From: Streptomyces seoulensis
GTDB lineage: Bacteria > Actinomycetota > Actinomycetes > Streptomycetales > Streptomycetaceae
Length of the DNA: 64,000 nucleotides
Assembly (NCBI RefSeq): GCF_004328625.1
Contig: NZ_CP032229.1
Coordinates: 124,001-188,000, forward strand
Direction: 5' to 3'
Shown here: in pieces, positions 1 through 64,000 of the stretch
How the letters are laid out: the number at the start of each line of letters is the position of its first letter
How positions within the stretch are numbered: position 1 is the first letter of the stretch
Made by a program: the position numbers and the translations under genes
Notes under the pieces: model-generated
Seen by the model: the letters and a program-made list of their open reading frames with translations, nothing else
What the model was told of the DNA's origin: nothing
Database searches by the model: none

Positions 1-198
1 CCCGTGGTCCGGGAGGACTACCGGCTCTGGGCGCCCGAGCAGGTGCCCGCCTGGCAGGAGGCGCTCAACACCGACGCGGCGGCCTACGGCGGCAGCGGCA
101 TCCAGGTGGGCGACGCGGGCAAGCTCTGCCCGGAGGACGGCCGGCTGCGCCTGACGCTGCCGCCGCTCGCCACGGTCTGGCTGACGCCCGCCCGCTGA
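1..198 (+). CDS. glgB: 1,4-alpha-glucan branching enzyme, C-terminal end (partial)
   Basis: The window opens inside this gene; only the last 65 codons are present, read from base 1 to the TGA at 196-198. The remaining protein carries the all-beta C-terminal domain of GH13 branching enzymes: a [11 protein letters not shown] stretch, then a hydrophobic LPPLATVWL ending. The family makes alpha-1,6 branches in glycogen in the cytoplasm. In Streptomyces glgB usually sits with trehalose and maltosyltransferase genes, which would lie upstream of this window. A strong intrinsic terminator follows 26 bases after the stop, so this is the last gene of its operon. Other GH13 enzymes share this C-terminal fold, but the NTDA..YGGSG signature favours GlgB. 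Confidence 0.8.
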
Positions 199-223
199 GC
201 CCGCGCGACCGGCGCCCGACACG

Positions 224-259
224 GGGCGGCCGGGGTCAGGACGACCCCGGCCGCCCTTT
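224..259 (+). terminator. Intrinsic terminator after glgB
   Basis: Perfect 13-bp stem (GGGCGGCCGGGGT at 224-236, complement at 244-256) with a 7-base loop, followed by TTT. It lies just after the glgB stop and insulates the following acyl-CoA ligase gene. Confidence 0.85.
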
Positions 260-452
260 CGGCATGCCCCGGCGGCCCCACCGATACCGGTACGGAACGG
301 CGGCACCCGGGGCCCACCGGACACCCGCAGGTCATCAGGGGATCACGACTTTCTCCTTCCCCGCACCGAAACCGCTTCCCCGCGCTACATTCGTGCACCG
401 CCGACACAGAGCCGATCGGCGGGGTCACCCTCCGTACTTCCAGGAGCAGCGC

Positions 453-2357
453 ATGCGCGACGTCGCCTCCGCTCCGGCAGCGTTCCCGCCGCCCGCCGGC
501 GGGCTCGCCGACACCGTCTTCGAAAGGGCCGAGGAGAACCCCGGCCTCCCGCTGCTCGCCCGGCACGCCAAGGGCGCCCCCGGCGGCTGGGAGACGGTCA
601 CGGCCGGCCGGCTCCGCGACGAGGTGCTCGGGCTGGCCAAGGGGCTGGTGGCCGCCGGGATCTCGCCGGGCCACCGGGTCGCCCTGATGGCCCGCAACCG
701 CTACGAGTGGACGGTGCTGGCGCACGCGCTGTGGACCGTGGGCGCGGAGGTCGTGCCGATCCATCCGACCTCCTCGCGGGATCAGGTCGAGTGGATCCTG
801 CGGGACGCGGGCTGTGTGGCCGTGGCGGTCGAGGACGAGCTGGGCGTGATGACGGTCGGCACGGTGTGCGCGGTGCTGCCCCGGCTCCGGCACGTGTGGC
901 AACTGGACGCGGGCGCGCTGGCCGAACTCACCGAGCGGGGCGTGGACATCCCGCTGACCACCGTGGAGTCGCTGCGCCGGATCGTGCTGCCGGACTCCAC
1001 CGCCGCCGTCACCTACACCTCCGGCGCCACCGGCCGCCCGATGGGCTGCGCGCTGAGCCACCGGGGTCTCGCCTACCCCTGCGACGTGCTGCTGGCCGGC
1101 TGGGGCCACACGGCGGCGCAGCCGGGCGAACAGCCCTCGGTATTGGCGTTCCTGCCGTTCTCGCACGTGTACGGGATCATGATCCAGACGATGTGCCTGC
1201 GTGGCGGCATCCTGATGGCGCACGAGCCGGAGATGACCGAGGAGGCGCTCGCCTCCGCGCTGAGCACCTTCCGGCCGACGTACCTCTACGGTGTCCCGTC
1301 CGTGTTCGAGAAGCTGTACAAGACGTTCCTGAGGGCCGCTCAGCAGGCGGGCAGGGGTGCGCTGTTCGAGCGGGCGGCGCAGACCGCGCGGGACTTCGCG
1401 GAGGCCGAGGAGCGCGCCCGGCTCGGCATCGGCACCGGCCCCGGGCTGGATCTGCGGCTGCAACACGCCCTGTACGAGCGGACGGTGTACCGCAAGCTCC
1501 GCTCCGCGCTCGGCGGCCGGGCCCGGCGGGGCACCTCGGGCGGGTCCTCGCTGAGCCGCGAACTGTCGCTGTTCTTCGAGGGCATCGGGCTGTACATCCA
1601 CGACGGGTACGGGCTGACGGAGACCTCGGGCGGGATCACCATGCAGCCGCTTGGCCGGGAGAAGTCGGGCACGGTGGGCGTGCCGCTGCCGGGCACCGAC
1701 GTCCGGGTGGCCGAGGACGGGGAGATCCTGGTGCACGGCCCGTCGGTGTTCCAGGGGTACATCGGCGACGAGGCGCGTACCCGGAGTGTGCTGCGCGGGG
1801 GCTGGCTGTCGACCGGGGACATCGGGCGGCTGGACCGGGAGGGGTATCTGACCATCACCGGCCGCAAGAAGGACCTCATCGTCACCTCCAGCGGCAAGAG
1901 CGTGGCGCCCGCCCCGCTGGAGCAGCGGCTGCGGATGCACCCCCTGATCCATCAGGCGGTGGTGGTCGGCGAGGACCGGCCCTGCATGGGCGCGCTGATC
2001 ACCCTGGACCCGGAGTTCCTCTCGCACTGGCGGGCCGCGCTGGCGCTCCAGGGCGACTTCGAGGGGCGGGAGAGCCGGGAGGAGAGCGCGCTGCGCGAGG
2101 AGCTGGCCCGCGCGATCGCCTCGGCCAACAGCACGGTGTCGCGCGCCGAGTCCATCCGGGTCTACCGGGTCGTGCAGGAGCCGTTCGCCCCGGACAACGG
2201 GTTGCTGACGCCCTCGCTGAAGCTGCGCCGGGACGTCATCGCGCGGCACTACGCGGCCGAGATCGACGCGATGTACAAGGCCCGTTCGCGTGCCGCGCGG
2301 GGCGGGCGGACCCCGGAACCGGCGGACTGGGACGAGCCGGACGACGTATTCCGGTGA
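453..2357 (+). CDS. Long-chain fatty-acid-CoA ligase (AMP-forming, FadD15-like)
   Basis: A 634-residue ANL-superfamily enzyme expected to activate fatty acids to acyl-AMP and then acyl-CoA. The ATG at 453 is chosen because CAGGAG lies just upstream and the residues before it look non-coding. Motifs in order: the phosphate-binding loop YTSGATGRPMG near residue 187, YGLTETSGG near residue 388, STGDIGRLDREGYLTITGRKKD near residue 456, and a C-terminal LTPSLKLRR carrying the adenylation lysine. Oddly, the lysine of the usual TGRPKG loop is methionine here (ATG at 1039-1041), although all other motifs are intact. The gene stands alone between a terminator and an ATP-binding regulator gene. Family is certain; chain length and pathway are not. 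Confidence 0.85.
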   Translation: MRDVASAPAAFPPPAGGLADTVFERAEENPGLPLLARHAKGAPGGWETVTAGRLRDEVLGLAKGLVAAGISPGHRVALMARNRYEWTVLAHALWTVGAEVVPIHPTSSRDQVEWILRDAGCVAVAVEDELGVMTVGTVCAVLPRLRHVWQLDAGALAELTERGVDIPLTTVESLRRIVLPDSTAAVTYTSGATGRPMGCALSHRGLAYPCDVLLAGWGHTAAQPGEQPSVLAFLPFSHVYGIMIQTMCLRGGILMAHEPEMTEEALASALSTFRPTYLYGVPSVFEKLYKTFLRAAQQAGRGALFERAAQTARDFAEAEERARLGIGTGPGLDLRLQHALYERTVYRKLRSALGGRARRGTSGGSSLSRELSLFFEGIGLYIHDGYGLTETSGGITMQPLGREKSGTVGVPLPGTDVRVAEDGEILVHGPSVFQGYIGDEARTRSVLRGGWLSTGDIGRLDREGYLTITGRKKDLIVTSSGKSVAPAPLEQRLRMHPLIHQAVVVGEDRPCMGALITLDPEFLSHWRAALALQGDFEGRESREESALREELARAIASANSTVSRAESIRVYRVVQEPFAPDNGLLTPSLKLRRDVIARHYAAEIDAMYKARSRAARGGRTPEPADWDEPDDVFR

Positions 2358-2504
2358 GCCACTTCCCCGTCGGGTGGCCCGACCACGCGTAATCCGCCTC
2401 GCGCTGGGAACCCGCCCTGGTGAACTGACCAGCGACGATGACCGCCCCGGAGCGCGGGGCCCGCACCCGGGCCCGCTCCGGGAGACCGGGCCGGGGAATG
2501 CGAG

Positions 2505-2939
2505 ATGGCGACAGAGCGGCGTTGGGACGGCACACCTCCCTCCGAGAGGGCGCACGAGCGTGCCTACTCCTTTCCCGGCGAACTTCCGAACGTCACGGGC
2601 GCGCGGCTGGCGGCGGAGGAGTTCCTGCGCAAGCTCGCCCGGGACGCGCCGCCCACCGCGCCGGAGTACTGGGACGACATCCTGCTGGTGGTGACGGAGC
2701 TGGCGGCCAACGCGGTGCAGTTCGCGCCGGGCCCGTTCGGGCTGCGGATGCGGCGCACCTTCGACGGGGTGCACGTCACCCTGCACGACACCAGCACGGT
2801 GGTGCCCGAGCCGCGCCCGTTCAGGCCGAGTTCGGGCGGCGGGGGCATCGGCTGGCATCTGGTGCACACCCTGTGCGACCAGGTGAGCGTGGTGGTGGTC
2901 GGGGACGGCAAGGACATCCACGTCTTCCTGCCCTGGTGA
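2505..2939 (+). CDS. ATP-binding regulator, RsbW-like HATPase domain
   Basis: A 144-residue single-domain protein of the anti-sigma-factor-like HATPase family abundant in Streptomyces. The N-box is WDDILLVVTELAANAVQFAP near residue 63, and a glycine-rich GGGGIGWHLVHTL segment near 110 forms the ATP lid. There is no transmembrane or kinase-sensor region. Family members bind a sigma factor or phosphorylate an anti-anti-sigma partner; none is adjacent here, so its partner is unknown. ATG 2505 has a GGGGAATG ribosome-binding stretch upstream. The gene lies 147 bases after the acyl-CoA ligase and 201 before ndh, both on the same strand. Confidence 0.75.
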   Translation: MATERRWDGTPPSERAHERAYSFPGELPNVTGARLAAEEFLRKLARDAPPTAPEYWDDILLVVTELAANAVQFAPGPFGLRMRRTFDGVHVTLHDTSTVVPEPRPFRPSSGGGGIGWHLVHTLCDQVSVVVVGDGKDIHVFLPW

Positions 2940-3140
2940 GGGCGCCGGAAGGTGTACCGGTGCGGAATCGGGTTACTCCGGTGCGTGGAGGGGCAGGCTG
3001 CTGCCCACGCGTCCGCCGCCGGGCGCTTCCGACTGGCGGAACGGCTCGGGGCGCGGTGGGATCGGGTGTGGTGGCAGTGGTCCCGGGCATGCGAACGGCG
3101 TCCACCCGGACCGACGGGAGCCGCAGAAGGGAACAACACC

Positions 3141-4535
3141 GTGACACGACGACCCAGGATTCTGGTGATCGGCGCAGGCTTCGCCGGAGTCGAGTGCGTC
3201 CGCCGGCTGGAGCGCAAACTCGGCCCCGACGAGGCGGACGTCGCCCTGGTGACGCCGTTCTCCTACCAGCTCTACCTTCCGCTGCTGCCCCAGGTCGCCT
3301 CCGGCGTGCTGACGCCGCAGTCGATCGCCGTCTCGCTGCGCCGCAGCAAGAAGTACCGCACCCGGATCATTCCGGGCGGGGCGATCGGGGTGGACCTGGC
3401 GGCGAAGGTGTGCGTCATCCGTACCATCACCGACGAGATCGTCAACGAGCCCTACGACTACCTGGTGCTGGCGCCGGGCAGTGTGACCCGCACCTTCGAC
3501 ATCCCGGGCCTGGCCGAGCACGCCTTCGGCATGAAGACGCTCGCGGAGGCCGCGTACATCCGTGACCACGTCATCTCGCAGCTCGACCTCGCGGACGCCA
3601 GCGACGACCCCGAGGAGCGGGCGGCGCGGCTGCAGTTCGTGGTGGTCGGCGGCGGCTACGCGGGTACGGAGACGGCGGCCTGCCTGCAGCGGCTCACCCA
3701 TGCGGCGGTCCGGCGCTATCCGCGGCTGGACCCGAGCCTGATCCGCTGGCATCTGATCGACATCGCGCCGAAGCTGATGCCGGAGCTGGGCGACCGGCTC
3801 GGCAAGCAGGCGCTGAAGATCCTGCGCGACCGGGGCATCGACGTCTCCCTCGGGGTGTCCGTGGCCAAGGTGACCGAGGACGAGGTCACCTTCACCGACG
3901 GCCGGGTGATCCCGACCCACACCCTGATCTGGACGGCCGGTGTGGTCGCCAGCCCGCTGATCGGCACGCTGGACGCGGAGACGGTGCGCGGACGGCTCGC
4001 GGTGACCCCGGAGATGACCGTGCCGGGGCACGACGGGGTGTTCGCACTCGGTGACGCGGCGGCCGTGCCGGACCTGGCCAAGGGCGAGAAGGACGCGATC
4101 TGCCCGCCCACCGCGCAGCACGCCATGCGGCAGGGCCCGAAGGTGGCGGACAACATCATCCACGCGCTGCGCGGCGAGCCGCTGGAGCCGTACGTCCACA
4201 AGGACCTCGGTCTCGTGGTGGACCTCGGCGGCAAGGACGCTGTGTCCCGGCCGCTCGGCATCGAGCTGCGCGGCATCCTCGCCCAGGCCGTGGCACGCGG
4301 CTACCACTGGTCGGCGCTGCGCACCGGGGTCGCCAAGGCGCGGGTGATGGTGAACTGGCTGCTGAACGCCATCGCGGGGGACGATTTCGTCCGTACGGGC
4401 TTCCAGGCCCGCAAGCCCGCCCAGCTCAAGGACTTCGAGTACACGGACTCCTATCTGACGCCGGACCAGGTCCGCACCGAGGTGCGCACGGCCGAGGCCG
4501 AGGGCAAGGTGCGCGGAAAGGTGACCGGGGGCTGA
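3141..4535 (+). CDS. ndh: Type II NADH dehydrogenase (NDH-2)
   Basis: A 464-residue flavoprotein that transfers electrons from NADH to membrane quinone without proton pumping. It has two dinucleotide-binding folds: GAGFAGVECVRRLE near residue 11 for FAD and VVVGGGYAGTETAACLQ near 163 for NADH. FALGDAAAVPDLAKG near 303 is the late FAD-binding motif, followed by an HAMRQGPKVADNI helix typical of NDH-2. The C-terminal region has the amphipathic segment expected for peripheral membrane attachment. GTG 3141 is preferred because it follows GAAGGGAAC and the flavin fold starts about eight residues later; a frame remains open upstream to 2952. A perfect hairpin follows the stop. Confidence 0.9.
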   Translation: MTRRPRILVIGAGFAGVECVRRLERKLGPDEADVALVTPFSYQLYLPLLPQVASGVLTPQSIAVSLRRSKKYRTRIIPGGAIGVDLAAKVCVIRTITDEIVNEPYDYLVLAPGSVTRTFDIPGLAEHAFGMKTLAEAAYIRDHVISQLDLADASDDPEERAARLQFVVVGGGYAGTETAACLQRLTHAAVRRYPRLDPSLIRWHLIDIAPKLMPELGDRLGKQALKILRDRGIDVSLGVSVAKVTEDEVTFTDGRVIPTHTLIWTAGVVASPLIGTLDAETVRGRLAVTPEMTVPGHDGVFALGDAAAVPDLAKGEKDAICPPTAQHAMRQGPKVADNIIHALRGEPLEPYVHKDLGLVVDLGGKDAVSRPLGIELRGILAQAVARGYHWSALRTGVAKARVMVNWLLNAIAGDDFVRTGFQARKPAQLKDFEYTDSYLTPDQVRTEVRTAEAEGKVRGKVTGG

Positions 4536-4552
4536 ACCGGGTGAGCCGGGCT

Positions 4553-4594
4553 GCCGGAGGCCGCCGTCCCGTGCCGGGGGCGGCGGCCTCCGGC
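4553..4594 (+). terminator. Hairpin terminator after ndh
   Basis: Perfect 14-bp inverted repeat (GCCGGAGGCCGCCG at 4553-4566, complement at 4581-4594) with a 14-base loop, starting 17 bases after the ndh stop. There is no strong T run, as is common for Streptomyces hairpin terminators. Confidence 0.7.
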
Positions 4595-4661
4595 AACTTC
4601 GGCCGTCGTGACATCCTGGGTCGTAGATCATGATCCGGCACGGAAGAAAGAGCGCGGCGGC

Positions 4662-6917
4662 GTGAAGGCAAGGGGACGGGCGCTTCTGGTACGGCTGTGG
4701 GACCGGCTCGCCGCGTCCGATCCGGGACTGCTGCGGCTGATCGCCGGGCTGCGTACGGTGGCCGCGATCGCGCTGACGCTGGTCCTGCTGGCGTCGCTGC
4801 GCTTCCCCGTCCCCCAGCTGGTCGCGGGTGCGATGGCGGCGATGGCGGCGACCTTCGCCGTCCGGGAGACCGAGCGCGCCAAGCAGGCCGTCACGGTGGC
4901 GCTGGCGCTGCCGGTGGCGCTGGCGTCGGTGTCGGCGGGGGCGGTGCTGAACCGCTGGCCGCTGGTCAGCGACGTCTCCTTCCTGCTGATCATCTTCGCG
5001 GCCGTCTATCTGCGCCGGTTCGGCGACCGGGCCACCGGGCTCGGGCTGATCGGCTTCCAGGTCTACTTCCTGTCGCTGTTCGTGCGGGCGACGCCGCCGA
5101 TGCTGCCCTCGCTGTACATCGTGATCACGGTGGCCGTCGGGTGCAGCGCGTTCGCGCGGTTCGTGCTGATGCCGCAGACCGAGGCGGGCACGCTGGACCG
5201 GCTGCGGCGGGCCTTCCGGGCCCGGCTGGGACAGTTGCTGGGCACGCAGATCGAGCTGCTGGACGCGGGTCCGGACGACGTCGACAAGGTCGTGGAGGAC
5301 CTGCGCACGGGTACCGCCCGGCTGCACGAGACGGCGCTGATGATCCAGGGCCGGCTGGAGGGCGGTGCCTCGGACGACGCGACGGCCCGGCTGGTGCAGC
5401 GGCGTGTCGCGGACGCCGAGATCGCCGCCGAGCGGCTCGGGCTGATGCTGCTGACCGCGCGCAGCGCCGAGCGGACCGACACCCTCACCCTGCATCTGCC
5501 GGGCGCACAGCTGCCGTCCGGCCGGATGCTGCCGGTGCGGGACCCCTCGACGGAGACGATGCGCCGGGATCTGCGGGCGCTGCGGCTGCTGGTGCTGCGT
5601 CCGGTGGGCGAGACCTCGGGGACGGCGCTGGCCCAGGTGCGCAACCGGCTGCTCGGCTACCGCGAGGAGGACAATCTGCCGGACGCGTCCCCGGCCGTGC
5701 AGGACGTGTTCCGGGGCATCGGTGAGGCGGCGCGCGCGGTGCTGGGTCTGCGGACCGCGCTGGACGGACCGCAGGACGAGTCCGACGACACCCCGGCGAC
5801 CAGCAGGTCCCGTGAGGAGCTGGACGCCGAGGACGCGGCGATCGAGATCAGCGAGGAGCCCGATCCGGAGACACCCGAGGAGACCGGTCTGCGGCGCCCC
5901 ACGACGCGGGCGGCCATCCAGGTGGCGGTGGGCGCGTCGCTGGCCATCGTGGGCGGTGAGCTGCTGTCCCACCAGCGCTGGTACTGGGCGGTGCTGACCT
6001 GCTGGATCGTGTTCATCAACACCACCTCCACCGGGGAGATCCTGGTGAAGGGCGGCCGGCGGCTGCTCGGCACCGTCCTCGGGGTGGTCGCCGGTATCGG
6101 TCTCGCCGGTGCGGTCGGGCACCACACGTGGACGGCGTTCGCGCTGGTGCTGGTGTGCGTGTTCGCCATGTTCTACACCGCTCCCCTGTCGTACACGCTG
6201 ATGTCGTTCTTCGTGACGGCGGCGCTGGGACTGCTCTACACGCTGCTGAACACGTACAGCATGTCGGTGCTGGTGCTGCGGGTGGAGGAGACGGCGCTCG
6301 GCGCGGCCTGCGGGGTGATCACGGCGGCGGTGGTGCTGCCGGTGCGTACCGACCGGCGTACCAACGAGCTTTTGGTGGCGGTGCTGGACAAGCTGGCCGA
6401 GCTGACGCAGGCGGCCGTGGACCAGCTCAGCGGGCGGCCGCACACGGATCTGGTGGACCAGGCCCGCGAGCTGGACCAGGCGCTGGCCGACCTGCACGCC
6501 GCGACCAAGCCGCTGACGCACCCGGTCACCCCCTTGCGCTCCCGCCGGGACACCGCGCGGTACGTGGTGGCGCTGCTGGAGACCTGCGCGTACCACGGGC
6601 GGGCGCTGGCGGCCACGGCGGAGCTGCTGCCCAGCAACCCGTCGATCGCGGCCGATCCCCGGCTGCGCGGGGTGTGCAGCCGGATCGTGCACAACATCGA
6701 GGCGATCGCCGACCACGTCCGCGACCCGCACTCCTCCGCCGAGCTGGAGACCGGCCCGAGCATCGCGTCCATGCTGGAGCCCGGCACCCTGGCCACCCCC
6801 CGCTGGGGCCGCGTCACCGACCGCGTCCTCCGCCACCTCCAGCGCCTGGACGAAGCCGTCTCCGGCCTCGCCCGCCCCCTGGGCGTCCCGGTGAAGGTGG
6901 AGGCGGCGAAGAAGTGA
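4662..6917 (+). CDS. FUSC-family integral membrane protein
   Basis: A 751-residue protein with the two-cluster layout of FUSC/aromatic-acid-exporter-like proteins. Hydrophobic helices occupy about residues 22-160. A long soluble acidic region runs to about residue 410, and a second helix cluster (from AAIQVAVGASLAIVGGELL) runs to about 560, followed by a soluble helical tail. It may export small organic acids or support envelope integrity; the substrate cannot be read from sequence. GTG 4662 is chosen, with GAAAGAG nine bases upstream; a GTG at 4608 lies too close to the ndh terminator. It is followed closely by a GNAT gene (start 6935), suggesting co-transcription. Confidence 0.75.
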   Translation: MKARGRALLVRLWDRLAASDPGLLRLIAGLRTVAAIALTLVLLASLRFPVPQLVAGAMAAMAATFAVRETERAKQAVTVALALPVALASVSAGAVLNRWPLVSDVSFLLIIFAAVYLRRFGDRATGLGLIGFQVYFLSLFVRATPPMLPSLYIVITVAVGCSAFARFVLMPQTEAGTLDRLRRAFRARLGQLLGTQIELLDAGPDDVDKVVEDLRTGTARLHETALMIQGRLEGGASDDATARLVQRRVADAEIAAERLGLMLLTARSAERTDTLTLHLPGAQLPSGRMLPVRDPSTETMRRDLRALRLLVLRPVGETSGTALAQVRNRLLGYREEDNLPDASPAVQDVFRGIGEAARAVLGLRTALDGPQDESDDTPATSRSREELDAEDAAIEISEEPDPETPEETGLRRPTTRAAIQVAVGASLAIVGGELLSHQRWYWAVLTCWIVFINTTSTGEILVKGGRRLLGTVLGVVAGIGLAGAVGHHTWTAFALVLVCVFAMFYTAPLSYTLMSFFVTAALGLLYTLLNTYSMSVLVLRVEETALGAACGVITAAVVLPVRTDRRTNELLVAVLDKLAELTQAAVDQLSGRPHTDLVDQARELDQALADLHAATKPLTHPVTPLRSRRDTARYVVALLETCAYHGRALAATAELLPSNPSIAADPRLRGVCSRIVHNIEAIADHVRDPHSSAELETGPSIASMLEPGTLATPRWGRVTDRVLRHLQRLDEAVSGLARPLGVPVKVEAAKK

Positions 6918-6934
6918 CGGCGGAGGGGGTGGCG

Positions 6935-7432
6935 GTGATCTCGGCACACGGTCTGCTGCTGCGGGAGTGGACGCCGGAGGATCTGCCCGTCCTGCGCGCG
7001 CTGTTCGACGATCCCGACGTCGCGTACCGCACCCCGCTGGCGGCACCGTTCGACGCGGCGGCCGCACGGGCCTACCTGGACAGCGCGATCGGGGCGCACC
7101 GGCGGCTCCATCTGGCGATCACGACGGACGGCCGCACCGCGCTGGGCGAGATCCTGCTCGACCGGGACCTCGGCGGCATCGGCTACGTGGTCGGCGCCGC
7201 CCACCGGGGCCGGGGGCTCGCGGCGCGGGCGCTGCGAGCGATGACGGAGCACGCGCACCGGGCGGAGGGGATGGACCGGGTGCTGCTGGAGATCGAGCCG
7301 GACAACGCGGCCAGTGTCGCCGTCGCCCGCTCCGCCGGTTACCGCCGGGCGGCGGTGGCGGCGGAGACGGTCACCGACAAGGGGCGGACCTATGAGCTGC
7401 TCACCTGGGAGCACCTGGCACCGGCCGGCTGA
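6935..7432 (+). CDS. GNAT-family N-acetyltransferase (RimJ/RimL-like)
   Basis: A 165-residue acetyltransferase. The acetyl-CoA loop is the HRGRGLAARALRAM segment near residue 90, preceded by GIGYVVG, and the C-terminal DNAASVAVARSAGYRR strand-helix is typical of RimJ/RimL and Acetyltransf_3 proteins. GTG 6935 is selected because GGAGGGGG lies six bases upstream; a GTG at 6914 overlapping the previous stop is also possible. The acceptor substrate is unknown. The last 32 bases overlap, tail to tail, the end of the sigma factor gene on the other strand. Confidence 0.8.
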   Translation: MISAHGLLLREWTPEDLPVLRALFDDPDVAYRTPLAAPFDAAAARAYLDSAIGAHRRLHLAITTDGRTALGEILLDRDLGGIGYVVGAAHRGRGLAARALRAMTEHAHRAEGMDRVLLEIEPDNAASVAVARSAGYRRAAVAAETVTDKGRTYELLTWEHLAPAG

Positions 7433-8249
7433 GGGGCGCGTCGGCTCCGGGGTCCTGGGTCTCGGTGCGGACTCGGGCGCAGATGTGCTGCAGGAGGCGG
7501 GAGACGTGCATCTGGGAGATGCCGAGGCGGGCGGCGATGCGGCTCTGCGAGAGGTCCTCGAAGAAGCGCATGTAGAGGATGTCCCGGTCGCGTTCGGGCA
7601 GCCGGCTCAGACTGCGCCGGGCGGCCTCGCGGTCGACGACGACGGAGTAGGCGGGGTCGGGGGCGCCGAGGCTGTCGGTGAGGGCGCCGCCCTCGCCCGC
7701 CGGATCGGCGTCCAGGGAGAGCGTGCTGTAACTGTCCAGCGCCTCCAGCCCGGTGGTGACCTCCGCCTCGGTGAGCCCGGTGTGCCCGGCGATGCCCGCG
7801 ACGCTGGGCGTCTGTCCGCCAGGCCGGTCGGTGAGGTCGCGGCGGGCGACGCGGACCCGGTTGCGCAGCTCCTGCACCCGGCGCGGAACCCGCAGCGCCC
7901 AGGTGCGGTCCCGGAAGTGCCGCTTGACCTCGCCGGTGATGGTCGGCACGGCGTAGCTCTCGAAGGCGCCGCGTTCGGGGTCGAAGCGGTCGATGGCCTT
8001 GACCAGGCCGAGCGCGGCCACCTGGCGCAGGTCCTCCACGTTCTCGCCCCGGTCGCGGAAGCGGCCGGCGATGCGGTGGGCCATGGGCAGCCAGGCGGTG
8101 GTGAGCTCGGCGCGCAGGGCGTCGCGCTCGGGGCCGGCCGGCAGTGCGGCGAGCCGGGTGAAACGGGCTTCGGTCCCGGGCGCGTCGTCGTGCGTCCGCC
8201 GGGGCCGCGCGGCCTCGGTGGGAGGGGTGTTCGAGCGGTGGGTCGGCAT
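7401..8249 (-). CDS. SigB/SigF-family RNA polymerase sigma factor
   Basis: A 282-residue group 3 sigma factor (sigma-B/F/G class). Region 2 spans about residues 46-120 (NVEDLRQVAALGLVKAIDRFD, then SYAVPTITGEVKRHFRDR). Region 3 follows with PRRVQELRNRV, and region 4 carries RDRDILYMRFFEDLSQSRIA and the helix-turn-helix ARLGISQMHVSRLLQHI. Such factors drive stress or sporulation genes in Streptomyces. The start ATG has GGAG nine bases upstream. The gene directly follows an RsbW-like ATPase gene (57-base gap, same strand), a usual anti-sigma/sigma arrangement. An extra proline-rich tail follows region 4. Confidence 0.88.
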   Translation of the reverse strand: MPTHRSNTPPTEAARPRRTHDDAPGTEARFTRLAALPAGPERDALRAELTTAWLPMAHRIAGRFRDRGENVEDLRQVAALGLVKAIDRFDPERGAFESYAVPTITGEVKRHFRDRTWALRVPRRVQELRNRVRVARRDLTDRPGGQTPSVAGIAGHTGLTEAEVTTGLEALDSYSTLSLDADPAGEGGALTDSLGAPDPAYSVVVDREAARRSLSRLPERDRDILYMRFFEDLSQSRIAARLGISQMHVSRLLQHICARVRTETQDPGADAPLSRPVPGAPR

Positions 8250-8306
8250 GAACGAGCGCTCCAGACGGTGGCGGGTGCGCGGCCGGGAAGGGGCCGTGTT
8301 CAGCGT

Positions 8307-8744
8307 TCAGCGCAGGGGCACGACGGCGGTGACGCACTTGCCGCCGCGCGGGAGTCCGGCCACCCGTACGTCGCGGGCCAGCAGGCTGACGATGGGCCAG
8401 CCCCGGCCCCCGGTGCGGCCGCGGTCGGCCTCGGTGTCCAACCGGGCGGTGGTGTCGGGGAGTTCGTCGCTGCGGTCGCTGACCGAGAGCCGTACGCCGC
8501 GGGTGTCGACGTCGACCTCGAAGCCGGTGATGCCGCCGCCGTGCAGGATGGCGTTGGCGGTCAGCTCGGAGGCGACCAGCAGGGCGTCCTCAAGGGTCTC
8601 GTCGGCGCACGTGAGCGCGCGCTCGCGACAGCGTTCGGTGACGGCGCGGCGCACATCTCTGCGGGCGTCCGCCGGGCGGTACGCCATGCTCCTGCGGCTC
8701 TGCCGGGGCACGGCCGGGGTGCTGGTCGCGTACTGGTCACGCAT
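8307..8744 (-). CDS. RsbW-like ATP-binding protein, probable anti-sigma factor
   Basis: A 145-residue HATPase-domain protein. The N-box lies in LEDALLVASELTANAILHGGG near residue 55, DVDTRGVRLSVSD follows, and the lid region is GRTGGRGWPIVSLLA near 110. By position it is the likely antagonist or switch kinase for the sigma factor encoded directly downstream. Start choice is ambiguous: ATG 8744 and ATG 8756 are both in frame, and the GGGAGGG ribosome-binding stretch is 12 bases from the first and abuts the second. No anti-anti-sigma gene is adjacent. Confidence 0.75.
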   Translation of the reverse strand: MRDQYATSTPAVPRQSRRSMAYRPADARRDVRRAVTERCRERALTCADETLEDALLVASELTANAILHGGGITGFEVDVDTRGVRLSVSDRSDELPDTTARLDTEADRGRTGGRGWPIVSLLARDVRVAGLPRGGKCVTAVVPLR

Positions 8745-8895
8745 GATGTCGTCCATCCCTCCCTGCGCGGTGCCCGGTCTCTCATGGGGCGGTGCCCGGA
8801 CGGCCGGGGGTCTTCCATGCGGCTCACCGCTGGCGGCGATGTCAAACACGGGGTGCGGATGCCTTTTCCGGCTCCCGGACGGGTAGGAGCCCCGC

Positions 8896-9150
8896 ATGAG
8901 CGAAGTCGTGGACGCGGACGAACTGTTGCGGCGCATCCGGCGGGGCCGGGATCTGGCCGCCGAGGAGGAGCGGGTGTGGCTGGAGCGGGCGCAGAGCCTG
9001 ACGGCCACCGATCCCGACCGGGCCCGGGAGGCGACCGAGCGGGCGCTGACGTATCAGGTGGTGGCCGGGGTGCTGACGGAGATCGTCGCGCCGGGCAGCC
9101 GTCCGGCGGACGGCGGGACGGGTGCGGCGGGAGTGAGGCACGTCACGTGA
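8896..9150 (+). CDS. Small hypothetical protein (84 aa), divergent from anti-sigma gene
   Basis: An 84-residue charged, mostly helical protein with no motif I recognise. TAGGAG lies seven bases before ATG 8896, which supports translation. The first 60 residues alternate acidic and arginine-rich helices (DELLRRIRRGRDL, EEERVWLERAQ). The tail is glycine and proline rich. It is divergent from the anti-sigma/sigma operon, so it could be a target or part of that regulon. A large structured element begins three bases after its stop codon. Confidence 0.6.
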   Translation: MSEVVDADELLRRIRRGRDLAAEEERVWLERAQSLTATDPDRAREATERALTYQVVAGVLTEIVAPGSRPADGGTGAAGVRHVT

Positions 9151-9152
9151 TG

Positions 9153-9294
9153 TCGGATTCCCATACCGGTCGGACGCCCTGTGGTTTATCGTTCATCCAT
9201 ATCGGGGCGCGACCGGGACCGGGAATCCGAGTGTCACGCGCGCTTCCGCATTGACTGCCCTGGCTGGCTTCCCCCGTCCAGCCAGGGCTTTTTC
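9153..9294 (+). ncRNA. Candidate structured RNA: long bulged hairpin followed by an intrinsic terminator
   Basis: Three nested perfect stems can be drawn: TCGGATTCCC 9153-9162 with 9221-9230 (10 bp), CCGGTCG 9166-9172 with 9210-9216 (7 bp), and CGCCC 9175-9179 with 9205-9209 (5 bp). Internal gaps are 3/4 and 2/0 bases, and a 25-base AT-rich apical loop remains at 9180-9204. After a 26-base linker comes a strong terminator ending in TTTTT. The order fits a small RNA of about 140 nt or a leader/attenuator for the cyclic-nucleotide-fold gene at 9412. I could not match it to a known riboswitch class. Pairing is seen directly; expression is inferred. Confidence 0.5.
9257..9294 (+). terminator. Strong Rho-independent terminator
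   Basis: Perfect 11-bp stem (GCCCTGGCTGG at 9257-9267, complement at 9278-9288), 10-base loop, then five T residues. The T run is on the + strand only, so it stops rightward transcription from the 8896 gene or from the putative RNA. It lies 118 bases upstream of the 9412 gene. Confidence 0.85.
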
Positions 9295-9411
9295 CTGCCC
9301 TCGGCACGGCGGGCCCGCGCGCTGCCGCCCCTTCGAGGTGCCTCTCGCGGCGGCAGCGGCTCCAATGGGCTTAGGGAACCACCCGAACGGCCGCCGGTGA
9401 GGAGCCCGCGT

Positions 9412-9867
9412 ATGACGAAAGCGATCAAACTGCCGACCGCTCTGCCACAGGCCCAGCGGGAACGGCTGATGGAGCTGGCCAAGGAGGTCTCCTTCCCGGA
9501 GGACACCCGTGTGTTCGAGGCGGGCGGCGTCGCCGACCGGTTCTGGGTGATCCGGTCGGGCGCCGTCTCCCTGGACCAGCAGGTGACCTCCCGGCAGTAC
9601 ATCACCGTGGCCACGCTCGGCGCCGGTGACCTGCTGGGCTGGTCCTGGCTCTTCCCGCCGTACGAGTGGGACTTCGGGGCGGTGGCGTTCAGCAACGTCC
9701 GCGCCTACGAGTTCGACGGGCCCTCCGTGCTCGCGCTGTGCGTGGAGGACCCGCTGCTCGGGCTGTCGCTGGTGCGCACGGTGGCCGAGATCCTGGCCCA
9801 CCGGCTGGAGACCACCCGCGGCAAGCTGATGGACCAGTACGCGATCCGACGGAGCGCCCCCCTGTAG
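9412..9867 (+). CDS. Cyclic-nucleotide-binding-fold (CRP-like) protein without DNA-binding domain
   Basis: A 151-residue protein consisting essentially of one cNMP-binding beta-roll: SFPEDTRVFEAGGVADRFWVIRSGAVSLDQQ near residues 24-60, then a GAGDLLGWSWLFPP stretch near 75. This takes the place of the usual phosphate-binding cassette and lacks its conserved RxA arginine, so cyclic nucleotide binding is doubtful. The C-terminal helix (VRTVAEILAHRLETTRGKLMDQYAIR) ends without the winged helix of true CRP regulators. ATG 9412 has GAGGAG-type upstream sequence (GTGAGGAGCC). The fold resembles the sensor domain of the histidine kinase at 23046. A role as a ligand- or redox-sensing adaptor is possible but unproven. 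Confidence 0.7.
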   Translation: MTKAIKLPTALPQAQRERLMELAKEVSFPEDTRVFEAGGVADRFWVIRSGAVSLDQQVTSRQYITVATLGAGDLLGWSWLFPPYEWDFGAVAFSNVRAYEFDGPSVLALCVEDPLLGLSLVRTVAEILAHRLETTRGKLMDQYAIRRSAPL

Positions 9868-9873
9868 GCCGGG

Positions 9874-11202
9874 TCAGATCCGGTAGCGGCGCAGTGCGGG
9901 CATGGCGGCGGCCAGCGCCAGCATGACGACGACCACCAGTGCCCCACCGCCCGCGACGGCGGCGCGAGGGCCGAACAGCGACCCGGCGGTGCCGTGCAGC
10001 ACGTCGGCGAGGCGGGGCCCGCCGGCGACGACCACGGTGAAGACGCCCTGCATCCGGCCGCGCATCTCGTCGGTGGCGGCGGAGAGCAGGATGGCGCCCC
10101 GGAAGACCATGGAGACCATGTCGGCCACACCGCCGGCGGCGAGGAAGGCGGCGGCCACCCAGAGGTTGCCGCTCAGCCCGAACCCGACGACGGCGAGCCC
10201 CCAGCCGACCACCGAGCCGATGACCATGAGCCCGTGCCTGCGGGCCCGCGAGAAGACGCCGGAGAACAGCCCGCCCAGCACCGCGCCGACCGGGATCGCG
10301 GCGAAGAGCAGACCGAGCGCGAACCCCGGGCCCCAGGAGCCGTAGGTCTGCGCGGCCAGCTCCGGGAAGAGGGCGCGGGGCATGCCGAAGACCATGGCGA
10401 CGATGTCGGCGAGGAAGGACAGCAGCAGCACCTTGTGCCCGGCGATGTACCGGAACCCGGCCGCGATCTCCCGCACCCCGGCGCGGCGGGCGACGGTCTC
10501 ACCGAGCGGGGGCAGGGCGGGCAGCCGGAAGACGGCCCACACGGTGAAGGTCAGCGCGACGGCGTCGACGAGGTACAGCTCGGGCAGTCCGATCACCGGG
10601 ATCAGCACACCGGCGAGCAGCGGCCCGGCGACCGCGCCGATCTGCATGACGGTGGTGCCGAGCGCGTTGGCGGCGGGCAGTTCCCCGGCCGGGACGAGCC
10701 GGGCGATGGAGGCGCTGCGGGCAGGCTGGTTGAGGCCGAAGAACGCCTGCTGGGCGGCGAGCAGGACCATCAGCACCGGCACCGAGTCCAGCCCGGTGAC
10801 GGCCTGGACCCAGAACAGCAGCGAGGTCACCGCGATGCCGATGTTGGTGACCAGCAGCAGCTTGCGCCGGTCCACGGTGTCCGCGACGGCCCCGCCCCAC
10901 AGCGCGAAGACCACCATCGGCACGAGCCCGGCAAGGCTGGCGTAGCCGACCCACGCCGAGGACTGGGTGATGTCGTAGATCTGCTTGGGTACGGCGACCG
11001 CGGTGAGCTGGCTGCCGACGGCGGTGACGATGGTCGACGACCACAGGCGCCGGTAGGCGGGGATGCGCAGGGGGCGGGTGTCCATCGCCCAGCGGCGCCA
11101 GCCGCGTGCGGGCGGGTCCCCGCCGGGCTTCTCGTCCTTGCCCGCGTCGGTGGTGCTGCTGCTCTCGCTCGTGTCCACGGAGGTCCTGGTTGCTCGATAC
11201 AT
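9874..11202 (-). CDS. MFS exporter (EntS/MFS_3-like)
   Basis: A 442-residue major facilitator protein with about 12 hydrophobic segments after a charged N-terminal tail of about 45 residues. LWGGAVADTVDRRKLLLVTN near residue 102 is the loop 2-3 motif (GxxaDrxxRrk). QAFFGLNQPARSASIARLVP and the long central segment AAGFRYIAGHKVLLLSFLADI are typical of the MFS_3 group, which includes enterobactin exporters and macrolide efflux-like proteins. The substrate is unknown and no siderophore genes are near. ATG 11202 is the upstream start; GTG 11178 is an alternative. Its stop is 7 bases from the convergent 9412 gene. Confidence 0.8.
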   Translation of the reverse strand: MYRATRTSVDTSESSSTTDAGKDEKPGGDPPARGWRRWAMDTRPLRIPAYRRLWSSTIVTAVGSQLTAVAVPKQIYDITQSSAWVGYASLAGLVPMVVFALWGGAVADTVDRRKLLLVTNIGIAVTSLLFWVQAVTGLDSVPVLMVLLAAQQAFFGLNQPARSASIARLVPAGELPAANALGTTVMQIGAVAGPLLAGVLIPVIGLPELYLVDAVALTFTVWAVFRLPALPPLGETVARRAGVREIAAGFRYIAGHKVLLLSFLADIVAMVFGMPRALFPELAAQTYGSWGPGFALGLLFAAIPVGAVLGGLFSGVFSRARRHGLMVIGSVVGWGLAVVGFGLSGNLWVAAAFLAAGGVADMVSMVFRGAILLSAATDEMRGRMQGVFTVVVAGGPRLADVLHGTAGSLFGPRAAVAGGGALVVVVMLALAAAMPALRRYRI

Positions 11203-11272
11203 CTTTCGATTTCGAGCCTCACTATCGCAGCAACGCCCGGCGAAAGCCGAACCCTTTGCCGCCTGGCTTGCC

Positions 11273-11890
11273 TCAGGTGCCGATCAGCAGCATCGCCCCG
11301 AGGCCGAGCATGGTGACGGCGACCAGCCCGTCCAGCACCCGCCAGGCGGCGGGCCGGGCCAGGACACGGCCGAGCAGCCGGGCGCCGAGGCCGAGGGCGG
11401 CGAACCAGCACAGGCTGGCCAGCGCCGCGCCCAGCCCGAAGGTCCAGCGCAGCGGGCCCCGGTCGGCGGCCAGCGAGCCGACCAGGAAGACGGTGTCCAG
11501 GTAGACGTGCGGGTTGAGCCAGGTCATCGCCAGGCAGGTGAGCACCGCGCGCCGGATCGACCCGGCCGCCTCGCCGTCCGTGCTCAGCCCGCCGGTGCCG
11601 GGGCGCAGGACGCGCCGGGCGGCGAGGGCGCCGTAGCAGAGCAGGAAGATCCCGCCGACGATGCCGACCGCCCGTACCGCGTCCGGCCAGGCCACCACGA
11701 TCGCGCCGACCCCGGCGACGCCGAGGGCGATGAGCACGGCGTCGGAGATTGCGCAGATGCCCACCACGGCGAGGACGGCGTGCCGGCGGACCCCCTGGCG
11801 CAGGACGAAGGCGTTCTGGGCGCCGATGGCGACGATGAGGGAGAGGCCGGTGCCGAAGCCCGCGGCCGCGGCGGTGAGCGCGTGGTTCAT
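11273..11890 (-). CDS. LysE/ArgO-family amino-acid exporter
   Basis: A 205-residue membrane protein with about six hydrophobic helices. The N-terminal GLSLIVAIGAQNAFVLRQGVRRH is the hallmark of the LysE/ArgO branch, and the later AMTWLNPHVYLDTVFLVGSLA is equally characteristic. The family exports basic amino acids such as lysine and arginine when they accumulate. It is divergently transcribed from a LysR regulator 69 bases away, exactly the lysE/lysG layout, so induction by that regulator is expected. Confidence 0.88.
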   Translation of the reverse strand: MNHALTAAAAGFGTGLSLIVAIGAQNAFVLRQGVRRHAVLAVVGICAISDAVLIALGVAGVGAIVVAWPDAVRAVGIVGGIFLLCYGALAARRVLRPGTGGLSTDGEAAGSIRRAVLTCLAMTWLNPHVYLDTVFLVGSLAADRGPLRWTFGLGAALASLCWFAALGLGARLLGRVLARPAAWRVLDGLVAVTMLGLGAMLLIGT

Positions 11891-11959
11891 GCCGTCGACG
11901 CTACGGACCGGATCACCGCGCGTACAGCTAAAGATTCTTACGTAACATTAGCGCTCGTG
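11891..11959. promoter_or_regulatory. Divergent promoter/operator between LysE exporter and LysR regulator
   Basis: This 69-base gap is locally AT-rich (11928-11950) within GC-rich DNA and contains the perfect palindrome TTACGTAA at 11938-11945. It must hold both promoters and the LysR/LysG binding site. The AT-rich block ends only about ten bases before the LysR start, so that transcript may have a very short leader. Confidence 0.55.
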
Positions 11960-12841
11960 ATGAACGAGCTTCCTCTGGACCAGGTGCGCACCCTGCTGGC
12001 CGTGGTGGACGAGGGCACCTTCGACGCGGCCGCCGCCGCGCTGCATGTGACGCCGTCGGCGGTGAGCCAGCGGATCAAGGCGCTGGAGCAGCGCACCGGC
12101 CGGGTGCTGCTCCAGCGCACCAAGCCGGTCCGGCCGACCGACTCCGGCGCGGTGCTGGTGCGGTACGCCCGTCAGCTCGCCCGGCTGGAGCGCGACGCGC
12201 GGGACGAGCTGGGGATGAGCGGTGCCGGGGAGCCGACGCGGGTGTCGGTCGCGGTGAACGCGGACTCGCTGTCGACCTGGTTCCTGGACGCGCTCACCGA
12301 GGTGCCGGGGCTCAGTTTCGAGCTGCGCCGGGAGGACGAGGACCACACGGCGGCGCTGCTGCGCGAGGGGCTGGTGATGGCGGCGGTGACGGGGTCGGCG
12401 GAACCGGTGCCCGGCTGCTCGGTGCGTCCGCTGGGGCGGCTGCGGTATCTGCCGGTGGCGGCGCCGGAGCTGGCCGCGCGGCTGCCGTCCGGTCCGCTCG
12501 CCGAGGCGCTGGGCGCGTTGCCGGTGATGGTCTTCGACGACAAGGACGACCTCCAGGACGCCTTCGTACGGGGGCTCGGCGGGCCGGGCGCGGGGCCGGT
12601 GCGGCACTACGTGCCGACCTCGGAGGGGTTCGCTGAGTCGGTGGCGCGCGGGCTCGGCTGGGGGATGGTGCCGGAGTCCCAGGCGGAGCCGCTGCTGGCG
12701 GCGGGCCGGGTCGTGCCGCTGGCGCCGGGGCGGTGGCTGGACGTGGCGCTGTACTGGCAGCAGTGGCGGCTGGACTCCCCCGCGCTGGCGGCGCTCGCCG
12801 AGGCGGTCAGCGCGACGGCGGCGCGGGCGCTGCGCCGCTGA
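11960..12841 (+). CDS. LysR-family regulator, ArgP/LysG type
   Basis: A 293-residue LysR-type regulator. The N-terminal helix-turn-helix is FDAAAAALHVTPSAVSQRIKALEQRTGRVLLQR at about residues 18-52, with the TPSAVSQRIK wording typical of ArgP/LysG. The effector domain follows from about residue 90. The divergent LysE exporter strongly implies it senses lysine or arginine and activates export. ATG 11960 is chosen, with an in-frame GTG three bases upstream as alternative. The 3' end overlaps the convergent TetR gene by 35 bases. Confidence 0.87.
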   Translation: MNELPLDQVRTLLAVVDEGTFDAAAAALHVTPSAVSQRIKALEQRTGRVLLQRTKPVRPTDSGAVLVRYARQLARLERDARDELGMSGAGEPTRVSVAVNADSLSTWFLDALTEVPGLSFELRREDEDHTAALLREGLVMAAVTGSAEPVPGCSVRPLGRLRYLPVAAPELAARLPSGPLAEALGALPVMVFDDKDDLQDAFVRGLGGPGAGPVRHYVPTSEGFAESVARGLGWGMVPESQAEPLLAAGRVVPLAPGRWLDVALYWQQWRLDSPALAALAEAVSATAARALRR

Positions 12842-13529
12842 GCCGGGCGGCCGCGCTGTCCAGCAGCATCTCCAGCGCGGTCGGGTAGGCGCTGTGCACC
12901 ATCTGCCGGGCGAGCAGCGGGGCGGCCTCGGCGATGCGCGGGTGGGTGGAGCGGGGCAGCCGGGCGTAGGTGGAGTGCCACTGGTCCTCGTCGGCCCGCT
13001 GGGAGGCGCTGGGCAGGGCCAGGGTGGCCGCGTCCAGGGCGGCGAAGGCGAGGGTCTGGTCGATGAAGGCGTGGTAGACCCGTACCGCCTCGGGCAGCGG
13101 GAACCCGGCGCGGGCGAGGACGTCGAGGACCGCCTCGTCGGCGGCGAGTTCATGGGCGCGGCCGGTGACCCGGCTGACGGTCAGCAGCGCGGCCTGGGGG
13201 TGGGCGACGTAGGCGGCGTGGATGCGGGTGCCGACGGCGCGCAGGTCGGCGCGCCAGCGGCCGGTGCGCCGCCAGCCGTCGAGGGCCTGACCGATGAGGG
13301 CGTCGCCGATGGCCAGGGTGAGGTCGTCCATGCCTCGGAAGTACCGGTAGAGGGTGCTGGGGTCGCAGTCCAGGGCGAGGCCGAGGCGGCGGGCGGTCAG
13401 GCCGGCGCTGCCGTGCTCGCGCAGCAGGCGCAGCGCGGTGGTGACGATCAGCTCCTCGGTGAGCACGGTGCCGCTCCGGGTGGGCCGGCGTCTGCGGCGC
13501 TTCTCCTCGGGCACGACGGGTTTGGGCAC
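12807..13529 (-). CDS. TetR-family transcriptional regulator
   Basis: A 240-residue regulator with an unusually basic N-terminal extension (EEKRRRRRPTRSG) before a TetR helix-turn-helix: TALRLLREHGSAGLTARRLGLALDCDPSTLYRYFRGMDDL, about residues 27-65. The C-terminal domain resembles the TetR_C tetracycline-repressor-like group. GTG 13529 is chosen because GAGAGG lies nine bases upstream. It is divergent from a saccharopine-dehydrogenase-like gene, a plausible target. It overlaps the LysR gene tail to tail. Confidence 0.8.
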   Translation of the reverse strand: MPKPVVPEEKRRRRRPTRSGTVLTEELIVTTALRLLREHGSAGLTARRLGLALDCDPSTLYRYFRGMDDLTLAIGDALIGQALDGWRRTGRWRADLRAVGTRIHAAYVAHPQAALLTVSRVTGRAHELAADEAVLDVLARAGFPLPEAVRVYHAFIDQTLAFAALDAATLALPSASQRADEDQWHSTYARLPRSTHPRIAEAAPLLARQMVHSAYPTALEMLLDSAAARLSGAAPAPPSR

Positions 13530-13569
13530 GGCGGAGGCCCTCTCTGCGGTCTTGGTGGCGGCGCTTATG

Positions 13570-13606
13570 CCAACGCCATTGACCTTAACTCGGACCGGGG
13601 CGTTGG
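13570..13606. promoter_or_regulatory. Inverted repeat between TetR gene and saccharopine-dehydrogenase-like gene
   Basis: CCAACGCC at 13570-13577 is repeated inverted at 13599-13606 with 21 bases between. It lies in the divergent intergenic region and could be the operator of the adjacent TetR regulator. Spacing is wider than a typical TetR site, so this is tentative. Confidence 0.35.
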
Positions 13607-13671
13607 ATGCGGGGCAAGGCGCGCCTGTCCCGTTCTCGTTTCCCGTCCGTGTCAGGCAGGGAGTTTCCGTC

Positions 13672-14892
13672 ATGCGTGTACTGCTCGTGGGGGCCGGTGG
13701 TGTGGGCACCGCCGTCACCCGGATCGCGGCCCGCCGTCCGTTCTTCGACCTGATGGTGGTGGCCGACTACGACCCCGCCCGCGCGGAGGCGGCCGTCGCG
13801 GCGCTCGGCGCGGACGCGGGCCGGTTCACGGCCGAGCGGGTGGACGCGGCCGACGAGGCGGCGGTCGCCGGACTGCTCGCCCGGCACGGCTGCGACGTGC
13901 TGCTGAACGCCACCGACCCCAGGTTCGTGATGCCGCTGTTCCGGGCGGCCCGCGCGGCCGGCGCCACCTATGTCGACATGGCGATGTCGCTGTCCCGGCC
14001 GCACCCGGAGCGTCCGTACGAGGAGTGCGGGGTGAAGCTCGGCGACGAGCAGTTCGCGCTCGCCGCCGACTGGGAGCGCGCGGGCGCGCTGGCGCTGGTC
14101 GGCATGGGCGTGGAGCCCGGCCTCTCGGACGTGTTCGCCCGGTACGCGGCGGACGAACTCTTCGACACCGTCGAGGAGATCGGTGTCCGCGACGGCGCGA
14201 ACCTGACCGTGGACGGCTACGACTTCGCGCCCTCCTTCAGCATCTGGACCACGATCGAGGAGTGCCTGAACCCGCCGGTGGTCTACGAGGAGGGGCGCGG
14301 CTGGTTCACCACGGAGCCGTTCAGCGAGCCGGAGGTGTTCGACTTCCCCGAGGGCATCGGCCCGGTGGAGTGCGTGAACGTCGAGCACGAGGAGGTGCTG
14401 CTGATGCCGCGCTGGACGGACGCGCGGCGGGTCACCTTCAAGTACGGGCTGGGCCGGGAGTTCACCGACACGCTGCGCACGCTGCATCAGCTGGGCCTGG
14501 ACCGCACGGTCCCGGTGACCGTGCCGGGTCCGGACGGTCCGGTCGCGGTCTCCCCGCGTGACGTGGTGGCCGCCGGGCTGCCCGACCCGGCGACGCTGGG
14601 CGACCGGATGCGCGGCAAGACCTGCGCGGGCACCTGGGTGCGGGGCACCAAGGACGGGGCGCCGCGCGAGGTGTACCTCTACCACGTGGTCGACAACGAG
14701 TGGTCGATGGCCGAGTACGGCTCCCAGGCCGTGGTCTGGCAGACGGCGGTGAACCCGGTCGTCGCCCTCGAACTCCTCGCCACCGGCGCCTGGTCGGGCG
14801 CGGGCGTGCTGGGTCCGGAAGCCTTCCCGGCCCGCCCGTTCCTCGACCTGCTGACCGCGTACGGCTCCCCGTGGGGGCTGCGCGAGCAGTGA
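13672..14892 (+). CDS. Saccharopine dehydrogenase-like NAD(P)-dependent oxidoreductase
   Basis: A 406-residue protein starting directly with a Rossmann fold (MRVLLVGAGGVGTAVTRIAARR, with VADYDPARAEAA as the second strand). The middle holds a DMAMSLSRPHPERPYEE segment and a GMGVEPGLSDVFARYAADELF stretch typical of the Sacchrp_dh_C group (saccharopine or carboxynorspermidine dehydrogenase-like). The true substrate is not evident; lysine or polyamine metabolism is possible, and the exporter for basic amino acids lies 2 kb upstream. ATG 13672 follows GGCAGGGAG. It ends 3 bases from the convergent M1 peptidase. Confidence 0.8.
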   Translation: MRVLLVGAGGVGTAVTRIAARRPFFDLMVVADYDPARAEAAVAALGADAGRFTAERVDAADEAAVAGLLARHGCDVLLNATDPRFVMPLFRAARAAGATYVDMAMSLSRPHPERPYEECGVKLGDEQFALAADWERAGALALVGMGVEPGLSDVFARYAADELFDTVEEIGVRDGANLTVDGYDFAPSFSIWTTIEECLNPPVVYEEGRGWFTTEPFSEPEVFDFPEGIGPVECVNVEHEEVLLMPRWTDARRVTFKYGLGREFTDTLRTLHQLGLDRTVPVTVPGPDGPVAVSPRDVVAAGLPDPATLGDRMRGKTCAGTWVRGTKDGAPREVYLYHVVDNEWSMAEYGSQAVVWQTAVNPVVALELLATGAWSGAGVLGPEAFPARPFLDLLTAYGSPWGLREQ

Positions 14893-14895
14893 CCG

Positions 14896-16326
14896 TCAGA
14901 CGGTCTTCTTCGGCTTGCCCTTGGTGTACAGCCAGGTGTGCAGCACCGGGGCGACCTTCTTGCCGGACTCCTTCTCGGCGAGCCGGATGAACTGCTCGGT
15001 CGTGCCGTGGCCGTCTCGGTGCTGGGTGGCCCAGGCGCGCAGGATGCGGAGGAAGGCGCGGTCGCCGACGGTCCTGCGCAGCTCGTGCAGGGCCATCGCG
15101 CCCCGGTCGTAGACGGGGTCGCCGAAGATCTTGCCGCCGTCGCCGGGGTTGCCGGGCGGGTAGGCCCACAGCTTGTCCTTGGCCGGGTGGGCGTAGAGGC
15201 CGTCGAAGGTCTTCTGGGCGCTGTCGCCGCCGTGCTGCTCCTCGTAGAGCCACTCGGTGTAGCTGGCGAAGCCCTCGTTGAGCCAGATGTCCTGCCACTT
15301 GGTCAGCGAGACGGAGTCGCCGAACCACTGGTGGGCGCTCTCGTGCACGAGGGTGTCCAGGTCGGGCGCCGAGTCGTACACCGGGCGGGTCTGGGTCTCC
15401 AGGGCGTAGCCGACGTCGGGGGCGTGGTCGACGATCGAGCCGGCGGCGCGGTACGGGTAGGGGCCGAAGAGTCCGGCCTCCCACTTCAGCACCGAGGGCA
15501 GCTTCTTCATCACCGGGTCGGCGGCGCGGGCCTCCCTGGGGTCGACGGCGTCGTAGAGCTGGACGCCGCCGGGCAGGGTGCTGCGCCGGACGGTGAAGGT
15601 GCCGACGGTGGCGGTGGCGAGGTAGGCGGCCATGGGCTCGGCCTGGTGCCAGCGGAAGGTGGTGCGGCCGTGCTCGGTGCGCTGCCCGCGCAGCACGCCG
15701 TTGGCGACGGCGGTACGGCCCTTGGGGACGGTGATCGTGAAGTCGTACGACGCCTTGTCCAGCGGGTGGTTGTTGGCCGGGTACCAGGTCATGGCGCCCT
15801 GCGGCTGGCCCGCGACGAAGGCGCCGTCGTCGGTGGGGATCCAGCCGTCGGTCGAGCCGTCCGGGTCGGTGACCGGCTTCGGCTTGCCCTGGTAGCGGAC
15901 GGTGACCTTGAACTCCTGGCCCTGGCGCAGGGTGTTCTTCGGGGTGACGACGAGCTCCTGGCCCTTGCGGGTGAAGCCGGCACCGTCGCGGCCGACGCGC
16001 ACGGAGGTGACGGTGAGCCCGCTCAGGTCCAGGTCGAAGCGGCTGAGGCGCTGGGTGGCGCGGGCGGTGAGCACGGCGGTGCCGTCCAGGTGCCGGGAGG
16101 ACGTGTCGTAGCCGAGGGTGAGGTCGTAGTGGCTCACGTCGTAGCCGCCGTTGCCGCTGAGCGGGAAGTACGGGTCTCCGGCGCCCGCCGCTCCGGTGGT
16201 GCCGGAGCCGAGCGGGGCGGCCGCGCCGAGGAGGGCGGCGACCGCCAGCGGGATCGTGGCGAGGACCGTCTCGCGACGGAGGAGGGCGGTGCGGCGTCGT
16301 ACGGCCGGACGGCGGGAGGACGTCAC
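14896..16326 (-). CDS. Secreted M1-family metallopeptidase
   Basis: A 476-residue zinc aminopeptidase-like protein. An arginine-rich N-terminus and hydrophobic LATIPLAVAALLGAAAPLG form a signal peptide of about 40 residues. The catalytic HESAHQWFG (HExxH) near residue 315 is followed by WLNEGFASYTEW, giving the third zinc ligand glutamate. The usual GAMEN substrate loop is replaced by YALETQTRP, which keeps the key glutamate, and FGDPVYDRGAMAL supplies the expected tyrosine. It lacks the large C-terminal domain of full aminopeptidase N. GTG 16326 has GAAGGAG upstream. It probably trims peptides outside the cell. Confidence 0.87.
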   Translation of the reverse strand: MTSSRRPAVRRRTALLRRETVLATIPLAVAALLGAAAPLGSGTTGAAGAGDPYFPLSGNGGYDVSHYDLTLGYDTSSRHLDGTAVLTARATQRLSRFDLDLSGLTVTSVRVGRDGAGFTRKGQELVVTPKNTLRQGQEFKVTVRYQGKPKPVTDPDGSTDGWIPTDDGAFVAGQPQGAMTWYPANNHPLDKASYDFTITVPKGRTAVANGVLRGQRTEHGRTTFRWHQAEPMAAYLATATVGTFTVRRSTLPGGVQLYDAVDPREARAADPVMKKLPSVLKWEAGLFGPYPYRAAGSIVDHAPDVGYALETQTRPVYDSAPDLDTLVHESAHQWFGDSVSLTKWQDIWLNEGFASYTEWLYEEQHGGDSAQKTFDGLYAHPAKDKLWAYPPGNPGDGGKIFGDPVYDRGAMALHELRRTVGDRAFLRILRAWATQHRDGHGTTEQFIRLAEKESGKKVAPVLHTWLYTKGKPKKTV

Positions 16327-16441
16327 GTGCGCTCCTTCGGGGACGGCGATGATCGCTCCGCACAGATTAGGGCGCCGGTGCCCCGCTTGTCCTGCGCTCC
16401 GGATCATCCCCGGGACCTCCTTTGCCGCTCGGCCGGCGCCT

Positions 16442-18115
16442 TCAGCCGGTCTGCCGGGCCGCCGCCCTGCCCGCGGCGCGGCCGGAGAAGAGGCAGCCGC
16501 CGAGGAAGGTGCCCTCCAGGGCGTTGTAGCCGTGCACCCCTCCCCCGCCGAAGCCGGCCACCTCACCGGCCGCGTAGAGCCCGTCGACCGGGCTGCCGTC
16601 GAGGCCGAGGGCGCGGGAGTCGAGGTCGGTCTGGATGCCGCCCAGGGTCTTGCGGGTCAGCACCCGCAGCCGGACCCCGATCAGCGGACCCGCCTCGGGG
16701 TCGAGGACGCGGTGCGGGGCGGCGACCCGGCCGAGCCGGTCCCCGATGTAGCGGCGGGCGTTGCGGATGCCCTGGACCTGGGAGTCCTTGCTGTAGGGGT
16801 TGGCCATCTGGAGGTCGCGGGCCTCGATCTGGCGGCGCACCTCGGCCGGGTCGAGCAGGGCTTCGCCGGTGAGGCCGTTCATCTTGCCGACCAATTCCTC
16901 GATCGTGCCGGCGGTGACGAAGTCCGCGCCCTTGTCGAGGAACGCCTGCACCGGTCCCGGGGCGCCCTTGCCCAGCACCCGGTCGCGGAGCACGGCCTTG
17001 CGGTCCTTGGCGGTGATGTCCGGGTTCTGCTCCGAGCCGGAGAGCGCGAACTCCTTCTCGATGATCTTCCGGGTGAGGACGAACCAGGAGTGGTCGTGGC
17101 CCGCGATGTCCTCGGTGGTGCGCAGATGGCGCAGGGTGCTCAGCGTGTCGTAGCCGGGCAGGCAGGGGTCGGGCAGGCGGCGGCCGAGGGCGTCCAGCCA
17201 GACGGAGGACGGGCCGGGCAGGACGCGGATGCCGTGGCCGAGCCAGACGGGGTCCCAGTTGGCGAGGCCCTCGGTGTAGTGCCACATGCGGTCCCGGTTG
17301 ACCAGGCGCACCCCGGCCTCGGCGCTGATGTCGAGCATCCGGCCGTCGACGTAGGCGGGGACGCCGGTGACCATGTCGGCCGGGGGCGTGCCGAGCCGCT
17401 CGGGCCAGTAGCGGCGGACGATGTCGTGGTTCGCGCCGATGCCGCCGGTGGTGAGGACGACGGCCTGCGCGGTCAGCTCGAACTCCCCCGCCGTCTCCCT
17501 GCTGGAGGCGACACCGCGCGGCGAGTCGTCGGGGGCGAGCAGGGTGCCGCGTACGCCACGCGCGGTGGTGCCGTCGATGAGGAGTTCGTCGACGCGGTGC
17601 CGGTGGTGGAAGGTCAGCAGCCCGTCCCGCGCGGCCTGCCGGGCGTACCGCACGAAGGGCTCGACCACGCCGGTGCCGGTGCCCCAGGCGATGTGGAAGC
17701 GGGGTACGGAGTTGCCGTGGCCGTCGGCGCGCAGGTCGCCGCGCTCGGCCCAGCCGACGGTGGGCAGCAGCTCGATGCCGTGGCCGCGCAACCAGGACCG
17801 CTTCTCGCCGGCCGCGAACTCGACGTAGGCACGGGCCCAGCGCACCGCCCAGGAGTCCTCGTCGTCCAGGCGGTCGAAGCCGGCGCTGCCCCGCCAGTCG
17901 TTCCAGGCGAGGTCGAGGGAGTCCTTGACGCCGAGGCGGCGCTGTTCGGGCGAGTCGACCAGGAAGAGCCCGCCGAAGGACCAGAACGCCTGGCCGCCCA
18001 GGTTGGCGGCGTTCTCCTGGTCCAGCAGGGCCACCTTCCGGCCCCGGCTGGTGAGTTCGTGCGCCGCGACCAGGCCGGCCAGGCCCGCTCCCACGACTAT
18101 GACGTCCGCGTCCAT
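16442..18115 (-). CDS. FAD-binding dehydrogenase (KstD/fumarate-reductase-like)
   Basis: A 557-residue flavoprotein. The N-terminus DVIVVGAGLAGLVAAHEL binds FAD, LLDQENAANLGGQAFWSFGGL follows, and the C-terminus closes with AAGEVAGFGGGGVHGYNALEGTFLGGCLFSG. This matches the soluble fumarate reductase/3-ketosteroid-dehydrogenase superfamily and in particular its putative FAD-binding dehydrogenase group of about 550 residues. The substrate is unknown; no steroid catabolic genes are seen nearby. It is 36 bases downstream of a TetR gene on the same strand and probably co-transcribed and repressed by it. Start ATG 18115 is preceded by GAGGAC. Confidence 0.82.
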   Translation of the reverse strand: MDADVIVVGAGLAGLVAAHELTSRGRKVALLDQENAANLGGQAFWSFGGLFLVDSPEQRRLGVKDSLDLAWNDWRGSAGFDRLDDEDSWAVRWARAYVEFAAGEKRSWLRGHGIELLPTVGWAERGDLRADGHGNSVPRFHIAWGTGTGVVEPFVRYARQAARDGLLTFHHRHRVDELLIDGTTARGVRGTLLAPDDSPRGVASSRETAGEFELTAQAVVLTTGGIGANHDIVRRYWPERLGTPPADMVTGVPAYVDGRMLDISAEAGVRLVNRDRMWHYTEGLANWDPVWLGHGIRVLPGPSSVWLDALGRRLPDPCLPGYDTLSTLRHLRTTEDIAGHDHSWFVLTRKIIEKEFALSGSEQNPDITAKDRKAVLRDRVLGKGAPGPVQAFLDKGADFVTAGTIEELVGKMNGLTGEALLDPAEVRRQIEARDLQMANPYSKDSQVQGIRNARRYIGDRLGRVAAPHRVLDPEAGPLIGVRLRVLTRKTLGGIQTDLDSRALGLDGSPVDGLYAAGEVAGFGGGGVHGYNALEGTFLGGCLFSGRAAGRAAARQTG

Positions 18116-18151
18116 GGAGTCCTCGTCCTTCCTTCCAGGGTTCGTACAGGG

Positions 18152-18766
18152 TCATGCCGGCTCGCCGCCGCCGGACAGCAGGGGCGTGAGCAGGTGTTTC
18201 AGCCAGTCGCGGGCGGCGTCGACGTCCTTGTCCAGCAGGAGCTGGACGGTGACGCCGTCGTAGGCGGCGACGACCGCGCGGGCGGCGGCGTCCACCCCGC
18301 CGGGCGGGGTGGCGGTGGCCTCGGCCCGGCGCAGCCGGTCGGCGACGGCCTCGCGCAGCCGGGCCCGGTGGCGGAGCAGCGTCTCGGCGACCTCCGGGTC
18401 GCGGGCGGCGTGCACCAGGAAGTCGGTCTTCACCAGCAGCCAGTCCACGTCGAGGAGGAGTACCTCGGCGACCCGGTCCACGGAGGCGGCCACGTCCAGC
18501 GCGGGGCCGTCCTGGGCGAGCGCCTCGGCGACCTGGGAGGCGATGAGGTCGGCGCGCTCCTGGTAGAGGGCGAAGAACAGCTCGTCCAGCGTGGCGAAGT
18601 TCGAGTAGAAGGCTCCCCGGCTGTATCCGGCGGCCTCGCAGACCTCCTCGATGGAGACCCGCCCGAACCCCTTGGCCGCGAACACCGCGAAGGCGGCGGC
18701 CAGCAGCTCGGCCCGCGTACGCGCCCGCCGCTTGGTCACGCGCGGCGCCCTCTGGTCGGCCGTCAT
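18152..18766 (-). CDS. TetR-family regulator of the downstream FAD dehydrogenase
   Basis: A 204-residue TetR regulator. The DNA-binding domain is LLAAAFAVFAAKGFGRVSIEEVCEAAGYSRGAFYSNFATLDELF, about residues 20-62, followed by a variable ligand domain. ATG 18766 is favoured because GGAGG lies eight bases upstream. Two adjacent near-identical palindromes lie 19-52 bases upstream of the start, so it very likely represses its own operon with the FAD dehydrogenase. It may also affect the divergent AlkB-type gene. Confidence 0.88.
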   Translation of the reverse strand: MTADQRAPRVTKRRARTRAELLAAAFAVFAAKGFGRVSIEEVCEAAGYSRGAFYSNFATLDELFFALYQERADLIASQVAEALAQDGPALDVAASVDRVAEVLLLDVDWLLVKTDFLVHAARDPEVAETLLRHRARLREAVADRLRRAEATATPPGGVDAAARAVVAAYDGVTVQLLLDKDVDAARDWLKHLLTPLLSGGGEPA

Positions 18767-18784
18767 CACCCGCACCTCCGTCTT

Positions 18785-18818
18785 GATACATGAATGTATC
18801 CGATACAGAAATGTATCG
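18785..18818. promoter_or_regulatory. Two tandem TetR operators
   Basis: Back-to-back palindromes: GATACATGAATGTATC (18785-18800, 7-bp arms) and CGATACAGAAATGTATCG (18801-18818, 8-bp arms). Both share the GATACA/TGTATC half-sites. They sit between the TetR gene start and the AlkB-type gene start, the expected place for an autorepressor. Confidence 0.8.
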
Positions 18819-18887
18819 AAAGGGCCCCGCAGACAGGCACCTCTTGATCAATAGAACGCATTTTCGATTCAGGAGTACGCTGGCCCC

Positions 18888-19517
18888 ATGCCCACGCACC
18901 TCCAGAGTTCGCTGTTCGACCAGACCGACGAGCTGCGCCTCAACCCCCTCGACGGGCCGGCGCGGACCACGCTGGGCTCCGGGGCCTGGATCGACGTGCT
19001 GCCGGGCTGGCTGAGCGGGGCCGACGCGCTGTTCGAACACCTCGCCGCCGAGGTCCCCTGGCGGGCCGAGCAGCGCCGGATGTACGACAACGTGGTGTCC
19101 GTACCGCGCCTGCTCTCCTTCTACCGGAGCCGGGACCCGCTCCCCCACCCGGTGCTGGACGAGGCCCGCGAGGCGCTCTCGGCGCACTACGGGCCGGAGC
19201 TGGGCGAGCCCTTCGTCACGGCCGGGCTGTGCTACTACCGCGACGGCCGGGACAGCGTGGCCTGGCACGGGGACCGGATCGGGCGGGGCAGCCGGGAGGA
19301 CACGATGGTGGCGATCCTGTCGGTCGGCGCCCCGCGCGATCTGCTGCTGCGTCCGGCGGGCGGTGGCGCGGTGGCGGTGCGCCGGCCGCTCGGGCACGGC
19401 GACCTGATCGTGATGGGCGGCTCCTGCCAGCGCACCTGGGAGCACTGCGTCCCCAAGTCGGTGCGGGCCGCCGGGCCTCGGATCAGCATCCAGTTCCGCC
19501 CTCGTGGGGTGCGCTGA
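18888..19517 (+). CDS. AlkB-family 2-oxoglutarate/Fe(II)-dependent dioxygenase
   Basis: A 209-residue protein of the AlkB (ALKBH2/3-like) family, which repairs alkylated bases by oxidative demethylation. The iron ligands are visible as WHGDRIG near residue 126 (HxD) and EHCVPK near 187 (distal histidine). The 2-oxoglutarate-binding arginines lie in GPRISIQFRPR at the C-terminus. VTAGLCYYRDGRDSVAWH is the typical lead-in strand. ATG 18888 has a CAGGAGT-type upstream stretch. The TetR operators 70 bases upstream may influence it. Confidence 0.88.
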   Translation: MPTHLQSSLFDQTDELRLNPLDGPARTTLGSGAWIDVLPGWLSGADALFEHLAAEVPWRAEQRRMYDNVVSVPRLLSFYRSRDPLPHPVLDEAREALSAHYGPELGEPFVTAGLCYYRDGRDSVAWHGDRIGRGSREDTMVAILSVGAPRDLLLRPAGGGAVAVRRPLGHGDLIVMGGSCQRTWEHCVPKSVRAAGPRISIQFRPRGVR

Positions 19518-19573
19518 CCCGGCATCTGATTGGCTGGCGCCGGTCAGGTCATCGGCCGGAATCCGAGGGGAAC

Positions 19574-20320
19574 ATGCGGGCACAGGCAGAGCAAGTCGCG
19601 GACGGCGTCCACCTGGTGCGGGGTCACCACGTCAACTGGGTGATCCTGAAGGACGGTGCGGACGTCACGCTCATCGACACCGGGTATCCGGGAGACCGGC
19701 AGGCACTGCTCGACTCCCTCGCGGCCGTGGGGAGTTCACCGGAGGCGGTGACGGCGGTACTGATCACCCACGCGCACAACGACCACCTGGGCTCGGCCGA
19801 GTACCTGCGCGACACCCACGGCACGCCGGTGCTGCTGCATCCGGCCGAAGTGCCGCACGCCCGGCGGGACTTCCTCCAGCAGTGCTCCATCGGCGACGTG
19901 GTCCGCAACGCCTGGCGGCCCGGTGTGGTGCCGTGGGCGGCGCAGGTGATCAAGGCGGGCGGCACCGAGCACAACCCGGTGGTGAAGCCCGAGCCGTTCC
20001 CGGCCGAAGGTGCCCTCGACCTGCCGGGGCGCCCGGTGCCCGTGCACACGCCCGGCCACACCGACGGGCACTGCGTCTACCACCTGCCCGAGGCGGGCGT
20101 GGTGATCTCCGGGGACGCCCTCATCACCGGGCACGCGACCTCCCGCACCCGGGGCCCGCAGATGCTGCACGGCTTCTTCCACCACGAGACGGACCGGGCC
20201 GTGACCTCGCTGGCGCTGATCGCCGGGCTGACGGGCGACCTGCTGCTGCCCGGCCACGGCCCGCTGTACCGGGGCCCGGTGCGGGCCGCCGTCGAGCAGG
20301 CCCGCGACCGGGCTTCCTGA
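19574..20320 (+). CDS. MBL-fold metallo-hydrolase
   Basis: A 248-residue metallo-beta-lactamase-fold hydrolase. HAHNDHLGS near residue 68 is the HxHxDH zinc motif, TPGHTDGHCVYHLP near 158 gives the next histidine, SGDALITGHA the bridging aspartate, and LLPGHGPLYRG the last histidine. Substrates across this family are diverse (thioesters, lactones, glutathione adducts) and cannot be told from sequence. Start ATG 19574 has GAGGGG upstream. It ends four bases before the convergent universal stress protein. Confidence 0.82.
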   Translation: MRAQAEQVADGVHLVRGHHVNWVILKDGADVTLIDTGYPGDRQALLDSLAAVGSSPEAVTAVLITHAHNDHLGSAEYLRDTHGTPVLLHPAEVPHARRDFLQQCSIGDVVRNAWRPGVVPWAAQVIKAGGTEHNPVVKPEPFPAEGALDLPGRPVPVHTPGHTDGHCVYHLPEAGVVISGDALITGHATSRTRGPQMLHGFFHHETDRAVTSLALIAGLTGDLLLPGHGPLYRGPVRAAVEQARDRAS

Positions 20321-20324
20321 GCGG

Positions 20325-21209
20325 TCAGGCCGGGTCGGCGCCGGGCCGGTCCTGCGGGACGACGGCGACCGGGCTGCCCGCGTGGTGCAGCACGCCGTGC
20401 GCGACCGAGCCGATCCGGGCGCCGACCGCCGTACGGCGCGCGCGTCGGCCCACCACGAGGAGCTGGGCCCGCGTGGCCTGGGAGACCAGCACCTGCCCGG
20501 CGCTGCCCATCTCGATGTGCTCGGTGACCGGCACGCCGGGGAACCGCTCGCGCCAGGGCGCCAGCGCGTCGGCGAGCGCCCGCTTCTCGTACGGTTCGAG
20601 GCCGCCCGCCTCGTCCAGCAGCTTCAACGAGCCGGGGCTGTGGGCGAAGACGGGCGGCAGGGTCCAGGCGCGCACCGCGCGGAGGGTCGCGCCGCGGGCG
20701 GCCGCCGTCTCGAAGGCGAAGCGCAGCGCGGCGGCGCTGTCCTCCGGGGTGCCGTGCTGGCCGACGACGATCTCCCGTCCGGCGGACTCGGCCTCCGGGC
20801 GGTCCCCGGCGCGCACCAGGATCACCGGCCGGGTGGTCTCCGCGACGACCCGGAGGCCGACCGAGCCGAGCAGGAAGCCGACCACCGCCCCGTGCCCGCG
20901 GGTGCCGAGGACCAGTTCCTCGGCGTCCGCGCCGGCCGCGAGCAGCGCGTCCACCGCGTCGTCCTCGGTCAGTTCCAGCGTCGCGTGCAGGCCGGGGTGC
21001 CGTTCGGTGAGGGAGCCGACAGCGCGGCCGATGCCCTCCTCGGCCCAGGCCCGCTGGGTGTCCCGGTCGGCCGGGAGTTCGCCGATCTCCTCCCAGGCGT
21101 GCACCACGCGCAGTGGCAGCCCCCGGCGTACGGCCTCGCGGGCCGCCCAGTCCAGCGCCGCCAGGCTTTCGTCGGTACCGTCCACCCCTGCCGTGATCGG
21201 GCGTGTCAT
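20325..21209 (-). CDS. Universal stress protein with two Usp domains
   Basis: A 294-residue tandem UspA-domain protein. Each half ends with an ATP-binding loop: VLGTRGHGAVVGFLLGSVGL near residue 113, and VVGRRARRTAVGARIGSVAHGVLHHAGSPVAVVP at the C-terminus. The N-terminal MTRPITAGVDGTDESLAALDWA is canonical. Such tandem Usp proteins accompany hypoxia, dormancy or energy-stress regulons in actinobacteria. It is divergent from the receiver-flavoprotein operon, 163 bases away, which suggests related regulation. ATG 21209 has GAGGAGG upstream. Confidence 0.88.
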   Translation of the reverse strand: MTRPITAGVDGTDESLAALDWAAREAVRRGLPLRVVHAWEEIGELPADRDTQRAWAEEGIGRAVGSLTERHPGLHATLELTEDDAVDALLAAGADAEELVLGTRGHGAVVGFLLGSVGLRVVAETTRPVILVRAGDRPEAESAGREIVVGQHGTPEDSAAALRFAFETAAARGATLRAVRAWTLPPVFAHSPGSLKLLDEAGGLEPYEKRALADALAPWRERFPGVPVTEHIEMGSAGQVLVSQATRAQLLVVGRRARRTAVGARIGSVAHGVLHHAGSPVAVVPQDRPGADPA

Positions 21210-21372
21210 GCGGTGAGCCTCCTCGTCGTCCGGCCTGTTCCGTCGTCGCCATGACCCTGCCACAGCGGGCGGGCGCCTCCGCCACCCGTCGCCCGGAGCA
21301 CACCGGGGCGAAGCGGGAGAAACGCACATACGATGGGCGGGACGTGCACCCGACCGCCCGGGGTGAGAACGC

Positions 21373-23049
21373 ATGGCAGAACCGACCGACGCGGCCCGGA
21401 CCGTCCTGCTGACCGTGGACGACGATCCGGGCGTGTCCCGCGCGGTCGCCCGCGATCTGCGGCGCCGCTACGGCGCCGCGTACCGCGTGGTGCGCGCCGA
21501 GTCCGGTCGGTCGGCGCTGGAGGCGCTGCGCGAGCTGAAGCTGCGCGGCGACTCCGTGGCGGTGCTGCTGGCGGACTACCGGATGCCGGTGATGAACGGC
21601 ATCGAGTTCCTGGAACGCGCGATGGACGTCTACCCGGGCGCGCGGCGGGTGCTGCTGACGGCGTACGCGGACACCGGGGCGGCGATCGACGCGATCAACG
21701 TGGTGGATCTGGACCACTACCTGCTCAAGCCCTGGGACCCGCCGGAGGAGAAGCTGTACCCGGTGGTCGACGACCTGCTGGCGGCCTGGCGGGCCGGGGA
21801 CCACCGGCCGGTGCCGTTCATGAAGGTGGTGGGCCACCGCTGGTCGGCGCGGTCTTCGGAGGTGCGGGAGTTCCTGGCCCGCAACCAGGTGCCCTACCGC
21901 TGGTACTCGGTGGAGGAGCCCGAGGGCCGGCGCCTGCTGGCGGCGGCCGGGCAGGACGGGCTGCGGCTGCCCCTGGTGATCACCCCGGACGGCGGGGTGC
22001 TGGTCGAGCCCGAGGCTCCGGAGCTGGCGGCCCGGGTCGGTCTGGCGACGACCCCGACGGCCGACTTCTACGACCTCGTGGTGATCGGCGGCGGCCCGGC
22101 CGGGCTGGGCTCGGCGGTGTACGGGGCGTCGGAGGGCCTGCGCACGGTCCTGGTGGAGCGCTCGGCCACGGGCGGCCAGGCCGGGCAGAGCTCCCGTATC
22201 GAGAACTACCTCGGCTTCCCCGACGGCGTCTCCGGCGCCCAGCTCACCGACCGCGCCCGCCGCCAGGCGACCCGGTTCGGCGCGGAGATCCTCACCGCGC
22301 GCGAGGTGACGGGACTGGAGGTCAACGGCGCGGCGCGGGTCGTCCGGTTCGCGGACGGCTCGGCGATCGGCGCGCACAGCGTGATCCTGGCGACCGGGGT
22401 GCAGTACCGGCGGCTGACCGCCGAGGGCTGTGCCGGGCTGACCGGCTGCGGGGTGTTCTACGGGTCGGCGCTGACCGAGGCGCCGTCCTGCCAGGGGCAC
22501 GACGTGTTCATCGTGGGCGGCGCCAACTCGGCCGGGCAGGCGGCGATGTACCTGTCCCGGTTCGCCAAGTCGGTGACGCTGCTGGTGCGCGGGCCCGACC
22601 TGTCGGCGTCGATGTCGCACTATCTGGTCCAGCAGATCACCGAGGCCCCGAACATCACGGTGCGCGCCCGCACGGAGGTGGAGGCGGCGCACGGCTCGGA
22701 CCGGCTGGAGCGGCTGACCCTGCGCCGGGTGGACACCGGTGAGGCGGAGCAGGCCGAGGCGCAGTGGATGTTCGTGTTCATCGGCGCCGCTCCGCTGACC
22801 GGCTGGCTGGACGGGACCGTGCGCCGGGACGGGCGGGGGTTCATCCTGGCCGGCCCGGATCTGACCGTGGACGGGGAACTGCCGGAGGACTGGGATCTGG
22901 ACCGGCCCCCGTACCACCTGGAGACCAGCGTGCCGGGCGTGTTCGTGGCGGGCGACGCGCGCGCCGAGTCGGCCAAGCGGGTCGCGTCCGCCGTAGGAGA
23001 GGGAGCCATGGCCGTGATGCTCGTCCACCGTTATCTGGAGCAGTCGTGA
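21373..23049 (+). CDS. Response-regulator receiver fused to thioredoxin-reductase-like flavoprotein (CxxC absent)
   Basis: A 558-residue fusion. Residues 10-130 are a receiver domain with acidic D17/D18, phospho-acceptor D68 (ADYRMP), T96 and K119 all present. Residues about 145-225 look like a thioredoxin/glutaredoxin-type fold. From residue 234 a thioredoxin-reductase-like module follows: FAD motif VVIGGGPAGLGSAVYG, TGGQAG, ENYLGFP, second dinucleotide fold FIVGGANSAGQAA and terminal GVFVAGDARAESAKR. Where thioredoxin reductases have the catalytic CxxC, this protein reads YGSALTEA, so classic disulfide reduction is not expected. The next gene, a histidine kinase, overlaps its stop codon. 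It probably couples NADPH/flavin redox state with phosphorelay signalling. Confidence 0.88.
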   Translation: MAEPTDAARTVLLTVDDDPGVSRAVARDLRRRYGAAYRVVRAESGRSALEALRELKLRGDSVAVLLADYRMPVMNGIEFLERAMDVYPGARRVLLTAYADTGAAIDAINVVDLDHYLLKPWDPPEEKLYPVVDDLLAAWRAGDHRPVPFMKVVGHRWSARSSEVREFLARNQVPYRWYSVEEPEGRRLLAAAGQDGLRLPLVITPDGGVLVEPEAPELAARVGLATTPTADFYDLVVIGGGPAGLGSAVYGASEGLRTVLVERSATGGQAGQSSRIENYLGFPDGVSGAQLTDRARRQATRFGAEILTAREVTGLEVNGAARVVRFADGSAIGAHSVILATGVQYRRLTAEGCAGLTGCGVFYGSALTEAPSCQGHDVFIVGGANSAGQAAMYLSRFAKSVTLLVRGPDLSASMSHYLVQQITEAPNITVRARTEVEAAHGSDRLERLTLRRVDTGEAEQAEAQWMFVFIGAAPLTGWLDGTVRRDGRGFILAGPDLTVDGELPEDWDLDRPPYHLETSVPGVFVAGDARAESAKRVASAVGEGAMAVMLVHRYLEQS

Positions 23050-24515
23050 GCGGGCGGCCGCTGCCGTGCAGCCCCGGCGAGATCGGCACGCTGTTCCTCT
23101 TCGAGCGGCTGTCACCCGAGCAGGTGGGACGGCTGTGCCGGGACGGCCGGGTGGAGCAGTTCGAGCCGGGCCCGGTGTACACCGAGGGTGACCCGGCGAC
23201 CTGCTTCTACGTGCTGATCGAGGGCGCCGTCGTGCTCTCCCGGCGGATCGGCGCCGAGGACGTCGAGGTGTCCCGGACCAGCCAGCGCGGGGTGTACGGC
23301 GGCGCCATGCAGGCGTATCTCGGGGACCGGGTGCGGCAGTTGTACAACAACTCGATGCGGGTGACGGAGCCGACGCGGTTCTTCGTGCTGCCCGCGTCCG
23401 TGTTCGCGGAGGTGATGCGGGCCTGGTTCCCGATGGCGGTGCATCTGCTGGAGGGGCTGTTCTTCGGCTCCAAGAGCACGCAGGCGGCCATCGGGCAGCG
23501 CGAACGGCTGCTGGCGCTGGGCTCGTTGTCGGCCGGGCTCACCCATGAGCTGAACAATCCGGCGGCGGCCGCGGTGCGGGCCACCTCCACCCTGCGGGAG
23601 CGGGTGGCCCGGATGCGGCACAAGCTGGGGGTGATCGCGGAGGGGCCGTTCTCCCGTGACGCGCTGGCGAGTCTGATCGAGATCCAGGAGCGCACCGCCG
23701 AGCGGGTCGCCAAGGCACCCGTGCTCGGCCCACTGGAGGCGGCCGACCGCGAGGACGCGCTCGCGGACTGGCTGACCGACCACGGCATCGAGGACGGCTG
23801 GCGGCTCGCCCCGGTGTTCGTGCAGGCGGGCCTGGACGCCGACTGGCTGGAGCGGGTGGCCGCCACGGTGGACCAGGAGATCCTGGGCGGCGCGGTGGGC
23901 TGGCTCAACTACACCATCGAGACCGAGCTGTTGATGAACGAGATCGAGGACGCCACCACCCGCGTCTCCCAACTCGTCGACGCCGCCAAGCAGTACACCC
24001 AGCTGGACCGGGCCCCGTTCCGCGTGGTGGACGTGCACGAACTCCTCGACAGCACCCTGCTGATGCTCTCCGGCAAACTCGGCCCGCACATCGAGGTGGT
24101 GCGCGCCTACGACCGTACGCTGCCCTCGCTGCCGGGCTATCCGGCGGAGCTGAACCAGGTGTGGACCAACCTGATCGACAACGCGGTGTCCGCGATGACC
24201 GAGGACGGCGGCGGAGGCACGCTGACCGTGCGGACGGCGCGGGACGGGCGACTGGCCCTGGTGGAGTTCGCGGACACCGGGCCCGGGGTGCCCCCGGAGA
24301 TCCGGGAGCAGATCTTCGACCCGTTCTTCACCACCAAGCCGGTCGGCGCGGGCACCGGTCTCGGGCTGGACATCTCCCGGCGGATCGTCGTCGACAAGCA
24401 CCACGGCACCCTGCGGCTGGAGTCCGCCCCCGGCGACACCCGCTTCCAGGTCCGCCTGCCCCTGACCGCGGACACCCCGTCCGGCGAGACCCCGAGAGCC
24501 CAGGAGGGCGCATGA
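23046..24515 (+). CDS. Sensor histidine kinase with N-terminal CRP-like (cNMP-binding) domain
   Basis: A 489-residue soluble kinase. Residues about 20-140 form a cNMP-binding-type beta-roll (GPVYTEGDPATCFYVLIEGAVVLSRR). A helical segment then leads to the H-box GSLSAGLTHELNNPAAAA with phospho-histidine H167. The ATPase domain has NQVWTNLIDNAVSAM (N-box), DTGPGVP (G1), FDPFFTTKP (F-box) and GTGLGLDIS (G2). No membrane segment is seen. GTG 23046 overlaps the previous TGA by two bases, implying translational coupling with the receiver-flavoprotein, its likely phosphotransfer partner. Confidence 0.9.
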   Translation: MSGRPLPCSPGEIGTLFLFERLSPEQVGRLCRDGRVEQFEPGPVYTEGDPATCFYVLIEGAVVLSRRIGAEDVEVSRTSQRGVYGGAMQAYLGDRVRQLYNNSMRVTEPTRFFVLPASVFAEVMRAWFPMAVHLLEGLFFGSKSTQAAIGQRERLLALGSLSAGLTHELNNPAAAAVRATSTLRERVARMRHKLGVIAEGPFSRDALASLIEIQERTAERVAKAPVLGPLEAADREDALADWLTDHGIEDGWRLAPVFVQAGLDADWLERVAATVDQEILGGAVGWLNYTIETELLMNEIEDATTRVSQLVDAAKQYTQLDRAPFRVVDVHELLDSTLLMLSGKLGPHIEVVRAYDRTLPSLPGYPAELNQVWTNLIDNAVSAMTEDGGGGTLTVRTARDGRLALVEFADTGPGVPPEIREQIFDPFFTTKPVGAGTGLGLDISRRIVVDKHHGTLRLESAPGDTRFQVRLPLTADTPSGETPRAQEGA

Positions 24516-24862
24516 GTGAGGACAGCCCGATCGATCCGTCCGTGCCGCCGAGCGGTACGGGGTGCGTGGAGTGCGAGCAGGCGGGCAGCTGGTGGTTCCA
24601 CTTGCGCCGCTGCGCGCGGTGCGGGCACATCGGGTGCTGTGACGACTCGCTGGGCAAGCACGCCACCGCCCACTACCGGGACACCGGCCATCCGGTGCTG
24701 CGCAGCTTCGAGCCCGGCGAGGACTGGTTCTGGAACTACGCGACGAAGGAACTGTACGAGTCCGGCCCCGCCCTTGCCCCGCCCGAGAGCCACCCCGCCG
24801 ACCAGCCGGTACCGGGCCCGGCCGGACGGGTCCCGGCCGACTGGACCCAGTTGCTGAGCTGA
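24512..24862 (+). CDS. UBP-type zinc-finger protein
   Basis: A 116-residue protein dominated by a UBP (ZnF-UBP) domain. Visible ligands are CVEC near residue 18, CARCGHIGCC near 34, KHATAHYRDTGH near 49. The eukaryotic family binds the free C-terminus of ubiquitin; bacteria lack ubiquitin, so the ligand is unknown. ATG 24512 overlaps the kinase stop (ATGA), with AGGAGG upstream, so it is the third gene of a translationally coupled operon. The proline-rich C-terminal 30 residues look disordered. Confidence 0.88.
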   Translation: MSEDSPIDPSVPPSGTGCVECEQAGSWWFHLRRCARCGHIGCCDDSLGKHATAHYRDTGHPVLRSFEPGEDWFWNYATKELYESGPALAPPESHPADQPVPGPAGRVPADWTQLLS

Positions 24863-24869
24863 ACCGGCG

Positions 24870-26078
24870 TCAGCGCCGGCAGTTCCGGCTCGGGGGGTCG
24901 ACCGCCCCGGCGATGGCGCGCATGCCGTCGTCGTCGGGGTGGAGGTGGTCGCCGCTGTCCAGGTCGGGGCGCAGCCGGGCGGGGTCGCGGGGGTCGCGCA
25001 GCGCGCGGTCGACGTCGGCGACGGCGTCGAAGTCGCCGCCGGTGCGCACCTGGTGGTTGACCTCCCGGCGGACCGCCTCGGCGGCCGGGTCCCACTGGAG
25101 CCAGCCCTTGAAGGGGGCGACGGTGGCGCCGACCACGCACAGGCCCGCCGCGTGGGCCCGCTCGGTGATCTCCCGGTACCCCGCGACGATCTCGGCCGCG
25201 CTCGCGCCGTGGTGCGCCTTGAGGTCGTTGACGCCCTCGTAGAGGATCACCGTGCGCACGCCGGGCTGGGAGAGGACGTCCCGCTCCAGCCGCCGCCCGG
25301 CGCTCGGGCCGCCGTCGTCGTCGCTGAGGACCCGGTTGCCGGAGATCCCCTCGTTGGCGACGCCGGTGCCGTCCGCGCGCAGTCGCCGGGCCAGGTCGTC
25401 GGGCCAGCGCCGGTCGCGTCCGGGCGTGGACCCCCACCCGTCGGTGATGGAGTCCCCGAGCGCGACGACCGCGCCGGTACGGGGGTGCGCGGGGCGTACG
25501 GAGATGGCGTCGAGGTACCACCAGGAGCCGGTCGTCGGCGCCCAGCCGGTGTCGCCGGCGCCGCCGGGGTCGGCGTCCCGGCCGAGGTAGGAGGTGGTGA
25601 GGGCCAGTTCGTGCCCGGTGGCGGGCCCCCGGGCGTCCGGGGTGCGCAGGCTGACGGCGAGGCGGGCCCCGGCGGCGACCCGGCCGGGCAGCGGGTCGCT
25701 CCAGACGGTACCGCCCGCCGGGACGGTGACGGTGTGCTCGCCGTCGAAGGTGAGCGCCCGGTTGCTGCCGGGCTTCAGGGAGGCGCCCTCGGCCTGGAGG
25801 CCCGCGTGGGCGCCGTCGACGGTGAGCGGGCGGTCCCCGAAGGCGTTGGAGAGCCGGACGCGCAGGTCGGTCCCGCCCGCGCTGACCTTCACGATCAGCC
25901 GGTAGGCCCGGTCGGCGCCCTCTCCGACGCGCTGGGCGCTCGCGGCCCAGGTGACCACGCCGGTGCCGCGCACGGTGGCCCCGGCCGGCGGGGTGACCGC
26001 GAGAGCGGGCGTCGCCTGGCCGGCGAGGACGAGCAGCAGGACGGCGGCCGCCCGGCGCGCTCTCCCCCGGCCGCTCAC
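24870..26078 (-). CDS. Secreted SGNH/GDSL-family hydrolase
   Basis: A 402-residue secreted esterase-like protein. A signal peptide (RARRAAAVLLLVLAGQATPALA) is followed by a beta-rich N-terminal domain to about residue 190. The SGNH domain then has block I VVALGDSITDG (nucleophile Ser), block II glycine in NEGISGNR, block III YEGVNDLK (Asn) and block V SGDHLHPDDDG (Asp/His). The family cleaves acyl or carbohydrate esters, and this two-domain layout is common in Streptomyces. GTG 26078 is chosen with GAAGGAA upstream. Its end abuts the convergent zinc-finger gene. Confidence 0.85.
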   Translation of the reverse strand: MSGRGRARRAAAVLLLVLAGQATPALAVTPPAGATVRGTGVVTWAASAQRVGEGADRAYRLIVKVSAGGTDLRVRLSNAFGDRPLTVDGAHAGLQAEGASLKPGSNRALTFDGEHTVTVPAGGTVWSDPLPGRVAAGARLAVSLRTPDARGPATGHELALTTSYLGRDADPGGAGDTGWAPTTGSWWYLDAISVRPAHPRTGAVVALGDSITDGWGSTPGRDRRWPDDLARRLRADGTGVANEGISGNRVLSDDDGGPSAGRRLERDVLSQPGVRTVILYEGVNDLKAHHGASAAEIVAGYREITERAHAAGLCVVGATVAPFKGWLQWDPAAEAVRREVNHQVRTGGDFDAVADVDRALRDPRDPARLRPDLDSGDHLHPDDDGMRAIAGAVDPPSRNCRR

Positions 26079-26173
26079 CCGGCCGGTTCCTTCGTCTGGC
26101 CCATGCCTGCGATGGTCCCGCCGACGCGGGTGCCCCGCACCTCGGTACGTTCCGTGTCCGGGCGTGCACAATG

Positions 26174-26202
26174 GCCCCGCCCCGCGCGAGGCGGGACGGG
26201 GC
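26174..26202 (-). terminator. Hairpin terminator after the M4 protease gene
   Basis: A 12-base arm at 26174-26185 pairs with 26191-26202 with one mismatch that becomes a G-U wobble on the minus-strand RNA; the loop is 5 bases. It lies 21 bases past the M4 protease stop. Confidence 0.6.
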
Positions 26203-26223
26203 CCTGTCGGAGCCGGTGCTACG

Positions 26224-28020
26224 TCAGTGGTTCGCCGGGGTGTTGGCGGCCTTGACGTTGACCGCGGCCCAGGCCCGGTCGACGGTCCGGTACTCGGTGC
26301 TCGTCGCGCCGTACAGGTCCCTGGCCGCGTTCAGCGTCGCCACCCGGGCGTCGTGGAAGTCGGTGGTGGAGACCATGTAGCGGGTCAGGGCGCGGTAGAA
26401 GATCGCCGTGGCCTTGGCCCGGCCGATGCCCTTGACGGCACCGCCGTCGTAGGTCGGCGAGTCGTAGGAGACGCTGCCGATCTTCTTCTTGCCGCTGCCC
26501 TCGGCGAGGAGGTAGTACGCGTGCGAGGAGACGCCGGACCCGGCGTGCACCTCGGTGTCGTACGTGGCCTTCGACCAGTAGTCGACGGTGCCCTCCAGCC
26601 TGTCCAGGGAGGGGTGGTCGAGACGGCGCAGGAACTTCTGCGCGAGGCCCAGCTTCTCGCCGATCAGGTAGTTCGGCGGGTTCTTCGCGTTGGCGGCGAA
26701 GAACTCCACGTTGGAGCCGAAGATGTCGGCGAGGGACTCGTTGAGCGAGCCCGGTTCGCCGTACTGGTTGCCGTCGCGGTCGACGTAGGTCGGCTCCAGC
26801 TTGGCGGTGGCGTCGACCACGCCGTGGGTCAGCTCGTGACCGGTGACGTCGAGCACGACCAGCGGCTTCTTGATCATGTCGTCGCCGTCGCCGTACAGCA
26901 TGCAGCCGCACGCCGGGTCCCAGAAGGCGTTGCCGACGCCGCGGCCCCAGTGCACCATCGCGCGGGCGGCCTTGCCGTTGTTGGCGATGCCCGACCGGTT
27001 GAAGGTGCTCTTGTAGAAGTCCAGCGTCTTGGTGATGCCGTACTGGGCGTCGGCGGCCGCGCTGTTGCGGTTGCTCGTGCTGCCGTTGCCCCAGACGTTG
27101 CCGGTACCGGTGATCGCGGTACCGCTGCCGAAGGACTCGCTGTACTTGCCCTTGGCGTCCCGCGTCTCGGTGTTGTACCGGGTCGGGTCCTTGAGCTGGA
27201 AGTGGCCGCGCGAGGTCTGCGTGGTGGTCAGCGGGACGCTGCCCACGAACAGGGTCTTGCCGGTGCCCCGCGCGGTCGCCGGGTAGCCCGAGGCGCCGGA
27301 GGTGATGCCCGCGAGGAGGCTCGGCGCGCTCTGGCCGGAGGTGGCCGGGGTGACCGTCTCACCGCGCGACCGCAGCGCCTTGCGGAGCTTCGGCGAGAGG
27401 AACTCGTCCGCGTCCGGGGCGTTGCTGCGGACCTCGCCGGTGACGGCGTCCACGACGACCGTACGGGTGCCGCTCGCGCCGTCCAGGGCACTGCCGGTGA
27501 CGGTGACCCGGTAGGCGAGGGCGGTCTCGCCGTCGCGCGCGTCGACGACGAGTTCGGCGGTCCCGGCGGCACCCTCGGCGGCGTCGGCCGCCTTGGCGGC
27601 TGCCTGCCTGGGGGTGATCCGGGCGTCGGAGGCGGTGGCCTGTACGGACTGGCCGGCCGCGGTGGTCACGCCGGTGTAGGCGAGCTGCCGGTCGAGGTGG
27701 ACGACGAGGTCGCCGCCGAGCACCGGCATGCCGCTGTGGGCGCGCTGGAAGCGGACGTGACGGCCGCCCTCGGGGTCGAACATGACGTCCTGCACGCGGA
27801 GTTCGTCACCCGTGCCGACCCCGGAGGCGTCGGCGTGGGCGAGCGCGGCCGCGCGGGCCGCGTTCACCACGGGGGCGGTCCGTGCGGCGGTCCGGACGCC
27901 TTCGGCGGCCGTGTGGGCCGTCAAGGGCGCGGGGCGGGCGAAGGCCGTGCCGGCCAGGCCCGTGGCCGCCGTCGCCACCGCGACGGCGACGGCCACACTG
28001 CGTATGTGCGGTCTGCGCAC
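26224..28020 (-). CDS. Secreted M4-family (thermolysin-like) neutral metalloprotease
   Basis: A 598-residue preproprotease. A signal peptide (VAVAVAVATAATGLAGTAFA) is followed by an FTP/PepSY-type propeptide to about residue 240, then the catalytic domain. GHELTHGV near residue 401 (HExxH), GSLNESLADIFG (third zinc ligand Glu) and SGVSSHAYYLLAEG (active-site His) are all intact. DPACGCMLYGDGDD lies ahead of the zinc site as in thermolysins. GTG 28020 starts translation with GAAGGA ten bases upstream. The product should be an extracellular general protease. Confidence 0.93.
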   Translation of the reverse strand: MRRPHIRSVAVAVAVATAATGLAGTAFARPAPLTAHTAAEGVRTAARTAPVVNAARAAALAHADASGVGTGDELRVQDVMFDPEGGRHVRFQRAHSGMPVLGGDLVVHLDRQLAYTGVTTAAGQSVQATASDARITPRQAAAKAADAAEGAAGTAELVVDARDGETALAYRVTVTGSALDGASGTRTVVVDAVTGEVRSNAPDADEFLSPKLRKALRSRGETVTPATSGQSAPSLLAGITSGASGYPATARGTGKTLFVGSVPLTTTQTSRGHFQLKDPTRYNTETRDAKGKYSESFGSGTAITGTGNVWGNGSTSNRNSAAADAQYGITKTLDFYKSTFNRSGIANNGKAARAMVHWGRGVGNAFWDPACGCMLYGDGDDMIKKPLVVLDVTGHELTHGVVDATAKLEPTYVDRDGNQYGEPGSLNESLADIFGSNVEFFAANAKNPPNYLIGEKLGLAQKFLRRLDHPSLDRLEGTVDYWSKATYDTEVHAGSGVSSHAYYLLAEGSGKKKIGSVSYDSPTYDGGAVKGIGRAKATAIFYRALTRYMVSTTDFHDARVATLNAARDLYGATSTEYRTVDRAWAAVNVKAANTPANH

Positions 28021-29549
<1,529 letters not shown>

Positions 29550-29621
29550 ACTCCCCGTCCCGGACGGCCCGTCAGGCCCGTGATCTTGGCGGAACCGGTC
29601 CGTCCGGGACACCATGCGCTC

Positions 29622-30299
29622 ATGAAGGGTGACCTCTTTTCCAGTGAGCACATGGTCCGTCCGGCGGTAGAGCCGGGAATGGCGATAGAGAACGGCAAAT
29701 GCGTCAGGTACACGGTGGACGGTGAGATGCTCGCCCGCCAGGGCGCGATGATCGCCCACCGTGGCAGCCTCCAGTTCGAGCGCAAGGGCCAGGGCGTGGG
29801 CGGCATGCTCAAGCGCGCGGTGACCGGCGAGGGGCTGCCGCTGATGTCGGTGCGCGGGCGGGGCGAGGCGTGGTTCGCGCACGAGGCGCAGAACTGTTTC
29901 ATCGTCGAGGTCGAGCCCGGCGACCAGTTCACCGTCAACGGCCGCAACGTGCTGTGTTTCGACGCCTCGCTGTCCTACGAGATCAAGACGGTGAAGGGCT
30001 CCGGCATCGCCGGTGGCGGCCTGTTCAACAGCGTGTTCAGCGGGCACGGCCGGCTCGGCCTGATCTGCGAGGGCAACCCGCTGGTGATCCCGGTGTCCGA
30101 GCAGGCGCCGGTGTACGTCGACACGGACGCGGTGGTCGGCTGGACCGCGAACCTGCGCACCTCGCTGCACCGCTCGCAGTCCATCGGCTCGATGCTGCGG
30201 GGCGGTTCGGGCGAAGCCGTCCAGCTCATGCTCCAGGGCGAGGGCGTCGTGGTGGTCCGGCCCAGCGAGGCGACCCCGCAGAGGCCCCAACAGCACTGA
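29622..30299 (+). CDS. AIM24-family protein
   Basis: A 225-residue beta-rich protein of the AIM24 (TIGR00266-like) family. Characteristic pieces are GEMLARQGAMIAHRGSLQFERKG, GGMLKRAVTGEGLPLMSVRGRGEAWFAHEAQNCFIVE, GGGLFNSVFSGHG and SIGSMLRGGSGEAVQL. The biochemical role is unknown; the yeast relative supports mitochondrial membrane organisation. ATG 29622 lacks a good ribosome binding site, so a leaderless or short-leader mRNA is possible. A 9-bp inverted repeat (30306-30314 with 30351-30359) follows the gene and may help end transcription. Confidence 0.85.
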   Translation: MKGDLFSSEHMVRPAVEPGMAIENGKCVRYTVDGEMLARQGAMIAHRGSLQFERKGQGVGGMLKRAVTGEGLPLMSVRGRGEAWFAHEAQNCFIVEVEPGDQFTVNGRNVLCFDASLSYEIKTVKGSGIAGGGLFNSVFSGHGRLGLICEGNPLVIPVSEQAPVYVDTDAVVGWTANLRTSLHRSQSIGSMLRGGSGEAVQLMLQGEGVVVVRPSEATPQRPQQH

Positions 30300-30434
30300 T
30301 CCCGTACGGGGGTTCCCCGCGCCACCCGGAGTGATCCGCGTCGCACGGGCAACCCCCGTCGCCGTACCCGCGTCTTGCCCCACGACCGACCACGCCCCGC
30401 CTCCCCCGGTGGACCGGGGCGTTCGCCCGCATGC

Positions 30435-30464
30435 TATACGCGACGCGTATACACGTGGTGTATA
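30435..30464. promoter_or_regulatory. Two overlapping palindromes upstream of the TPR/prenyl-synthase operon
   Basis: TATACGCGACGCGTATA (30435-30451) and TATACACGTGGTGTATA (30448-30464) are each perfect 7-bp-arm palindromes sharing four bases, which gives three evenly spaced TATA-type half-sites 13 bases apart. The block ends 11 bases before the start codon, immediately before the ribosome binding site. This suggests a dimeric repressor binding twice over the promoter or start. The regulator is unknown. Confidence 0.65.
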
Positions 30465-30475
30465 GAAAGGTTCAC

Positions 30476-31516
30476 ATGTACGGCAAGGCTTTCGCCCCGG
30501 AGTACCAGGGCGCCCTGACCACCCTGTCCGTCAATTCCTCGCTGACCGAGGTGCTCGCCGAGGGCCTGGAGCGGCTGCGCGAGGCCGAGCGGGCCGGGAG
30601 CCCCGCCGAGGTGGCCCGCTGCGGTCTCGCGGTGGCCGAGGCGCACCGCCGGCTCGGCGACACGGCGGAGGCCGACCGCGCGTGGAAGGCGAGTTACCGC
30701 GCGGCCCGTACGGCCCAGGACACCGGGGCGATGGCGTGGGCGCTGTGGAGCGGGGGCACGCTGGCCCGGCAGCGCGGGGCGTTCCCGCTGGCCTGGCGGC
30801 TGCTGGGGCTGGCCGCCGAACTCGGCGAGCGCGGCGGCGACATCGTGGTCCGGGGCTACTCGCTGGCCGGGCTCGCGGAGACCGGCCGCATCCAGGGCGA
30901 CTACGCGGCGGTCGGCCGGCTGCACGAACAGCTGCTCGCCGAGGCCCGCAGGCGCGGCGAGGCCCGGCACACGGTGTGGGCGCTGGAGGGCATCGCCCAG
31001 ATGCACCGCAACACCGGCGACTTCGGGCGGGCGTACGCGCTGTTCGAGGAGGCGGCGGAGATAGCCGAACGCGCCGACGACCGGCGCGGACACGCCTGGG
31101 CGCTGCGCGGGCTCGCGGACATCCTCTCGGCGCGCGACGGGGACACCGGCCGGGCGCTGGAGCTGCTGTCGCGGGCGGAGGAGACCTGCCGGACGATGAA
31201 CCTGTCCAGCGCGCTCGCCTACAACCACAAGATGCGCGGCAACGTCCTGTACCGCGCCGGGCGTTACGAGGAGGCGCGGGACCTGTACGGACTGGCGCTC
31301 TCGGAGTTCCGCACGATGGACGAACCCCGTGGCGAGGCGCTGTCCCGGCTCGGGCTGGCCAAGTCGCTGGCCCGGCTCGGCCGGGACCCTCAGGAGACGG
31401 CGGCCGAACTGGTCGATCTGGCGGCGGTGTTGGAGCGTGCGGGGCTGCGGCACACGCGGGAGATGGTGGCGCGGGCGCAGGCCGAGTTCGTGCCCGAGAC
31501 GGAGGGCGCCCGGTGA
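30476..31516 (+). CDS. Tetratricopeptide-repeat protein
   Basis: A 346-residue all-helical protein made of about seven TPR-like repeats (such as GFGRAYALFEEAAEIAERADDRRGHAWALRGLADIL and YRAGRYEEARDLYGLALSEFRTMDEPRGEALSRLGLAKSLARLG). There is no DNA-binding or catalytic domain, no signal peptide and no membrane segment. ATG 30476 is chosen for AAAGG five bases upstream; an ATG at 30431 would lie before the palindromes. The polyprenyl synthase start overlaps its stop, so the two are translationally coupled. It may act as a scaffold for that enzyme. Confidence 0.8.
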   Translation: MYGKAFAPEYQGALTTLSVNSSLTEVLAEGLERLREAERAGSPAEVARCGLAVAEAHRRLGDTAEADRAWKASYRAARTAQDTGAMAWALWSGGTLARQRGAFPLAWRLLGLAAELGERGGDIVVRGYSLAGLAETGRIQGDYAAVGRLHEQLLAEARRRGEARHTVWALEGIAQMHRNTGDFGRAYALFEEAAEIAERADDRRGHAWALRGLADILSARDGDTGRALELLSRAEETCRTMNLSSALAYNHKMRGNVLYRAGRYEEARDLYGLALSEFRTMDEPRGEALSRLGLAKSLARLGRDPQETAAELVDLAAVLERAGLRHTREMVARAQAEFVPETEGAR

Positions 31517-32511
31517 CGGCGGTGTTCCGCGCGGAGCGGATCTCGGCTCCTCAAGTCCTGGTCGAGACACGTGACTTGGTGCGGCCTGCGTTGCAGGAGG
31601 CGGTCGCCGGGCTGCATCCGTGGCTGGCCGAGATGGCCGCGTACTCCTTCGGCTGGCGCGAGGGCGCGGAGGCGGGCGGCAAGGGGGTGCGGCAGGCGCT
31701 GACGGTGCTCGGGGCGCGGGCGGCCGGTGCGGACGCCGGGGCGGGGGTGCCGGGCGCGGTCGCGGTGGAGCTGGTGCACGCCTTCTCGCTGCTGCACGAC
31801 GACATCATGGACGGCGACGCCACCCGGCGCGGCCGCCCCGCGCTGTGGAAGGCGTACGGCACGGGTCCCGCCGTCCTCGCCGGGGACGCCCTGTTCGCGT
31901 TGGCCGTCGGCGTCCTGGCCGATGTGCCCGGCGGGGTGCGGCTGCTCTCGGGCGCGCTGGCCGACGTGCTGCGGGGGCAGGCCGACGACCTGCTGTTCAC
32001 CTCCCGCCCGTGGACCGGCCCGGAGGCGGTGACGCCCGAGGAGTACCGGGTGATGGCGGAGGGCAAGACGGGGGCGCTGCTGGGCTGTTCGCTCGCGCTC
32101 GGCGCGCTGCTGGGCGGGGCGCCGCGTCCGGTCGTCGCCGCGCTGGACCGGGCCGGACGGCACGCGGGGGTCGCCTTCCAGCTCGCGGACGACGTGCTGG
32201 GCATCTGGGGCCGCCCGGAGGTCACCGGCAAGCCGGTGGGCGGTGACCTGCGCGAGGGCAAGAGGACGTATCCGGTGCTGGCCGCGCTCGCCGCCCCCGA
32301 GGGCGCCCGTCTGCCGGGCCTGCTCCGCCGGCAGCGTACGGCTCAGGCGGCGGCGCTGATCGAGGCGGCGGGCGGCCGGGACGCGGCCCTGACGGAGGCT
32401 CGTGCGCACATGGCCGCCGCCCGTACGCTGCTCGACGGGCTGCCGCTGGAGCCGGGCGCGGCGGCCGAGCTGGGCGCCCTGCTGGACGCGCTGGCGGACC
32501 GGGAACGCTGA
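31513..32511 (+). CDS. Polyprenyl synthetase (trans-isoprenyl diphosphate synthase)
   Basis: A 332-residue all-helical prenyl chain-elongating enzyme. The first aspartate-rich motif is LLHDDIMDGDATRRGRP near residue 95, and the second is FQLADDVLGIWG near 222, where the usual final aspartate is replaced. GKGVRQALTVLGARA is the substrate-binding N-terminal motif and GDLREGKRTYPVL the downstream lysine motif. Residues before the first motif (ELVHAFSLL) lack bulky aromatics at the -4/-5 positions, so chain length C15-C20 or longer is open. GTG 31513 overlaps the TPR stop. No terpene cyclase gene is in the window. Confidence 0.88.
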   Translation: MTAVFRAERISAPQVLVETRDLVRPALQEAVAGLHPWLAEMAAYSFGWREGAEAGGKGVRQALTVLGARAAGADAGAGVPGAVAVELVHAFSLLHDDIMDGDATRRGRPALWKAYGTGPAVLAGDALFALAVGVLADVPGGVRLLSGALADVLRGQADDLLFTSRPWTGPEAVTPEEYRVMAEGKTGALLGCSLALGALLGGAPRPVVAALDRAGRHAGVAFQLADDVLGIWGRPEVTGKPVGGDLREGKRTYPVLAALAAPEGARLPGLLRRQRTAQAAALIEAAGGRDAALTEARAHMAAARTLLDGLPLEPGAAAELGALLDALADRER

Positions 32512-32559
32512 GCGGGCCGGGAACGCCGAGCGGGCGGGTACCGGCGGCGGCCAAACATC

Positions 32560-32579
32560 GCCTATCGGGCCATATAGGC
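32560..32579. promoter_or_regulatory. Palindrome upstream of the hypothetical gene at 32644
   Basis: GCCTAT at 32560-32565 repeats inverted at 32574-32579 with eight bases between. It overlaps an AT-rich CATATAGGCT stretch usable as a -10 region. A candidate operator/promoter only. Confidence 0.35.
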
Positions 32580-32643
32580 TGCCCTCGGCGCCCGGCCGGC
32601 CGGGTGACCGCCCCATCGAGTCCCCGTACGCAGGAGAGCATCC

Positions 32644-33678
32644 GTGACCCTGGCCATCGACCCCTCCGAGAGCACCGCCGACGCCCCGGCGCCCCTGTCC
32701 GACCTCGTGGCGCGTGACGCCCGCGAGTTCGGGGTGTACGCGCGCACCGGCGGCTGGGCCTTCGCGCTGATGGTGGCGCGCAGTGTGCGGCCGGGCGGGC
32801 AGGCGGCCGGGGAGACGCCCAAGGTGTCCGCGAAGGAGTTCGCGGAGCTGGCGGGGTGCTCCCCGGAGCGGGTCATGCGCTACTACCGGGCCTGGGACCG
32901 GGCCGCCGACGACGGCCTGGTCCCGCAGTTCGAGACGCTCCAGCCGGGCCAGGAGGTGCAACTCCCGGACTCGGACGTCTGGTTGAGCTACTACTCCGCC
33001 CGCAGCAGCGCCACGTCCGAGCGCGGCACGGCCATCGCGGAGGCCGCCGAGGCCGAGGGCATCCGTCCCACCAAGGCACTGGAGGTGGCCGAGAACCCGA
33101 CCGCGCTGCGCGCCGCCATCCTGGCCGACCCCTCCACCGCCCGCGCGGCCCGCTCCGCCCTGCTGGACCGGATCAAGGAGGACCCGGAACTCCAGGCCGA
33201 GCTGGCGCGGGACGTGGTGCGCACCGACGACCTGAAGAAGGCCGTCGCCACCGAGAGCCGCGCCGCCGACAAGATCGGCTACGTCCGGCAGATCGCCGAG
33301 TCCGGGCAGATCAGGACCCCCGCCGGGCAGACCGTCGACGCCCCCGCCGAACTGCGCGAGGAGGCCGAGCGCCATCTGTCGCTGATCGAGGAGCTGGACG
33401 ACGACGAGGACACCGGCGAGTGGGCGGTGGAGGCGTACGACACGCTGAAGACGCTGGTCGCCGACACCGTCGAAGCCGACCCCGAACTCCGGGTGCAGGA
33501 GCGGCGGACCAGGTTCTACGGCAGCCTGCAGAAGGCGACCCGCGCCTTCGAGGAGCTGACCTTCGACGACGCCCAGGACTTCTACGAGGACGACATGGTC
33601 CGGCGCCTGGAGGAGTTGCAGCAGGCGATCGGCTCCTGCCTCACCGCGCTCCGCGGCGCCGTGGGCGACAAGCCCTAG
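32644..33678 (+). CDS. Hypothetical protein with helix-turn-helix-like segment (344 aa)
   Basis: I do not recognise a named family. The protein is soluble, helical and acidic. Residues about 60-85 (VSAKEFAELAGCSPERVMRYYRAWDRAA) resemble a helix-turn-helix, and the middle has ParB-like spacing of short helices (AEAEGIRPTKALEVAENPTALRAAIL). The C-terminal half is a long charged helical region. GTG 32644 is preceded by CAGGAGAGC. Its TAG stop at 33676-33678 lies in the outermost bases of the MITE-like inverted repeat, so the original 3' end may have been truncated or replaced by insertion. Confidence 0.65.
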   Translation: MTLAIDPSESTADAPAPLSDLVARDAREFGVYARTGGWAFALMVARSVRPGGQAAGETPKVSAKEFAELAGCSPERVMRYYRAWDRAADDGLVPQFETLQPGQEVQLPDSDVWLSYYSARSSATSERGTAIAEAAEAEGIRPTKALEVAENPTALRAAILADPSTARAARSALLDRIKEDPELQAELARDVVRTDDLKKAVATESRAADKIGYVRQIAESGQIRTPAGQTVDAPAELREEAERHLSLIEELDDDEDTGEWAVEAYDTLKTLVADTVEADPELRVQERRTRFYGSLQKATRAFEELTFDDAQDFYEDDMVRRLEELQQAIGSCLTALRGAVGDKP

Positions 33679-33857
33679 GTCGTGTCCGGAAAGTGGCGCC
33701 GTCTGCCCGGAGGGCAGGGCTCGCGGCGTCTGGTGCGTGCGCTCGCAAGGCGGAGGGTCGTCCTCGTACTGGGCGTACGAGGGCGATCCCGACAACGCCG
33801 CGAGGGCGCGTGCCAGGCGTCGCGAGCCAGGCGGGACTTTCCGGACACGGCCTAGGG
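33673..33857. mobile_element. MITE-like 185-bp inverted-repeat element
   Basis: The ends form a 22-bp inverted repeat (CCCTAGGTCGTGTCCGGAAAGT at 33673-33694 and its complement at 33836-33857) with a single mismatch. Internal parts continue to match imperfectly (GGCTCGCGGCGTCTGG against CCAGGCGTCGCGAGCC), so the whole element can fold into a long hairpin. CTAG occurs at both edges, compatible with the YTAR-type target duplication of IS5-group transposases. It has no coding capacity. It is probably a non-autonomous relic mobilised in trans, and may now act as a terminator for the upstream gene. Confidence 0.75.
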
Positions 33858-33883
33858 GGGTGTCTTGTCGATCGCGCGGGGCT

Positions 33884-33899
33884 TGAGTACCGGTACTCA
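33884..33899. promoter_or_regulatory. 16-bp perfect palindrome upstream of the DUF2238 gene
   Basis: TGAGTACCGGTACTCA at 33884-33899 is a perfect palindrome 66 bases before the chosen start at 33965. It is a likely regulator binding site; the cognate protein is unknown. Confidence 0.5.
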
Positions 33900-33964
33900 T
33901 GTCCCCGCGCGCCGGGCGGCCGCACGATGGGGCGACCGACATCGTCCAGCCTCTGGAGCCCGCC

Positions 33965-34618
33965 GTGACCGCAGTCCACCCCGACCTGCCGGGCGCCCGC
34001 CGCACGGTGCCGCCCGTCGTGTTCGCCGGCGTGGCCGCCGTGGGCCTGGCCGTCTCCGCGTGGGGCGCGCGGGACCGTACGACGTGGTTCCTGGAGACCT
34101 TCTGGGTGCTGATCGGGCTGCCCCTGGTGGTGCTGCTCCGGCGGCGCTTCCCGCTCACCGGACTGCTGTGCGGTCTGCTCGCCGCGCACGCGCTGGTGCT
34201 GGCGGTCGGCGGCCACTACACGTACGCGCAGGTCCCGGCGGGCGACTGGGTGCGGGACACCCTGCACCTGAGTCGCAATCCGTACGACCGGTTCGGGCAT
34301 CTGATGCAGGGCTTCGTCCCGGCGATCCTGGTACGGGAGCTGCTCAGCCGTACCTCACCGCTGCGCGGCAGCCGCTGGCTGGCCCCGCTGACGGTCTGCG
34401 CCTGCCTCGCCTTCAGCGCCTGCTTCGAGCTGCTGGAGTGGCTGGCCGCCGTGATCGGCGGGCACGGAGCGGACGCCTTCCTCGCGACCCAGGGCGATGT
34501 GTGGGACACCCAATGGGACATGTTCTGCGCCCTGATCGGCTCCGTGCTCTCCCTGCTGCTGCTCAGCCGGGTCCACGACCGTTCGATGGCGGCCCTCGCG
34601 GCCCGGACCGCGCGCTAG
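33965..34618 (+). CDS. DUF2238 (YjdF-type) integral membrane protein
   Basis: A 217-residue protein with about six hydrophobic helices. Between them lies the family signature NPYDRFGHLMQGFVPAILVRELL, and later the conserved ACFELLEWLAAVIGG and QGDVWDTQWDMFCALIGS segments. The function of the family is not established. GTG 33965 is preferred because TGGAG lies seven bases upstream; ATG 33899 is in frame but falls on the palindrome. It ends with a four-base tail-to-tail overlap with the next gene. Confidence 0.78.
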   Translation: MTAVHPDLPGARRTVPPVVFAGVAAVGLAVSAWGARDRTTWFLETFWVLIGLPLVVLLRRRFPLTGLLCGLLAAHALVLAVGGHYTYAQVPAGDWVRDTLHLSRNPYDRFGHLMQGFVPAILVRELLSRTSPLRGSRWLAPLTVCACLAFSACFELLEWLAAVIGGHGADAFLATQGDVWDTQWDMFCALIGSVLSLLLLSRVHDRSMAALAARTAR

Positions 34619-35109
34619 CGGTCCTCGGGGTCGGTGTACCGCAGGCGGGTCCAGATCGGCAGGCCGTACCAGCAGACCAGGTACCAGCAGACGACCGAGC
34701 CGACCAGCCAGGGCACGTAGCCGTCGTGGGTGGCGACCCGGAGGATCAGCAGCAGCGAGCTGGCCATGGTGATCAGGAGCAGCACCAGGCCGACGAAGGT
34801 CAGCGCCCCGGCCAGCTTCACCGCCTGCGGTTTCACCCGGCGCCCGGAGACCAGGCGGTGCAGGGAGACCGGCCCGATGAGGGCGCCGGTCGCGCAGGCC
34901 CCCAGGACCACGGTGACGATGTAGATGAGCTGGTCGGTGTCGGACAGCCGGGCGTACTTGGGCTGGAAGACCACCGTCAGCAGGAAGCCGAACAGGATCT
35001 GTACGCCGGTCTGCGCGACACGTACCTCCTGGATCAGTTCCCCCCACTTGCGGTCGGCCCGCTCGTCCCTGGTCTCGTCCCGCCCCCTGAGCGGTGCCTC
35101 CTCGGTCAT
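34615..35109 (-). CDS. DUF6328-like membrane protein
   Basis: A 164-residue protein with a charged N-terminus (DETRDERADRKWGELIQEVRVAQTGVQILFGFLL) leading into about four transmembrane helices. This pattern matches small actinobacterial DUF6328 proteins as I remember them; the function is unknown. ATG 35109 is chosen over ATG 35118. It is convergent with the DUF2238 gene. Confidence 0.7.
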   Translation of the reverse strand: MTEEAPLRGRDETRDERADRKWGELIQEVRVAQTGVQILFGFLLTVVFQPKYARLSDTDQLIYIVTVVLGACATGALIGPVSLHRLVSGRRVKPQAVKLAGALTFVGLVLLLITMASSLLLILRVATHDGYVPWLVGSVVCWYLVCWYGLPIWTRLRYTDPEDR

Positions 35110-35174
35110 GCGGTGCAATTAACCGCGCAAACGTTCTTTCAAACCGCTCACTTGATCGGGCCTACTGTGCAGGT

Positions 35175-36059
35175 TCAGTCGAAGTAGTGGCCCTCGTCCA
35201 GATCGGCGAGAAGTCCGGGCCCGGTGGGCCGCCAGCCGAGCCGTTCGCGGGTCGCGGCGCTGGAGGTGGGGTTGTCCACCCCGGCGAACCGGCCGAGGAA
35301 CCCGAAGTGCTCCCCGGCCCGCTCCGCCGGCACGCTCACCACGGGCACGTCCAGGTGGCGGCCGATGACCTCCGCGAGGTCCCGGACCGGCACGCCTTCC
35401 TCGTCGGCCGCGTGCCACCGGGTACCGGCCGGGGCCTGCTCCAGCACCAGCCGGAACAGCCCGGCGGCGTCGGACCGGTGGACACCGGGCCAGCGGTTGG
35501 CGCCGTCGCCGATGTAGGCGGACTCGCCCTTCTCGCGGGCGATGCGGATGAGGTGCGGGACGAAGCCGTGGTCGCCGCGCCCGTGCACGGAGGGCGCGAG
35601 CCGCACCACCGAGGCGCGCACGCCCCGCTCGGCCAGCGCGACGGCGGCCTCCTCGGACGGGGTGCGGTGGGTGCCCGGGGCGGGCGCGTCGGTCTCGGTG
35701 ACGAGGCGGCCCGACGGGGCGATCGCGGTGCCCGAGGTGACCACGAGCGGGCGGTCGGAGCCCGCCAGGGCGGCGCCCATCGCCTCGATCGCCCGCAGGT
35801 CGGTGGCGCCGGCCGCGTCGAAGTCGGCGAAGTCGTGGACGAAGGCCAGGTGGATCACCCCGTCGGCGCCGTCCGCCGCGCGGGCCAGGCCCTCGGGGTC
35901 CTCCAGGCTGCCCCGGAACACCTCGGCGCCCGCTTCCTTGAGCGCGGCGGCCCCGTCGTCCGACCGGGCGAGGCCGACGACCTCGTGCCCGGCGCCGATC
36001 AGTTCGGGCACCACGGCGGAGCCGACGAACCCCGTGGCCCCGGTGACGAAAACACGCAT
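35175..36059 (-). CDS. NAD-dependent epimerase/dehydratase-family (extended SDR) protein
   Basis: A 294-residue Rossmann protein beginning MRVFVTGATGFVGSAVVPELIGAGHEVVGLAR. The active-site tyrosine of YxxxK is absent: the corresponding position reads SGTAIAP, then THRTPSEE. It is therefore closer to atypical SDRs used as NAD(P)H reductases or sensors. ATG 36059 has GGAGAG upstream. It is divergent from a LysR gene 136 bases away, which probably regulates it. Confidence 0.82.
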   Translation of the reverse strand: MRVFVTGATGFVGSAVVPELIGAGHEVVGLARSDDGAAALKEAGAEVFRGSLEDPEGLARAADGADGVIHLAFVHDFADFDAAGATDLRAIEAMGAALAGSDRPLVVTSGTAIAPSGRLVTETDAPAPGTHRTPSEEAAVALAERGVRASVVRLAPSVHGRGDHGFVPHLIRIAREKGESAYIGDGANRWPGVHRSDAAGLFRLVLEQAPAGTRWHAADEEGVPVRDLAEVIGRHLDVPVVSVPAERAGEHFGFLGRFAGVDNPTSSAATRERLGWRPTGPGLLADLDEGHYFD

Positions 36060-36195
36060 GTGAAGCTCTCCTCGAATGGTCGGTGGGAGTTGCTCCATCG
36101 TCGGCCGGGCGGAACCCGCGCGTCCAAGGCTTCTTCCGCATGGCGCAATACGTTCCGGGCATCACCGCTGGTGCGAGCGCCGTACGCTGGAGGGC

Positions 36196-37080
36196 ATGTC
36201 CGATTTCGCGGATCTCGATCTCCGGCTGGTCCGGCACTTCACGGTCGTCGCCGAGCACCGGCACTTCGGCCGCGCGGCCACGGCCCTGCACATCACCCAG
36301 CCCTCGCTCAGCCGTCAGGTACGGCGGCTGGAGCGGGAGCTGGGCGTCGAGCTGCTGGACCGCACCCCGCAGGGCACCCGGCTCACCGAGGCGGGCGAGG
36401 TCTTCCTGCCCCGCGCCAGGGCACTGCTGCGGGCCGCGCACCAGGCCGCGACGGAGGCGAGGGCGGCGGCCGAGCCCAGCCGGATCACCGTCGGCTACAC
36501 CACGGGCGTGCTGGTCACCCCGGCCGTGCGGGAGCTGCGGCGCACGTTCCCGGACGCGGACGTACGGGCCGCGCACCTGCGCTGGCACGAGGCACGGGAG
36601 GCGTTGCTCGGCCACCGGGTGGACGCGCTGGTGGCCCGGCTGCCGTTCGCCACCGACGGGCTGCGGGTGAGCGTGCTCTACGACGAGCCGCGCGTGGTGG
36701 TGGTCCCGCTGGACCACCGGCTCGCGGGCAAGGAGTCGGTGACGCTGGACGACATCGCGGACGAGCCCCTCCCCCGCGTCCCGGACCCGCTGTGGGACGC
36801 GTTCTGGCGGATCGACCCGCGCCCGGACGGGCGGCCCGCGCCGGACGGCCCGTTCATCGGGGACATCGAGGACAAGTTCGAACTGGTCGCCTCCGGCCAG
36901 GCGTTGGCGATCGCGGCGGCCGCGCCCGGGATGCCGGCCCGGCCCGACCTGACCGCGATCCCGCTGCACGGCGTGGAGCCCTGCCATGTCGCGCTGGCCA
37001 CCCGCGCGGGCGACAACGGCCGCCTGCTCGCCGCGTTCCGCCGCTGCGCGGCGTCACTGCTGACCGGGCCCGAGGGATGA
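36196..37080 (+). CDS. LysR-family transcriptional regulator
   Basis: A 294-residue LysR regulator. The N-terminal DNA-binding domain is DLRLVRHFTVVAEHRHFGRAATALHITQPSLSRQVRRLERELG, followed by an effector domain with ALLGHRVDALVARLPF. ATG 36196 has GGAGGG upstream. By the usual LysR rule it likely controls the divergent SDR gene in response to an unknown small molecule. Confidence 0.87.
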   Translation: MSDFADLDLRLVRHFTVVAEHRHFGRAATALHITQPSLSRQVRRLERELGVELLDRTPQGTRLTEAGEVFLPRARALLRAAHQAATEARAAAEPSRITVGYTTGVLVTPAVRELRRTFPDADVRAAHLRWHEAREALLGHRVDALVARLPFATDGLRVSVLYDEPRVVVVPLDHRLAGKESVTLDDIADEPLPRVPDPLWDAFWRIDPRPDGRPAPDGPFIGDIEDKFELVASGQALAIAAAAPGMPARPDLTAIPLHGVEPCHVALATRAGDNGRLLAAFRRCAASLLTGPEG

Positions 37081-37081
37081 G

Positions 37082-37648
37082 TCAGGGCGTCAACTGGGCC
37101 TGCACCAACGGGCCGTAGCGGTCGGCCACCTCGTCCGGGCCGCTCTCGCACAGGTGCGGTCCGCGGGCGATGCCGTACATGACGCCGACGCCGATGAGCG
37201 CGGCGACGGCGAGTTCGGCGCGCAGGCCGGCGTCGGGGCCGGTGAGCCGGGCGGCGAGGCGGTCGGTGACCTGGGCGCGGAAGTTGGCGCGCAGGACGTC
37301 GCCGTGGTCGCCGTGCAGCGGGGCGAAGGCGATGCGCAGCAGCGGGTCGGCGCCCCGGTCCCGCTGGCTGGCCAGGACGTGCCGGACCATGTGCCGCCCG
37401 AGGTCGCCCAGCGGTGCGTCGAGGAGGTCGTCGGCGTCGGTGTCGAAGGACATGACGCGGGCGAACAGGGCGTCCTTGTTGCCGAAGTACTTCAGCACCA
37501 GCGGCGGGCTGACCCCGGCCCGCTCGGCGACGGCCTTGAGGGTGATGTCGGCGTGTGCGTGGCGGGCCAGCAGATACCGGGCGGCCTTGAGGATGGCCGC
37601 CTTGGTGGTCTCGGCGTCCCGGCGCGCGGGGGCGGGTGCGGTGGTCAC
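37082..37648 (-). CDS. TetR-family regulator of the DHA2 exporter
   Basis: A 188-residue TetR regulator: AAILKAARYLLARHAHADITLKAVAERAGVSPPLVLKYFGNKDALFARVM is the DNA-binding domain at about residues 14-60. GTG 37648 follows GGAGGAGGC and overlaps the end of the MFS gene by four bases, so the two are coupled with the regulator second. The two palindromes before the MFS gene at 39164-39203 are its expected operator. Confidence 0.88.
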   Translation of the reverse strand: MTTAPAPARRDAETTKAAILKAARYLLARHAHADITLKAVAERAGVSPPLVLKYFGNKDALFARVMSFDTDADDLLDAPLGDLGRHMVRHVLASQRDRGADPLLRIAFAPLHGDHGDVLRANFRAQVTDRLAARLTGPDAGLRAELAVAALIGVGVMYGIARGPHLCESGPDEVADRYGPLVQAQLTP

Positions 37649-39132
37649 GCCTCCTCCAGGGCACGGGCCCCCGGAGTGGCGCCCTCGGCACGGGGGGTGT
37701 TCTCGGGGGTGCTGTCGCCGGGGATGGTGAGCGCGGCCGCGCAGGCCGCGAGCGCGACGGCGCCGGCCATGCCGAAGGCCAGCAGATACCCGTGCAGGGT
37801 GGGCACCGGCAGCCCGCCGACGCGGCTGGTGTGGTGGACCAGCACGGCGGCGACGGCGGCGCTGGAGACGGCCTGACCGATGGTCCGCATCAGCACGTTG
37901 ACACCGTTGGCGGACGCGGTCTGGGCGGCCGGTACGGCGCGCAGGATCAGGGTGGGCAGCGCGGAGTAGGCGAGGGTGGTGCCGGTGGCCACCACGGTCG
38001 CCCCGAGGATGATCATCCACAGGTCGCGGCTGTCGGCGATGCGCAGCGCGTAGCCGCAGGCGATGACGGCGGCGCCGAGCGCGAGGGTGATCCTGGGCCC
38101 GCGCCGGGCGGAGATCCGCGCGGACAGCGGCGAGAAGAGCAGCATGGTCACGCCGCCGGGCAGCAGGCAAAGGCCGGTGGCGACGATGGACAGCCCGAGC
38201 CCGTAGCCGCTGGCCTTGGGCGCCTGGACGAGCTGGGCGGTGACGAGCGAGTTGGCGTAGAACGCGAAGCCGGTGAGCAGGGCCGCCACATGGGACAGGC
38301 CCACCCTCGGCCGGGTAACCAGCCGCAGGTCGACCAGCGGCCGGGCGGCGCGGAGCTGCTGGCGCCACCACAGGGCCAGCACCACGGCGAAGGCGGCGAA
38401 CAGCCCGAGCACCGCGGGGCTGGTCCAGCCCCACTGGCCGCCCTGGGAGACGGCGAGCAGCAGGGACACCAGCGCCACGGCCAGGCCCAGCGCGCCGACC
38501 ACGTCGAACCGGCCGGGCTCGCGCACCGGCGACTCCCGGACCGCCCACCAGGTGGCCGCGACCCCGAGCGCGCCGAGGGCGCTGGTCAGCCAGAACATGG
38601 TGTGCCAGTCGGCGTACTGCACGACGAGCGCGGCCAGCGGCAGGCCGAGCGCGGCGCCGATGCCGACGGTGGAGCTCATCAGCGCGACCGCCGACCCCCG
38701 CCGCTGGGGCGGGAGTTCGTCGCGCAGGATGCTGATGGAGAGCGGGACGACGGAGGCGGCGGCGCCCTGGAGGGCGCGGGCGACGATGAGCACGGTGATG
38801 TCGGAGGACAGCGCGCACAGCACAGAGCCGACGGTCATCAGGGCGAGCGCGGAGGTCAGCACCCGGCGCTTGCCGTACATGTCACCGGCGCGGCCGAGGA
38901 CCGGGGTGAGCACGGCGCCGGAGAGCAGGGTGGCGGTGACCATCCAGGAGACGGCGGCCGGCGAGGACCCGGTGAGCCGGGGCAGGTCCGGCAGGAGCGG
39001 GACGACCACGGTCTGCATGACGGCCATGAGGATGCCGCCCGACGCCAGCACGGGGACGGTGAGGCGCTCCCGCAGCCGGGGCGGCGCCGCGAGGGTGCCG
39101 GACGGCTCGGGTATGGGGGCGGAGGGGTCCAT
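37645..39132 (-). CDS. MFS drug exporter of the DHA2 (14-TM) family
   Basis: A 495-residue transporter with about 14 hydrophobic segments. VSWMVTATLLSGAVLTPVLGRAGDMYGKRRVLTSALALM holds the loop 2-3 motif, and GIGAALGLPLAALVVQYADWHTMFWLTSALGAL matches motif C of drug/H+ antiporters. It probably exports a toxic compound or metabolite; the substrate is unknown. A strong double operator precedes it and a TetR gene follows with overlapping codons, a classic efflux-repressor operon. Confidence 0.88.
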   Translation of the reverse strand: MDPSAPIPEPSGTLAAPPRLRERLTVPVLASGGILMAVMQTVVVPLLPDLPRLTGSSPAAVSWMVTATLLSGAVLTPVLGRAGDMYGKRRVLTSALALMTVGSVLCALSSDITVLIVARALQGAAASVVPLSISILRDELPPQRRGSAVALMSSTVGIGAALGLPLAALVVQYADWHTMFWLTSALGALGVAATWWAVRESPVREPGRFDVVGALGLAVALVSLLLAVSQGGQWGWTSPAVLGLFAAFAVVLALWWRQQLRAARPLVDLRLVTRPRVGLSHVAALLTGFAFYANSLVTAQLVQAPKASGYGLGLSIVATGLCLLPGGVTMLLFSPLSARISARRGPRITLALGAAVIACGYALRIADSRDLWMIILGATVVATGTTLAYSALPTLILRAVPAAQTASANGVNVLMRTIGQAVSSAAVAAVLVHHTSRVGGLPVPTLHGYLLAFGMAGAVALAACAAALTIPGDSTPENTPRAEGATPGARALEEA

Positions 39133-39163
39133 CGACGCTCCTGCGGGTGAATGTGCGTGGCTG

Positions 39164-39203
39164 GTGAATAGCCATTCACTCTATCCAGTGAATGGCTATT
39201 CAC
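39164..39203. promoter_or_regulatory. Double TetR operator of the DHA2 exporter operon
   Basis: GTGAATAGCCATTCAC (39164-39179) and GTGAATGGCTATTCAC (39188-39203) are each perfect GTGAAT/ATTCAC palindromes. The pair also forms one 17-bp-arm inverted repeat around CTATCC. It begins 32 bases before the exporter start. Confidence 0.85.
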
Positions 39204-39239
39204 CAACCGGTGCCCTGCCCCGAGCTGGAGCGCAGGGGC

Positions 39240-40451
39240 TCAGCGGGAGCGGTCGGGGGTTCGTGCGGCGTGCAGGGCGCGGGCGGCGCGGGGGCCGAGC
39301 CAGCGCTTGAGCCGGCGCAGCGGTCCGAGCTGTCCGGCGGCCTTGTCGAGGCCGTAGTAGAGCTGGGGCGGGACATAGGGCAGCAGCGGGGAGTGGCGCT
39401 GGCCGAGCAGGGCGAACATGCGGTGCGGGGGCAGCTCGATGTACCGGGGCAGGCTCTCGTACCAGCGGGCGCTGTAGCGGGCGGCGCTCTGCGCGGAGAG
39501 CAGCTCGGAGCGGCGGCGTTTCTCGTAGGCGGCGAGCGCGTCGGGCAGGGCGGGGTGTTCGCCCAGGGCGGTGGCCAGGGCCATGGCGTCCTCCAGGGCG
39601 AGGGTGGTGCCGGCGCCGATGGAGTAGTGGGTGGTGTGGGCGGCGTCGCCGAGCAGGACGAGGCCGTCGTGGTGCCAGGTGCGGTTGGTGAGGGTGCGGA
39701 AGTTCAGCCAGGGGACGCTGGTGCCGTCGGACGCGCGGCCGATGAGGGGGTGCCCGTCGAGGAGGTCCGCGAAGAGGCGCTCCAGCAGGGCGAGCCCGTC
39801 GCCCTCGTCGGCGCTGTGCAGGCCGAGGCCGGTGAGGGTCTCGGGCGAGCACTCGATGACGCAGGTGCTGTGCCCGGTGTCGTAGGGGTATCCGTAGGCC
39901 CAGATCCACCCGTGCAAAGTCTCGACGAAGGCGAAGGTGAAGGCGTCGAAGACCTTGGTGGTGCCGAGCCAGAGGAAGTGGTTGCGGCCGTGGGCGACAT
40001 GGGTGCCGAACGCGTCGGCGTACCGGGTGCGCAGGGCGCTGCCGATGCCGTCGGCGGCCACCACCAGGTCGGCCTCTGGCGGGAGTTGGGTGATCTCGCT
40101 CTCGAACTCCAGCCGTACGCCCAGCTCGCGGGCTCGTTCGGCGAGCAGTTCGAGGAGACGGTGGCGGCCGATGCCGGAGCCCTGGTCACCGGGCTGACGG
40201 GTGCTCATGTCCCGTACGTGGGCGACGCCTTCGTACCAGTGGACGGAGTTCTTCGCGATCGCGTCCGCCGACTCGGGGTCGTGGGCACGGAGGCGGTCCA
40301 TCAGGCCCTGCCAGTAGGTGACGCCCCAGCCGTACGTGGAGCCCTCGGGGGCGCGTTCGTGGACGGTGATGTCGTGGGACGGGTTCTGCCGCTTGAGCAG
40401 GATGGCGAGGTACAGGCCGGCCGGCCCGCCCCCGACGCAGACGACCTTCAC
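39240..40451 (-). CDS. FAD-dependent aromatic monooxygenase (salicylyl/anthraniloyl-CoA hydroxylase-like)
   Basis: A 403-residue group A flavin monooxygenase. KVVCVGGGPAGLYLAILLKR binds FAD, DLVVAADGIGSALRTRY is the DG motif, and LLGDAAHTTHYSIGAGTTLALEDAMAL is the GD motif in the wording typical of salicylyl-CoA 5-hydroxylase and the N-half of 2-aminobenzoyl-CoA monooxygenase. It may hydroxylate an aromatic acyl-CoA, though no CoA ligase or ring-cleavage genes flank it. GTG 40451 is chosen with AGGGG eight bases upstream; a GTG at 40472 is possible. Confidence 0.82.
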   Translation of the reverse strand: MKVVCVGGGPAGLYLAILLKRQNPSHDITVHERAPEGSTYGWGVTYWQGLMDRLRAHDPESADAIAKNSVHWYEGVAHVRDMSTRQPGDQGSGIGRHRLLELLAERARELGVRLEFESEITQLPPEADLVVAADGIGSALRTRYADAFGTHVAHGRNHFLWLGTTKVFDAFTFAFVETLHGWIWAYGYPYDTGHSTCVIECSPETLTGLGLHSADEGDGLALLERLFADLLDGHPLIGRASDGTSVPWLNFRTLTNRTWHHDGLVLLGDAAHTTHYSIGAGTTLALEDAMALATALGEHPALPDALAAYEKRRRSELLSAQSAARYSARWYESLPRYIELPPHRMFALLGQRHSPLLPYVPPQLYYGLDKAAGQLGPLRRLKRWLGPRAARALHAARTPDRSR

Positions 40452-40547
40452 GCACACACCCCTGGAAGTCACCGGACGTAGTCGTTCGGCCTCGCAGGGT
40501 AGCAGCGTCCGGGTGCGGCCGGGGCCGAAGGCATCCGGCGGGGCCGG

Positions 40548-41237
40548 TCAGCCGGTGGCGGTACGGCACTCCGGGTGGCCCCAGCCCTGCGCGTTCTTGG
40601 CGATGGACTCGCCGGCGGCGTAGGAGCGGCCGCAGAGGCAGCGGCCGGCGAACTTGGCCTTGATGGTCCGCGCGGAGGCGGACCCGGAGCCGCCGGTGGC
40701 GCGCCGGGGCGCCTTGCGGCGGGCGGAGGGGGCCGGGGTGTCGGGCGAGGGCGGCGGCTCCGGCGAGCCGTGGGCGCTGCCCGCGGCCTCCTGCACGACG
40801 GCGGCCTGGCTGGCGGCGCGGTCGGCGAAGTCGTTCAGCGGATCGCCGTCGACCTGGTGGGCGGGGACGTACCGGAACTCGACCGAGCGGCCGTCGAGCA
40901 GCGCGTCGATGCGGACCACGAGGTCCTGGTTGGCGACCGGCTTGCCCGCCGAGGTCTTCCAGCCGTTGCGCTTCCAGCCGGGGAGCCAGGTGGTGACGGC
41001 CTTCATCGCGTACTGGGAGTCCATCCGGACCTCCAGCGCGACGTCCGGCTCGACTGCGGTCAACAGCCGCTCCAGCGCGGTGAGTTCGGCGACGTTGTTG
41101 GTGGCCCGGCCGAGCGGGCCGGACTCCCAGCGGGCCGGGGTCCGCTCGTCGTCGCCCGAGACCACCCACGCCCATCCGGCCGGTCCGGGGTTTCCCTTCG
41201 AAGCCCCGTCGCACGCGGCCACCACACGTTCACGCAT
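40548..41237 (-). CDS. Ribonuclease H (type HI) with C-terminal cysteine-rich extension
   Basis: A 229-residue protein. The RNase H domain carries the catalytic acids: ACDGASKGNPGPAGW (Asp), NVAELTALERLL (Glu), RMDSQYAMKAV (Asp) and DFADRAASQAA (Asp), within about residues 1-145. It degrades RNA in RNA-DNA hybrids. A proline/serine linker leads to a basic C-terminal module (KAKFAGRCLCGRSYAAGES... GWGHPEC) whose three Cys and one His could bind zinc. ATG 41237 is used; ATG 41249 is also in frame and neither has a strong ribosome binding site. Confidence 0.85.
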   Translation of the reverse strand: MRERVVAACDGASKGNPGPAGWAWVVSGDDERTPARWESGPLGRATNNVAELTALERLLTAVEPDVALEVRMDSQYAMKAVTTWLPGWKRNGWKTSAGKPVANQDLVVRIDALLDGRSVEFRYVPAHQVDGDPLNDFADRAASQAAVVQEAAGSAHGSPEPPPSPDTPAPSARRKAPRRATGGSGSASARTIKAKFAGRCLCGRSYAAGESIAKNAQGWGHPECRTATG

Positions 41238-41282
41238 GTGCCCGATCATGCCATGGCCGCGCGCGGGGTCCGACCGGCCGGG

Positions 41283-42077
41283 TCAGGCGTCCTTGAACTC
41301 GGGCATGCCGCCGTCCGTGGTGGCGACATCGATCACCGAGAAGCTCGCGCCCTGCGGGTCGCTGAGGGCGGCGAACCGGCCGAAGGGGCTGGTCATCGGG
41401 CCGAACCGGAGTACGGCGCCCCGCTCGACGGCGCGGGCCACGGCCGCGTCGCAGTCCTCGACGGTGAAGTACACGTTGACGTAGGAGGGGACCTCGGGCG
41501 GGAACTCCTCCCCCATCCGCATCCGGCCGAGCACCGGGTCGGCGCCCAGGTCGAACAGCCGGAAGTCGATGTGCTCGTCCGCCATCTGCTTCATCCGGTA
41601 CGGGAAGACGGCCGGCAGGAACGCGTCCGCCTTCTCCGGCTCGCGGGTGAACAGTTCCGCCCAGCAGTAGGCGCCGGGCTCGGCCACCGCCTCGAAGCCC
41701 TCGTGGGCGTCGCCCTGCCAGATGCCGAGGACGGCGCCGCTGGGCTCGCGGACGATGGCCATGGTGCCGAAGTCACCGACCCGCATCGGCTCCATCAGCA
41801 CCTCGCCGCCGTTCTCCTTGACCTTCGCGGCGGTGGCGGCGGCGTCCGGCGAGGCGAAGTAGAGACACCACTGCGAGGGACTCTCCTGGCCGGGCATGGG
41901 CGGGACGATGGCGGCGACGGCCTTGCCGTCCGCGTACGCCTGGGTGTAGTTGCCGTGCTCGGACGACGACTCGCCGAAGGTCCAGCCGAGGACGTCGCCG
42001 TAGAACTGCTTGGCGCCCTCCAGGTCGGTGAACATCGCGTCGGCCCAGCAGGGCGTTCCTTCGGATCGCACGGCCAT
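41283..42077 (-). CDS. VOC-family protein with two glyoxalase-like domains
   Basis: A 264-residue protein with tandem vicinal-oxygen-chelate domains: residues 8-120 (PCWADAMFTDLEGAKQFYGDVLGWTF) and 135-258 (YCWAELFTREPEKADAFLPAVFPYR ... VPSYVNVYFTVEDCDAAVARAVERGA). It resembles the hydroxylase-like VOC group of Streptomyces. No specific substrate can be named. It lies 45 bases from the RNase H gene start, same strand and upstream. Confidence 0.82.
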   Translation of the reverse strand: MAVRSEGTPCWADAMFTDLEGAKQFYGDVLGWTFGESSSEHGNYTQAYADGKAVAAIVPPMPGQESPSQWCLYFASPDAAATAAKVKENGGEVLMEPMRVGDFGTMAIVREPSGAVLGIWQGDAHEGFEAVAEPGAYCWAELFTREPEKADAFLPAVFPYRMKQMADEHIDFRLFDLGADPVLGRMRMGEEFPPEVPSYVNVYFTVEDCDAAVARAVERGAVLRFGPMTSPFGRFAALSDPQGASFSVIDVATTDGGMPEFKDA

Positions 42078-42209
42078 GGTCGGCCCTTTCGTGTTGGTGG
42101 TTCGTCCCGGATCGTCACGTCAGCCACTCGGTGGGCGGAACGCTCGGGGACGGTGTGGTCCGTTTTTTTCGGTCGACAGCGGGGACGCGCCGGCCCTTGG
42201 ATGGGGCCG

Positions 42210-43103
42210 GTGAGTACCCAGAAGATGCGTGACGGTGAACTCGACATCGATGCCCCGCTGGTGGAGCGCCTGGTGGCGCGGCAGTTCCCCGCGTGGGCGG
42301 AACTGCCGGTGACCCGGCTGAGGTCGTCCGGCACGGAGAACGCGATGTTCCGGCTGGGCCCGGAGCTGGTGGTACGGCTGCCCCGCCATCCGGGCGCGGT
42401 GGCGGACGTGACGCACGAGCGGGACTGGCTGCCCCGCCTGGGCCCCGGTCTGCCGGTGGCCGTTCCCGAGCCGGTGGGCTCCGGGGAGCCGGACGGCGGC
42501 TTCCCGTGGCCCTGGTCGGTCTACCGCTGGCTGGACGGCGCCAACCCGGTCGCGGGCGCCGTGGCGGAGCCGGAGCAACTGGCCAAGGAACTGGGCATGT
42601 TCGTGGCCGCCCTGCGCCGGACCCCGGCCATGGACGCGCCCCGGAGCCACCGGGGCGCCCCGCTCGCCGGCCAGGACGAGTCGACCCGCGAGGCGCTGGC
42701 CCAGCTCGCCGGGCGTATCGACACGGCCGGGGCGACCGCGCGGTGGGAGCGGGCACTGACCGCCCCCGTGCACACCGGCCCGCCGGTCTGGGCGCACGCC
42801 GACCTCTCCCCCGGCAATGTCCTGGTCACCGGCGGGGGCCGGCTGAGCGCGGTGATCGACTTCGGCTGCGCGGGGGTGGGCGATCCGGCCGTGGACCTGA
42901 TCGCGGCCTGGAACCTGCTGCCCGCCTCCGCCCGGGGCGTCTTCCGCGACGCGGTGGGCGCGGACGACGCCGAGTGGGCGCGCGGCCGGGGCTGGGCCCT
43001 GTCCGTCGCCCTGGTCCAGCTCCCCTACTACTGGCGCACCAACCCGGTCCTGGCACAGAACGCCCGGCACACGATCGGCGAGGTGCTCGCCGAACGCGTG
43101 TGA
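42210..43103 (+). CDS. Aminoglycoside phosphotransferase-family kinase
   Basis: A 297-residue APH/choline-kinase-fold protein. SGTENAMFRLGPELVVRLPR binds ATP, WAHADLSPGNVLV near residue 198 is the catalytic HxDxxxxN loop, and VIDFGCAGVGDPAVDL the metal-binding DFG-like motif. WPWSVYRWLDG matches the Streptomyces group of antibiotic-kinase-like proteins. It could phosphorylate an antibiotic or a metabolite; resistance is not implied by sequence alone. GTG 42210 is preferred, with ATG 42201 and ATG 42225 in frame. Confidence 0.8.
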   Translation: MSTQKMRDGELDIDAPLVERLVARQFPAWAELPVTRLRSSGTENAMFRLGPELVVRLPRHPGAVADVTHERDWLPRLGPGLPVAVPEPVGSGEPDGGFPWPWSVYRWLDGANPVAGAVAEPEQLAKELGMFVAALRRTPAMDAPRSHRGAPLAGQDESTREALAQLAGRIDTAGATARWERALTAPVHTGPPVWAHADLSPGNVLVTGGGRLSAVIDFGCAGVGDPAVDLIAAWNLLPASARGVFRDAVGADDAEWARGRGWALSVALVQLPYYWRTNPVLAQNARHTIGEVLAERV

Positions 43104-43120
43104 CCGGGCGCCGGTCCGGG

Positions 43121-43603
43121 TCATTCGCCCGCGTACGCCTTCTCCAGGGCGGCGAGGTCGAGCTTGTGCATCTTCATCATGGCGCTGAAGGCGCGGGCGG
43201 CCTTCTGCGGGTCGGCGTCGTTGGTCATCTCCAGCAGACGCTCGGGGCAGACCTGCCAGGAGACGCCGTACTTGTCCTTGAGCCAGCCGCACGGGCCGCC
43301 CTCGCCCCCGTCCTCGGTGAGCCGCGTCCAGTAGTGGTCGATCTCCCGCTGGTCGGCGCAGATGATCATGAACGAGACGGCCTCGCTGAACGTGAACTCG
43401 GGGCCGCCGTTCAGGGCGACGAACTTCTGGCCGTTGGCGGTGAACTCGACGGTGAGCACGGTACCGGGCTCACCGGGGCCGGCCTCGCTCCAGCGGGTGA
43501 CCCGGCCGATGCCGGAGTCCTTGAAGACGGAGACGTAGTAGTGCGCCGCCTCCTCGGCCTGGCCGTCGAACCAGAGACACGTGGTGAAACCGCCGTGGGA
43601 CAT
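43121..43603 (-). CDS. VOC-family (PhnB-like) protein
   Basis: A 160-residue PhnB/3-demethylubiquinone-9 3-methyltransferase-domain protein, a VOC-fold family. FTTCLWFDGQAEEAAHYYVSVFKDSGIG, EFTFSEAVSFMIICADQREIDHYWTRLTEDGG and WLKDKYGVSWQVCPERLLEM are typical. Function is unassigned. AGGAGG lies six bases before ATG 43603. It is convergent with the phosphotransferase gene. Confidence 0.83.
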   Translation of the reverse strand: MSHGGFTTCLWFDGQAEEAAHYYVSVFKDSGIGRVTRWSEAGPGEPGTVLTVEFTANGQKFVALNGGPEFTFSEAVSFMIICADQREIDHYWTRLTEDGGEGGPCGWLKDKYGVSWQVCPERLLEMTNDADPQKAARAFSAMMKMHKLDLAALEKAYAGE

Positions 43604-43740
43604 GGGGACCTCCTGTACGGGGCGCGGCGCCTGTCGCGCGCTCACACCTGTATGGACCGACCCCCGGCCCCGGACTCATCGGTCGTGGATCGATAAGATC
43701 GAGCCACTTCGGCGATTTCGGGCCACGTCGAAATTCGCCT

Positions 43741-43765
43741 GCATGCGTCGCGTGACCGGGGGTAC
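43741..43765 (+). promoter_or_regulatory. SigB/SigF-type promoter upstream of the sigma factor gene
   Basis: GCAT at 43741-43744, a 15-base spacer, then GGGTAC at 43760-43765 fit the GNNT-N14-16-GGGTAC consensus of Streptomyces SigB/SigH-type promoters. It lies 127 bases before the sigma gene start, suggesting self-activation or cross-regulation by a related sigma factor. Confidence 0.5.
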
Positions 43766-43892
43766 CCGGCCCGTGAGAGAAGACGTGCATGGGGCGGGGA
43801 TCTCCGGGTATCCGGGGACCACGCGGCAACCGTGGCCCCGGGAGACCGGGCCGCGGAGCAGTCGTAGCACCGTGACTTACTTGGGAGAGGTA

Positions 43893-44783
43893 ATGGACAC
43901 CGCCGTCGGCATCCGGTCACAGGCAGAGGTCGCGGAGAGGACCGCGCAGGACAGGACGGACGAGGAGATCCTTCCTGGTATCGCGGACCCCGCATCCGTC
44001 GCTCCGCGTGACGCGCGGGCCCTGTCCCGCCAGTTCTTCCGCCGGCTGGCGGAGCTGGAAGAGGGCACGCACGAATACCAGTACGCACGCAACACCCTGA
44101 TCGAGATGAACATGTCTCTGGTCCGCTTCGCCGCCGGGCGTTTCCGGGGCCGGGGCGACGACATGGAGGACATCGTCCAGACCGGCATGATCGGCCTGAT
44201 CAAGGCGATCGACCGGTTCGAGATCTCGCGCGAGGTGGAGTTCACGTCCTTCGCGCTCCCCTACATCGTGGGTGAGATCAAGCGGTTCTTCCGCGACACC
44301 ACCTGGGCGGTGCACGTGCCGCGCCGGCTCCAGGAGCTGCGCGTGGAGCTGGCCAAGGCCCGTGAGGAGCTGTCGAGCCGGCTGGACCGCGACCCGACGG
44401 TGGCCGAGCTGGCCACGCTGATGAACATCACCGAGGAGCAGGTCGTCGAGGGCCAGCTCGCCTCGAACGGCTACAACTCCAGCTCGCTGGACGCCGCCCT
44501 CACCGGCGACGGCCGCGAGGACGGCGAGGCGGTCCTGGCGGACTTCATCGGCGTCGAGGAGGAGGGCCTGCGACTGGTGGAGGACTTCCACGCCCTCGCC
44601 CCGCTGATGGCCGAGCTGAGCGACCGTGACCGTCAGATCATCCACATGCGGTTCGTGGAGGAGGCCACCCAGGCGGAGATCGGCGAGAAGCTGGGCTGCT
44701 CGCAGATGCACGTCTCCCGTCTGATCAAGCGCATCATCGCGCGGCTGCGCCAGGGCATGCTCGGCGAGCTGGGCTGCGCCTGA
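43893..44783 (+). CDS. SigB/SigF/SigH-family RNA polymerase sigma factor
   Basis: A 296-residue group 3 sigma factor. After a 40-residue acidic N-terminus, region 2 has LIEMNMSLVRFAAGRFRGRGDDMEDIVQTGMIGLIKAIDRFE and FALPYIVGEIKRFFRDTTW. Region 3 is PRRLQELRVELAKAREEL, and region 4 is RDRQIIHMRFVEEATQAEIGEKLGCSQMHVSRLIKRII. It is clearly related to, but distinct from, the sigma factor at 7401. ATG 43893 has GGGAGAGG five bases upstream. A matching SigB-type promoter precedes it and a terminator follows, so it is monocistronic. The nearest ATPase regulator is convergent at 44999. Confidence 0.88.
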   Translation: MDTAVGIRSQAEVAERTAQDRTDEEILPGIADPASVAPRDARALSRQFFRRLAELEEGTHEYQYARNTLIEMNMSLVRFAAGRFRGRGDDMEDIVQTGMIGLIKAIDRFEISREVEFTSFALPYIVGEIKRFFRDTTWAVHVPRRLQELRVELAKAREELSSRLDRDPTVAELATLMNITEEQVVEGQLASNGYNSSSLDAALTGDGREDGEAVLADFIGVEEEGLRLVEDFHALAPLMAELSDRDRQIIHMRFVEEATQAEIGEKLGCSQMHVSRLIKRIIARLRQGMLGELGCA

Positions 44784-44829
44784 GCATCACGCGCTGACAC
44801 CTTCGAGCTCTGACACCTTGAGGTAGAGA

Positions 44830-44861
44830 GGGCGGTCCGGTTCGGCCGGGCCGCCCTTCTT
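44830..44861 (+). terminator. Intrinsic terminator after the sigma factor gene
   Basis: An 11-bp stem (GGGCGGTCCGG at 44830-44840 with 44846-44856, one G-U pair), 5-base loop, then TTCTT. It lies 46 bases past the sigma gene stop. Confidence 0.8.
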
Positions 44862-44998
44862 CATGCCCTGCTCCACTCTTCATGTCTTCATGCCCTGCTC
44901 CGCGGCGGCCGCGCGAGGGCCGGCTTCCGGACACACGAAGACGCCGACCGGATCACGGTCGGCGTACATGGGTTCAGCAGGGCCGGGAAGCGGTCCGC

Positions 44999-45457
44999 TC
45001 AGCCGTCCAGCCGGATCAGGGCGCGCACACGCTTGCCCACCGGAACCCGGTCCACGGAGATCTCCGAGGCGACCGCGCGCACGATCTCCAGCCCGTGATG
45101 GCCGATCCGCTCGGGGTCCTTGGGGAAGAAGCGGGGCAGGGCCGCACTGCTGTCGTACACCGAGACGCTGACCGCGCTGTCGGTGCCCTCCAGCTCCAGG
45201 ATGTACGGGCCCCCGCTGTGCCGGTCGGCGTTGGTGACCAGCTCGCTGACGACCAGCAGCAGCTCTCCGCCGGTGCGGCTGTCCACGGTGGCACACCACT
45301 CGGTCCGCAACTGCTCCAGGAAGCGCTTGGCGAAAGCGCGCGCGTCGGCGATGCATCCTGGTTCCCCGGTGTAGTGCGCCGCACGCCGAAGGGGTTCCAC
45401 GGGTACGTCGAAACCACTCGGTATCACTGCCACTGCCACGCCCAGGTGTTCGGTCAT
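44999..45457 (-). CDS. RsbW-like ATP-binding regulator
   Basis: A 152-residue HATPase-domain protein: the N-box is ELLLVVSELVTNADRHSGGPYILELE near residue 66, and the lid segment is ERIGHHGLEIVRAVASEISVDRV near 115. The N-terminal 50 residues are variable. In Streptomyces this class is often found beside small regulatory proteins, as here with the hypothetical gene at 45602. ATG 45457 is chosen with GAGAGA upstream. Its target sigma factor is unknown, but the SigF-like gene at 43893 is close and convergent. Confidence 0.75.
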   Translation of the reverse strand: MTEHLGVAVAVIPSGFDVPVEPLRRAAHYTGEPGCIADARAFAKRFLEQLRTEWCATVDSRTGGELLLVVSELVTNADRHSGGPYILELEGTDSAVSVSVYDSSAALPRFFPKDPERIGHHGLEIVRAVASEISVDRVPVGKRVRALIRLDG

Positions 45458-45601
45458 GGTGTCTCTCTCGAAATGCCCGGTACGGCCTGTTGCCTGTGTT
45501 GCTCGTACCCCGGCTCGGCCCGCGCATTCCCCCGAATGCGTTCGCTGTGCGCGGCCCTGTTCCCGGCGTGCCACGACCGGGCCGGGCCTGCGCTTTCACG
45601 C

Positions 45602-46012
45602 TCAGGCCACGGGGACGACGAAGGCGGGCACGGTGCGCTGCATGCGCAGCGCGTCGACCGACTCGGCGAGGAGTTCGTACTCGGTGGTGTCGTCGCTCGC
45701 GGCGATCCGCACCAGGCGTCCGCCGGCCAGTTCGTCCGCGACCAGTTCCTGCCGTACGTCGTCCGAACACCAGGCGCGCAGCAGGGTGGGGACGTCGGCC
45801 ACGGTGTCCGCGACGGGGACGAGGGCGCCCGCCGGGATCTTCTCACCCTCGGGGCTGGGGTCCAGGCGTTCGGCGATCCAGGAGGCGCGGTCCCTGAGCC
45901 ACCACAGGGCGAGCGCGAGGGTGGGCGCGCGGTAGGTGCCGAGCGGTACGCCTACCCGCCGGCCGCCGCAGATCCCGTACGCGGTGACATGGCACAGGAA
46001 TTCATCGTGCAC
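45602..46012 (-). CDS. Hypothetical regulatory-type protein (136 aa)
   Basis: I recognise no named domain. The protein begins VHDEFLCHVTAYGICGGRRVGVPLGTYRAPTLALALWWLRDRASWIAERL and ends hydrophobic (MQRTVPAFVVPVA). It appears soluble with one amphipathic helix. GTG 46012 is chosen because GGGGGAG lies five to six bases upstream; the open frame continues further without a good start. It lies 144 bases upstream of the ATP-binding regulator on the same strand, and the two may form a regulatory pair. Confidence 0.6.
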   Translation of the reverse strand: MHDEFLCHVTAYGICGGRRVGVPLGTYRAPTLALALWWLRDRASWIAERLDPSPEGEKIPAGALVPVADTVADVPTLLRAWCSDDVRQELVADELAGGRLVRIAASDDTTEYELLAESVDALRMQRTVPAFVVPVA

Positions 46013-46422
46013 GATCACTCCCCCGTTGCCTCGCCGGTGTGCCGACCGGTCCCTCTCTTTTCCGTGCGGCTCCTGTGCGGTGAAGTGCCACTGGCATTTC
46101 GAGTATCGCCACATCGGAAACACTGTCACCATGTCTTTCCGGCCACTCTCCTGGCATATGCGATGCCCCGATTCTGGCCGGATCATGTGACGCGTGGGAG
46201 TACCCCGCATTAGTTGGCGGATTATCGACCGTGGGCGGCGCATCGAGGCCCTGCTCGCCAGTCCCCACAAGGCAAGAGCCCAGGGGTGGAGGTCCCCTGG
46301 ACTCTGTCGCGGCACCGCTTCGCGGGCGTGGCAGGAATTCAGCGCCGCCCGCGCCGGAATACGCGAAGAAATTGTGAAGGCGGAAAAAACCTCCGCCTCC
46401 CGCCGCTAGCGTTCCGGCGAGT
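46013..46422. other. 410-base intergenic region with a hairpin carrying a GGAGG loop
   Basis: No credible gene is seen here. A perfect 7-bp hairpin at 46280-46300 (CCAGGGG, loop TGGAGGT, CCCCTGG) stands in the middle, and the base composition at 46100-46230 is relatively AT-rich, likely holding the promoter of the minus-strand 45602 gene. Whether the hairpin belongs to a small RNA is unknown. Confidence 0.4.
46378..46398 (-). terminator. Probable terminator of the aldo/keto reductase gene
   Basis: AGGCGGA at 46378-46384 pairs with 46392-46398 around a loop that reads GGTTTTT on the minus strand. It lies 25 bases past the reductase stop. Confidence 0.5.
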
Positions 46423-47439
46423 TCAAGTCTGCACGGCGGCGTCGATACGGGCCACGGTGTCCGCGTCGAATTCCAGATTCCGGATGGCGCCCACACTGTC
46501 TTCCAGTTGCCGGGCGCTGCTCGCCCCGACAAGAGCGGAAGTAACCCGTCCGCCCCGCAGCACCCAGGCGAGGGCCATCTGGGCCAGGGTCTGGCCGCGC
46601 GAGGCGGCGATCCCGTTCAGCGCGCGGAGCCGGCCCACGAGGTCCTCGGTGACGGCGTCGGACTTCAGGAACGGGCTGTCGCCCGCCGCACGGGAGTCCT
46701 CCGGGATGCCGTCCAGGTAACGGCCCGTCAGCAGCCCCTGCTCCAGCGGGGAGTAGGCGATCGAGCCGACCCCCAGCTCGTCCAGGGTGTCCAGCAGCCC
46801 CTGCTCCTCCGGGCGCCGGTCGAGCAGGGAGTAGCGCGGCTGGTGGATGAGGAGCGGGGTGCCCAGCTCGCCCAGGATGCGTGCCGCGTCCCGGGTCTGC
46901 TCCGCCGAGTAGTTGGAGACGCCGACGTAGAGCGCCTTGCCCTGCTGGACCGCCGAGTGCAGCGCGCCCATGGTCTCCTCGAGCGGGGTCTCGGGGTCGA
47001 AGCGGTGCGAGTAGAAGATGTCGACGTGGTCCAGGCCCAGCCGGGTCAGGCTCTGGTCGAGCGAGGACAGCACGGACTTGCGCGACCCCCATTCCCCGTA
47101 CGGGCCGGGCCACATCAGATAGCCGGCCTTGGTGGAGATGACGAGTTCGTCGCGGTACGGCGTGAAGTCGGCCTTCAGCGCCTCGCCGAGCGCGGACTCG
47201 GCGGCGCCGGGCGGCGGCCCGTAGTTGTTGGCCAGGTCGAAGTGGGTGATCCCGAGGTCGAAGGCGCGGCGCAGGATCGCGCGCTGGGTCTCCACCGGCC
47301 GGTCGGGCCCGAAGTTGTGCCACAGGCCGAGCGACAGTGCGGGGAGCTTCAGTCCGCTGCGTCCGGAGCGCCGGTAGGGCAGGCCGGTGTAGCGGTCGGG
47401 GTGGGCGGTGTACAACGCGACTCCATAAGGGGTTGGCAC
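46423..47439 (-). CDS. Aldo/keto reductase (YghZ / L-glyceraldehyde-3-phosphate reductase-like)
   Basis: A 338-residue TIM-barrel NADPH-dependent reductase. The catalytic tetrad is visible: Asp and Tyr in FDLANNYG near residue 68, Lys in ISTKAGY near 105, and His in IFYSHRFDPETPLEETMGAL near 142. ALVGASSARQLEDSV near the C-terminus binds NADPH. The N-terminal YRRSGRSGLKLPALSLGLWHNFG wording matches the YghZ branch. GTG 47439 is chosen. It is divergent from a LysR gene. Confidence 0.87.
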   Translation of the reverse strand: MPTPYGVALYTAHPDRYTGLPYRRSGRSGLKLPALSLGLWHNFGPDRPVETQRAILRRAFDLGITHFDLANNYGPPPGAAESALGEALKADFTPYRDELVISTKAGYLMWPGPYGEWGSRKSVLSSLDQSLTRLGLDHVDIFYSHRFDPETPLEETMGALHSAVQQGKALYVGVSNYSAEQTRDAARILGELGTPLLIHQPRYSLLDRRPEEQGLLDTLDELGVGSIAYSPLEQGLLTGRYLDGIPEDSRAAGDSPFLKSDAVTEDLVGRLRALNGIAASRGQTLAQMALAWVLRGGRVTSALVGASSARQLEDSVGAIRNLEFDADTVARIDAAVQT

Positions 47440-47523
47440 ACGGTCTTCCCGGCGCCGGACGCGTAGGTGTCCGGCAGCCTCCTCCACTCTTCACCGGAGG
47501 CCGGTCAGCGGTCCAACAGAAGA

Positions 47524-47549
47524 ATCCGATGGATTTCAGCGGCTAGGCT
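47524..47549 (+). promoter_or_regulatory. Divergent regulatory region: LysR-box-like palindrome and -10 element
   Basis: ATCCGATGGAT at 47524-47534 is a perfect short palindrome, and TAGGCT at 47544-47549 fits a -10 element. TAGGCT lies only 8 bases before ATG 47558, and no ribosome binding site is visible, so a leaderless mRNA is possible. Confidence 0.4.
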
Positions 47550-47557
47550 TCTCAATC

Positions 47558-48460
47558 ATGGAACTGCGTCATCTCCAGCACTTCGTCGCGGTCGCCGAGG
47601 ACCAGCACTTCACCCGGGCTGCCGAGCGGCTGATGGTCTCCCAGTCGGGGCTCTCGGCGTCGATCCGCGCCCTGGAGCGGGAGCTGCGGGCGCCGCTGTT
47701 CGTGCGCACCACCCGCCGGGTGACGCTGACCGAGGCCGGGCGGGCACTGCTGGTGGAGGCCGAGCGCATCCTCGCCCAGGTGCGCTCCGCGCACGAGGCG
47801 GTGGCGGCGGTGCAGGGAGTGCTGCGCGGCACGCTGGCGCTGGGCGCCGAGCAGTGCATCGCCGGGGTGCATGTGGCGGGGCTGCTGGCCGCCTTCCGCC
47901 GGGAGCACCCGGACGTGGAGATCCGGCTGCGGCAGAGCGGTTCGGGCGCGCTGGCGGAGGGGGTGTCGGCGGGCCGGCTGGACCTCGCCTTCGCCTACCG
48001 CGTCCCGGCCGACGGCGACCAGTTGCGCTCGGTGCCGCTGACCAGCGAGCCGATGACCGTGCTGTGCCATCCGGAGCACCGGCTCGCCGCACTCGGCGCG
48101 GTGCCGGACCCCGCCGCGCTGGCCGGTGAGGTGTTCGTGGACTTCCACCCGGACTGGGGGCCGCGCCGGGCCACGGACGCGGCCTTCGCGGCCGCCGGGG
48201 TGCGCCGTACGGTCGCCCTGGAGGTCAACGACGTGCACAGCCTGCTGGACCTGGTGGACGAGAACCTCGGCATCGCGGTCGTCCCCCGGCACTTCCGGCA
48301 CAAGCGGACCTCGCTCACCGCGCTCCCGCTCAAGGGCGTCGACGAGGCCGCGTACGAGACGGTGGCCCTGCTGCCCCCGGAGCGCGCCACCAGCCCGGCC
48401 GCCCGCGCCCTGATCACCCTGCTGGGCACCCCGGAGACGGAACCCGGCGAAGCGGAGTGA
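47558..48460 (+). CDS. LysR-family transcriptional regulator
   Basis: A 300-residue LysR regulator beginning MELRHLQHFVAVAEDQHFTRAAERLMVSQSGLSASIRALERELRAPLF. The SQSGLSASIRALE wording defines the winged helix-turn-helix. An effector-binding domain follows (GTLALGAEQCIAGVHVAGLLAAFRREHPDVEIRL). It is divergent from an aldo/keto reductase, the likely target gene. No clear ribosome binding site precedes the ATG. Confidence 0.87.
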   Translation: MELRHLQHFVAVAEDQHFTRAAERLMVSQSGLSASIRALERELRAPLFVRTTRRVTLTEAGRALLVEAERILAQVRSAHEAVAAVQGVLRGTLALGAEQCIAGVHVAGLLAAFRREHPDVEIRLRQSGSGALAEGVSAGRLDLAFAYRVPADGDQLRSVPLTSEPMTVLCHPEHRLAALGAVPDPAALAGEVFVDFHPDWGPRRATDAAFAAAGVRRTVALEVNDVHSLLDLVDENLGIAVVPRHFRHKRTSLTALPLKGVDEAAYETVALLPPERATSPAARALITLLGTPETEPGEAE

Positions 48461-48505
48461 CGTCACGCTCTCGCGCCGGGGGCGGGGATGCGCGAGGGTG
48501 GGAAC

Positions 48506-49021
48506 ATGTACGCGAAGGAGATCCTCATCGAGGGCTACGACCGTATCCGGGACGAAGTCCACACCGTGCTCGCCGGACTCGGCACCGACGACCTGGACCA
48601 CTCCCCCGCGCCCGGCGCGAACTCCATCGCCTGGCTGCTGTGGCATCTGAGCCGGGTGCAGGACGACCACATCGCCGACGCCTTCGGGCTGGAGCAGGTG
48701 TGGCTGGCCCGGGACTGGGCGGACCGCTTCGACCTGGAGCTGCCGCACCACGACACCGGCTACGGCCACACCCCCGAGCAGGCCGCCAAGGTGCGGGTCC
48801 CCTCGACGGTGCTGCTGGCCGGGTACTACGACGCGGTGCACGACCAGACCCTCGGCGTGCTGCGGGCGCTGGCCGCCAAGGATCTGGAGCGGGTGGTGGA
48901 CGAGCGCTGGGAGCCCCCGGTGACGCTGGGCGTGCGCCTGGTGAGCGTCCTGTCCGACGATCTCCAGCACGTCGGACAGGCCGCCTACGTCAAGGGCCTG
49001 CTTCAGAGCGCCGAGGCGTAA
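48506..49021 (+). CDS. DinB/DUF664-family protein (mycothiol-dependent transferase-like)
   Basis: A 171-residue four-helix-bundle protein. The three metal-binding histidines of DinB proteins are visible: [13 protein letters not shown] near residue 50 and [14 protein letters not shown] near 156. Actinobacterial members act as mycothiol S-transferases or maleylpyruvate isomerases; the substrate here is unknown. GAGGGTGGG precedes ATG 48506. Its 3' end overlaps the convergent adenosine deaminase gene by 19 bases. Confidence 0.82.
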
Positions 49022-50073
49022 CCCGGCAGGATGACGTCCTCGATGAGCGCCTTGCGCTCGTCGAACGGGATGAAGGCGCTCTTGACCGCGTTCACGGTGA
49101 CCGTGCGCAGGTCCTCGGCCGTCCAGCCCGCCTCCTCGACCAGCAGCGCCATCTCCCGGGTCATGGTGGTGCCGGAGACCAGGCGGTTGTCGGTGTTGAG
49201 GGTGACCCGGAAGCCGAGGTCCTTCAGCGCGGTGATGGGGTGCTCGGCGATGGAGGTGGCGCAGCCGGTCTGGAGGTTGGAGGTGGGGCACATCTCCAGC
49301 GCGATCCGGCGGTCACGGACCCAGCCGGCCAGCCGGCCGAGCTTGCCGTCGACGATGTCCTCGGTGATGCGGACGCCGTGCCCGAGGCGCTGGGCGCCGC
49401 ACACCTGGACCGCCTGGTGGATGCTGGGCAGGCCGTACGCCTCGCCCGCGTGGATGGTGAAGGGCACGCTCTCGGCGCGCAGGTGCTCGAAGGCGGCCAG
49501 GTGGTCGGCGGGCGGGAAGCCGTCCTCGGCGCCCGCGATGTCGAAGCCGACGACCCCGGCGTCGCGGTAGGTGACGGCCAGCTCGGCGGCCTCGCCGACC
49601 CGGTCGAACATCCGCATGCCGCACAGCAGGGTGCCGACGCGTACCGGCGTACCCGCGGCGGCCGCCTTGGCCATGCCGGCCGCGAGGCCCTCCTGCACGG
49701 TCTCCACGACCTCGGCCAGGGTCAGCCCGGCGCGGGTGTTCAGCTCGGGGGCGTAGCGCACCTCGGCGTAGACGACGCCGTCGGCGGCGAGGTCGAGCAC
49801 GTACTCCTCGGCCACGCGCAGCAGGCCCTCGCGGGTCTGCATCACGGCGAGGGTGTGCTCGAAGGTGCCTATGTAGCGGACCAGGTCACCGGAGCCCGCG
49901 GCCTCGACGTACCAGGCGGCCAGCTCGTCGGGGTCGGTGGTGGGCAGCGCGTGGCCGACCGCGGCCGCGAGTTCGATGACGGTGGCGGGGCGCAGGCCGC
50001 CGTCGAGGTGGTCGTGCAGGACGGCCTTGGGAAGCCGGCGGAGGGTCTCGGTGTCGATGCGGGGCGCGGTCAT
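49003..50073 (-). CDS. add: Adenosine deaminase
   Basis: A 356-residue zinc hydrolase converting adenosine to inosine in purine salvage. Motifs in order: [11 protein letters not shown] near residue 20 (HxH zinc ligands), [13 protein letters not shown] near 212 (His and catalytic Glu), [22 protein letters not shown], and [15 protein letters not shown] with the final zinc/catalytic Asp. Size is as usual for the family. Family members can also deaminate related nucleosides, but all ADA motifs are intact. Confidence 0.92.
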
Positions 50074-50119
50074 GGCGTGCTTCCTCGGCGGGTCGTGCGG
50101 ATGGGATCGCGGACGGGGT

Positions 50120-50515
50120 TCAGGCGGCGGGCTGGAGCAGGTCCCAGCGGTTGCCGTAGAGGTCCTGGAAGACGGCGACCGTGCCGTACGGCTCGTGGCG
50201 GGGGTCCTCCAGGAAGGTCACCCCGTGGGCGGTCATGCGGGCGTGGTCGCGGGCGAAGTCGTCGGTGTGCAGGAAGAAGCCGACACGGCCGCCGGTCTGG
50301 TCGCCGACGCGGGCGCGCTGGCCGTCGTCCTTGGCGCGGGCGAGCAGCAGGCCGGTTCCGGCGCCCTGTTCGGTGCCGGGCTCCACCACGACCCAGCGCG
50401 AGCCGTCCGGGCGGGGCTCGTCCTCGGCCAGCCGGAACCCGAGGGCCTCGGTGTAGAAGCGGATGGCGTCGTCGTAGTCGTCCACGACGAGGGTGACCAG
50501 GGCAACGCGGCGCAT
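50120..50515 (-). CDS. VOC-family (glyoxalase-like) protein
   Basis: A 131-residue single-domain VOC protein: [33 protein letters not shown], then [50 protein letters not shown]. Substrate unknown; related proteins bind small toxins or metabolites. GGAAGG lies upstream of ATG 50515. It lies 46 bases upstream of the add start on the same strand and may be co-transcribed with it. Confidence 0.83.
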
Positions 50516-50611
50516 CGGAGCCTTCCGGTGGGGGTGGTTAGCGGGAGAGGTTATACGTAAAACTACCGGGGCGCCAGTCTCCTCCGGAGAGGGGCCCGCC
50601 GGGGTGCTCCG

Positions 50612-51520
50612 CTACTGGTGGATGGCGTTCAGGCGGCCCAGTTCGCCGTCGCTGAGCCTCAGGGCGCCCGCCGCGATGTTCTCCGTCAGATGGGCGGGGT
50701 CGCCGGTGCCGGGGATGGCGAGGACGTGCGGGCCCTGGTGGAGGGTCCAGGCGATCCGGACCTGGGTGGGGCCGGCGCCGTGCGCCTCGGCGATCTCCGC
50801 GACCACCGCGTCCGCGTCGGCCGCGACCCGCTCGTGGGTGCCCCGTTCCCCGGTCTCCCCGGCGACGGAGAAGTACGGCACGAAGGCGATGCCGCGCTCC
50901 CCGCACAGCCTGAGCAGCTCCTGCCGCTGCGGGCCGGGGGTGTCGAGCCCGTACCGGTTCTGCACGGCGACCACCGGCGCGATGGCCGACGCCTCGTCCA
51001 GGTGCCGGGGTTCGACCGCCGAGACGCCGAGGTGCCGGATGAGGCCCGCCTCCCGCAACTCCGCGAGGGCGCCGAAGTGTTCGGCGATGGAGTCCTGGCG
51101 CATCCGGCGCAGGTAGACGAGGTCGAGGTGGTCGCGGCCGAGCTGGCGGAGGTTCTCCTCGACATGGCCGCGCAGCTGGTCGGGGCGGGCGGCGGTGCCC
51201 CAGGAGCCGTCCTGCTCGCGGAAGGGACCGACCTTGGTGGCGATGACCAGGTCGTCGGCGTAGGGGGCGAGGGCGGTGTCGATCAGTTCGTTGGCGGAGC
51301 GGAGGGAGGAGAAGTAGAAGGCGGCGGTGTCGATGTGGTTCACCCCGAGTTCCACGGCCCGGCGCAGGACGGCCAGCGATCTGGCCCGGTCGCCGGGGGT
51401 GCCCAGGTGGAAGGCGGCGTTGCCGGTCAGCCGCATCGCGCCGAGGCCGATACGGCGGACGGTGAGGTCGCCGAGGGTGAGGGTGCCGGAGGCTGCCGCG
51501 GTGATCGTTTCGGGGACCAT
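50612..51520 (-). CDS. Aldo/keto reductase
   Basis: A 302-residue TIM-barrel reductase. Visible motifs are VNHIDTAAFYFSSLRSANELI (Asp and Tyr), LVIATKVGP (Lys), LDLVYLRRM (Arg where many members have His) and LAIPGTGDPAHLTENI (NADPH-binding). The Arg is usual in one bacterial AKR branch. Substrate unknown. It is divergent from an acyl-CoA-dehydrogenase-like gene only 53 bases away, so they share a promoter region. Confidence 0.85.
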   Translation of the reverse strand: MVPETITAAASGTLTLGDLTVRRIGLGAMRLTGNAAFHLGTPGDRARSLAVLRRAVELGVNHIDTAAFYFSSLRSANELIDTALAPYADDLVIATKVGPFREQDGSWGTAARPDQLRGHVEENLRQLGRDHLDLVYLRRMRQDSIAEHFGALAELREAGLIRHLGVSAVEPRHLDEASAIAPVVAVQNRYGLDTPGPQRQELLRLCGERGIAFVPYFSVAGETGERGTHERVAADADAVVAEIAEAHGAGPTQVRIAWTLHQGPHVLAIPGTGDPAHLTENIAAGALRLSDGELGRLNAIHQ

Positions 51521-51573
51521 CGACGGAGTGTGCCACAGGTGCCGGGCGGGGCGGCCGGGGTAGGAAAGGACGC

Positions 51574-52605
51574 ATGACGATCACCGATCACCCGCTCGTC
51601 GCCCGCGCCCGTCTGCTCGCCTCGGAGCTGTTGGAGCCCGGGGCGGAGCGGGTGGACCAGGAGGGTGTGCCCGCGAGCCACATCGAGGCCGTGAAGCGGT
51701 CCGGGCTGCTGGGTCTGACCGCGCCGACCGAGTACGGCGGTTCGGCGGCGCCGTCCGCCGTGGTGCGGGAGGTCTCGGAGATCCTGGCCGGCGCCTGCTG
51801 CTCGACGTGGTTCGTCCAGTCCCAGCACCACACTCCCGTCCAGGTACTCGCGCGGGGTGAACCGGCCGCCCGCGAGAGCCTGTTGGGCCCACTGGCCCGG
51901 GGCGAGCTGCTGTCCGGCGTGGCCTACGCCCAACTGCGGGCCCACCCCAGGGCACCCGTGCGGGCCCGCCGTGACGGCACGGGCTGGCGCTTCGACGGGA
52001 GCGTCCCCTGGTGCACCGGCTGGGGCCTGAACGACGTACTCCTGCTGGCCGGCCTGACCGACGACGGCGAAGCGGTGTTCGCCTTCGTCGACGCCCGCGA
52101 CCAGCCGGGCCTGCGTCCCTCGGCACCCCTGCGCCTGGCCGCCCTGACCGCCGCGCACACGGTCTCCCTGGAACTGGACGGCCTGCGCGTCCCCGGCGAC
52201 GCGGTGGCCCTGCGCCTCCCGTACGCCGACTGGGCCCCCACCGACCGGGCGAAGACCCTCAACACCAACCCGGCGGTCTTCGGCATCGCCTCGGCGGCCC
52301 TGTCCCTGCTGGACGAGAGCACAACGGCCCCGCTACGGACCCACCTGGCGGACCTCCGCACCCGCGCCTACGCCCTCGCGGACCACCCCTCCCCGCTGGA
52401 GCGGGTGGCGGAACGCCTGGCGGTGCGGGCGGAGGCGTACGCGGCGCTGAACACCGCCACCACCGCGGCGGTCGTGGCGGGAGGCGGCCGCTCGATGTCC
52501 CTCACGTCCAAGGCCCAGCGCCTCGCCCGCGAGGGCATGTTCCTGCTGATCCAGGGTCAGACGACGGAGACCCGGCAGGCGCATCTGGAGGCGCTCACCC
52601 GGTGA
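51574..52605 (+). CDS. Acyl-CoA dehydrogenase-like flavoprotein
   Basis: A 343-residue protein of the acyl-CoA dehydrogenase superfamily. The N-terminal helical domain has VPASHIEAVKRSGLLGLTAPTEYGG, the middle beta domain has GWRFDGSVPWCTGWGLNDVLLLAG, and the C-terminal helices are shorter than the usual 380-residue enzyme. The typical catalytic glutamate is not evident, so it may be nearer to flavin-dependent monooxygenase (HpaB-like) members. ATG 51574 follows AGGAAAGG. Its stop is 9 bases from a convergent small gene. Confidence 0.8.
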   Translation: MTITDHPLVARARLLASELLEPGAERVDQEGVPASHIEAVKRSGLLGLTAPTEYGGSAAPSAVVREVSEILAGACCSTWFVQSQHHTPVQVLARGEPAARESLLGPLARGELLSGVAYAQLRAHPRAPVRARRDGTGWRFDGSVPWCTGWGLNDVLLLAGLTDDGEAVFAFVDARDQPGLRPSAPLRLAALTAAHTVSLELDGLRVPGDAVALRLPYADWAPTDRAKTLNTNPAVFGIASAALSLLDESTTAPLRTHLADLRTRAYALADHPSPLERVAERLAVRAEAYAALNTATTAAVVAGGGRSMSLTSKAQRLAREGMFLLIQGQTTETRQAHLEALTR

Positions 52606-52614
52606 CGCGGAGTC

Positions 52615-52782
52615 CTAGTCGTCCGCGCGGCCCTCGACCACGACCAGGAAGGCGTCCGACTGGAGGTCCATGACCACCGTCGCGGGTTCGCCCTCGGCGC
52701 GGCGGGCGGCGGCGTACTCCTCGGCGGGCCAGGAGCCGCGCGGTGAACCTGCGGGGAAACGCTCCAGCACGGTCGAATTCAT
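52615..52782 (-). CDS. Small hypothetical protein (55 aa)
   Basis: A 55-residue protein (MNSTVLERFPAGSPRGSWPA near the start, ending FLVVVEGRADD) with no recognised domain. GGAGGTGG lies about eight bases before ATG 52782, a strong ribosome binding site, and codon bias is normal, so it is probably real. The function is unknown. Confidence 0.6.
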   Translation of the reverse strand: MNSTVLERFPAGSPRGSWPAEEYAAARRAEGEPATVVMDLQSDAFLVVVEGRADD

Positions 52783-52974
52783 GGCGGCCACCTCCGGCGG
52801 AAGGTTCGGGCGGGTCACAAGACCTGTACCTCGTCGGCTGCCCGGCTATCGCGCCGACATGCCGGTGTACGCCGTCCGCCGCAACCGCATCCACTTGTGG
52901 CGCAGAGCGGGAAGGGATCACGGGGAGCCCGTGGCGGACCGCGGGCGGACACCGACGCCGAGGAGCCCGAGACG

Positions 52975-54561
52975 ATGAACGACGACGAGCCCGAGGGCGG
53001 CCTGCGCTGCCTGGTGACCGGGGCGACCGGCTACATCGGGGGCAGGCTCGTGCCGGAGCTGCTCGCCGCCGGACACCAGGTGCGCTGTCTGGCCCGTACG
53101 CCGAACAAGCTGCGCGACCTTCCGTGGGCCGGTGACGTGGAGGTGGTGCGCGGCGATGTGACGGACCCCGACTCGCTGGCCGAGGCGATGCGGGACGTCG
53201 ACGTGGCGTACTACCTGGTGCACGCGCTGAACAGCGGGGACGGCTTCGAGGAGACCGACCGGCGCGCGGCCCGGTACTTCGGCGAGCAGGCGAAGGCCGC
53301 CGGGGTGCGCCGGATCGTGTACCTCGGCGGGCTGACCCCGGCCGGGGTGCCGGAGAGTGAGCTGTCCCCGCATCTGCGCTCCCGGGCGGAGGTCGGGCAC
53401 CTCCTGATGGCGTCCGGGGTGCCGACGGCCGTCCTGCGCGCGGCGATGATCATCGGCTCCGGCTCGGCCTCCTTCGAGATGCTGCGCTACCTCACCGAGC
53501 GGCTGCCGGTGATGGTGACGCCGAGCTGGGTGCACACCCGTATCCAGCCGATCGGCGTCAGGGACGTGCTGCGGCTGCTGGTGGGCTCGGCGACGCTGCC
53601 GGACGACGTGAACCGGGGCTTCGACATCGGCGGCCCGGACATACTGACGTACCGGCAGATGATGCTCAGGTACGCCCAGCTCGCCCATCTTCCGCGCCGG
53701 CTGATCGTGTCGGTGCCGATGCTCACACCGGGTCTGTCCAGCCACTGGGTGGGTGTGGTGACCCCGGTGCCCGCCTCCATCGCCCGTCCGCTCACCGAGT
53801 CGCTGCGGTACGAGGTGGTGTGCCGCGAGCACGACATCAGGCGCTATCTGCCCGACCCGCCGGGGCATCCCTTCGGCTTCGACGAGGCGGTGCGGCTGGC
53901 GCTGCGCCGGGTGCGGGAGGCGAAGGTGGTCACCCGCTGGTCCTCGGCGTCGGTGCCGGGCGCGCCGAGCGACCCGCTGCCGACCGACCCGGACTGGGCG
54001 GGCGGCAGCCTGTACACCGACGAGCGCGAGATGGTGGTGGACGCGCCGCTGGACCGGCTGTGGCGGGTGATCGAGGGGGTCGGCGGGGACAACGGCTGGT
54101 ACTCCTTCCCGCTCGCCTGGAGCCTGCGCGGCTGGATGGACCGGGCGATGGGCGGGGTGGGCCTGCGCCGGGGCCGCCGGGACGCGGAGCGGCTGCGGGT
54201 GGGCGACTCGCTGGACTTCTGGCGGGTGGAGGAGATCGAGCCGGGCCATCTGCTGCGGCTGCGCGCCGAGATGCGGCTGCCGGGCCTGGCCTGGCTGGAG
54301 ATGTACGCGGAGCCGTACGGCGAGGGCCGGAGCCGGTACCGGCAGCGCGCCGTGTTCCATCCGCGCGGGCTGGCCGGCCAGGCGTACTGGTGGTCGGTGT
54401 CGCCGTTCCACGCGATCGTGTTCGGCGGGATGGCCCGCAACATCGCGCGGGCCGCGGTCCATGGTCCGGTCCCGACGATGAAGAACCGGGGGCTCCGGAA
54501 GCGGGGCGTCAAGAACCTGGGGCTCCAGCACCGGAGGCTGAAGAAGCGGGCGCGGCGTTGA
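52975..54561 (+). CDS. SDR-family oxidoreductase with C-terminal DUF2867 domain
   Basis: A 528-residue two-domain protein. Residues about 10-310 form an atypical SDR/NmrA-like Rossmann domain (LRCLVTGATGYIGGRLVPELLAAGHQVRCLAR, VAYYLVHAL, RIVYLGGLTP). Residues about 345-515 are a DUF2867/START-like lobe (VVDAPLDRLWRVIEGVGGDNGWYSFPLAWSLRGWMDRAMGG). Family members are often found beside photolyase and carotenoid genes. ATG 52975 has AGGAG upstream. It lies 70 bases before the photolyase on the same strand and may be co-induced with it. Confidence 0.85.
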   Translation: MNDDEPEGGLRCLVTGATGYIGGRLVPELLAAGHQVRCLARTPNKLRDLPWAGDVEVVRGDVTDPDSLAEAMRDVDVAYYLVHALNSGDGFEETDRRAARYFGEQAKAAGVRRIVYLGGLTPAGVPESELSPHLRSRAEVGHLLMASGVPTAVLRAAMIIGSGSASFEMLRYLTERLPVMVTPSWVHTRIQPIGVRDVLRLLVGSATLPDDVNRGFDIGGPDILTYRQMMLRYAQLAHLPRRLIVSVPMLTPGLSSHWVGVVTPVPASIARPLTESLRYEVVCREHDIRRYLPDPPGHPFGFDEAVRLALRRVREAKVVTRWSSASVPGAPSDPLPTDPDWAGGSLYTDEREMVVDAPLDRLWRVIEGVGGDNGWYSFPLAWSLRGWMDRAMGGVGLRRGRRDAERLRVGDSLDFWRVEEIEPGHLLRLRAEMRLPGLAWLEMYAEPYGEGRSRYRQRAVFHPRGLAGQAYWWSVSPFHAIVFGGMARNIARAAVHGPVPTMKNRGLRKRGVKNLGLQHRRLKKRARR

Positions 54562-54631
54562 CGTCCGCGTCCGTCCGGGGCGCTCGCCCGGAAGAGTCCA
54601 CCGTTAGCATCCCCTGCTCCGGAGCCGCTCG

Positions 54632-56008
54632 ATGAACACCTCGGTCGTCCTCTTCACCGCCGACCTGCGTCTGCACGACCATCCGCCGCTGCGCGCGGCC
54701 CTGGACGGAGCCCGGCGGGTGGTGCCGCTGTTCGTGCGCGACGACGGCATCGACGGCGCGGGATTCACCGCGCCCAACCGGCTGGCGTTCCTCGCCGACT
54801 GCCTGCGGGACCTGGACGCCGGGCTGCGCGAGCGCGGCGGCCGGCTCGTGCTGCGCTCCGGGGACGTGGTGGCGGAGGTGCTGAAGGTGGTCGCGGAGGC
54901 GGACGCCGACGAGGTGCATCTGGCCGCCGACGCCAGCGGCTACGCGCACCGCCGCGAGCACGCCCTGCGCGAGGCGCTGGAGGCGGACGGCCGCAGGCTG
55001 CACGTCCACGACACGGTGACGGCCGCCGTGGAGCCGGGCGCGGTGACGCCGACGGCGTCGGACCACTTCGCCGTGTTCACCCCGTACTTCCGCCACTGGT
55101 CGGGTCATTCGCAGCGCGACCCGATCGGGGCGCCCCGGAAGGTGAACGTGCCGGACGACGTCAAGTCCGAGGAACTCCCGTCCCGCGACGCGGTGTCGGG
55201 CACCTCGCCGGGGCTCGCGGAGGGCGGCGAGGCCGAGGGGCGCCGGATGGTGGCCGACTGGCTGCGCTCGGGGATCGAGGCGTACGAGGACCAGCACGAC
55301 GACCTGGCCGGTGACGGTACCTCCCGGCTCTCCCCGCATCTGCATTTCGGCACCGTCTCCCCGGTGGAACTGGTGCACCGCTCCCGGCTGGCGGGCGGTG
55401 CGGGCGCGGACGCGTTCGTACGGCAGGTCGCCTGGCGGGACTTCAACCGGCAGTTGCTCGCGGTGCGTCCGGAGGCGTCGCACGCCGACTACCGCACCCG
55501 GCGCGACCGTTGGCGCACGGGCAAGAAGGCCGAGGCGGACATCGAGGCGTGGCGTCAGGGGCGTACCGGCTATCCGATCGTGGACGCGGCGATGCGGCAA
55601 CTGCGGCACGAGGGCTGGATGCACAACCGGGGCCGGCTGCTCACCGCGAGCTTCCTGACCAAGACGCTGTACGTGGACTGGCGGGTGGGCGCCCGGCACT
55701 TCCTGGACCTGCTGGTCGACGGGGACGTGGCCAACAACCAGCTCAACTGGCAGTGGACGGCCGGAACCGGCACCGACACCCGCCCCAACCGGGTGCTGAA
55801 CCCGACGGCCCAGGGCAGGCGGTACGACCCGGACGGCGCCTATGTCCGGCGCTGGGTCGAGGAGTTGGCGGACGTCGAGGGCAAGGCGGTGCACGAGCCG
55901 TGGAAGCTGAGCGGGTCGGAGCGGGCCAAGCTCGGGGACTACCCGGACCCGATCGTCGACCTCAAGGACGGGCTGGACCGGTTCCGGCACGCGCGCGGGC
56001 TGGAGTGA
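54632..56008 (+). CDS. phr: Deoxyribodipyrimidine photolyase (class I)
   Basis: A 458-residue cryptochrome/photolyase-family enzyme repairing cyclobutane pyrimidine dimers with blue light. The N-terminal antenna domain is NTSVVLFTADLRLHDHPPLRAAL. The FAD domain has SRLSPHLHFGTVSP, TGYPIVDAAMRQLRHEGWMHNRGRLLTASFLTKTLYVDWRVGARHFLDLLVDGDVANNQLNWQWTAGTGTDTRPNRVLNP, with the Trp residues of the electron-transfer chain and the asparagine near flavin N5. Length is usual. Its end overlaps the convergent MerR gene by 47 bases. Confidence 0.93.
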   Translation: MNTSVVLFTADLRLHDHPPLRAALDGARRVVPLFVRDDGIDGAGFTAPNRLAFLADCLRDLDAGLRERGGRLVLRSGDVVAEVLKVVAEADADEVHLAADASGYAHRREHALREALEADGRRLHVHDTVTAAVEPGAVTPTASDHFAVFTPYFRHWSGHSQRDPIGAPRKVNVPDDVKSEELPSRDAVSGTSPGLAEGGEAEGRRMVADWLRSGIEAYEDQHDDLAGDGTSRLSPHLHFGTVSPVELVHRSRLAGGAGADAFVRQVAWRDFNRQLLAVRPEASHADYRTRRDRWRTGKKAEADIEAWRQGRTGYPIVDAAMRQLRHEGWMHNRGRLLTASFLTKTLYVDWRVGARHFLDLLVDGDVANNQLNWQWTAGTGTDTRPNRVLNPTAQGRRYDPDGAYVRRWVEELADVEGKAVHEPWKLSGSERAKLGDYPDPIVDLKDGLDRFRHARGLE

Positions 56009-56972
56009 GGTCCCGGCCGGGCCCGGTGCCGTAGGCGGCGGTCAGGGTGTCGAGGGCGTCGGCGAGCCCGGTCGGACGGAGCATGCCGTGGCAGGAGCGG
56101 CCCGCCCAGCCGGGGCCGCCGAGCATCATCAGGGTCTGGCTCCGGGCACCGCGTACGCCCCACTCGACGTCCGCGATCTGCCTCGCGAGGGGCAGGCTCG
56201 CGGTGGCGCGGGACTGGGACCACAGCACGACGGCGGCCGGGCCGAGGCGCCGTACGGCGGCGGCGAGCGCCTCGGCGGGGACGGCGCTGCCGAACATCCT
56301 GGTGGGGACGCCGTGTTGGACCAGTGCGGCGTTCAGCGCCTCCAGCGGGAGGGTGTGCTGTTCGCCGGGGGCGCAGGCGAGCAGCACGGGTCCGGTGACG
56401 GGGGTGCCGGCCGGGCCGAGGCGGGGGGTGTGGCGGCGCAGGGTGGTGGAGACGTGCCAGGACAGCAGGTGCTCCACCTCGATGTAACGGTCCCCGGAGG
56501 AGACCCACTTGCGGCCCACGGCGTGCAGGGCGGGCGCCATCACGTCCTGCCAGGCGACGGTGATGCCGTACTCGGTGACCACGCCGTCGAGTTGCTCCTC
56601 CACGGCCGGGGCGTCCAGGCGGACGGCAGCACGGGCCAGCCCGCGGCACTCCTGGCGCACGTCGCCCAGCGGCAGGGCGCCGGGCGCGCGGGAGCGGGAC
56701 GCGGGGGCCGGGGTGCGTCCGGCAGGGGGGCGGGTGGCGTCGCGCGCGGTGCGGGCGGCCTCGGCGGGCGGCACGCCGGAGGAGGTCAGCCGGCACATCG
56801 CCTCCAGCACAGCAACGTCGTCCGGGGTCCAGCGGCGGTGTCTGCCGTCGGCGCGGGCGGCGGGGCCCAGGCCGTAGCGGCGGTCCCAGGAGCGCAGGGT
56901 GGTGGGCGACACCCCGAGCCTGCGGGCCAGGGCGCCGGTGGTCAGTCCGGCGCCGGCGGATTCGTCGTCCAT
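55962..56972 (-). CDS. MerR-family regulator with B12-binding domain (LitR/CarH-like photoreceptor)
   Basis: A 336-residue protein. Residues about 9-75 are a MerR helix-turn-helix (LTTGALARRLGVSPTTLRSWDRRYGLGP ... RWTPDDVAVLEAM). A helical B12-capping segment has KWVSSGDRYIEVEHLLSW, and the Rossmann-type B12 domain has CAPGEQHTLPLEALNAAL with the histidine expected to ligate cobalt. LitR/CarH proteins repress light-inducible genes in the dark and release DNA when adenosylcobalamin is photolysed. Here W and EH are separated by ten residues, one more than I remember for characterised CarH. It is convergent with the photolyase and divergent from an ECF sigma gene. Confidence 0.85.
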   Translation of the reverse strand: MDDESAGAGLTTGALARRLGVSPTTLRSWDRRYGLGPAARADGRHRRWTPDDVAVLEAMCRLTSSGVPPAEAARTARDATRPPAGRTPAPASRSRAPGALPLGDVRQECRGLARAAVRLDAPAVEEQLDGVVTEYGITVAWQDVMAPALHAVGRKWVSSGDRYIEVEHLLSWHVSTTLRRHTPRLGPAGTPVTGPVLLACAPGEQHTLPLEALNAALVQHGVPTRMFGSAVPAEALAAAVRRLGPAAVVLWSQSRATASLPLARQIADVEWGVRGARSQTLMMLGGPGWAGRSCHGMLRPTGLADALDTLTAAYGTGPGRDLTPARARAGTGPARP

Positions 56973-57074
56973 ACCCCGACAGTACGCCAGGAACGACGCA
57001 GAAACGATGCGAGTTGTCGGCGTCCGGCGCCGGCTCGCACGATGTCCTGACCGTCCCACCCGAGGAGCCAGGTC

Positions 57075-57686
57075 ATGACCTCCCACCCGTCCCCGCCCGC
57101 CACCGCCGCGCCTCCCGTGGCCCCGGCCGGGGACGGGTGCGGCGACGAGGAGCTGGCGCGGGGCCTGGTCGCGGGGGACGAGGACTGTCTCGCGGCCGTG
57201 TACCGGCGCTGGTCCTCGCTGGTGTACGCCCTCGCCCGCCGCGCGCTGGGGAACGCCGGTGAGGCGGAGGACGTGACCCAGCAGGTGTTCCTGGGGGTGT
57301 GGCGGGGCCGTGCGGGCTACCGGCCGGAGCGGGGCCCGCTGGGCGGCTGGATCGTCGGCATCACCCGGCGCAAGATCTTCGACGCGCTGGCGGCGCGCGC
57401 CCGGCGCGGCGAGCTGGTCGCGGCAGCCGCGTCCCTGTCCCGCACCGAGACCGCCGCCGACCCCGAGACGGTGCTCGACCGGCTCCTGGTCCGCCGCGAA
57501 CTCGGCCGGCTGCCCGCCGCCCAGCGCCGGGTGCTCTACCTCGCCTTCTACGAGGACCTCACCCAGCCGCAGATCGCCGCCCGCACGGGCTGGCCGCTCG
57601 GCACCGTCAAGAGCCACGCCCGCCGGGGCCTGCACCGGCTGCGCTCCGGGATCGAGCGCCGGGAACCGCTGGAGGCGGCCGTCTGA
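57075..57686 (+). CDS. ECF-family RNA polymerase sigma factor (LitS-like position)
   Basis: A 203-residue ECF sigma factor. Region 2 spans residues 35-100 (LAAVYRRWSSLVYALARRALGNAGEAEDVTQQVFLGVWRGRAGY ... GGWIVGITRRKIFDALA). Region 4 spans 140-190 (LPAAQRRVLYLAFYEDLTQPQIAARTGWPLGTVKSHARRGLHRLR). No anti-sigma gene follows. Lying divergent (102 bases) to the B12-dependent MerR regulator, it holds the place of litS in Streptomyces light-response clusters, so light-induced transcription of phr and the SDR gene is inferred. GAGGAG precedes ATG 57075. Confidence 0.85.
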   Translation: MTSHPSPPATAAPPVAPAGDGCGDEELARGLVAGDEDCLAAVYRRWSSLVYALARRALGNAGEAEDVTQQVFLGVWRGRAGYRPERGPLGGWIVGITRRKIFDALAARARRGELVAAAASLSRTETAADPETVLDRLLVRRELGRLPAAQRRVLYLAFYEDLTQPQIAARTGWPLGTVKSHARRGLHRLRSGIERREPLEAAV

Positions 57687-57936
57687 GCGGGGGGCGAATC
57701 CCGGTCGAATTACTGCCCGAACCCCCCTACACATACGGGAATAAAAGGCGCAGTATGGATGGATACGCGATACGCGGCACTCCACCGCAGGCCCACCGGA
57801 CGCGGTCGAGTCCGCTCGGTTCGACGGAAGGAGGACCGTACGCAGACTCCCACCGACAACGAAGGACGCGAGGCCGGTCCGCCGGAGCGGGCCGGCCTCC
57901 TCGTGCGCGCGGGCGGCGCGTCCTGGCCGGAGGTCT

Positions 57937-57965
57937 TTGACACGGTTCGCGGCGCTTTCTAGCTT
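57937..57965 (+). promoter_or_regulatory. Consensus housekeeping promoter for the GH2 gene
   Basis: TTGACA (57937-57942), a 17-base spacer, then TAGCTT (57960-57965): close to ideal for the major sigma factor. It coincides with the most upstream possible TTG start codon of the GH2 reading frame, so translation probably begins further down. Confidence 0.6.
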
Positions 57966-60735
57966 GAGCCGGGCCATAGCGTTCCTTGACCTCTCGAGGC
58001 TGGAGACCGCCCTGTCCGCTCGCCCCGCCCCCGGCCGCCGCCTCGCGACGGCCGCCGCGCTCCTCGGTCTGATCGGCACTCTCACCACCACCGCCTGGGC
58101 GGCCCCGAAGGACCGCGCCGCCGCGCCGCTCCCGGCCGCCGGAGCGACACACGTCCCGGACACGGCGGGCTCCGCCACCCCGCTCACCTCCTTCGCGCTC
58201 CAGTCCACCGCGAAGGTCGGCGACCCGGCGGCCACCGTCTCCTCGCCCGGCTACCCGGCGCGCGGCTGGCACCACGCGGGCCCCCGCTCCACGGTCCTCG
58301 CGGCCCTGCTGGCCGAGGGCCGCTACCCGGACCCGTTCCGCTCGACCAACCTGAGCAGGATTCCGAAGGCCGACTTCAAGGTGCCCTGGTGGTACCGCTC
58401 CGACTTCACCGTGGACGACACCTCCCGGCGCACCCGGCTCGACTTCAGCGGGGTCGTCCCGGCCGCCGAGGTGTACGTCAACGGCCACCGGGTGGCGACG
58501 GACGCGCAGGTCAAGGGCGCGTACACCCGGCACGAGCCGGACATCACGCCGCTGGTGCGGCCCGGCCGGAACACGGTCGCCTTCCGGGTGCGGCCCAACG
58601 ATCCGAACCGGGACCTGAGCATGGGCTGGCTCGACTGGCTCCAGCCGCCCCCGGACCAGAACATGGGCCTGGTCCGCGACGTGCTGGTCCGGCGCGGCGG
58701 GCCGGTCTCGCTGGGCGACGCCCATGTGGTGACCAAGCTGGCCGTGCCCTCGCTGGCCACCGCCGACCTGACCGTGAGGGCACGCGTCCGCAACGACACC
58801 GGCCGACCGGTCACCGCCCTGGTCACCGGCAGCGTCGCCGGGACCACGCTCACCCGCCGGGTCGCCCTCGCCGCACACACCTCGCGCGACCTCGCCTTCT
58901 CCCCCGCCGACACCCCGGGCCTGCGTCTGCGGTCCCCGCGCGTGTGGTGGCCCGCCGGAATGGGCGGCCAGCCGCTGTACGGCCTGCGGCTCACCGCCTC
59001 CGTCGCCGGTGCCGTATCCGACACCGCGCGCCAGAGCTTCGGCATCCGTGACGTGCGGGCTCCCCTGGACAAGGACGGCGCCCGCCAGTACCGGATCAAC
59101 GGACGCCCGCTGCTGATCCGGGGCGGCGGCTGGTCGCCGGACCAGTTCCTGCGCTGGGACCGGGGCTATGCGGAGGACCGGCTGCGGTACGTCCTCGACC
59201 TGGGGCTGAACACGGTCCGGCTGGAGGGGCACATCGAGCCGGACGAGTTCTTCGACCTGGCCGACCGGCTCGGCGTGCTCACGCTGCCGGGCTGGGAGTG
59301 CTGCGACAAGTGGGAGGGCCAGACCAACGAGGACGGCTCCGGGGAGAAGTGGGACGCGGACGACCACGCGGTGGCGAAGGCGTCCATGGCCGCCGAGGCG
59401 GCCCGGCTGCGCGCCCACCCGAGCGTCCTCTCCTTCCTGATCGGCAGCGACGCGGCACCGGACGCCACCATCGAGAAGAACTACCTGGACGCGCTGAGGT
59501 CCGCCGACTGGCCCACCCCGGTCGTCCCGGCCGCCTCCGACAACTCCTCGCCCAAGCTCGGCAGTTCGGGCATGAAGATGAGCGGCCCCTACGACTGGGT
59601 GCCGCCCGCCTACTGGTACGCCAAGCGCGAGGGCGGGGCCACCGGCTTCAACTCCGAGACCAGCGCGGGCCCCAGCATCCCCACCCTGGACACCCTGCGC
59701 CGGATGATGACCCCGGCCGAGCTGGACACCCTGTGGCGCACCCCGGCGGCCAAGCAGTACCACCGCTCACCCTCGGCGGTCTTCTCCACCCTCAAGCTCT
59801 ACAACGACGCCCTGACCGCCCGTTACGGCGCCCCGGCCGGCCTCACCGACTACGTGCGCAAGGCGCAGCTCGCCCAGTACGAGAACGTCCGCGCCGAGTT
59901 CGAGGCGTACCGGCGCAACGCCCACGACGCCGACAAGCCGGCCACCGGGATCGTGCACTGGATGCTCAACAGCGGCTGGACCTCGCTGCACTGGCAGCTC
60001 ATGGACCGCTATCTCGACCAGAACGGGGCCTACTTCGGCGCCAAGAAGGCGGGCGAGCCGCTGCACGTCCAGTACTCCTACGACGACCGCTCGGTGGTCG
60101 TCGTCAACGACCGCCACTCCCCCGCCACCGGCCTCACCGTGCGGGCCACCCTCACCGACCCGGACGGCACCCCGCGCCACGACCGCACCCTGACCGGGCT
60201 GCGCGTGCCCGGAGACGGCGCCCACGGCACCGCGTTCACGCTGCCGAAGGACCTCGGCGGCACCTCCCGGACCCACCTGCTGCGCCTGGTGCTCACCGGC
60301 CCGGACGGCTGGGAGGTGAGCCGGAACGTGTACTGGCTCTCCACCCGGCCCGACACGCTCGACTGGGCGCACACCGACTGGTACTACACCCCGACGACCG
60401 CCTCCGCCGACCTCAAGGGCCTCTCCACCATGGCGCGGGTACCGGTGTCGGCCACCGCCGCCACCCGCTCCTCGGGCGCGCTGTCGACCACGACGGTGAC
60501 CCTGCGCCGTACCGGCGGCGGCCGGACGCCCTCAGTGCTGACGGACGTCCATCTGGTCGACGCGAAGGGCCGGCCGGTACTGCCGGTGCGCTGGTCGGAC
60601 AATCAGGTCGGCCTCTGGCCGGGCGAGTCGGTGACGCTCACCGCCACCTACCGCACGGCGGACCTGCGCGGCTCGTCGCCCCGGGTGCGGGTCTCCGGCT
60701 GGAACACCCCGGAACGGACGGTCCCCGCGTCCTGA
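57937..60735 (+). CDS. csxA: Secreted GH2 exo-beta-D-glucosaminidase (CsxA-like)
   Basis: A large secreted glycoside hydrolase family 2 enzyme that should release glucosamine from chitosan ends. A signal peptide (RRLATAAALLGLIGTLTTTAWA) precedes a sugar-binding domain (VPWWYRSDFTVDD ... AEVYVNGHRVATDAQVKGAYTRHEPDIT), an immunoglobulin-like domain and the TIM barrel. Catalytic Asp in FLIGSDAAPD (about residue 505) and Glu in GFNSETSAGPSIP (about residue 574) match the Asp/Glu pair of CsxA-type enzymes. The start is uncertain: TTG 57937 has GGAGG upstream but sits on a promoter, and no ATG or GTG lies before the signal peptide; a CTG at 58012 with GGAG six bases upstream fits better. Confidence 0.88.
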   Translation: MTRFAALSSLSRAIAFLDLSRLETALSARPAPGRRLATAAALLGLIGTLTTTAWAAPKDRAAAPLPAAGATHVPDTAGSATPLTSFALQSTAKVGDPAATVSSPGYPARGWHHAGPRSTVLAALLAEGRYPDPFRSTNLSRIPKADFKVPWWYRSDFTVDDTSRRTRLDFSGVVPAAEVYVNGHRVATDAQVKGAYTRHEPDITPLVRPGRNTVAFRVRPNDPNRDLSMGWLDWLQPPPDQNMGLVRDVLVRRGGPVSLGDAHVVTKLAVPSLATADLTVRARVRNDTGRPVTALVTGSVAGTTLTRRVALAAHTSRDLAFSPADTPGLRLRSPRVWWPAGMGGQPLYGLRLTASVAGAVSDTARQSFGIRDVRAPLDKDGARQYRINGRPLLIRGGGWSPDQFLRWDRGYAEDRLRYVLDLGLNTVRLEGHIEPDEFFDLADRLGVLTLPGWECCDKWEGQTNEDGSGEKWDADDHAVAKASMAAEAARLRAHPSVLSFLIGSDAAPDATIEKNYLDALRSADWPTPVVPAASDNSSPKLGSSGMKMSGPYDWVPPAYWYAKREGGATGFNSETSAGPSIPTLDTLRRMMTPAELDTLWRTPAAKQYHRSPSAVFSTLKLYNDALTARYGAPAGLTDYVRKAQLAQYENVRAEFEAYRRNAHDADKPATGIVHWMLNSGWTSLHWQLMDRYLDQNGAYFGAKKAGEPLHVQYSYDDRSVVVVNDRHSPATGLTVRATLTDPDGTPRHDRTLTGLRVPGDGAHGTAFTLPKDLGGTSRTHLLRLVLTGPDGWEVSRNVYWLSTRPDTLDWAHTDWYYTPTTASADLKGLSTMARVPVSATAATRSSGALSTTTVTLRRTGGGRTPSVLTDVHLVDAKGRPVLPVRWSDNQVGLWPGESVTLTATYRTADLRGSSPRVRVSGWNTPERTVPAS

Positions 60736-60879
60736 GATCCCCCTCCCCGGCCGCGTCGACGATCGCCGCCCCGGGCACTCTCCCGGTGGGAGTTCCCAGG
60801 GGCGGCGCCGGAGTGGACTGGCATCGTCCGCAGGGGGCATCCGCCAGATCAGCAGGGGCCGAGACCACTAGGGGTGGAC

Positions 60880-61146
60880 ATGGAGATTTCAGGACTCATC
60901 AGCGCCATCATCATCGGCATAGTGATCGGCGTGCTGGGCCGGCTCGTCGTGCCCGGTCGCCAGCACATCGGTGTGATCGTCACCATCCTCGTCGGCATCG
61001 TGGCCGCCCTGCTGGGCACGGCGATCGCGGCGGGCCTGGGGGTCGCGGACACCGACGGGCCGGACTGGATCGAGTGGCTGATCCAGATCGCGCTGGCCGC
61101 CGTCGGCATCGCCGCGCTGGACCGGACGGTGGGCCGCCGCCACTGA
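60880..61146 (+). CDS. GlsB/YeaQ/YmgE-family stress-response membrane protein
   Basis: An 88-residue protein with three hydrophobic helices: ISGLISAIIIGIVIGVLGRLVVPG, IGVIVTILVGIVAALLGTAIAAGLG and WLIQIALAAVGIAAL. The GRLVVPGRQ loop is the family signature. These small membrane proteins are often induced by envelope or general stress. ATG 60880 is preferred with AGGGGT seven bases upstream. It ends three bases before the convergent GNAT gene. Confidence 0.87.
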   Translation: MEISGLISAIIIGIVIGVLGRLVVPGRQHIGVIVTILVGIVAALLGTAIAAGLGVADTDGPDWIEWLIQIALAAVGIAALDRTVGRRH

Positions 61147-61148
61147 GG

Positions 61149-61925
61149 TCACCTCTTGTACAGGTACGGCGTCGTGGTGGTCAGGGCGTGCAGCCCGAGG
61201 CGTTCCAGAACCGGGCGGCTCATGGCGGAGGCGTCCACCTGGACATGACGGCAGCCGTGGGCGGCGGCGACGCGGGTGCGGTGGGCGACCAGGGCGCGGT
61301 ACAGGCCCCGGCCCCGCCACTCCTCGACGGTGCCGCCGCCCCAGAGTCCCGCGAAGTCTCCGCCCGGCACCAGTTCCAGCCGGGCGGAGGCCACCGGCTC
61401 CTCCCCGGCCAGCGCGACCACGGCGAGGACCGTGCCGGGGCCGGCCGCGAGCCGGGCCAGCAAATGGTCGCGCAGGGCGGTGCCGTCGGTGCCGAAGACC
61501 CTCTCGTGCACCGCCACCACGAGGCCGACGCCCGCCGCGTCGGCGGCCCGGACCAGGCGGACGCCGTCCGGGAGCCGTTCCTCCAGGGCGAGTCGTGCGA
61601 TCTCGCCGACCATCAGCGTCTCGGGCTCCTCGGCCCGAAACCCCGCCGCGCTCAGCCGCTCGCCCAGATCCTCCGGCCCGTCGTGGCCGTAGAGCTTCCA
61701 CTCGAAGTCCCGGCCCAGGCCCGTGAAGTACGCGATCTGCTCCTCGATCGCGCGATCCGCGCCGGCCGCGTCGAGGCCGGACCAGACGACACCGTTCCAG
61801 CCCCGCTCGCCCGCGACCTGGCGCACCACGGCACCCGCCCGCTCGATCCGGGCGCCGGGCGCGTCGGGTCGGGCGCCCTGCCGCATGTCCAGGTCGTAGC
61901 GGGCGAGTACCGCGGCGTGATCCAT
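61149..61925 (-). CDS. GNAT-family N-acetyltransferase
   Basis: A 258-residue acetyltransferase with a variable N-terminal half (FTGLGRDFEWKLYGHDGPEDLGERLSAAGFRAEEPETLMVG) and a C-terminal GNAT core. The acetyl-CoA loop is GTVEEWRGRGLYRALVAHR near residue 202, followed by VDASAMSRPVLERLGLHALTTTTPYLYKR. Substrate unknown. Start ATG 61925. Confidence 0.84.
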   Translation of the reverse strand: MDHAAVLARYDLDMRQGARPDAPGARIERAGAVVRQVAGERGWNGVVWSGLDAAGADRAIEEQIAYFTGLGRDFEWKLYGHDGPEDLGERLSAAGFRAEEPETLMVGEIARLALEERLPDGVRLVRAADAAGVGLVVAVHERVFGTDGTALRDHLLARLAAGPGTVLAVVALAGEEPVASARLELVPGGDFAGLWGGGTVEEWRGRGLYRALVAHRTRVAAAHGCRHVQVDASAMSRPVLERLGLHALTTTTPYLYKR

Positions 61926-61987
61926 GCGGCCACTCCAGCATCCGGGCCGGGTCCGGACAACGGGATTACCCCGAACGAGCCCTGCGG

Positions 61988-62842
61988 TCAGCCCAGTTCG
62001 AGCGTGGCGATGCCGAACACCCGCTCGGCGGCGTGCTCGCGGACGGGCCCGGTGTACATACGGGCGGTCTCGAAGGACGGGGTGAGGCCGGCCGCGAGGA
62101 CCATCTCGACGCCCGCCTCGTTCGGTTCGGGCACGTCGATGGCGATCTGCCGGCCGGCGTGGTCGGCGGTGAGCGCGGCGAACAGGGCGCGCGCGTCCTC
62201 GGGGGTGTCTGCGAAGAGGGGGCCGATGCGCAGGCAGTCCGCGCCGGGACGGATCACGCCGTAGCCGGTGAGGTGCTCGCCCTCGTGGCGTACGTAGGTG
62301 TGGTGGCCGGGGGCGGTGAGCCACTCGGCGAGGAAGCGGGGACGGTCGGCCGGGGTGCACGCACCGTCGTAGCGGGTGATGGCGTCGAGGTCGCCGGGCT
62401 GGGCGTGACGCACTCCGAGGGGCGGCTCGGCGGCCGGGGCGGGGCCGGTGTAGCGGGCGGTGCGGTGGGCGAGTTCGAAGCCGGAGCGACGGTAGTTGTC
62501 CTGCTGGTCCACGACGCCGTCCAGGCCGACGGTGCGCTCCTCGGCGTGGGCGAGCGCGGTCTTCCAGGTGGTGAGGCCGTAGCCGTGTCCGCGCAGGTCG
62601 GGGCGGACGAGGTAGCAGCCGAGAAAGGCGTAGTCCGTGCCGTAGTTGACGACGGAGATCGCGGAGACCGGCTCGCCGTCGATGCGGCCGAGGAAGAAGC
62701 CCTCGGGGTCCTGGGCGAAGAAGGCGGGGCCGTCGGAGAGTCCCGGATTCCAGCCTTCGGCCGCCGCCCAGCCGCTGATCACCGGCCAGTCGTCCAGGGT
62801 GGCCTGGGTGACGGTGAACTCCTGAGGGGCCGGTGACGTCAT
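61988..62842 (-). CDS. GNAT-family N-acetyltransferase, two-lobed
   Basis: A 284-residue protein with an N-terminal GNAT domain (YAFLGCYLVRPDLRGHGYGLTTWKTAL near residue 70-97, LDGVVDQQDNYRRSGFELAHRTARY) and a second C-terminal lobe (GYGVIRPGADCLRIGPLFADTPEDARALFAAL) of the kind described as Acetyltransf_18. ATG 62842 has CGGAGCG upstream. Substrate unknown. It lies 62 bases upstream of the previous GNAT gene on the same strand, possibly as an operon. Confidence 0.84.
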   Translation of the reverse strand: MTSPAPQEFTVTQATLDDWPVISGWAAAEGWNPGLSDGPAFFAQDPEGFFLGRIDGEPVSAISVVNYGTDYAFLGCYLVRPDLRGHGYGLTTWKTALAHAEERTVGLDGVVDQQDNYRRSGFELAHRTARYTGPAPAAEPPLGVRHAQPGDLDAITRYDGACTPADRPRFLAEWLTAPGHHTYVRHEGEHLTGYGVIRPGADCLRIGPLFADTPEDARALFAALTADHAGRQIAIDVPEPNEAGVEMVLAAGLTPSFETARMYTGPVREHAAERVFGIATLELG

Positions 62843-62964
62843 CGCTGCGCTCCGTTTCCGGGGGGGGCGGGGGGTCGCTCGCGCCGCATCCTTCCTGATC
62901 GGGCGGCCTCGCGTCACGCCGGGACCGCCCGGGTGCCGCCCGTACCGTGCCGAGGCACTACAAA

Positions 62965-62997
62965 GGCCCCACCGAGTGGTGCTGGGTCGGTGGGGCC
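62965..62997 (-). terminator. Terminator after the chaplin gene
   Basis: Perfect 10-bp stem (GGCCCCACCG at 62965-62974, complement at 62988-62997), followed on the minus strand by TTTG. It lies 17 bases past the chaplin stop. Confidence 0.75.
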
Positions 62998-63013
62998 GTG
63001 TGGTGGAGCGGGA

Positions 63014-63769
63014 TCAGACCCTGCTGCCCGGGCGGTTGCGCCGGTACAGGGCCGCGCCCGCCACCAGGAAGGCCGCGCTGCCGGCCAGCGCCGGGGCCGC
63101 GAAGTCCGCTCCGGTGTGCGCCAGGCTGGGCGGCGTCTCGTGGGTGGGCGGCACCACGGTCTTCGGCGGCGCCGGGGGCTGGTGCTTCGGCGGGGCCGGG
63201 GGCTGGTGCTTGGGCGGCGCCACCGGCGGCGGGGTCGGCGCCTCGGAGTGGTTCTCGCAGTTGTTGCCGAAGGCCGGGTTGAGGGCCCCGACGACGTCCA
63301 CGCTGTTGCCGCAGGCGTTCACCGGGATGTCGATCGGCAACTGGAGGCCGTTGCCGGAGAGCACGCCGGGCGAGCCCTGGGTGACGCTGTGCGCGGTGGC
63401 GCCGCCACCCCCCACGTTGCCGGCCCGGGTGCCGCCGGCCTTGCTGCCACCGGTACCGCTGCCCCCGGCCTTGCTGCCGGAGCCGCCGCCGCTCACCGCG
63501 CCGCCGTTGTCGGAGCCGGTGTTCGCGCAGGAGTTGCCGAAGGCCGGGTTGAGGAGTCCGACCACATCGACACTGTTGCCGCACACGTTCAGCGGGACGC
63601 TGACCGGGGCCTGGACTGTGTTGCCGGAGAGCACCCCGGGCGAGCCGACAGCGGCGCCGTCGGCGGTGGCACCACCAGCCGCGAAAGCGGCGGAGACGGG
63701 CATGGCCATGGCCATCGCACCGGAGGCGGCGGCGACGCCGATCACACCGTTTCGGGTAGCCCGTTTCAT
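63014..63769 (-). CDS. Long chaplin (ChpA/B/C-type) with LAxTG sortase anchor
   Basis: A 251-residue surface protein. A signal peptide of about 31 residues is followed by chaplin domain 1 (about residues 40-82, C63 and C81) and chaplin domain 2 (about 130-172, C153 and C171). Each has the GSPGVLSGN and NPAFGN(S/N)C signatures. A proline-rich stalk (PPKHQPPAPP repeated) leads to LAHTG at 216-220, a hydrophobic helix and a basic tail, so sortase should anchor it in the wall. Long chaplins coat aerial hyphae with short chaplins and rodlins, lowering surface tension. ATG 63769 is the start. Confidence 0.93.
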   Translation of the reverse strand: MKRATRNGVIGVAAASGAMAMAMPVSAAFAAGGATADGAAVGSPGVLSGNTVQAPVSVPLNVCGNSVDVVGLLNPAFGNSCANTGSDNGGAVSGGGSGSKAGGSGTGGSKAGGTRAGNVGGGGATAHSVTQGSPGVLSGNGLQLPIDIPVNACGNSVDVVGALNPAFGNNCENHSEAPTPPPVAPPKHQPPAPPKHQPPAPPKTVVPPTHETPPSLAHTGADFAAPALAGSAAFLVAGAALYRRNRPGSRV

Positions 63770-64000
63770 AGGTTCCCTGCCTTCCAGAAGTCGTAGCGGG
63801 CAGCCACCCGCACCACATAGAACGCGCACGGACCGTTCGGGTTATGGCCTGTGCGGCTTTCACCCGTTCGGGGGGCACGATCGTTCGAACCGCACGTCAA
63901 GCCGTTGTCGCGCCATCCACGCGGATAGGTGGACCGTTCACCCGGCCGGAGGAGGTGATCCCGCTCGCCCCGGACCGGAGGTGACGCCCGCACGGCCGGG
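63770..64000. other. Upstream region of the chaplin gene to window end
   Basis: A 231-base stretch without a credible gene; it should contain the chaplin promoter and 5' leader. AT content rises around 63830-63860. No regulator site was recognised. Confidence 0.5.

What the first reader, a model, noticed from the sequence alone, without database searches (positions are those of the whole stretch)
21373..24862. Three-gene signalling operon: receiver-flavoprotein, CRP-fold histidine kinase and UBP zinc finger
The three genes overlap at their start/stop codons (GTGA and ATGA), so they are made together. A receiver domain is fused to an FAD/NADPH module, the kinase senses through a cyclic-nucleotide-type fold, and a ubiquitin-binding-type zinc finger closes the operon. 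The likely reading is phosphorelay control of, or by, a flavin redox reaction. A tandem universal stress protein is divergent from it. The parts are known families; how they work together is, to my knowledge, not established.
Basis: partly seen in the sequence, partly recalled or inferred. Interest (0 to 1): 0.82.

Follow-up and report, generated by a model that had tools for sequence, protein, structure and literature searches.

The report
Kinase-controlled flavoenzyme operon with zinc finger
Three overlapping Streptomyces genes belong to an old, widely shared bacterial signalling unit in which a sensor kinase appears to switch an enzyme (a flavoprotein that has lost its usual sulphur chemistry) instead of switching genes, together with a small zinc-finger protein of the ubiquitin-binding family that also keeps company with ion pumps.

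Summary
In detail: FLAV 21373-23049, KIN 23046-24515 and UBP 24512-24862 overlap and have the stated domains. The set is a real, ancient unit. Among 246 Actinomycetota genomes the kinase subfamily occurs in 29, each with a receiver-type flavoprotein; among 148 genomes of the Dyadobacter phylum both occupy the same 20. In ten named genomes without a kinase gene beside the flavoprotein, the nine with intact receivers have the kinase on another contig; the one with a decayed receiver shows none. The finger is strongly but not always linked, in varying order, once fused to the kinase. A sister flavoprotein carries a CRP-fold directly, so the signal probably runs CRP-fold > kinase > receiver > flavoprotein. 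New lead: in Actinomycetota the fingers lie as often beside, or fused to, Na+/H+ exchangers. Nothing biochemical is shown. REC-TrxR fusion itself is in print.

The parts
21373..23049 (+). FLAV, 558 aa: receiver (about 10-125: D16, D17, D68, T96, K119), degenerate glutaredoxin-like domain (about 148-225, Ser158/Ser161 where Grx has CPxC), low-Mr TrxR-like FAD/NAD(P)H module (230-556) without CxxC (GVFYGSALTEA at 360-370)
23046..24515 (+). KIN, 489 aa: CRP/cNMP fold (10-126), 72-residue helix 128-199 with H167 in HELNNP, four-helix insert 204-274, second hairpin helix 277-321, HATPase_c 366-474
   Evidence: Pfam; alignment; AlphaFold (pLDDT 85, pTM 0.46); histidine-kinase matches
24512..24862 (+). 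UBP, 116 aa: zf-UBP domain (C18, C21, C34, C37, C42, C43, H50, H54, H60)
   Evidence: Pfam; PDB 2ida ('Hypothetical protein') E 3.6e-25 and USP5 E about 2e-5; alignment
20325..21209 (-). Divergent tandem universal stress protein; neighbour, not part of the conserved unit
   Evidence: Pfam; next to FLAV in L034, L035, L037 of 7 other Streptomyces loci

Best explanation
A self-contained two-component system whose output is an enzyme. (1) KIN, with a CRP-fold input domain, autophosphorylates on H167 [inferred from family]. (2) It passes the phosphate to D68 of its dedicated partner FLAV [pairing shown by genome content; chemistry inferred]. (3) The phospho-receiver changes its packing on the glutaredoxin-like linker and so gates electron flow NAD(P)H > FAD > an acceptor that is not a protein disulphide, because both redox CxxC motifs are gone [loss shown; gating and acceptor inferred]. 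(4) UBP is a docking adaptor of the flavoprotein, tying it to clients, among them Na+/H+ or K+/H+ exchangers [linkage and fusions shown; docking inferred]. My likelihoods: step 2 about 0.85, step 3 about 0.55, step 4 about 0.35.
For: Kinase with flavoprotein: kinase hits of at least 300 bits in 29 of 246 Actinomycetota genomes, all 29 with a receiver-type FLAV; 31 genomes have such a FLAV, and the other two carry kinase pieces at contig ends. In 148 genomes of the Dyadobacter phylum the sets are identical, 20 and 20. 39 of the 42 Actinomycetota kinase hits lie within 7 kb of FLAV (counted by hand). Receiver integrity tracks the kinase: of 115 loci with enough flank, KIN-adjacent/not is 83/12 for intact and 0/20 for degenerate receivers; 9 of those 12 have the kinase on another contig and the other 3 fall in the degenerate clade. 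Direction: CRP-fold-TrxR proteins, 10 loci, one origin 98/90 (cNMP_binding confirmed by Pfam in L093, L176, L178, L185). Finger: FLAV and UBP together in 40 of 246 genomes (13.7 expected) and in 14 of 148 (2.5 expected); KIN-UBP fusion in L059; UBP beside FLAV without a kinase next door in L085, L147, L176, L177. UBP and antiporter: 15 of 75 fingers within 5 kb of a Na+/H+ exchanger against 0.15 expected, fusions in L125, L203, L223, L224, L225.
Against: No biochemistry. Genome counts are not phylogenetically independent: degenerate receivers are two events (one clade of 23 rows plus L136), so Fisher p-values overstate. The genome searches scored only a few first-look candidates per genome (up to 5 to 10), so absences are conditional. 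Most FLAV-KIN loci have no UBP next door (31 of 95 intact loci have one within 4.5 kb; Streptomyces L167 has none in its 6 kb flanks), so the finger is optional or encoded elsewhere. Flavoprotein and antiporter are rarely in one cluster: 4 exchanger hits within 15 kb of FLAV in 246 genomes, in three genomes of one family, plus L125 and L151 among the named loci. No acceptor is known.
Confidence: 0.55

Rival explanations
1. Redox-sensor reading: FLAV is a NAD(P)H/FAD redox sensor and its receiver is a docking or phosphate-sink domain; FAD redox state sets the kinase/phosphatase balance of KIN, and the real output lies elsewhere.
For: CxxC loss leaves a flavin with no obvious substrate; the NAD(P)H-binding Rossmann motif is kept; redox-controlled kinases are known in general (recalled).
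Against: A clade with a CRP-fold fused to the same flavoprotein keeps the flavin module, which makes the flavoprotein the common output; 39 of 42 Actinomycetota kinase hits are FLAV neighbours, with no other receiver in common.
Confidence: 0.2
2. Thiol-redox reading: the system still handles thiols (the finger's cysteines or low-molecular-weight thiols), with new cysteines or external carriers replacing CxxC.
For: TrxR and Grx ancestry; genes of egtB type (FGE-sulfatase plus DinB_2) and egtD type (Methyltransf_33) beside the unit in L122, L124, L142, and egtD type in L139 (the ergothioneine link is recalled).
Against: No CxxC at the TrxR site in any of 152 REC- or CNB-type rows read there, and the Grx cysteines mostly replaced, often by Ser; egt-type neighbours seen only in these Bacteroidota loci.
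Confidence: 0.1
3. Protein-tag reading: the finger reads a ubiquitin- or Pup-like C-terminus and links the kinase to proteolysis.
For: zf-UBP fold, 2ida/USP5 matches; Trp28 lies where USP5 has its pocket Trp (alignment; role recalled).
Against: The USP5 Arg that contacts the ubiquitin carboxylate (identity recalled) aligns with His39 in CGHxGCC; the unit is found in the Dyadobacter phylum, where Pup is not expected (recalled, not searched).
Confidence: 0.06
4. Plain annotation: an ordinary fused response regulator/thioredoxin-disulfide reductase, as some records name it.
Against: No CxxC; scores 209 bits against the TIGR01292 cut-off of 343; a TrxB over the cut-off is elsewhere in the genome, 399 bits.
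Confidence: 0.03

Closest known systems
[quoted passage not shown]
   Same: Same output architecture; the paper names it in passing for two organisms from Heimdallarchaeota.
   Different: The passages seen give no kinase partner, no zinc finger, no CxxC loss and no Grx-like linker; I did not read the rest of the paper or its tables.
Low-Mr thioredoxin reductase / AhpF
   Different: No CxxC (GVFYGSALTEA in its place); the HRR...R stretch of TrxB (role in NADPH binding recalled) reduced to a single Arg; receiver in front.
Glutaredoxin-TrxR fusions (L187-L192)
   Same: Aligned through middle domain and TrxR module.
   Different: They keep CPDC and CATC; no receiver or CRP-fold.
CRP-fold-TrxR proteins (L093 in the same genome, L176-L178, L180 and others)
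   Same: Same CxxC-less flavoprotein clade.
   Different: One component: CRP-fold fused directly; no kinase of the subfamily next door.
Bacterial zf-UBP protein of PDB 2ida
   Same: Same finger subfamily, E 3.6e-25.
   Different: Listed only as 'Hypothetical protein'.
Kef K+/H+ antiporters with flavoprotein ancillary KefF (recalled)
   Same: Works-like analogy: a flavoprotein attached to a cation/proton antiporter.
   Different: KefF is another fold (recalled); here only finger-antiporter linkage is seen.

Membership tests
Two-component system | H-box His and ATP-binding domain in the kinase | tested here: met
   H167 and N379 invariant in 27 rows, HATPase_c 87 bits; Pfam HisKA itself does not match
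Two-component system | Receiver with phospho-acceptor Asp and Thr/Lys | tested here: met
   D68, T96, K119 and the acidic pair
Two-component system | Dedicated kinase/regulator pairing | tested here: met
Two-component system | Phosphotransfer | not testable with these tools
   needs purified proteins
Thioredoxin reductase | FAD/NAD(P)H fold | tested here: met
Thioredoxin reductase | Redox-active CxxC | tested here: not met
   present (CATCDG) in the genome's own TrxB
Glutaredoxin | Homologous domain | tested here: met
   relative L187 matches PF00462 and aligns to the FLAV profile through that domain; beta-alpha-beta order 150-221 in the model. No structure search of this part alone was run
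Glutaredoxin | CPxC motif | tested here: not met
   Ser158/Ser161 in the window
Cyclic-nucleotide-binding domain | Domain match | tested here: met
   29 bits against a cut-off of 27.5; model 10-126
Cyclic-nucleotide-binding domain | Phosphate-binding cassette (GE..., R.A; recalled) | tested here: not met
   window YGGAMQAYLGDRVRQLYNNSMRV; 11 of 104 kinases match a crude pattern
zf-UBP | Cys/His ligands | tested here: met
   15 rows (two of them frame pieces of one gene); zinc itself not testable
zf-UBP | Arg contacting the ubiquitin C-terminus (role recalled) | tested here: not met
   His39 at the USP5 Arg column

The most novel reading that the evidence does not exclude
A phosphorelay-gated, disulphide-free flavoenzyme that controls membrane cation/proton antiporters through a UBP zinc finger: a whole class of bacterial two-component systems whose output is electron flow coupled to ion homeostasis, with a one-component (CRP-fold-flavoprotein) sister class, and the prokaryotic role of the 'ubiquitin' finger as a docking module for it.
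Probability: 0.2. Interest if true: 0.88.

Novelty: new variant of a known kind. Interest (0 to 1): 0.66.

Why it matters
Response regulators whose output is a redox enzyme are little studied (my knowledge). Here kinase, flavoenzyme and finger form a unit kept across several phyla in changing gene order, with natural controls (decayed receivers without a kinase; a one-component version). It gives a direct way in to two open questions: what CxxC-less TrxR-like flavoproteins do, and why bacteria keep UBP zinc fingers.

Tried and rejected
Stress protein as part of the unit: rejected. Conserved outside neighbours: none general. Of 326 neighbour proteins called around 90 loci (six near-duplicate Streptomyces loci and L120 left out), 286 were scanned; those over 1000 aa and some others were dropped to fit. 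Most frequent families: luciferase-like monooxygenases 7, DUF924, Guanylate_cyc and DAC 4 each (of 140); ABC transporters and response regulators 6 each, DinB_2 and HATPase_c 5 each, Methyltransf_33 4 (of 146). Recurrent ones are lineage-bound. Cyclases near some loci keep a cyclic-nucleotide input possible there; for this kinase a canonical ligand is rejected on sequence.

Fold of the kinase insert: the Foldseek and VIA lists are filled by the kinase core, so nothing is said on novelty of the insert; the VIA list of the flavoprotein covers 229-558 mainly.

Literature: searches (one search was too loose to be of use). I read passages of one paper (PMC5847659); all others were seen as search listings only. 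No paper on the three-gene unit was found by these searches; the library lacks most subscription papers.

Caveats of my own steps. One search lists L037 and L053 as FLAV-UBP-KIN, an artefact of a short domain piece (one search shows FLAV-KIN-UBP). L120 repeats L048 and was dropped. 'Intact' means D or E at 16, D17, D68, K119; T96 was not scored. The intact-receiver set was listed by hand: in G042 the contig begins after D68, so its Asp was not seen; in G141 the flavoprotein is broken over frames and its receiver pieces, read apart, keep the catalytic residues. Only 10 of the 14 named loci without a full KIN near FLAV were tested; L095, L107, L129, L152 have short flanks, and three of these (L095, L129, L152) show a kinase piece at a contig end. 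The kinase in G252 is a partial match (positions 96-468). The expectation assumes random placement. Genome-size and lineage effects are not removed from the Fisher tests. The 60 FLAV genomes mix REC, CRP-fold and Grx types.
Full report
What is there. The window lies in a Streptomyces genome (closest named records S. griseoluteus, 96-97% identity over FLAV). Three genes overlap: FLAV 21373-23049, KIN 23046-24515, UBP 24512-24862. Pfam gives receiver plus pyridine-nucleotide reductase; cNMP-binding plus HATPase_c; zf-UBP. Among the 60 PDB sequences shown of 125 matched, none covers both receiver and reductase in its best stretch.

Anatomy, kinase. The model (27 rows, pLDDT 85, pTM 0.46) has a CRP-fold, one unbroken helix 128-199 carrying H167, four helices 204-274, the second hairpin helix 277-321, and the ATPase domain. 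Pfam has no HisKA match, in line with the insertion. The insert holds family-conserved positions (L230, E236, L243, W252, P256, A261, G262). The cyclic-nucleotide cassette is replaced in the window and in most relatives; 11 of 104 match a crude canonical pattern, at least one of the 11 doubtful.

Anatomy, finger. Best relative of known structure is the bacterial 2ida (E 3.6e-25), then USP5. The Cys positions are kept in nearly all, and the His positions in most, of 15 rows; the USP5 Arg that holds the ubiquitin carboxylate (recalled) is His39 here.

The unit is conserved. In 246 Actinomycetota genomes: FLAV relatives in 60, zf-UBP in 56, kinase hits of at least 300 bits in 29 (42 hits). All 29 have FLAV (7.1 expected), and FLAV/UBP overlap is 40 against 13.7 expected, Fisher 2e-18. 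Restricted to receiver-type FLAV of the intact group: 31 genomes, 29 with the kinase; in the other two (G183, G221) kinase pieces run off contigs. In 148 genomes of the Dyadobacter phylum: receiver-type FLAV in 20, kinase in 20, the same 20; finger over the cut-off in 16 genomes, 14 of them among the 23 with any FLAV relative (2.5 expected), Fisher 6e-12. Of those 16 fingers, 12 lie within 5 kb of FLAV or KIN (by hand from the coordinates). These searches scored a handful of candidates per genome, and the genomes are related, so the p-values are indications. Named loci also come from Cyanobacteria, Chloroflexi, Acidobacteria, Deltaproteobacteria, Gemmatimonadetes, Verrucomicrobia and Chlorobi records.

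Order changes, linkage stays (two rows corrected). FLAV-KIN-UBP in Streptomyces and relatives, and in cyanobacterial L132, whose kinase frame is short; KIN-FLAV-UBP in ten Bacteroidota loci; UBP-KIN-FLAV in L151 and L155; UBP-FLAV-KIN in L062; divergent arrangements in L101, L112, L125, L141; kinase and finger in one reading frame in L059 (cNMP_binding, HATPase_c and zf-UBP). Against: many loci have FLAV and KIN only, including Streptomyces L167; 31 of 95 intact loci have a finger within 4.5 kb.

Receiver and kinase rise and fall together. Among 115 receiver-type loci with at least 1.5 kb on each side, 83 of 95 with intact catalytic residues have KIN within 3.5 kb, against 0 of 20 with degenerate ones. 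Of the 12 exceptions, nine are named genomes (L104, L109, L116, L117, L118, L134, L145, L147, L173): all nine carry a kinase match of 413-600 bits, on another contig than the receiver-type FLAV. The other three (L068, L081, L193) fall in the degenerate clade of the tree. L136, a separate degenerate receiver, has only a partial, generic-looking match in its genome (209 bits over positions 267-470). On the tree the degenerate receivers are one clade of 23 rows (99/98) plus L136, so the correlation rests on two losses, not twenty.

Direction of signal. CRP-fold-Grx-TrxR proteins form one clade (98/90) inside the CxxC-less flavoproteins (100/100; drawn with a midpoint root). One is in this same genome (L093, cNMP_binding 45 bits). 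So the input fold that sits on the kinase in the two-component form sits directly on the flavoprotein in the other. The simplest reading is that the flavoprotein is the output in both.

The finger's second company. Of 75 fingers in the 246 genomes, 15 are within 5 kb of FLAV (0.24 expected) and 15 within 5 kb of a Na+/H+ exchanger of one family (0.15 expected). Some are fused: Na_H_Exchanger + zf-UBP in L203, L223, L224, L225, and Na_H_Exchanger + TrkA_N + zf-UBP in L125, where the fused gene is divergent from FLAV-KIN. In this genome another finger lies 176 bases from such an exchanger (L175). In G195 one cluster holds FLAV, three kinases, a DAC (diadenylate-cyclase domain) gene, a DUF924 gene, a finger and an exchanger. 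The finger also sits beside FLAV without a kinase next door (L085, L147, L176, L177). Hence the guess that the finger docks the flavoprotein, sometimes on an antiporter; this is inference.

How it most likely works. KIN senses an unknown ligand with its CRP-fold, phosphorylates itself at H167 and then FLAV at D68; the receiver, joined to a dead glutaredoxin domain, gates NAD(P)H-to-FAD-to-acceptor flow; UBP ties the flavoprotein to its client. Shown: the parts, the pairing, the losses, the linkages. Inferred: every chemical step.

Novelty. REC-TrxR fusion is in print as a domain combination (PMC5847659, passages read). I found nothing on the unit in the searches listed under Tried and rejected. 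New variant of a known kind; the most novel reading is given separately.

Noticed in passing
L034 about 9345-9693 (unnamed Streptomyces genome G023): The finger gene is split over two reading frames, a frameshift or assembly error; described only.
   Followed up: no
L251 (G141): The flavoprotein gene is broken over frames beside a kinase piece; the pieces were read apart.
   Followed up: no
L047, L048, L049, L050: These loci (L048 is the same record stretch as the Rubrobacteraceae locus L120) carry two or three tandem kinases of this subfamily after FLAV, then DAC and DUF924 genes.
   Followed up: partly
L122, L124, L142 (also L139): egtB/egtD-type genes (FGE-sulfatase/DinB_2, Methyltransf_33; ergothioneine link recalled) close to KIN-FLAV(-UBP).
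   Followed up: partly
L057, L060, L064, L105: A recurrent neighbour family that is an adenylate/guanylate cyclase by Pfam in L064 and by cluster in the others; the L060 and L064 kinases keep a canonical cyclic-nucleotide cassette.
   Followed up: partly
L175 (G000:C1 about 4193827-4195714): Another finger gene of the window's own genome, divergent from a Na+/H+ exchanger; similar pairs within 180 bases in other Streptomyces such as G023, G107, G128, G161, G182, G193.
   Followed up: partly
L187-L192: Actinomycetota proteins fusing an active-looking glutaredoxin (CPDC) to an active-looking TrxR (CATC).
   Followed up: partly
window 16442-18775: Large FAD-binding dehydrogenase-like ORF beside a TetR-like ORF, by eye; not searched.
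   Followed up: no
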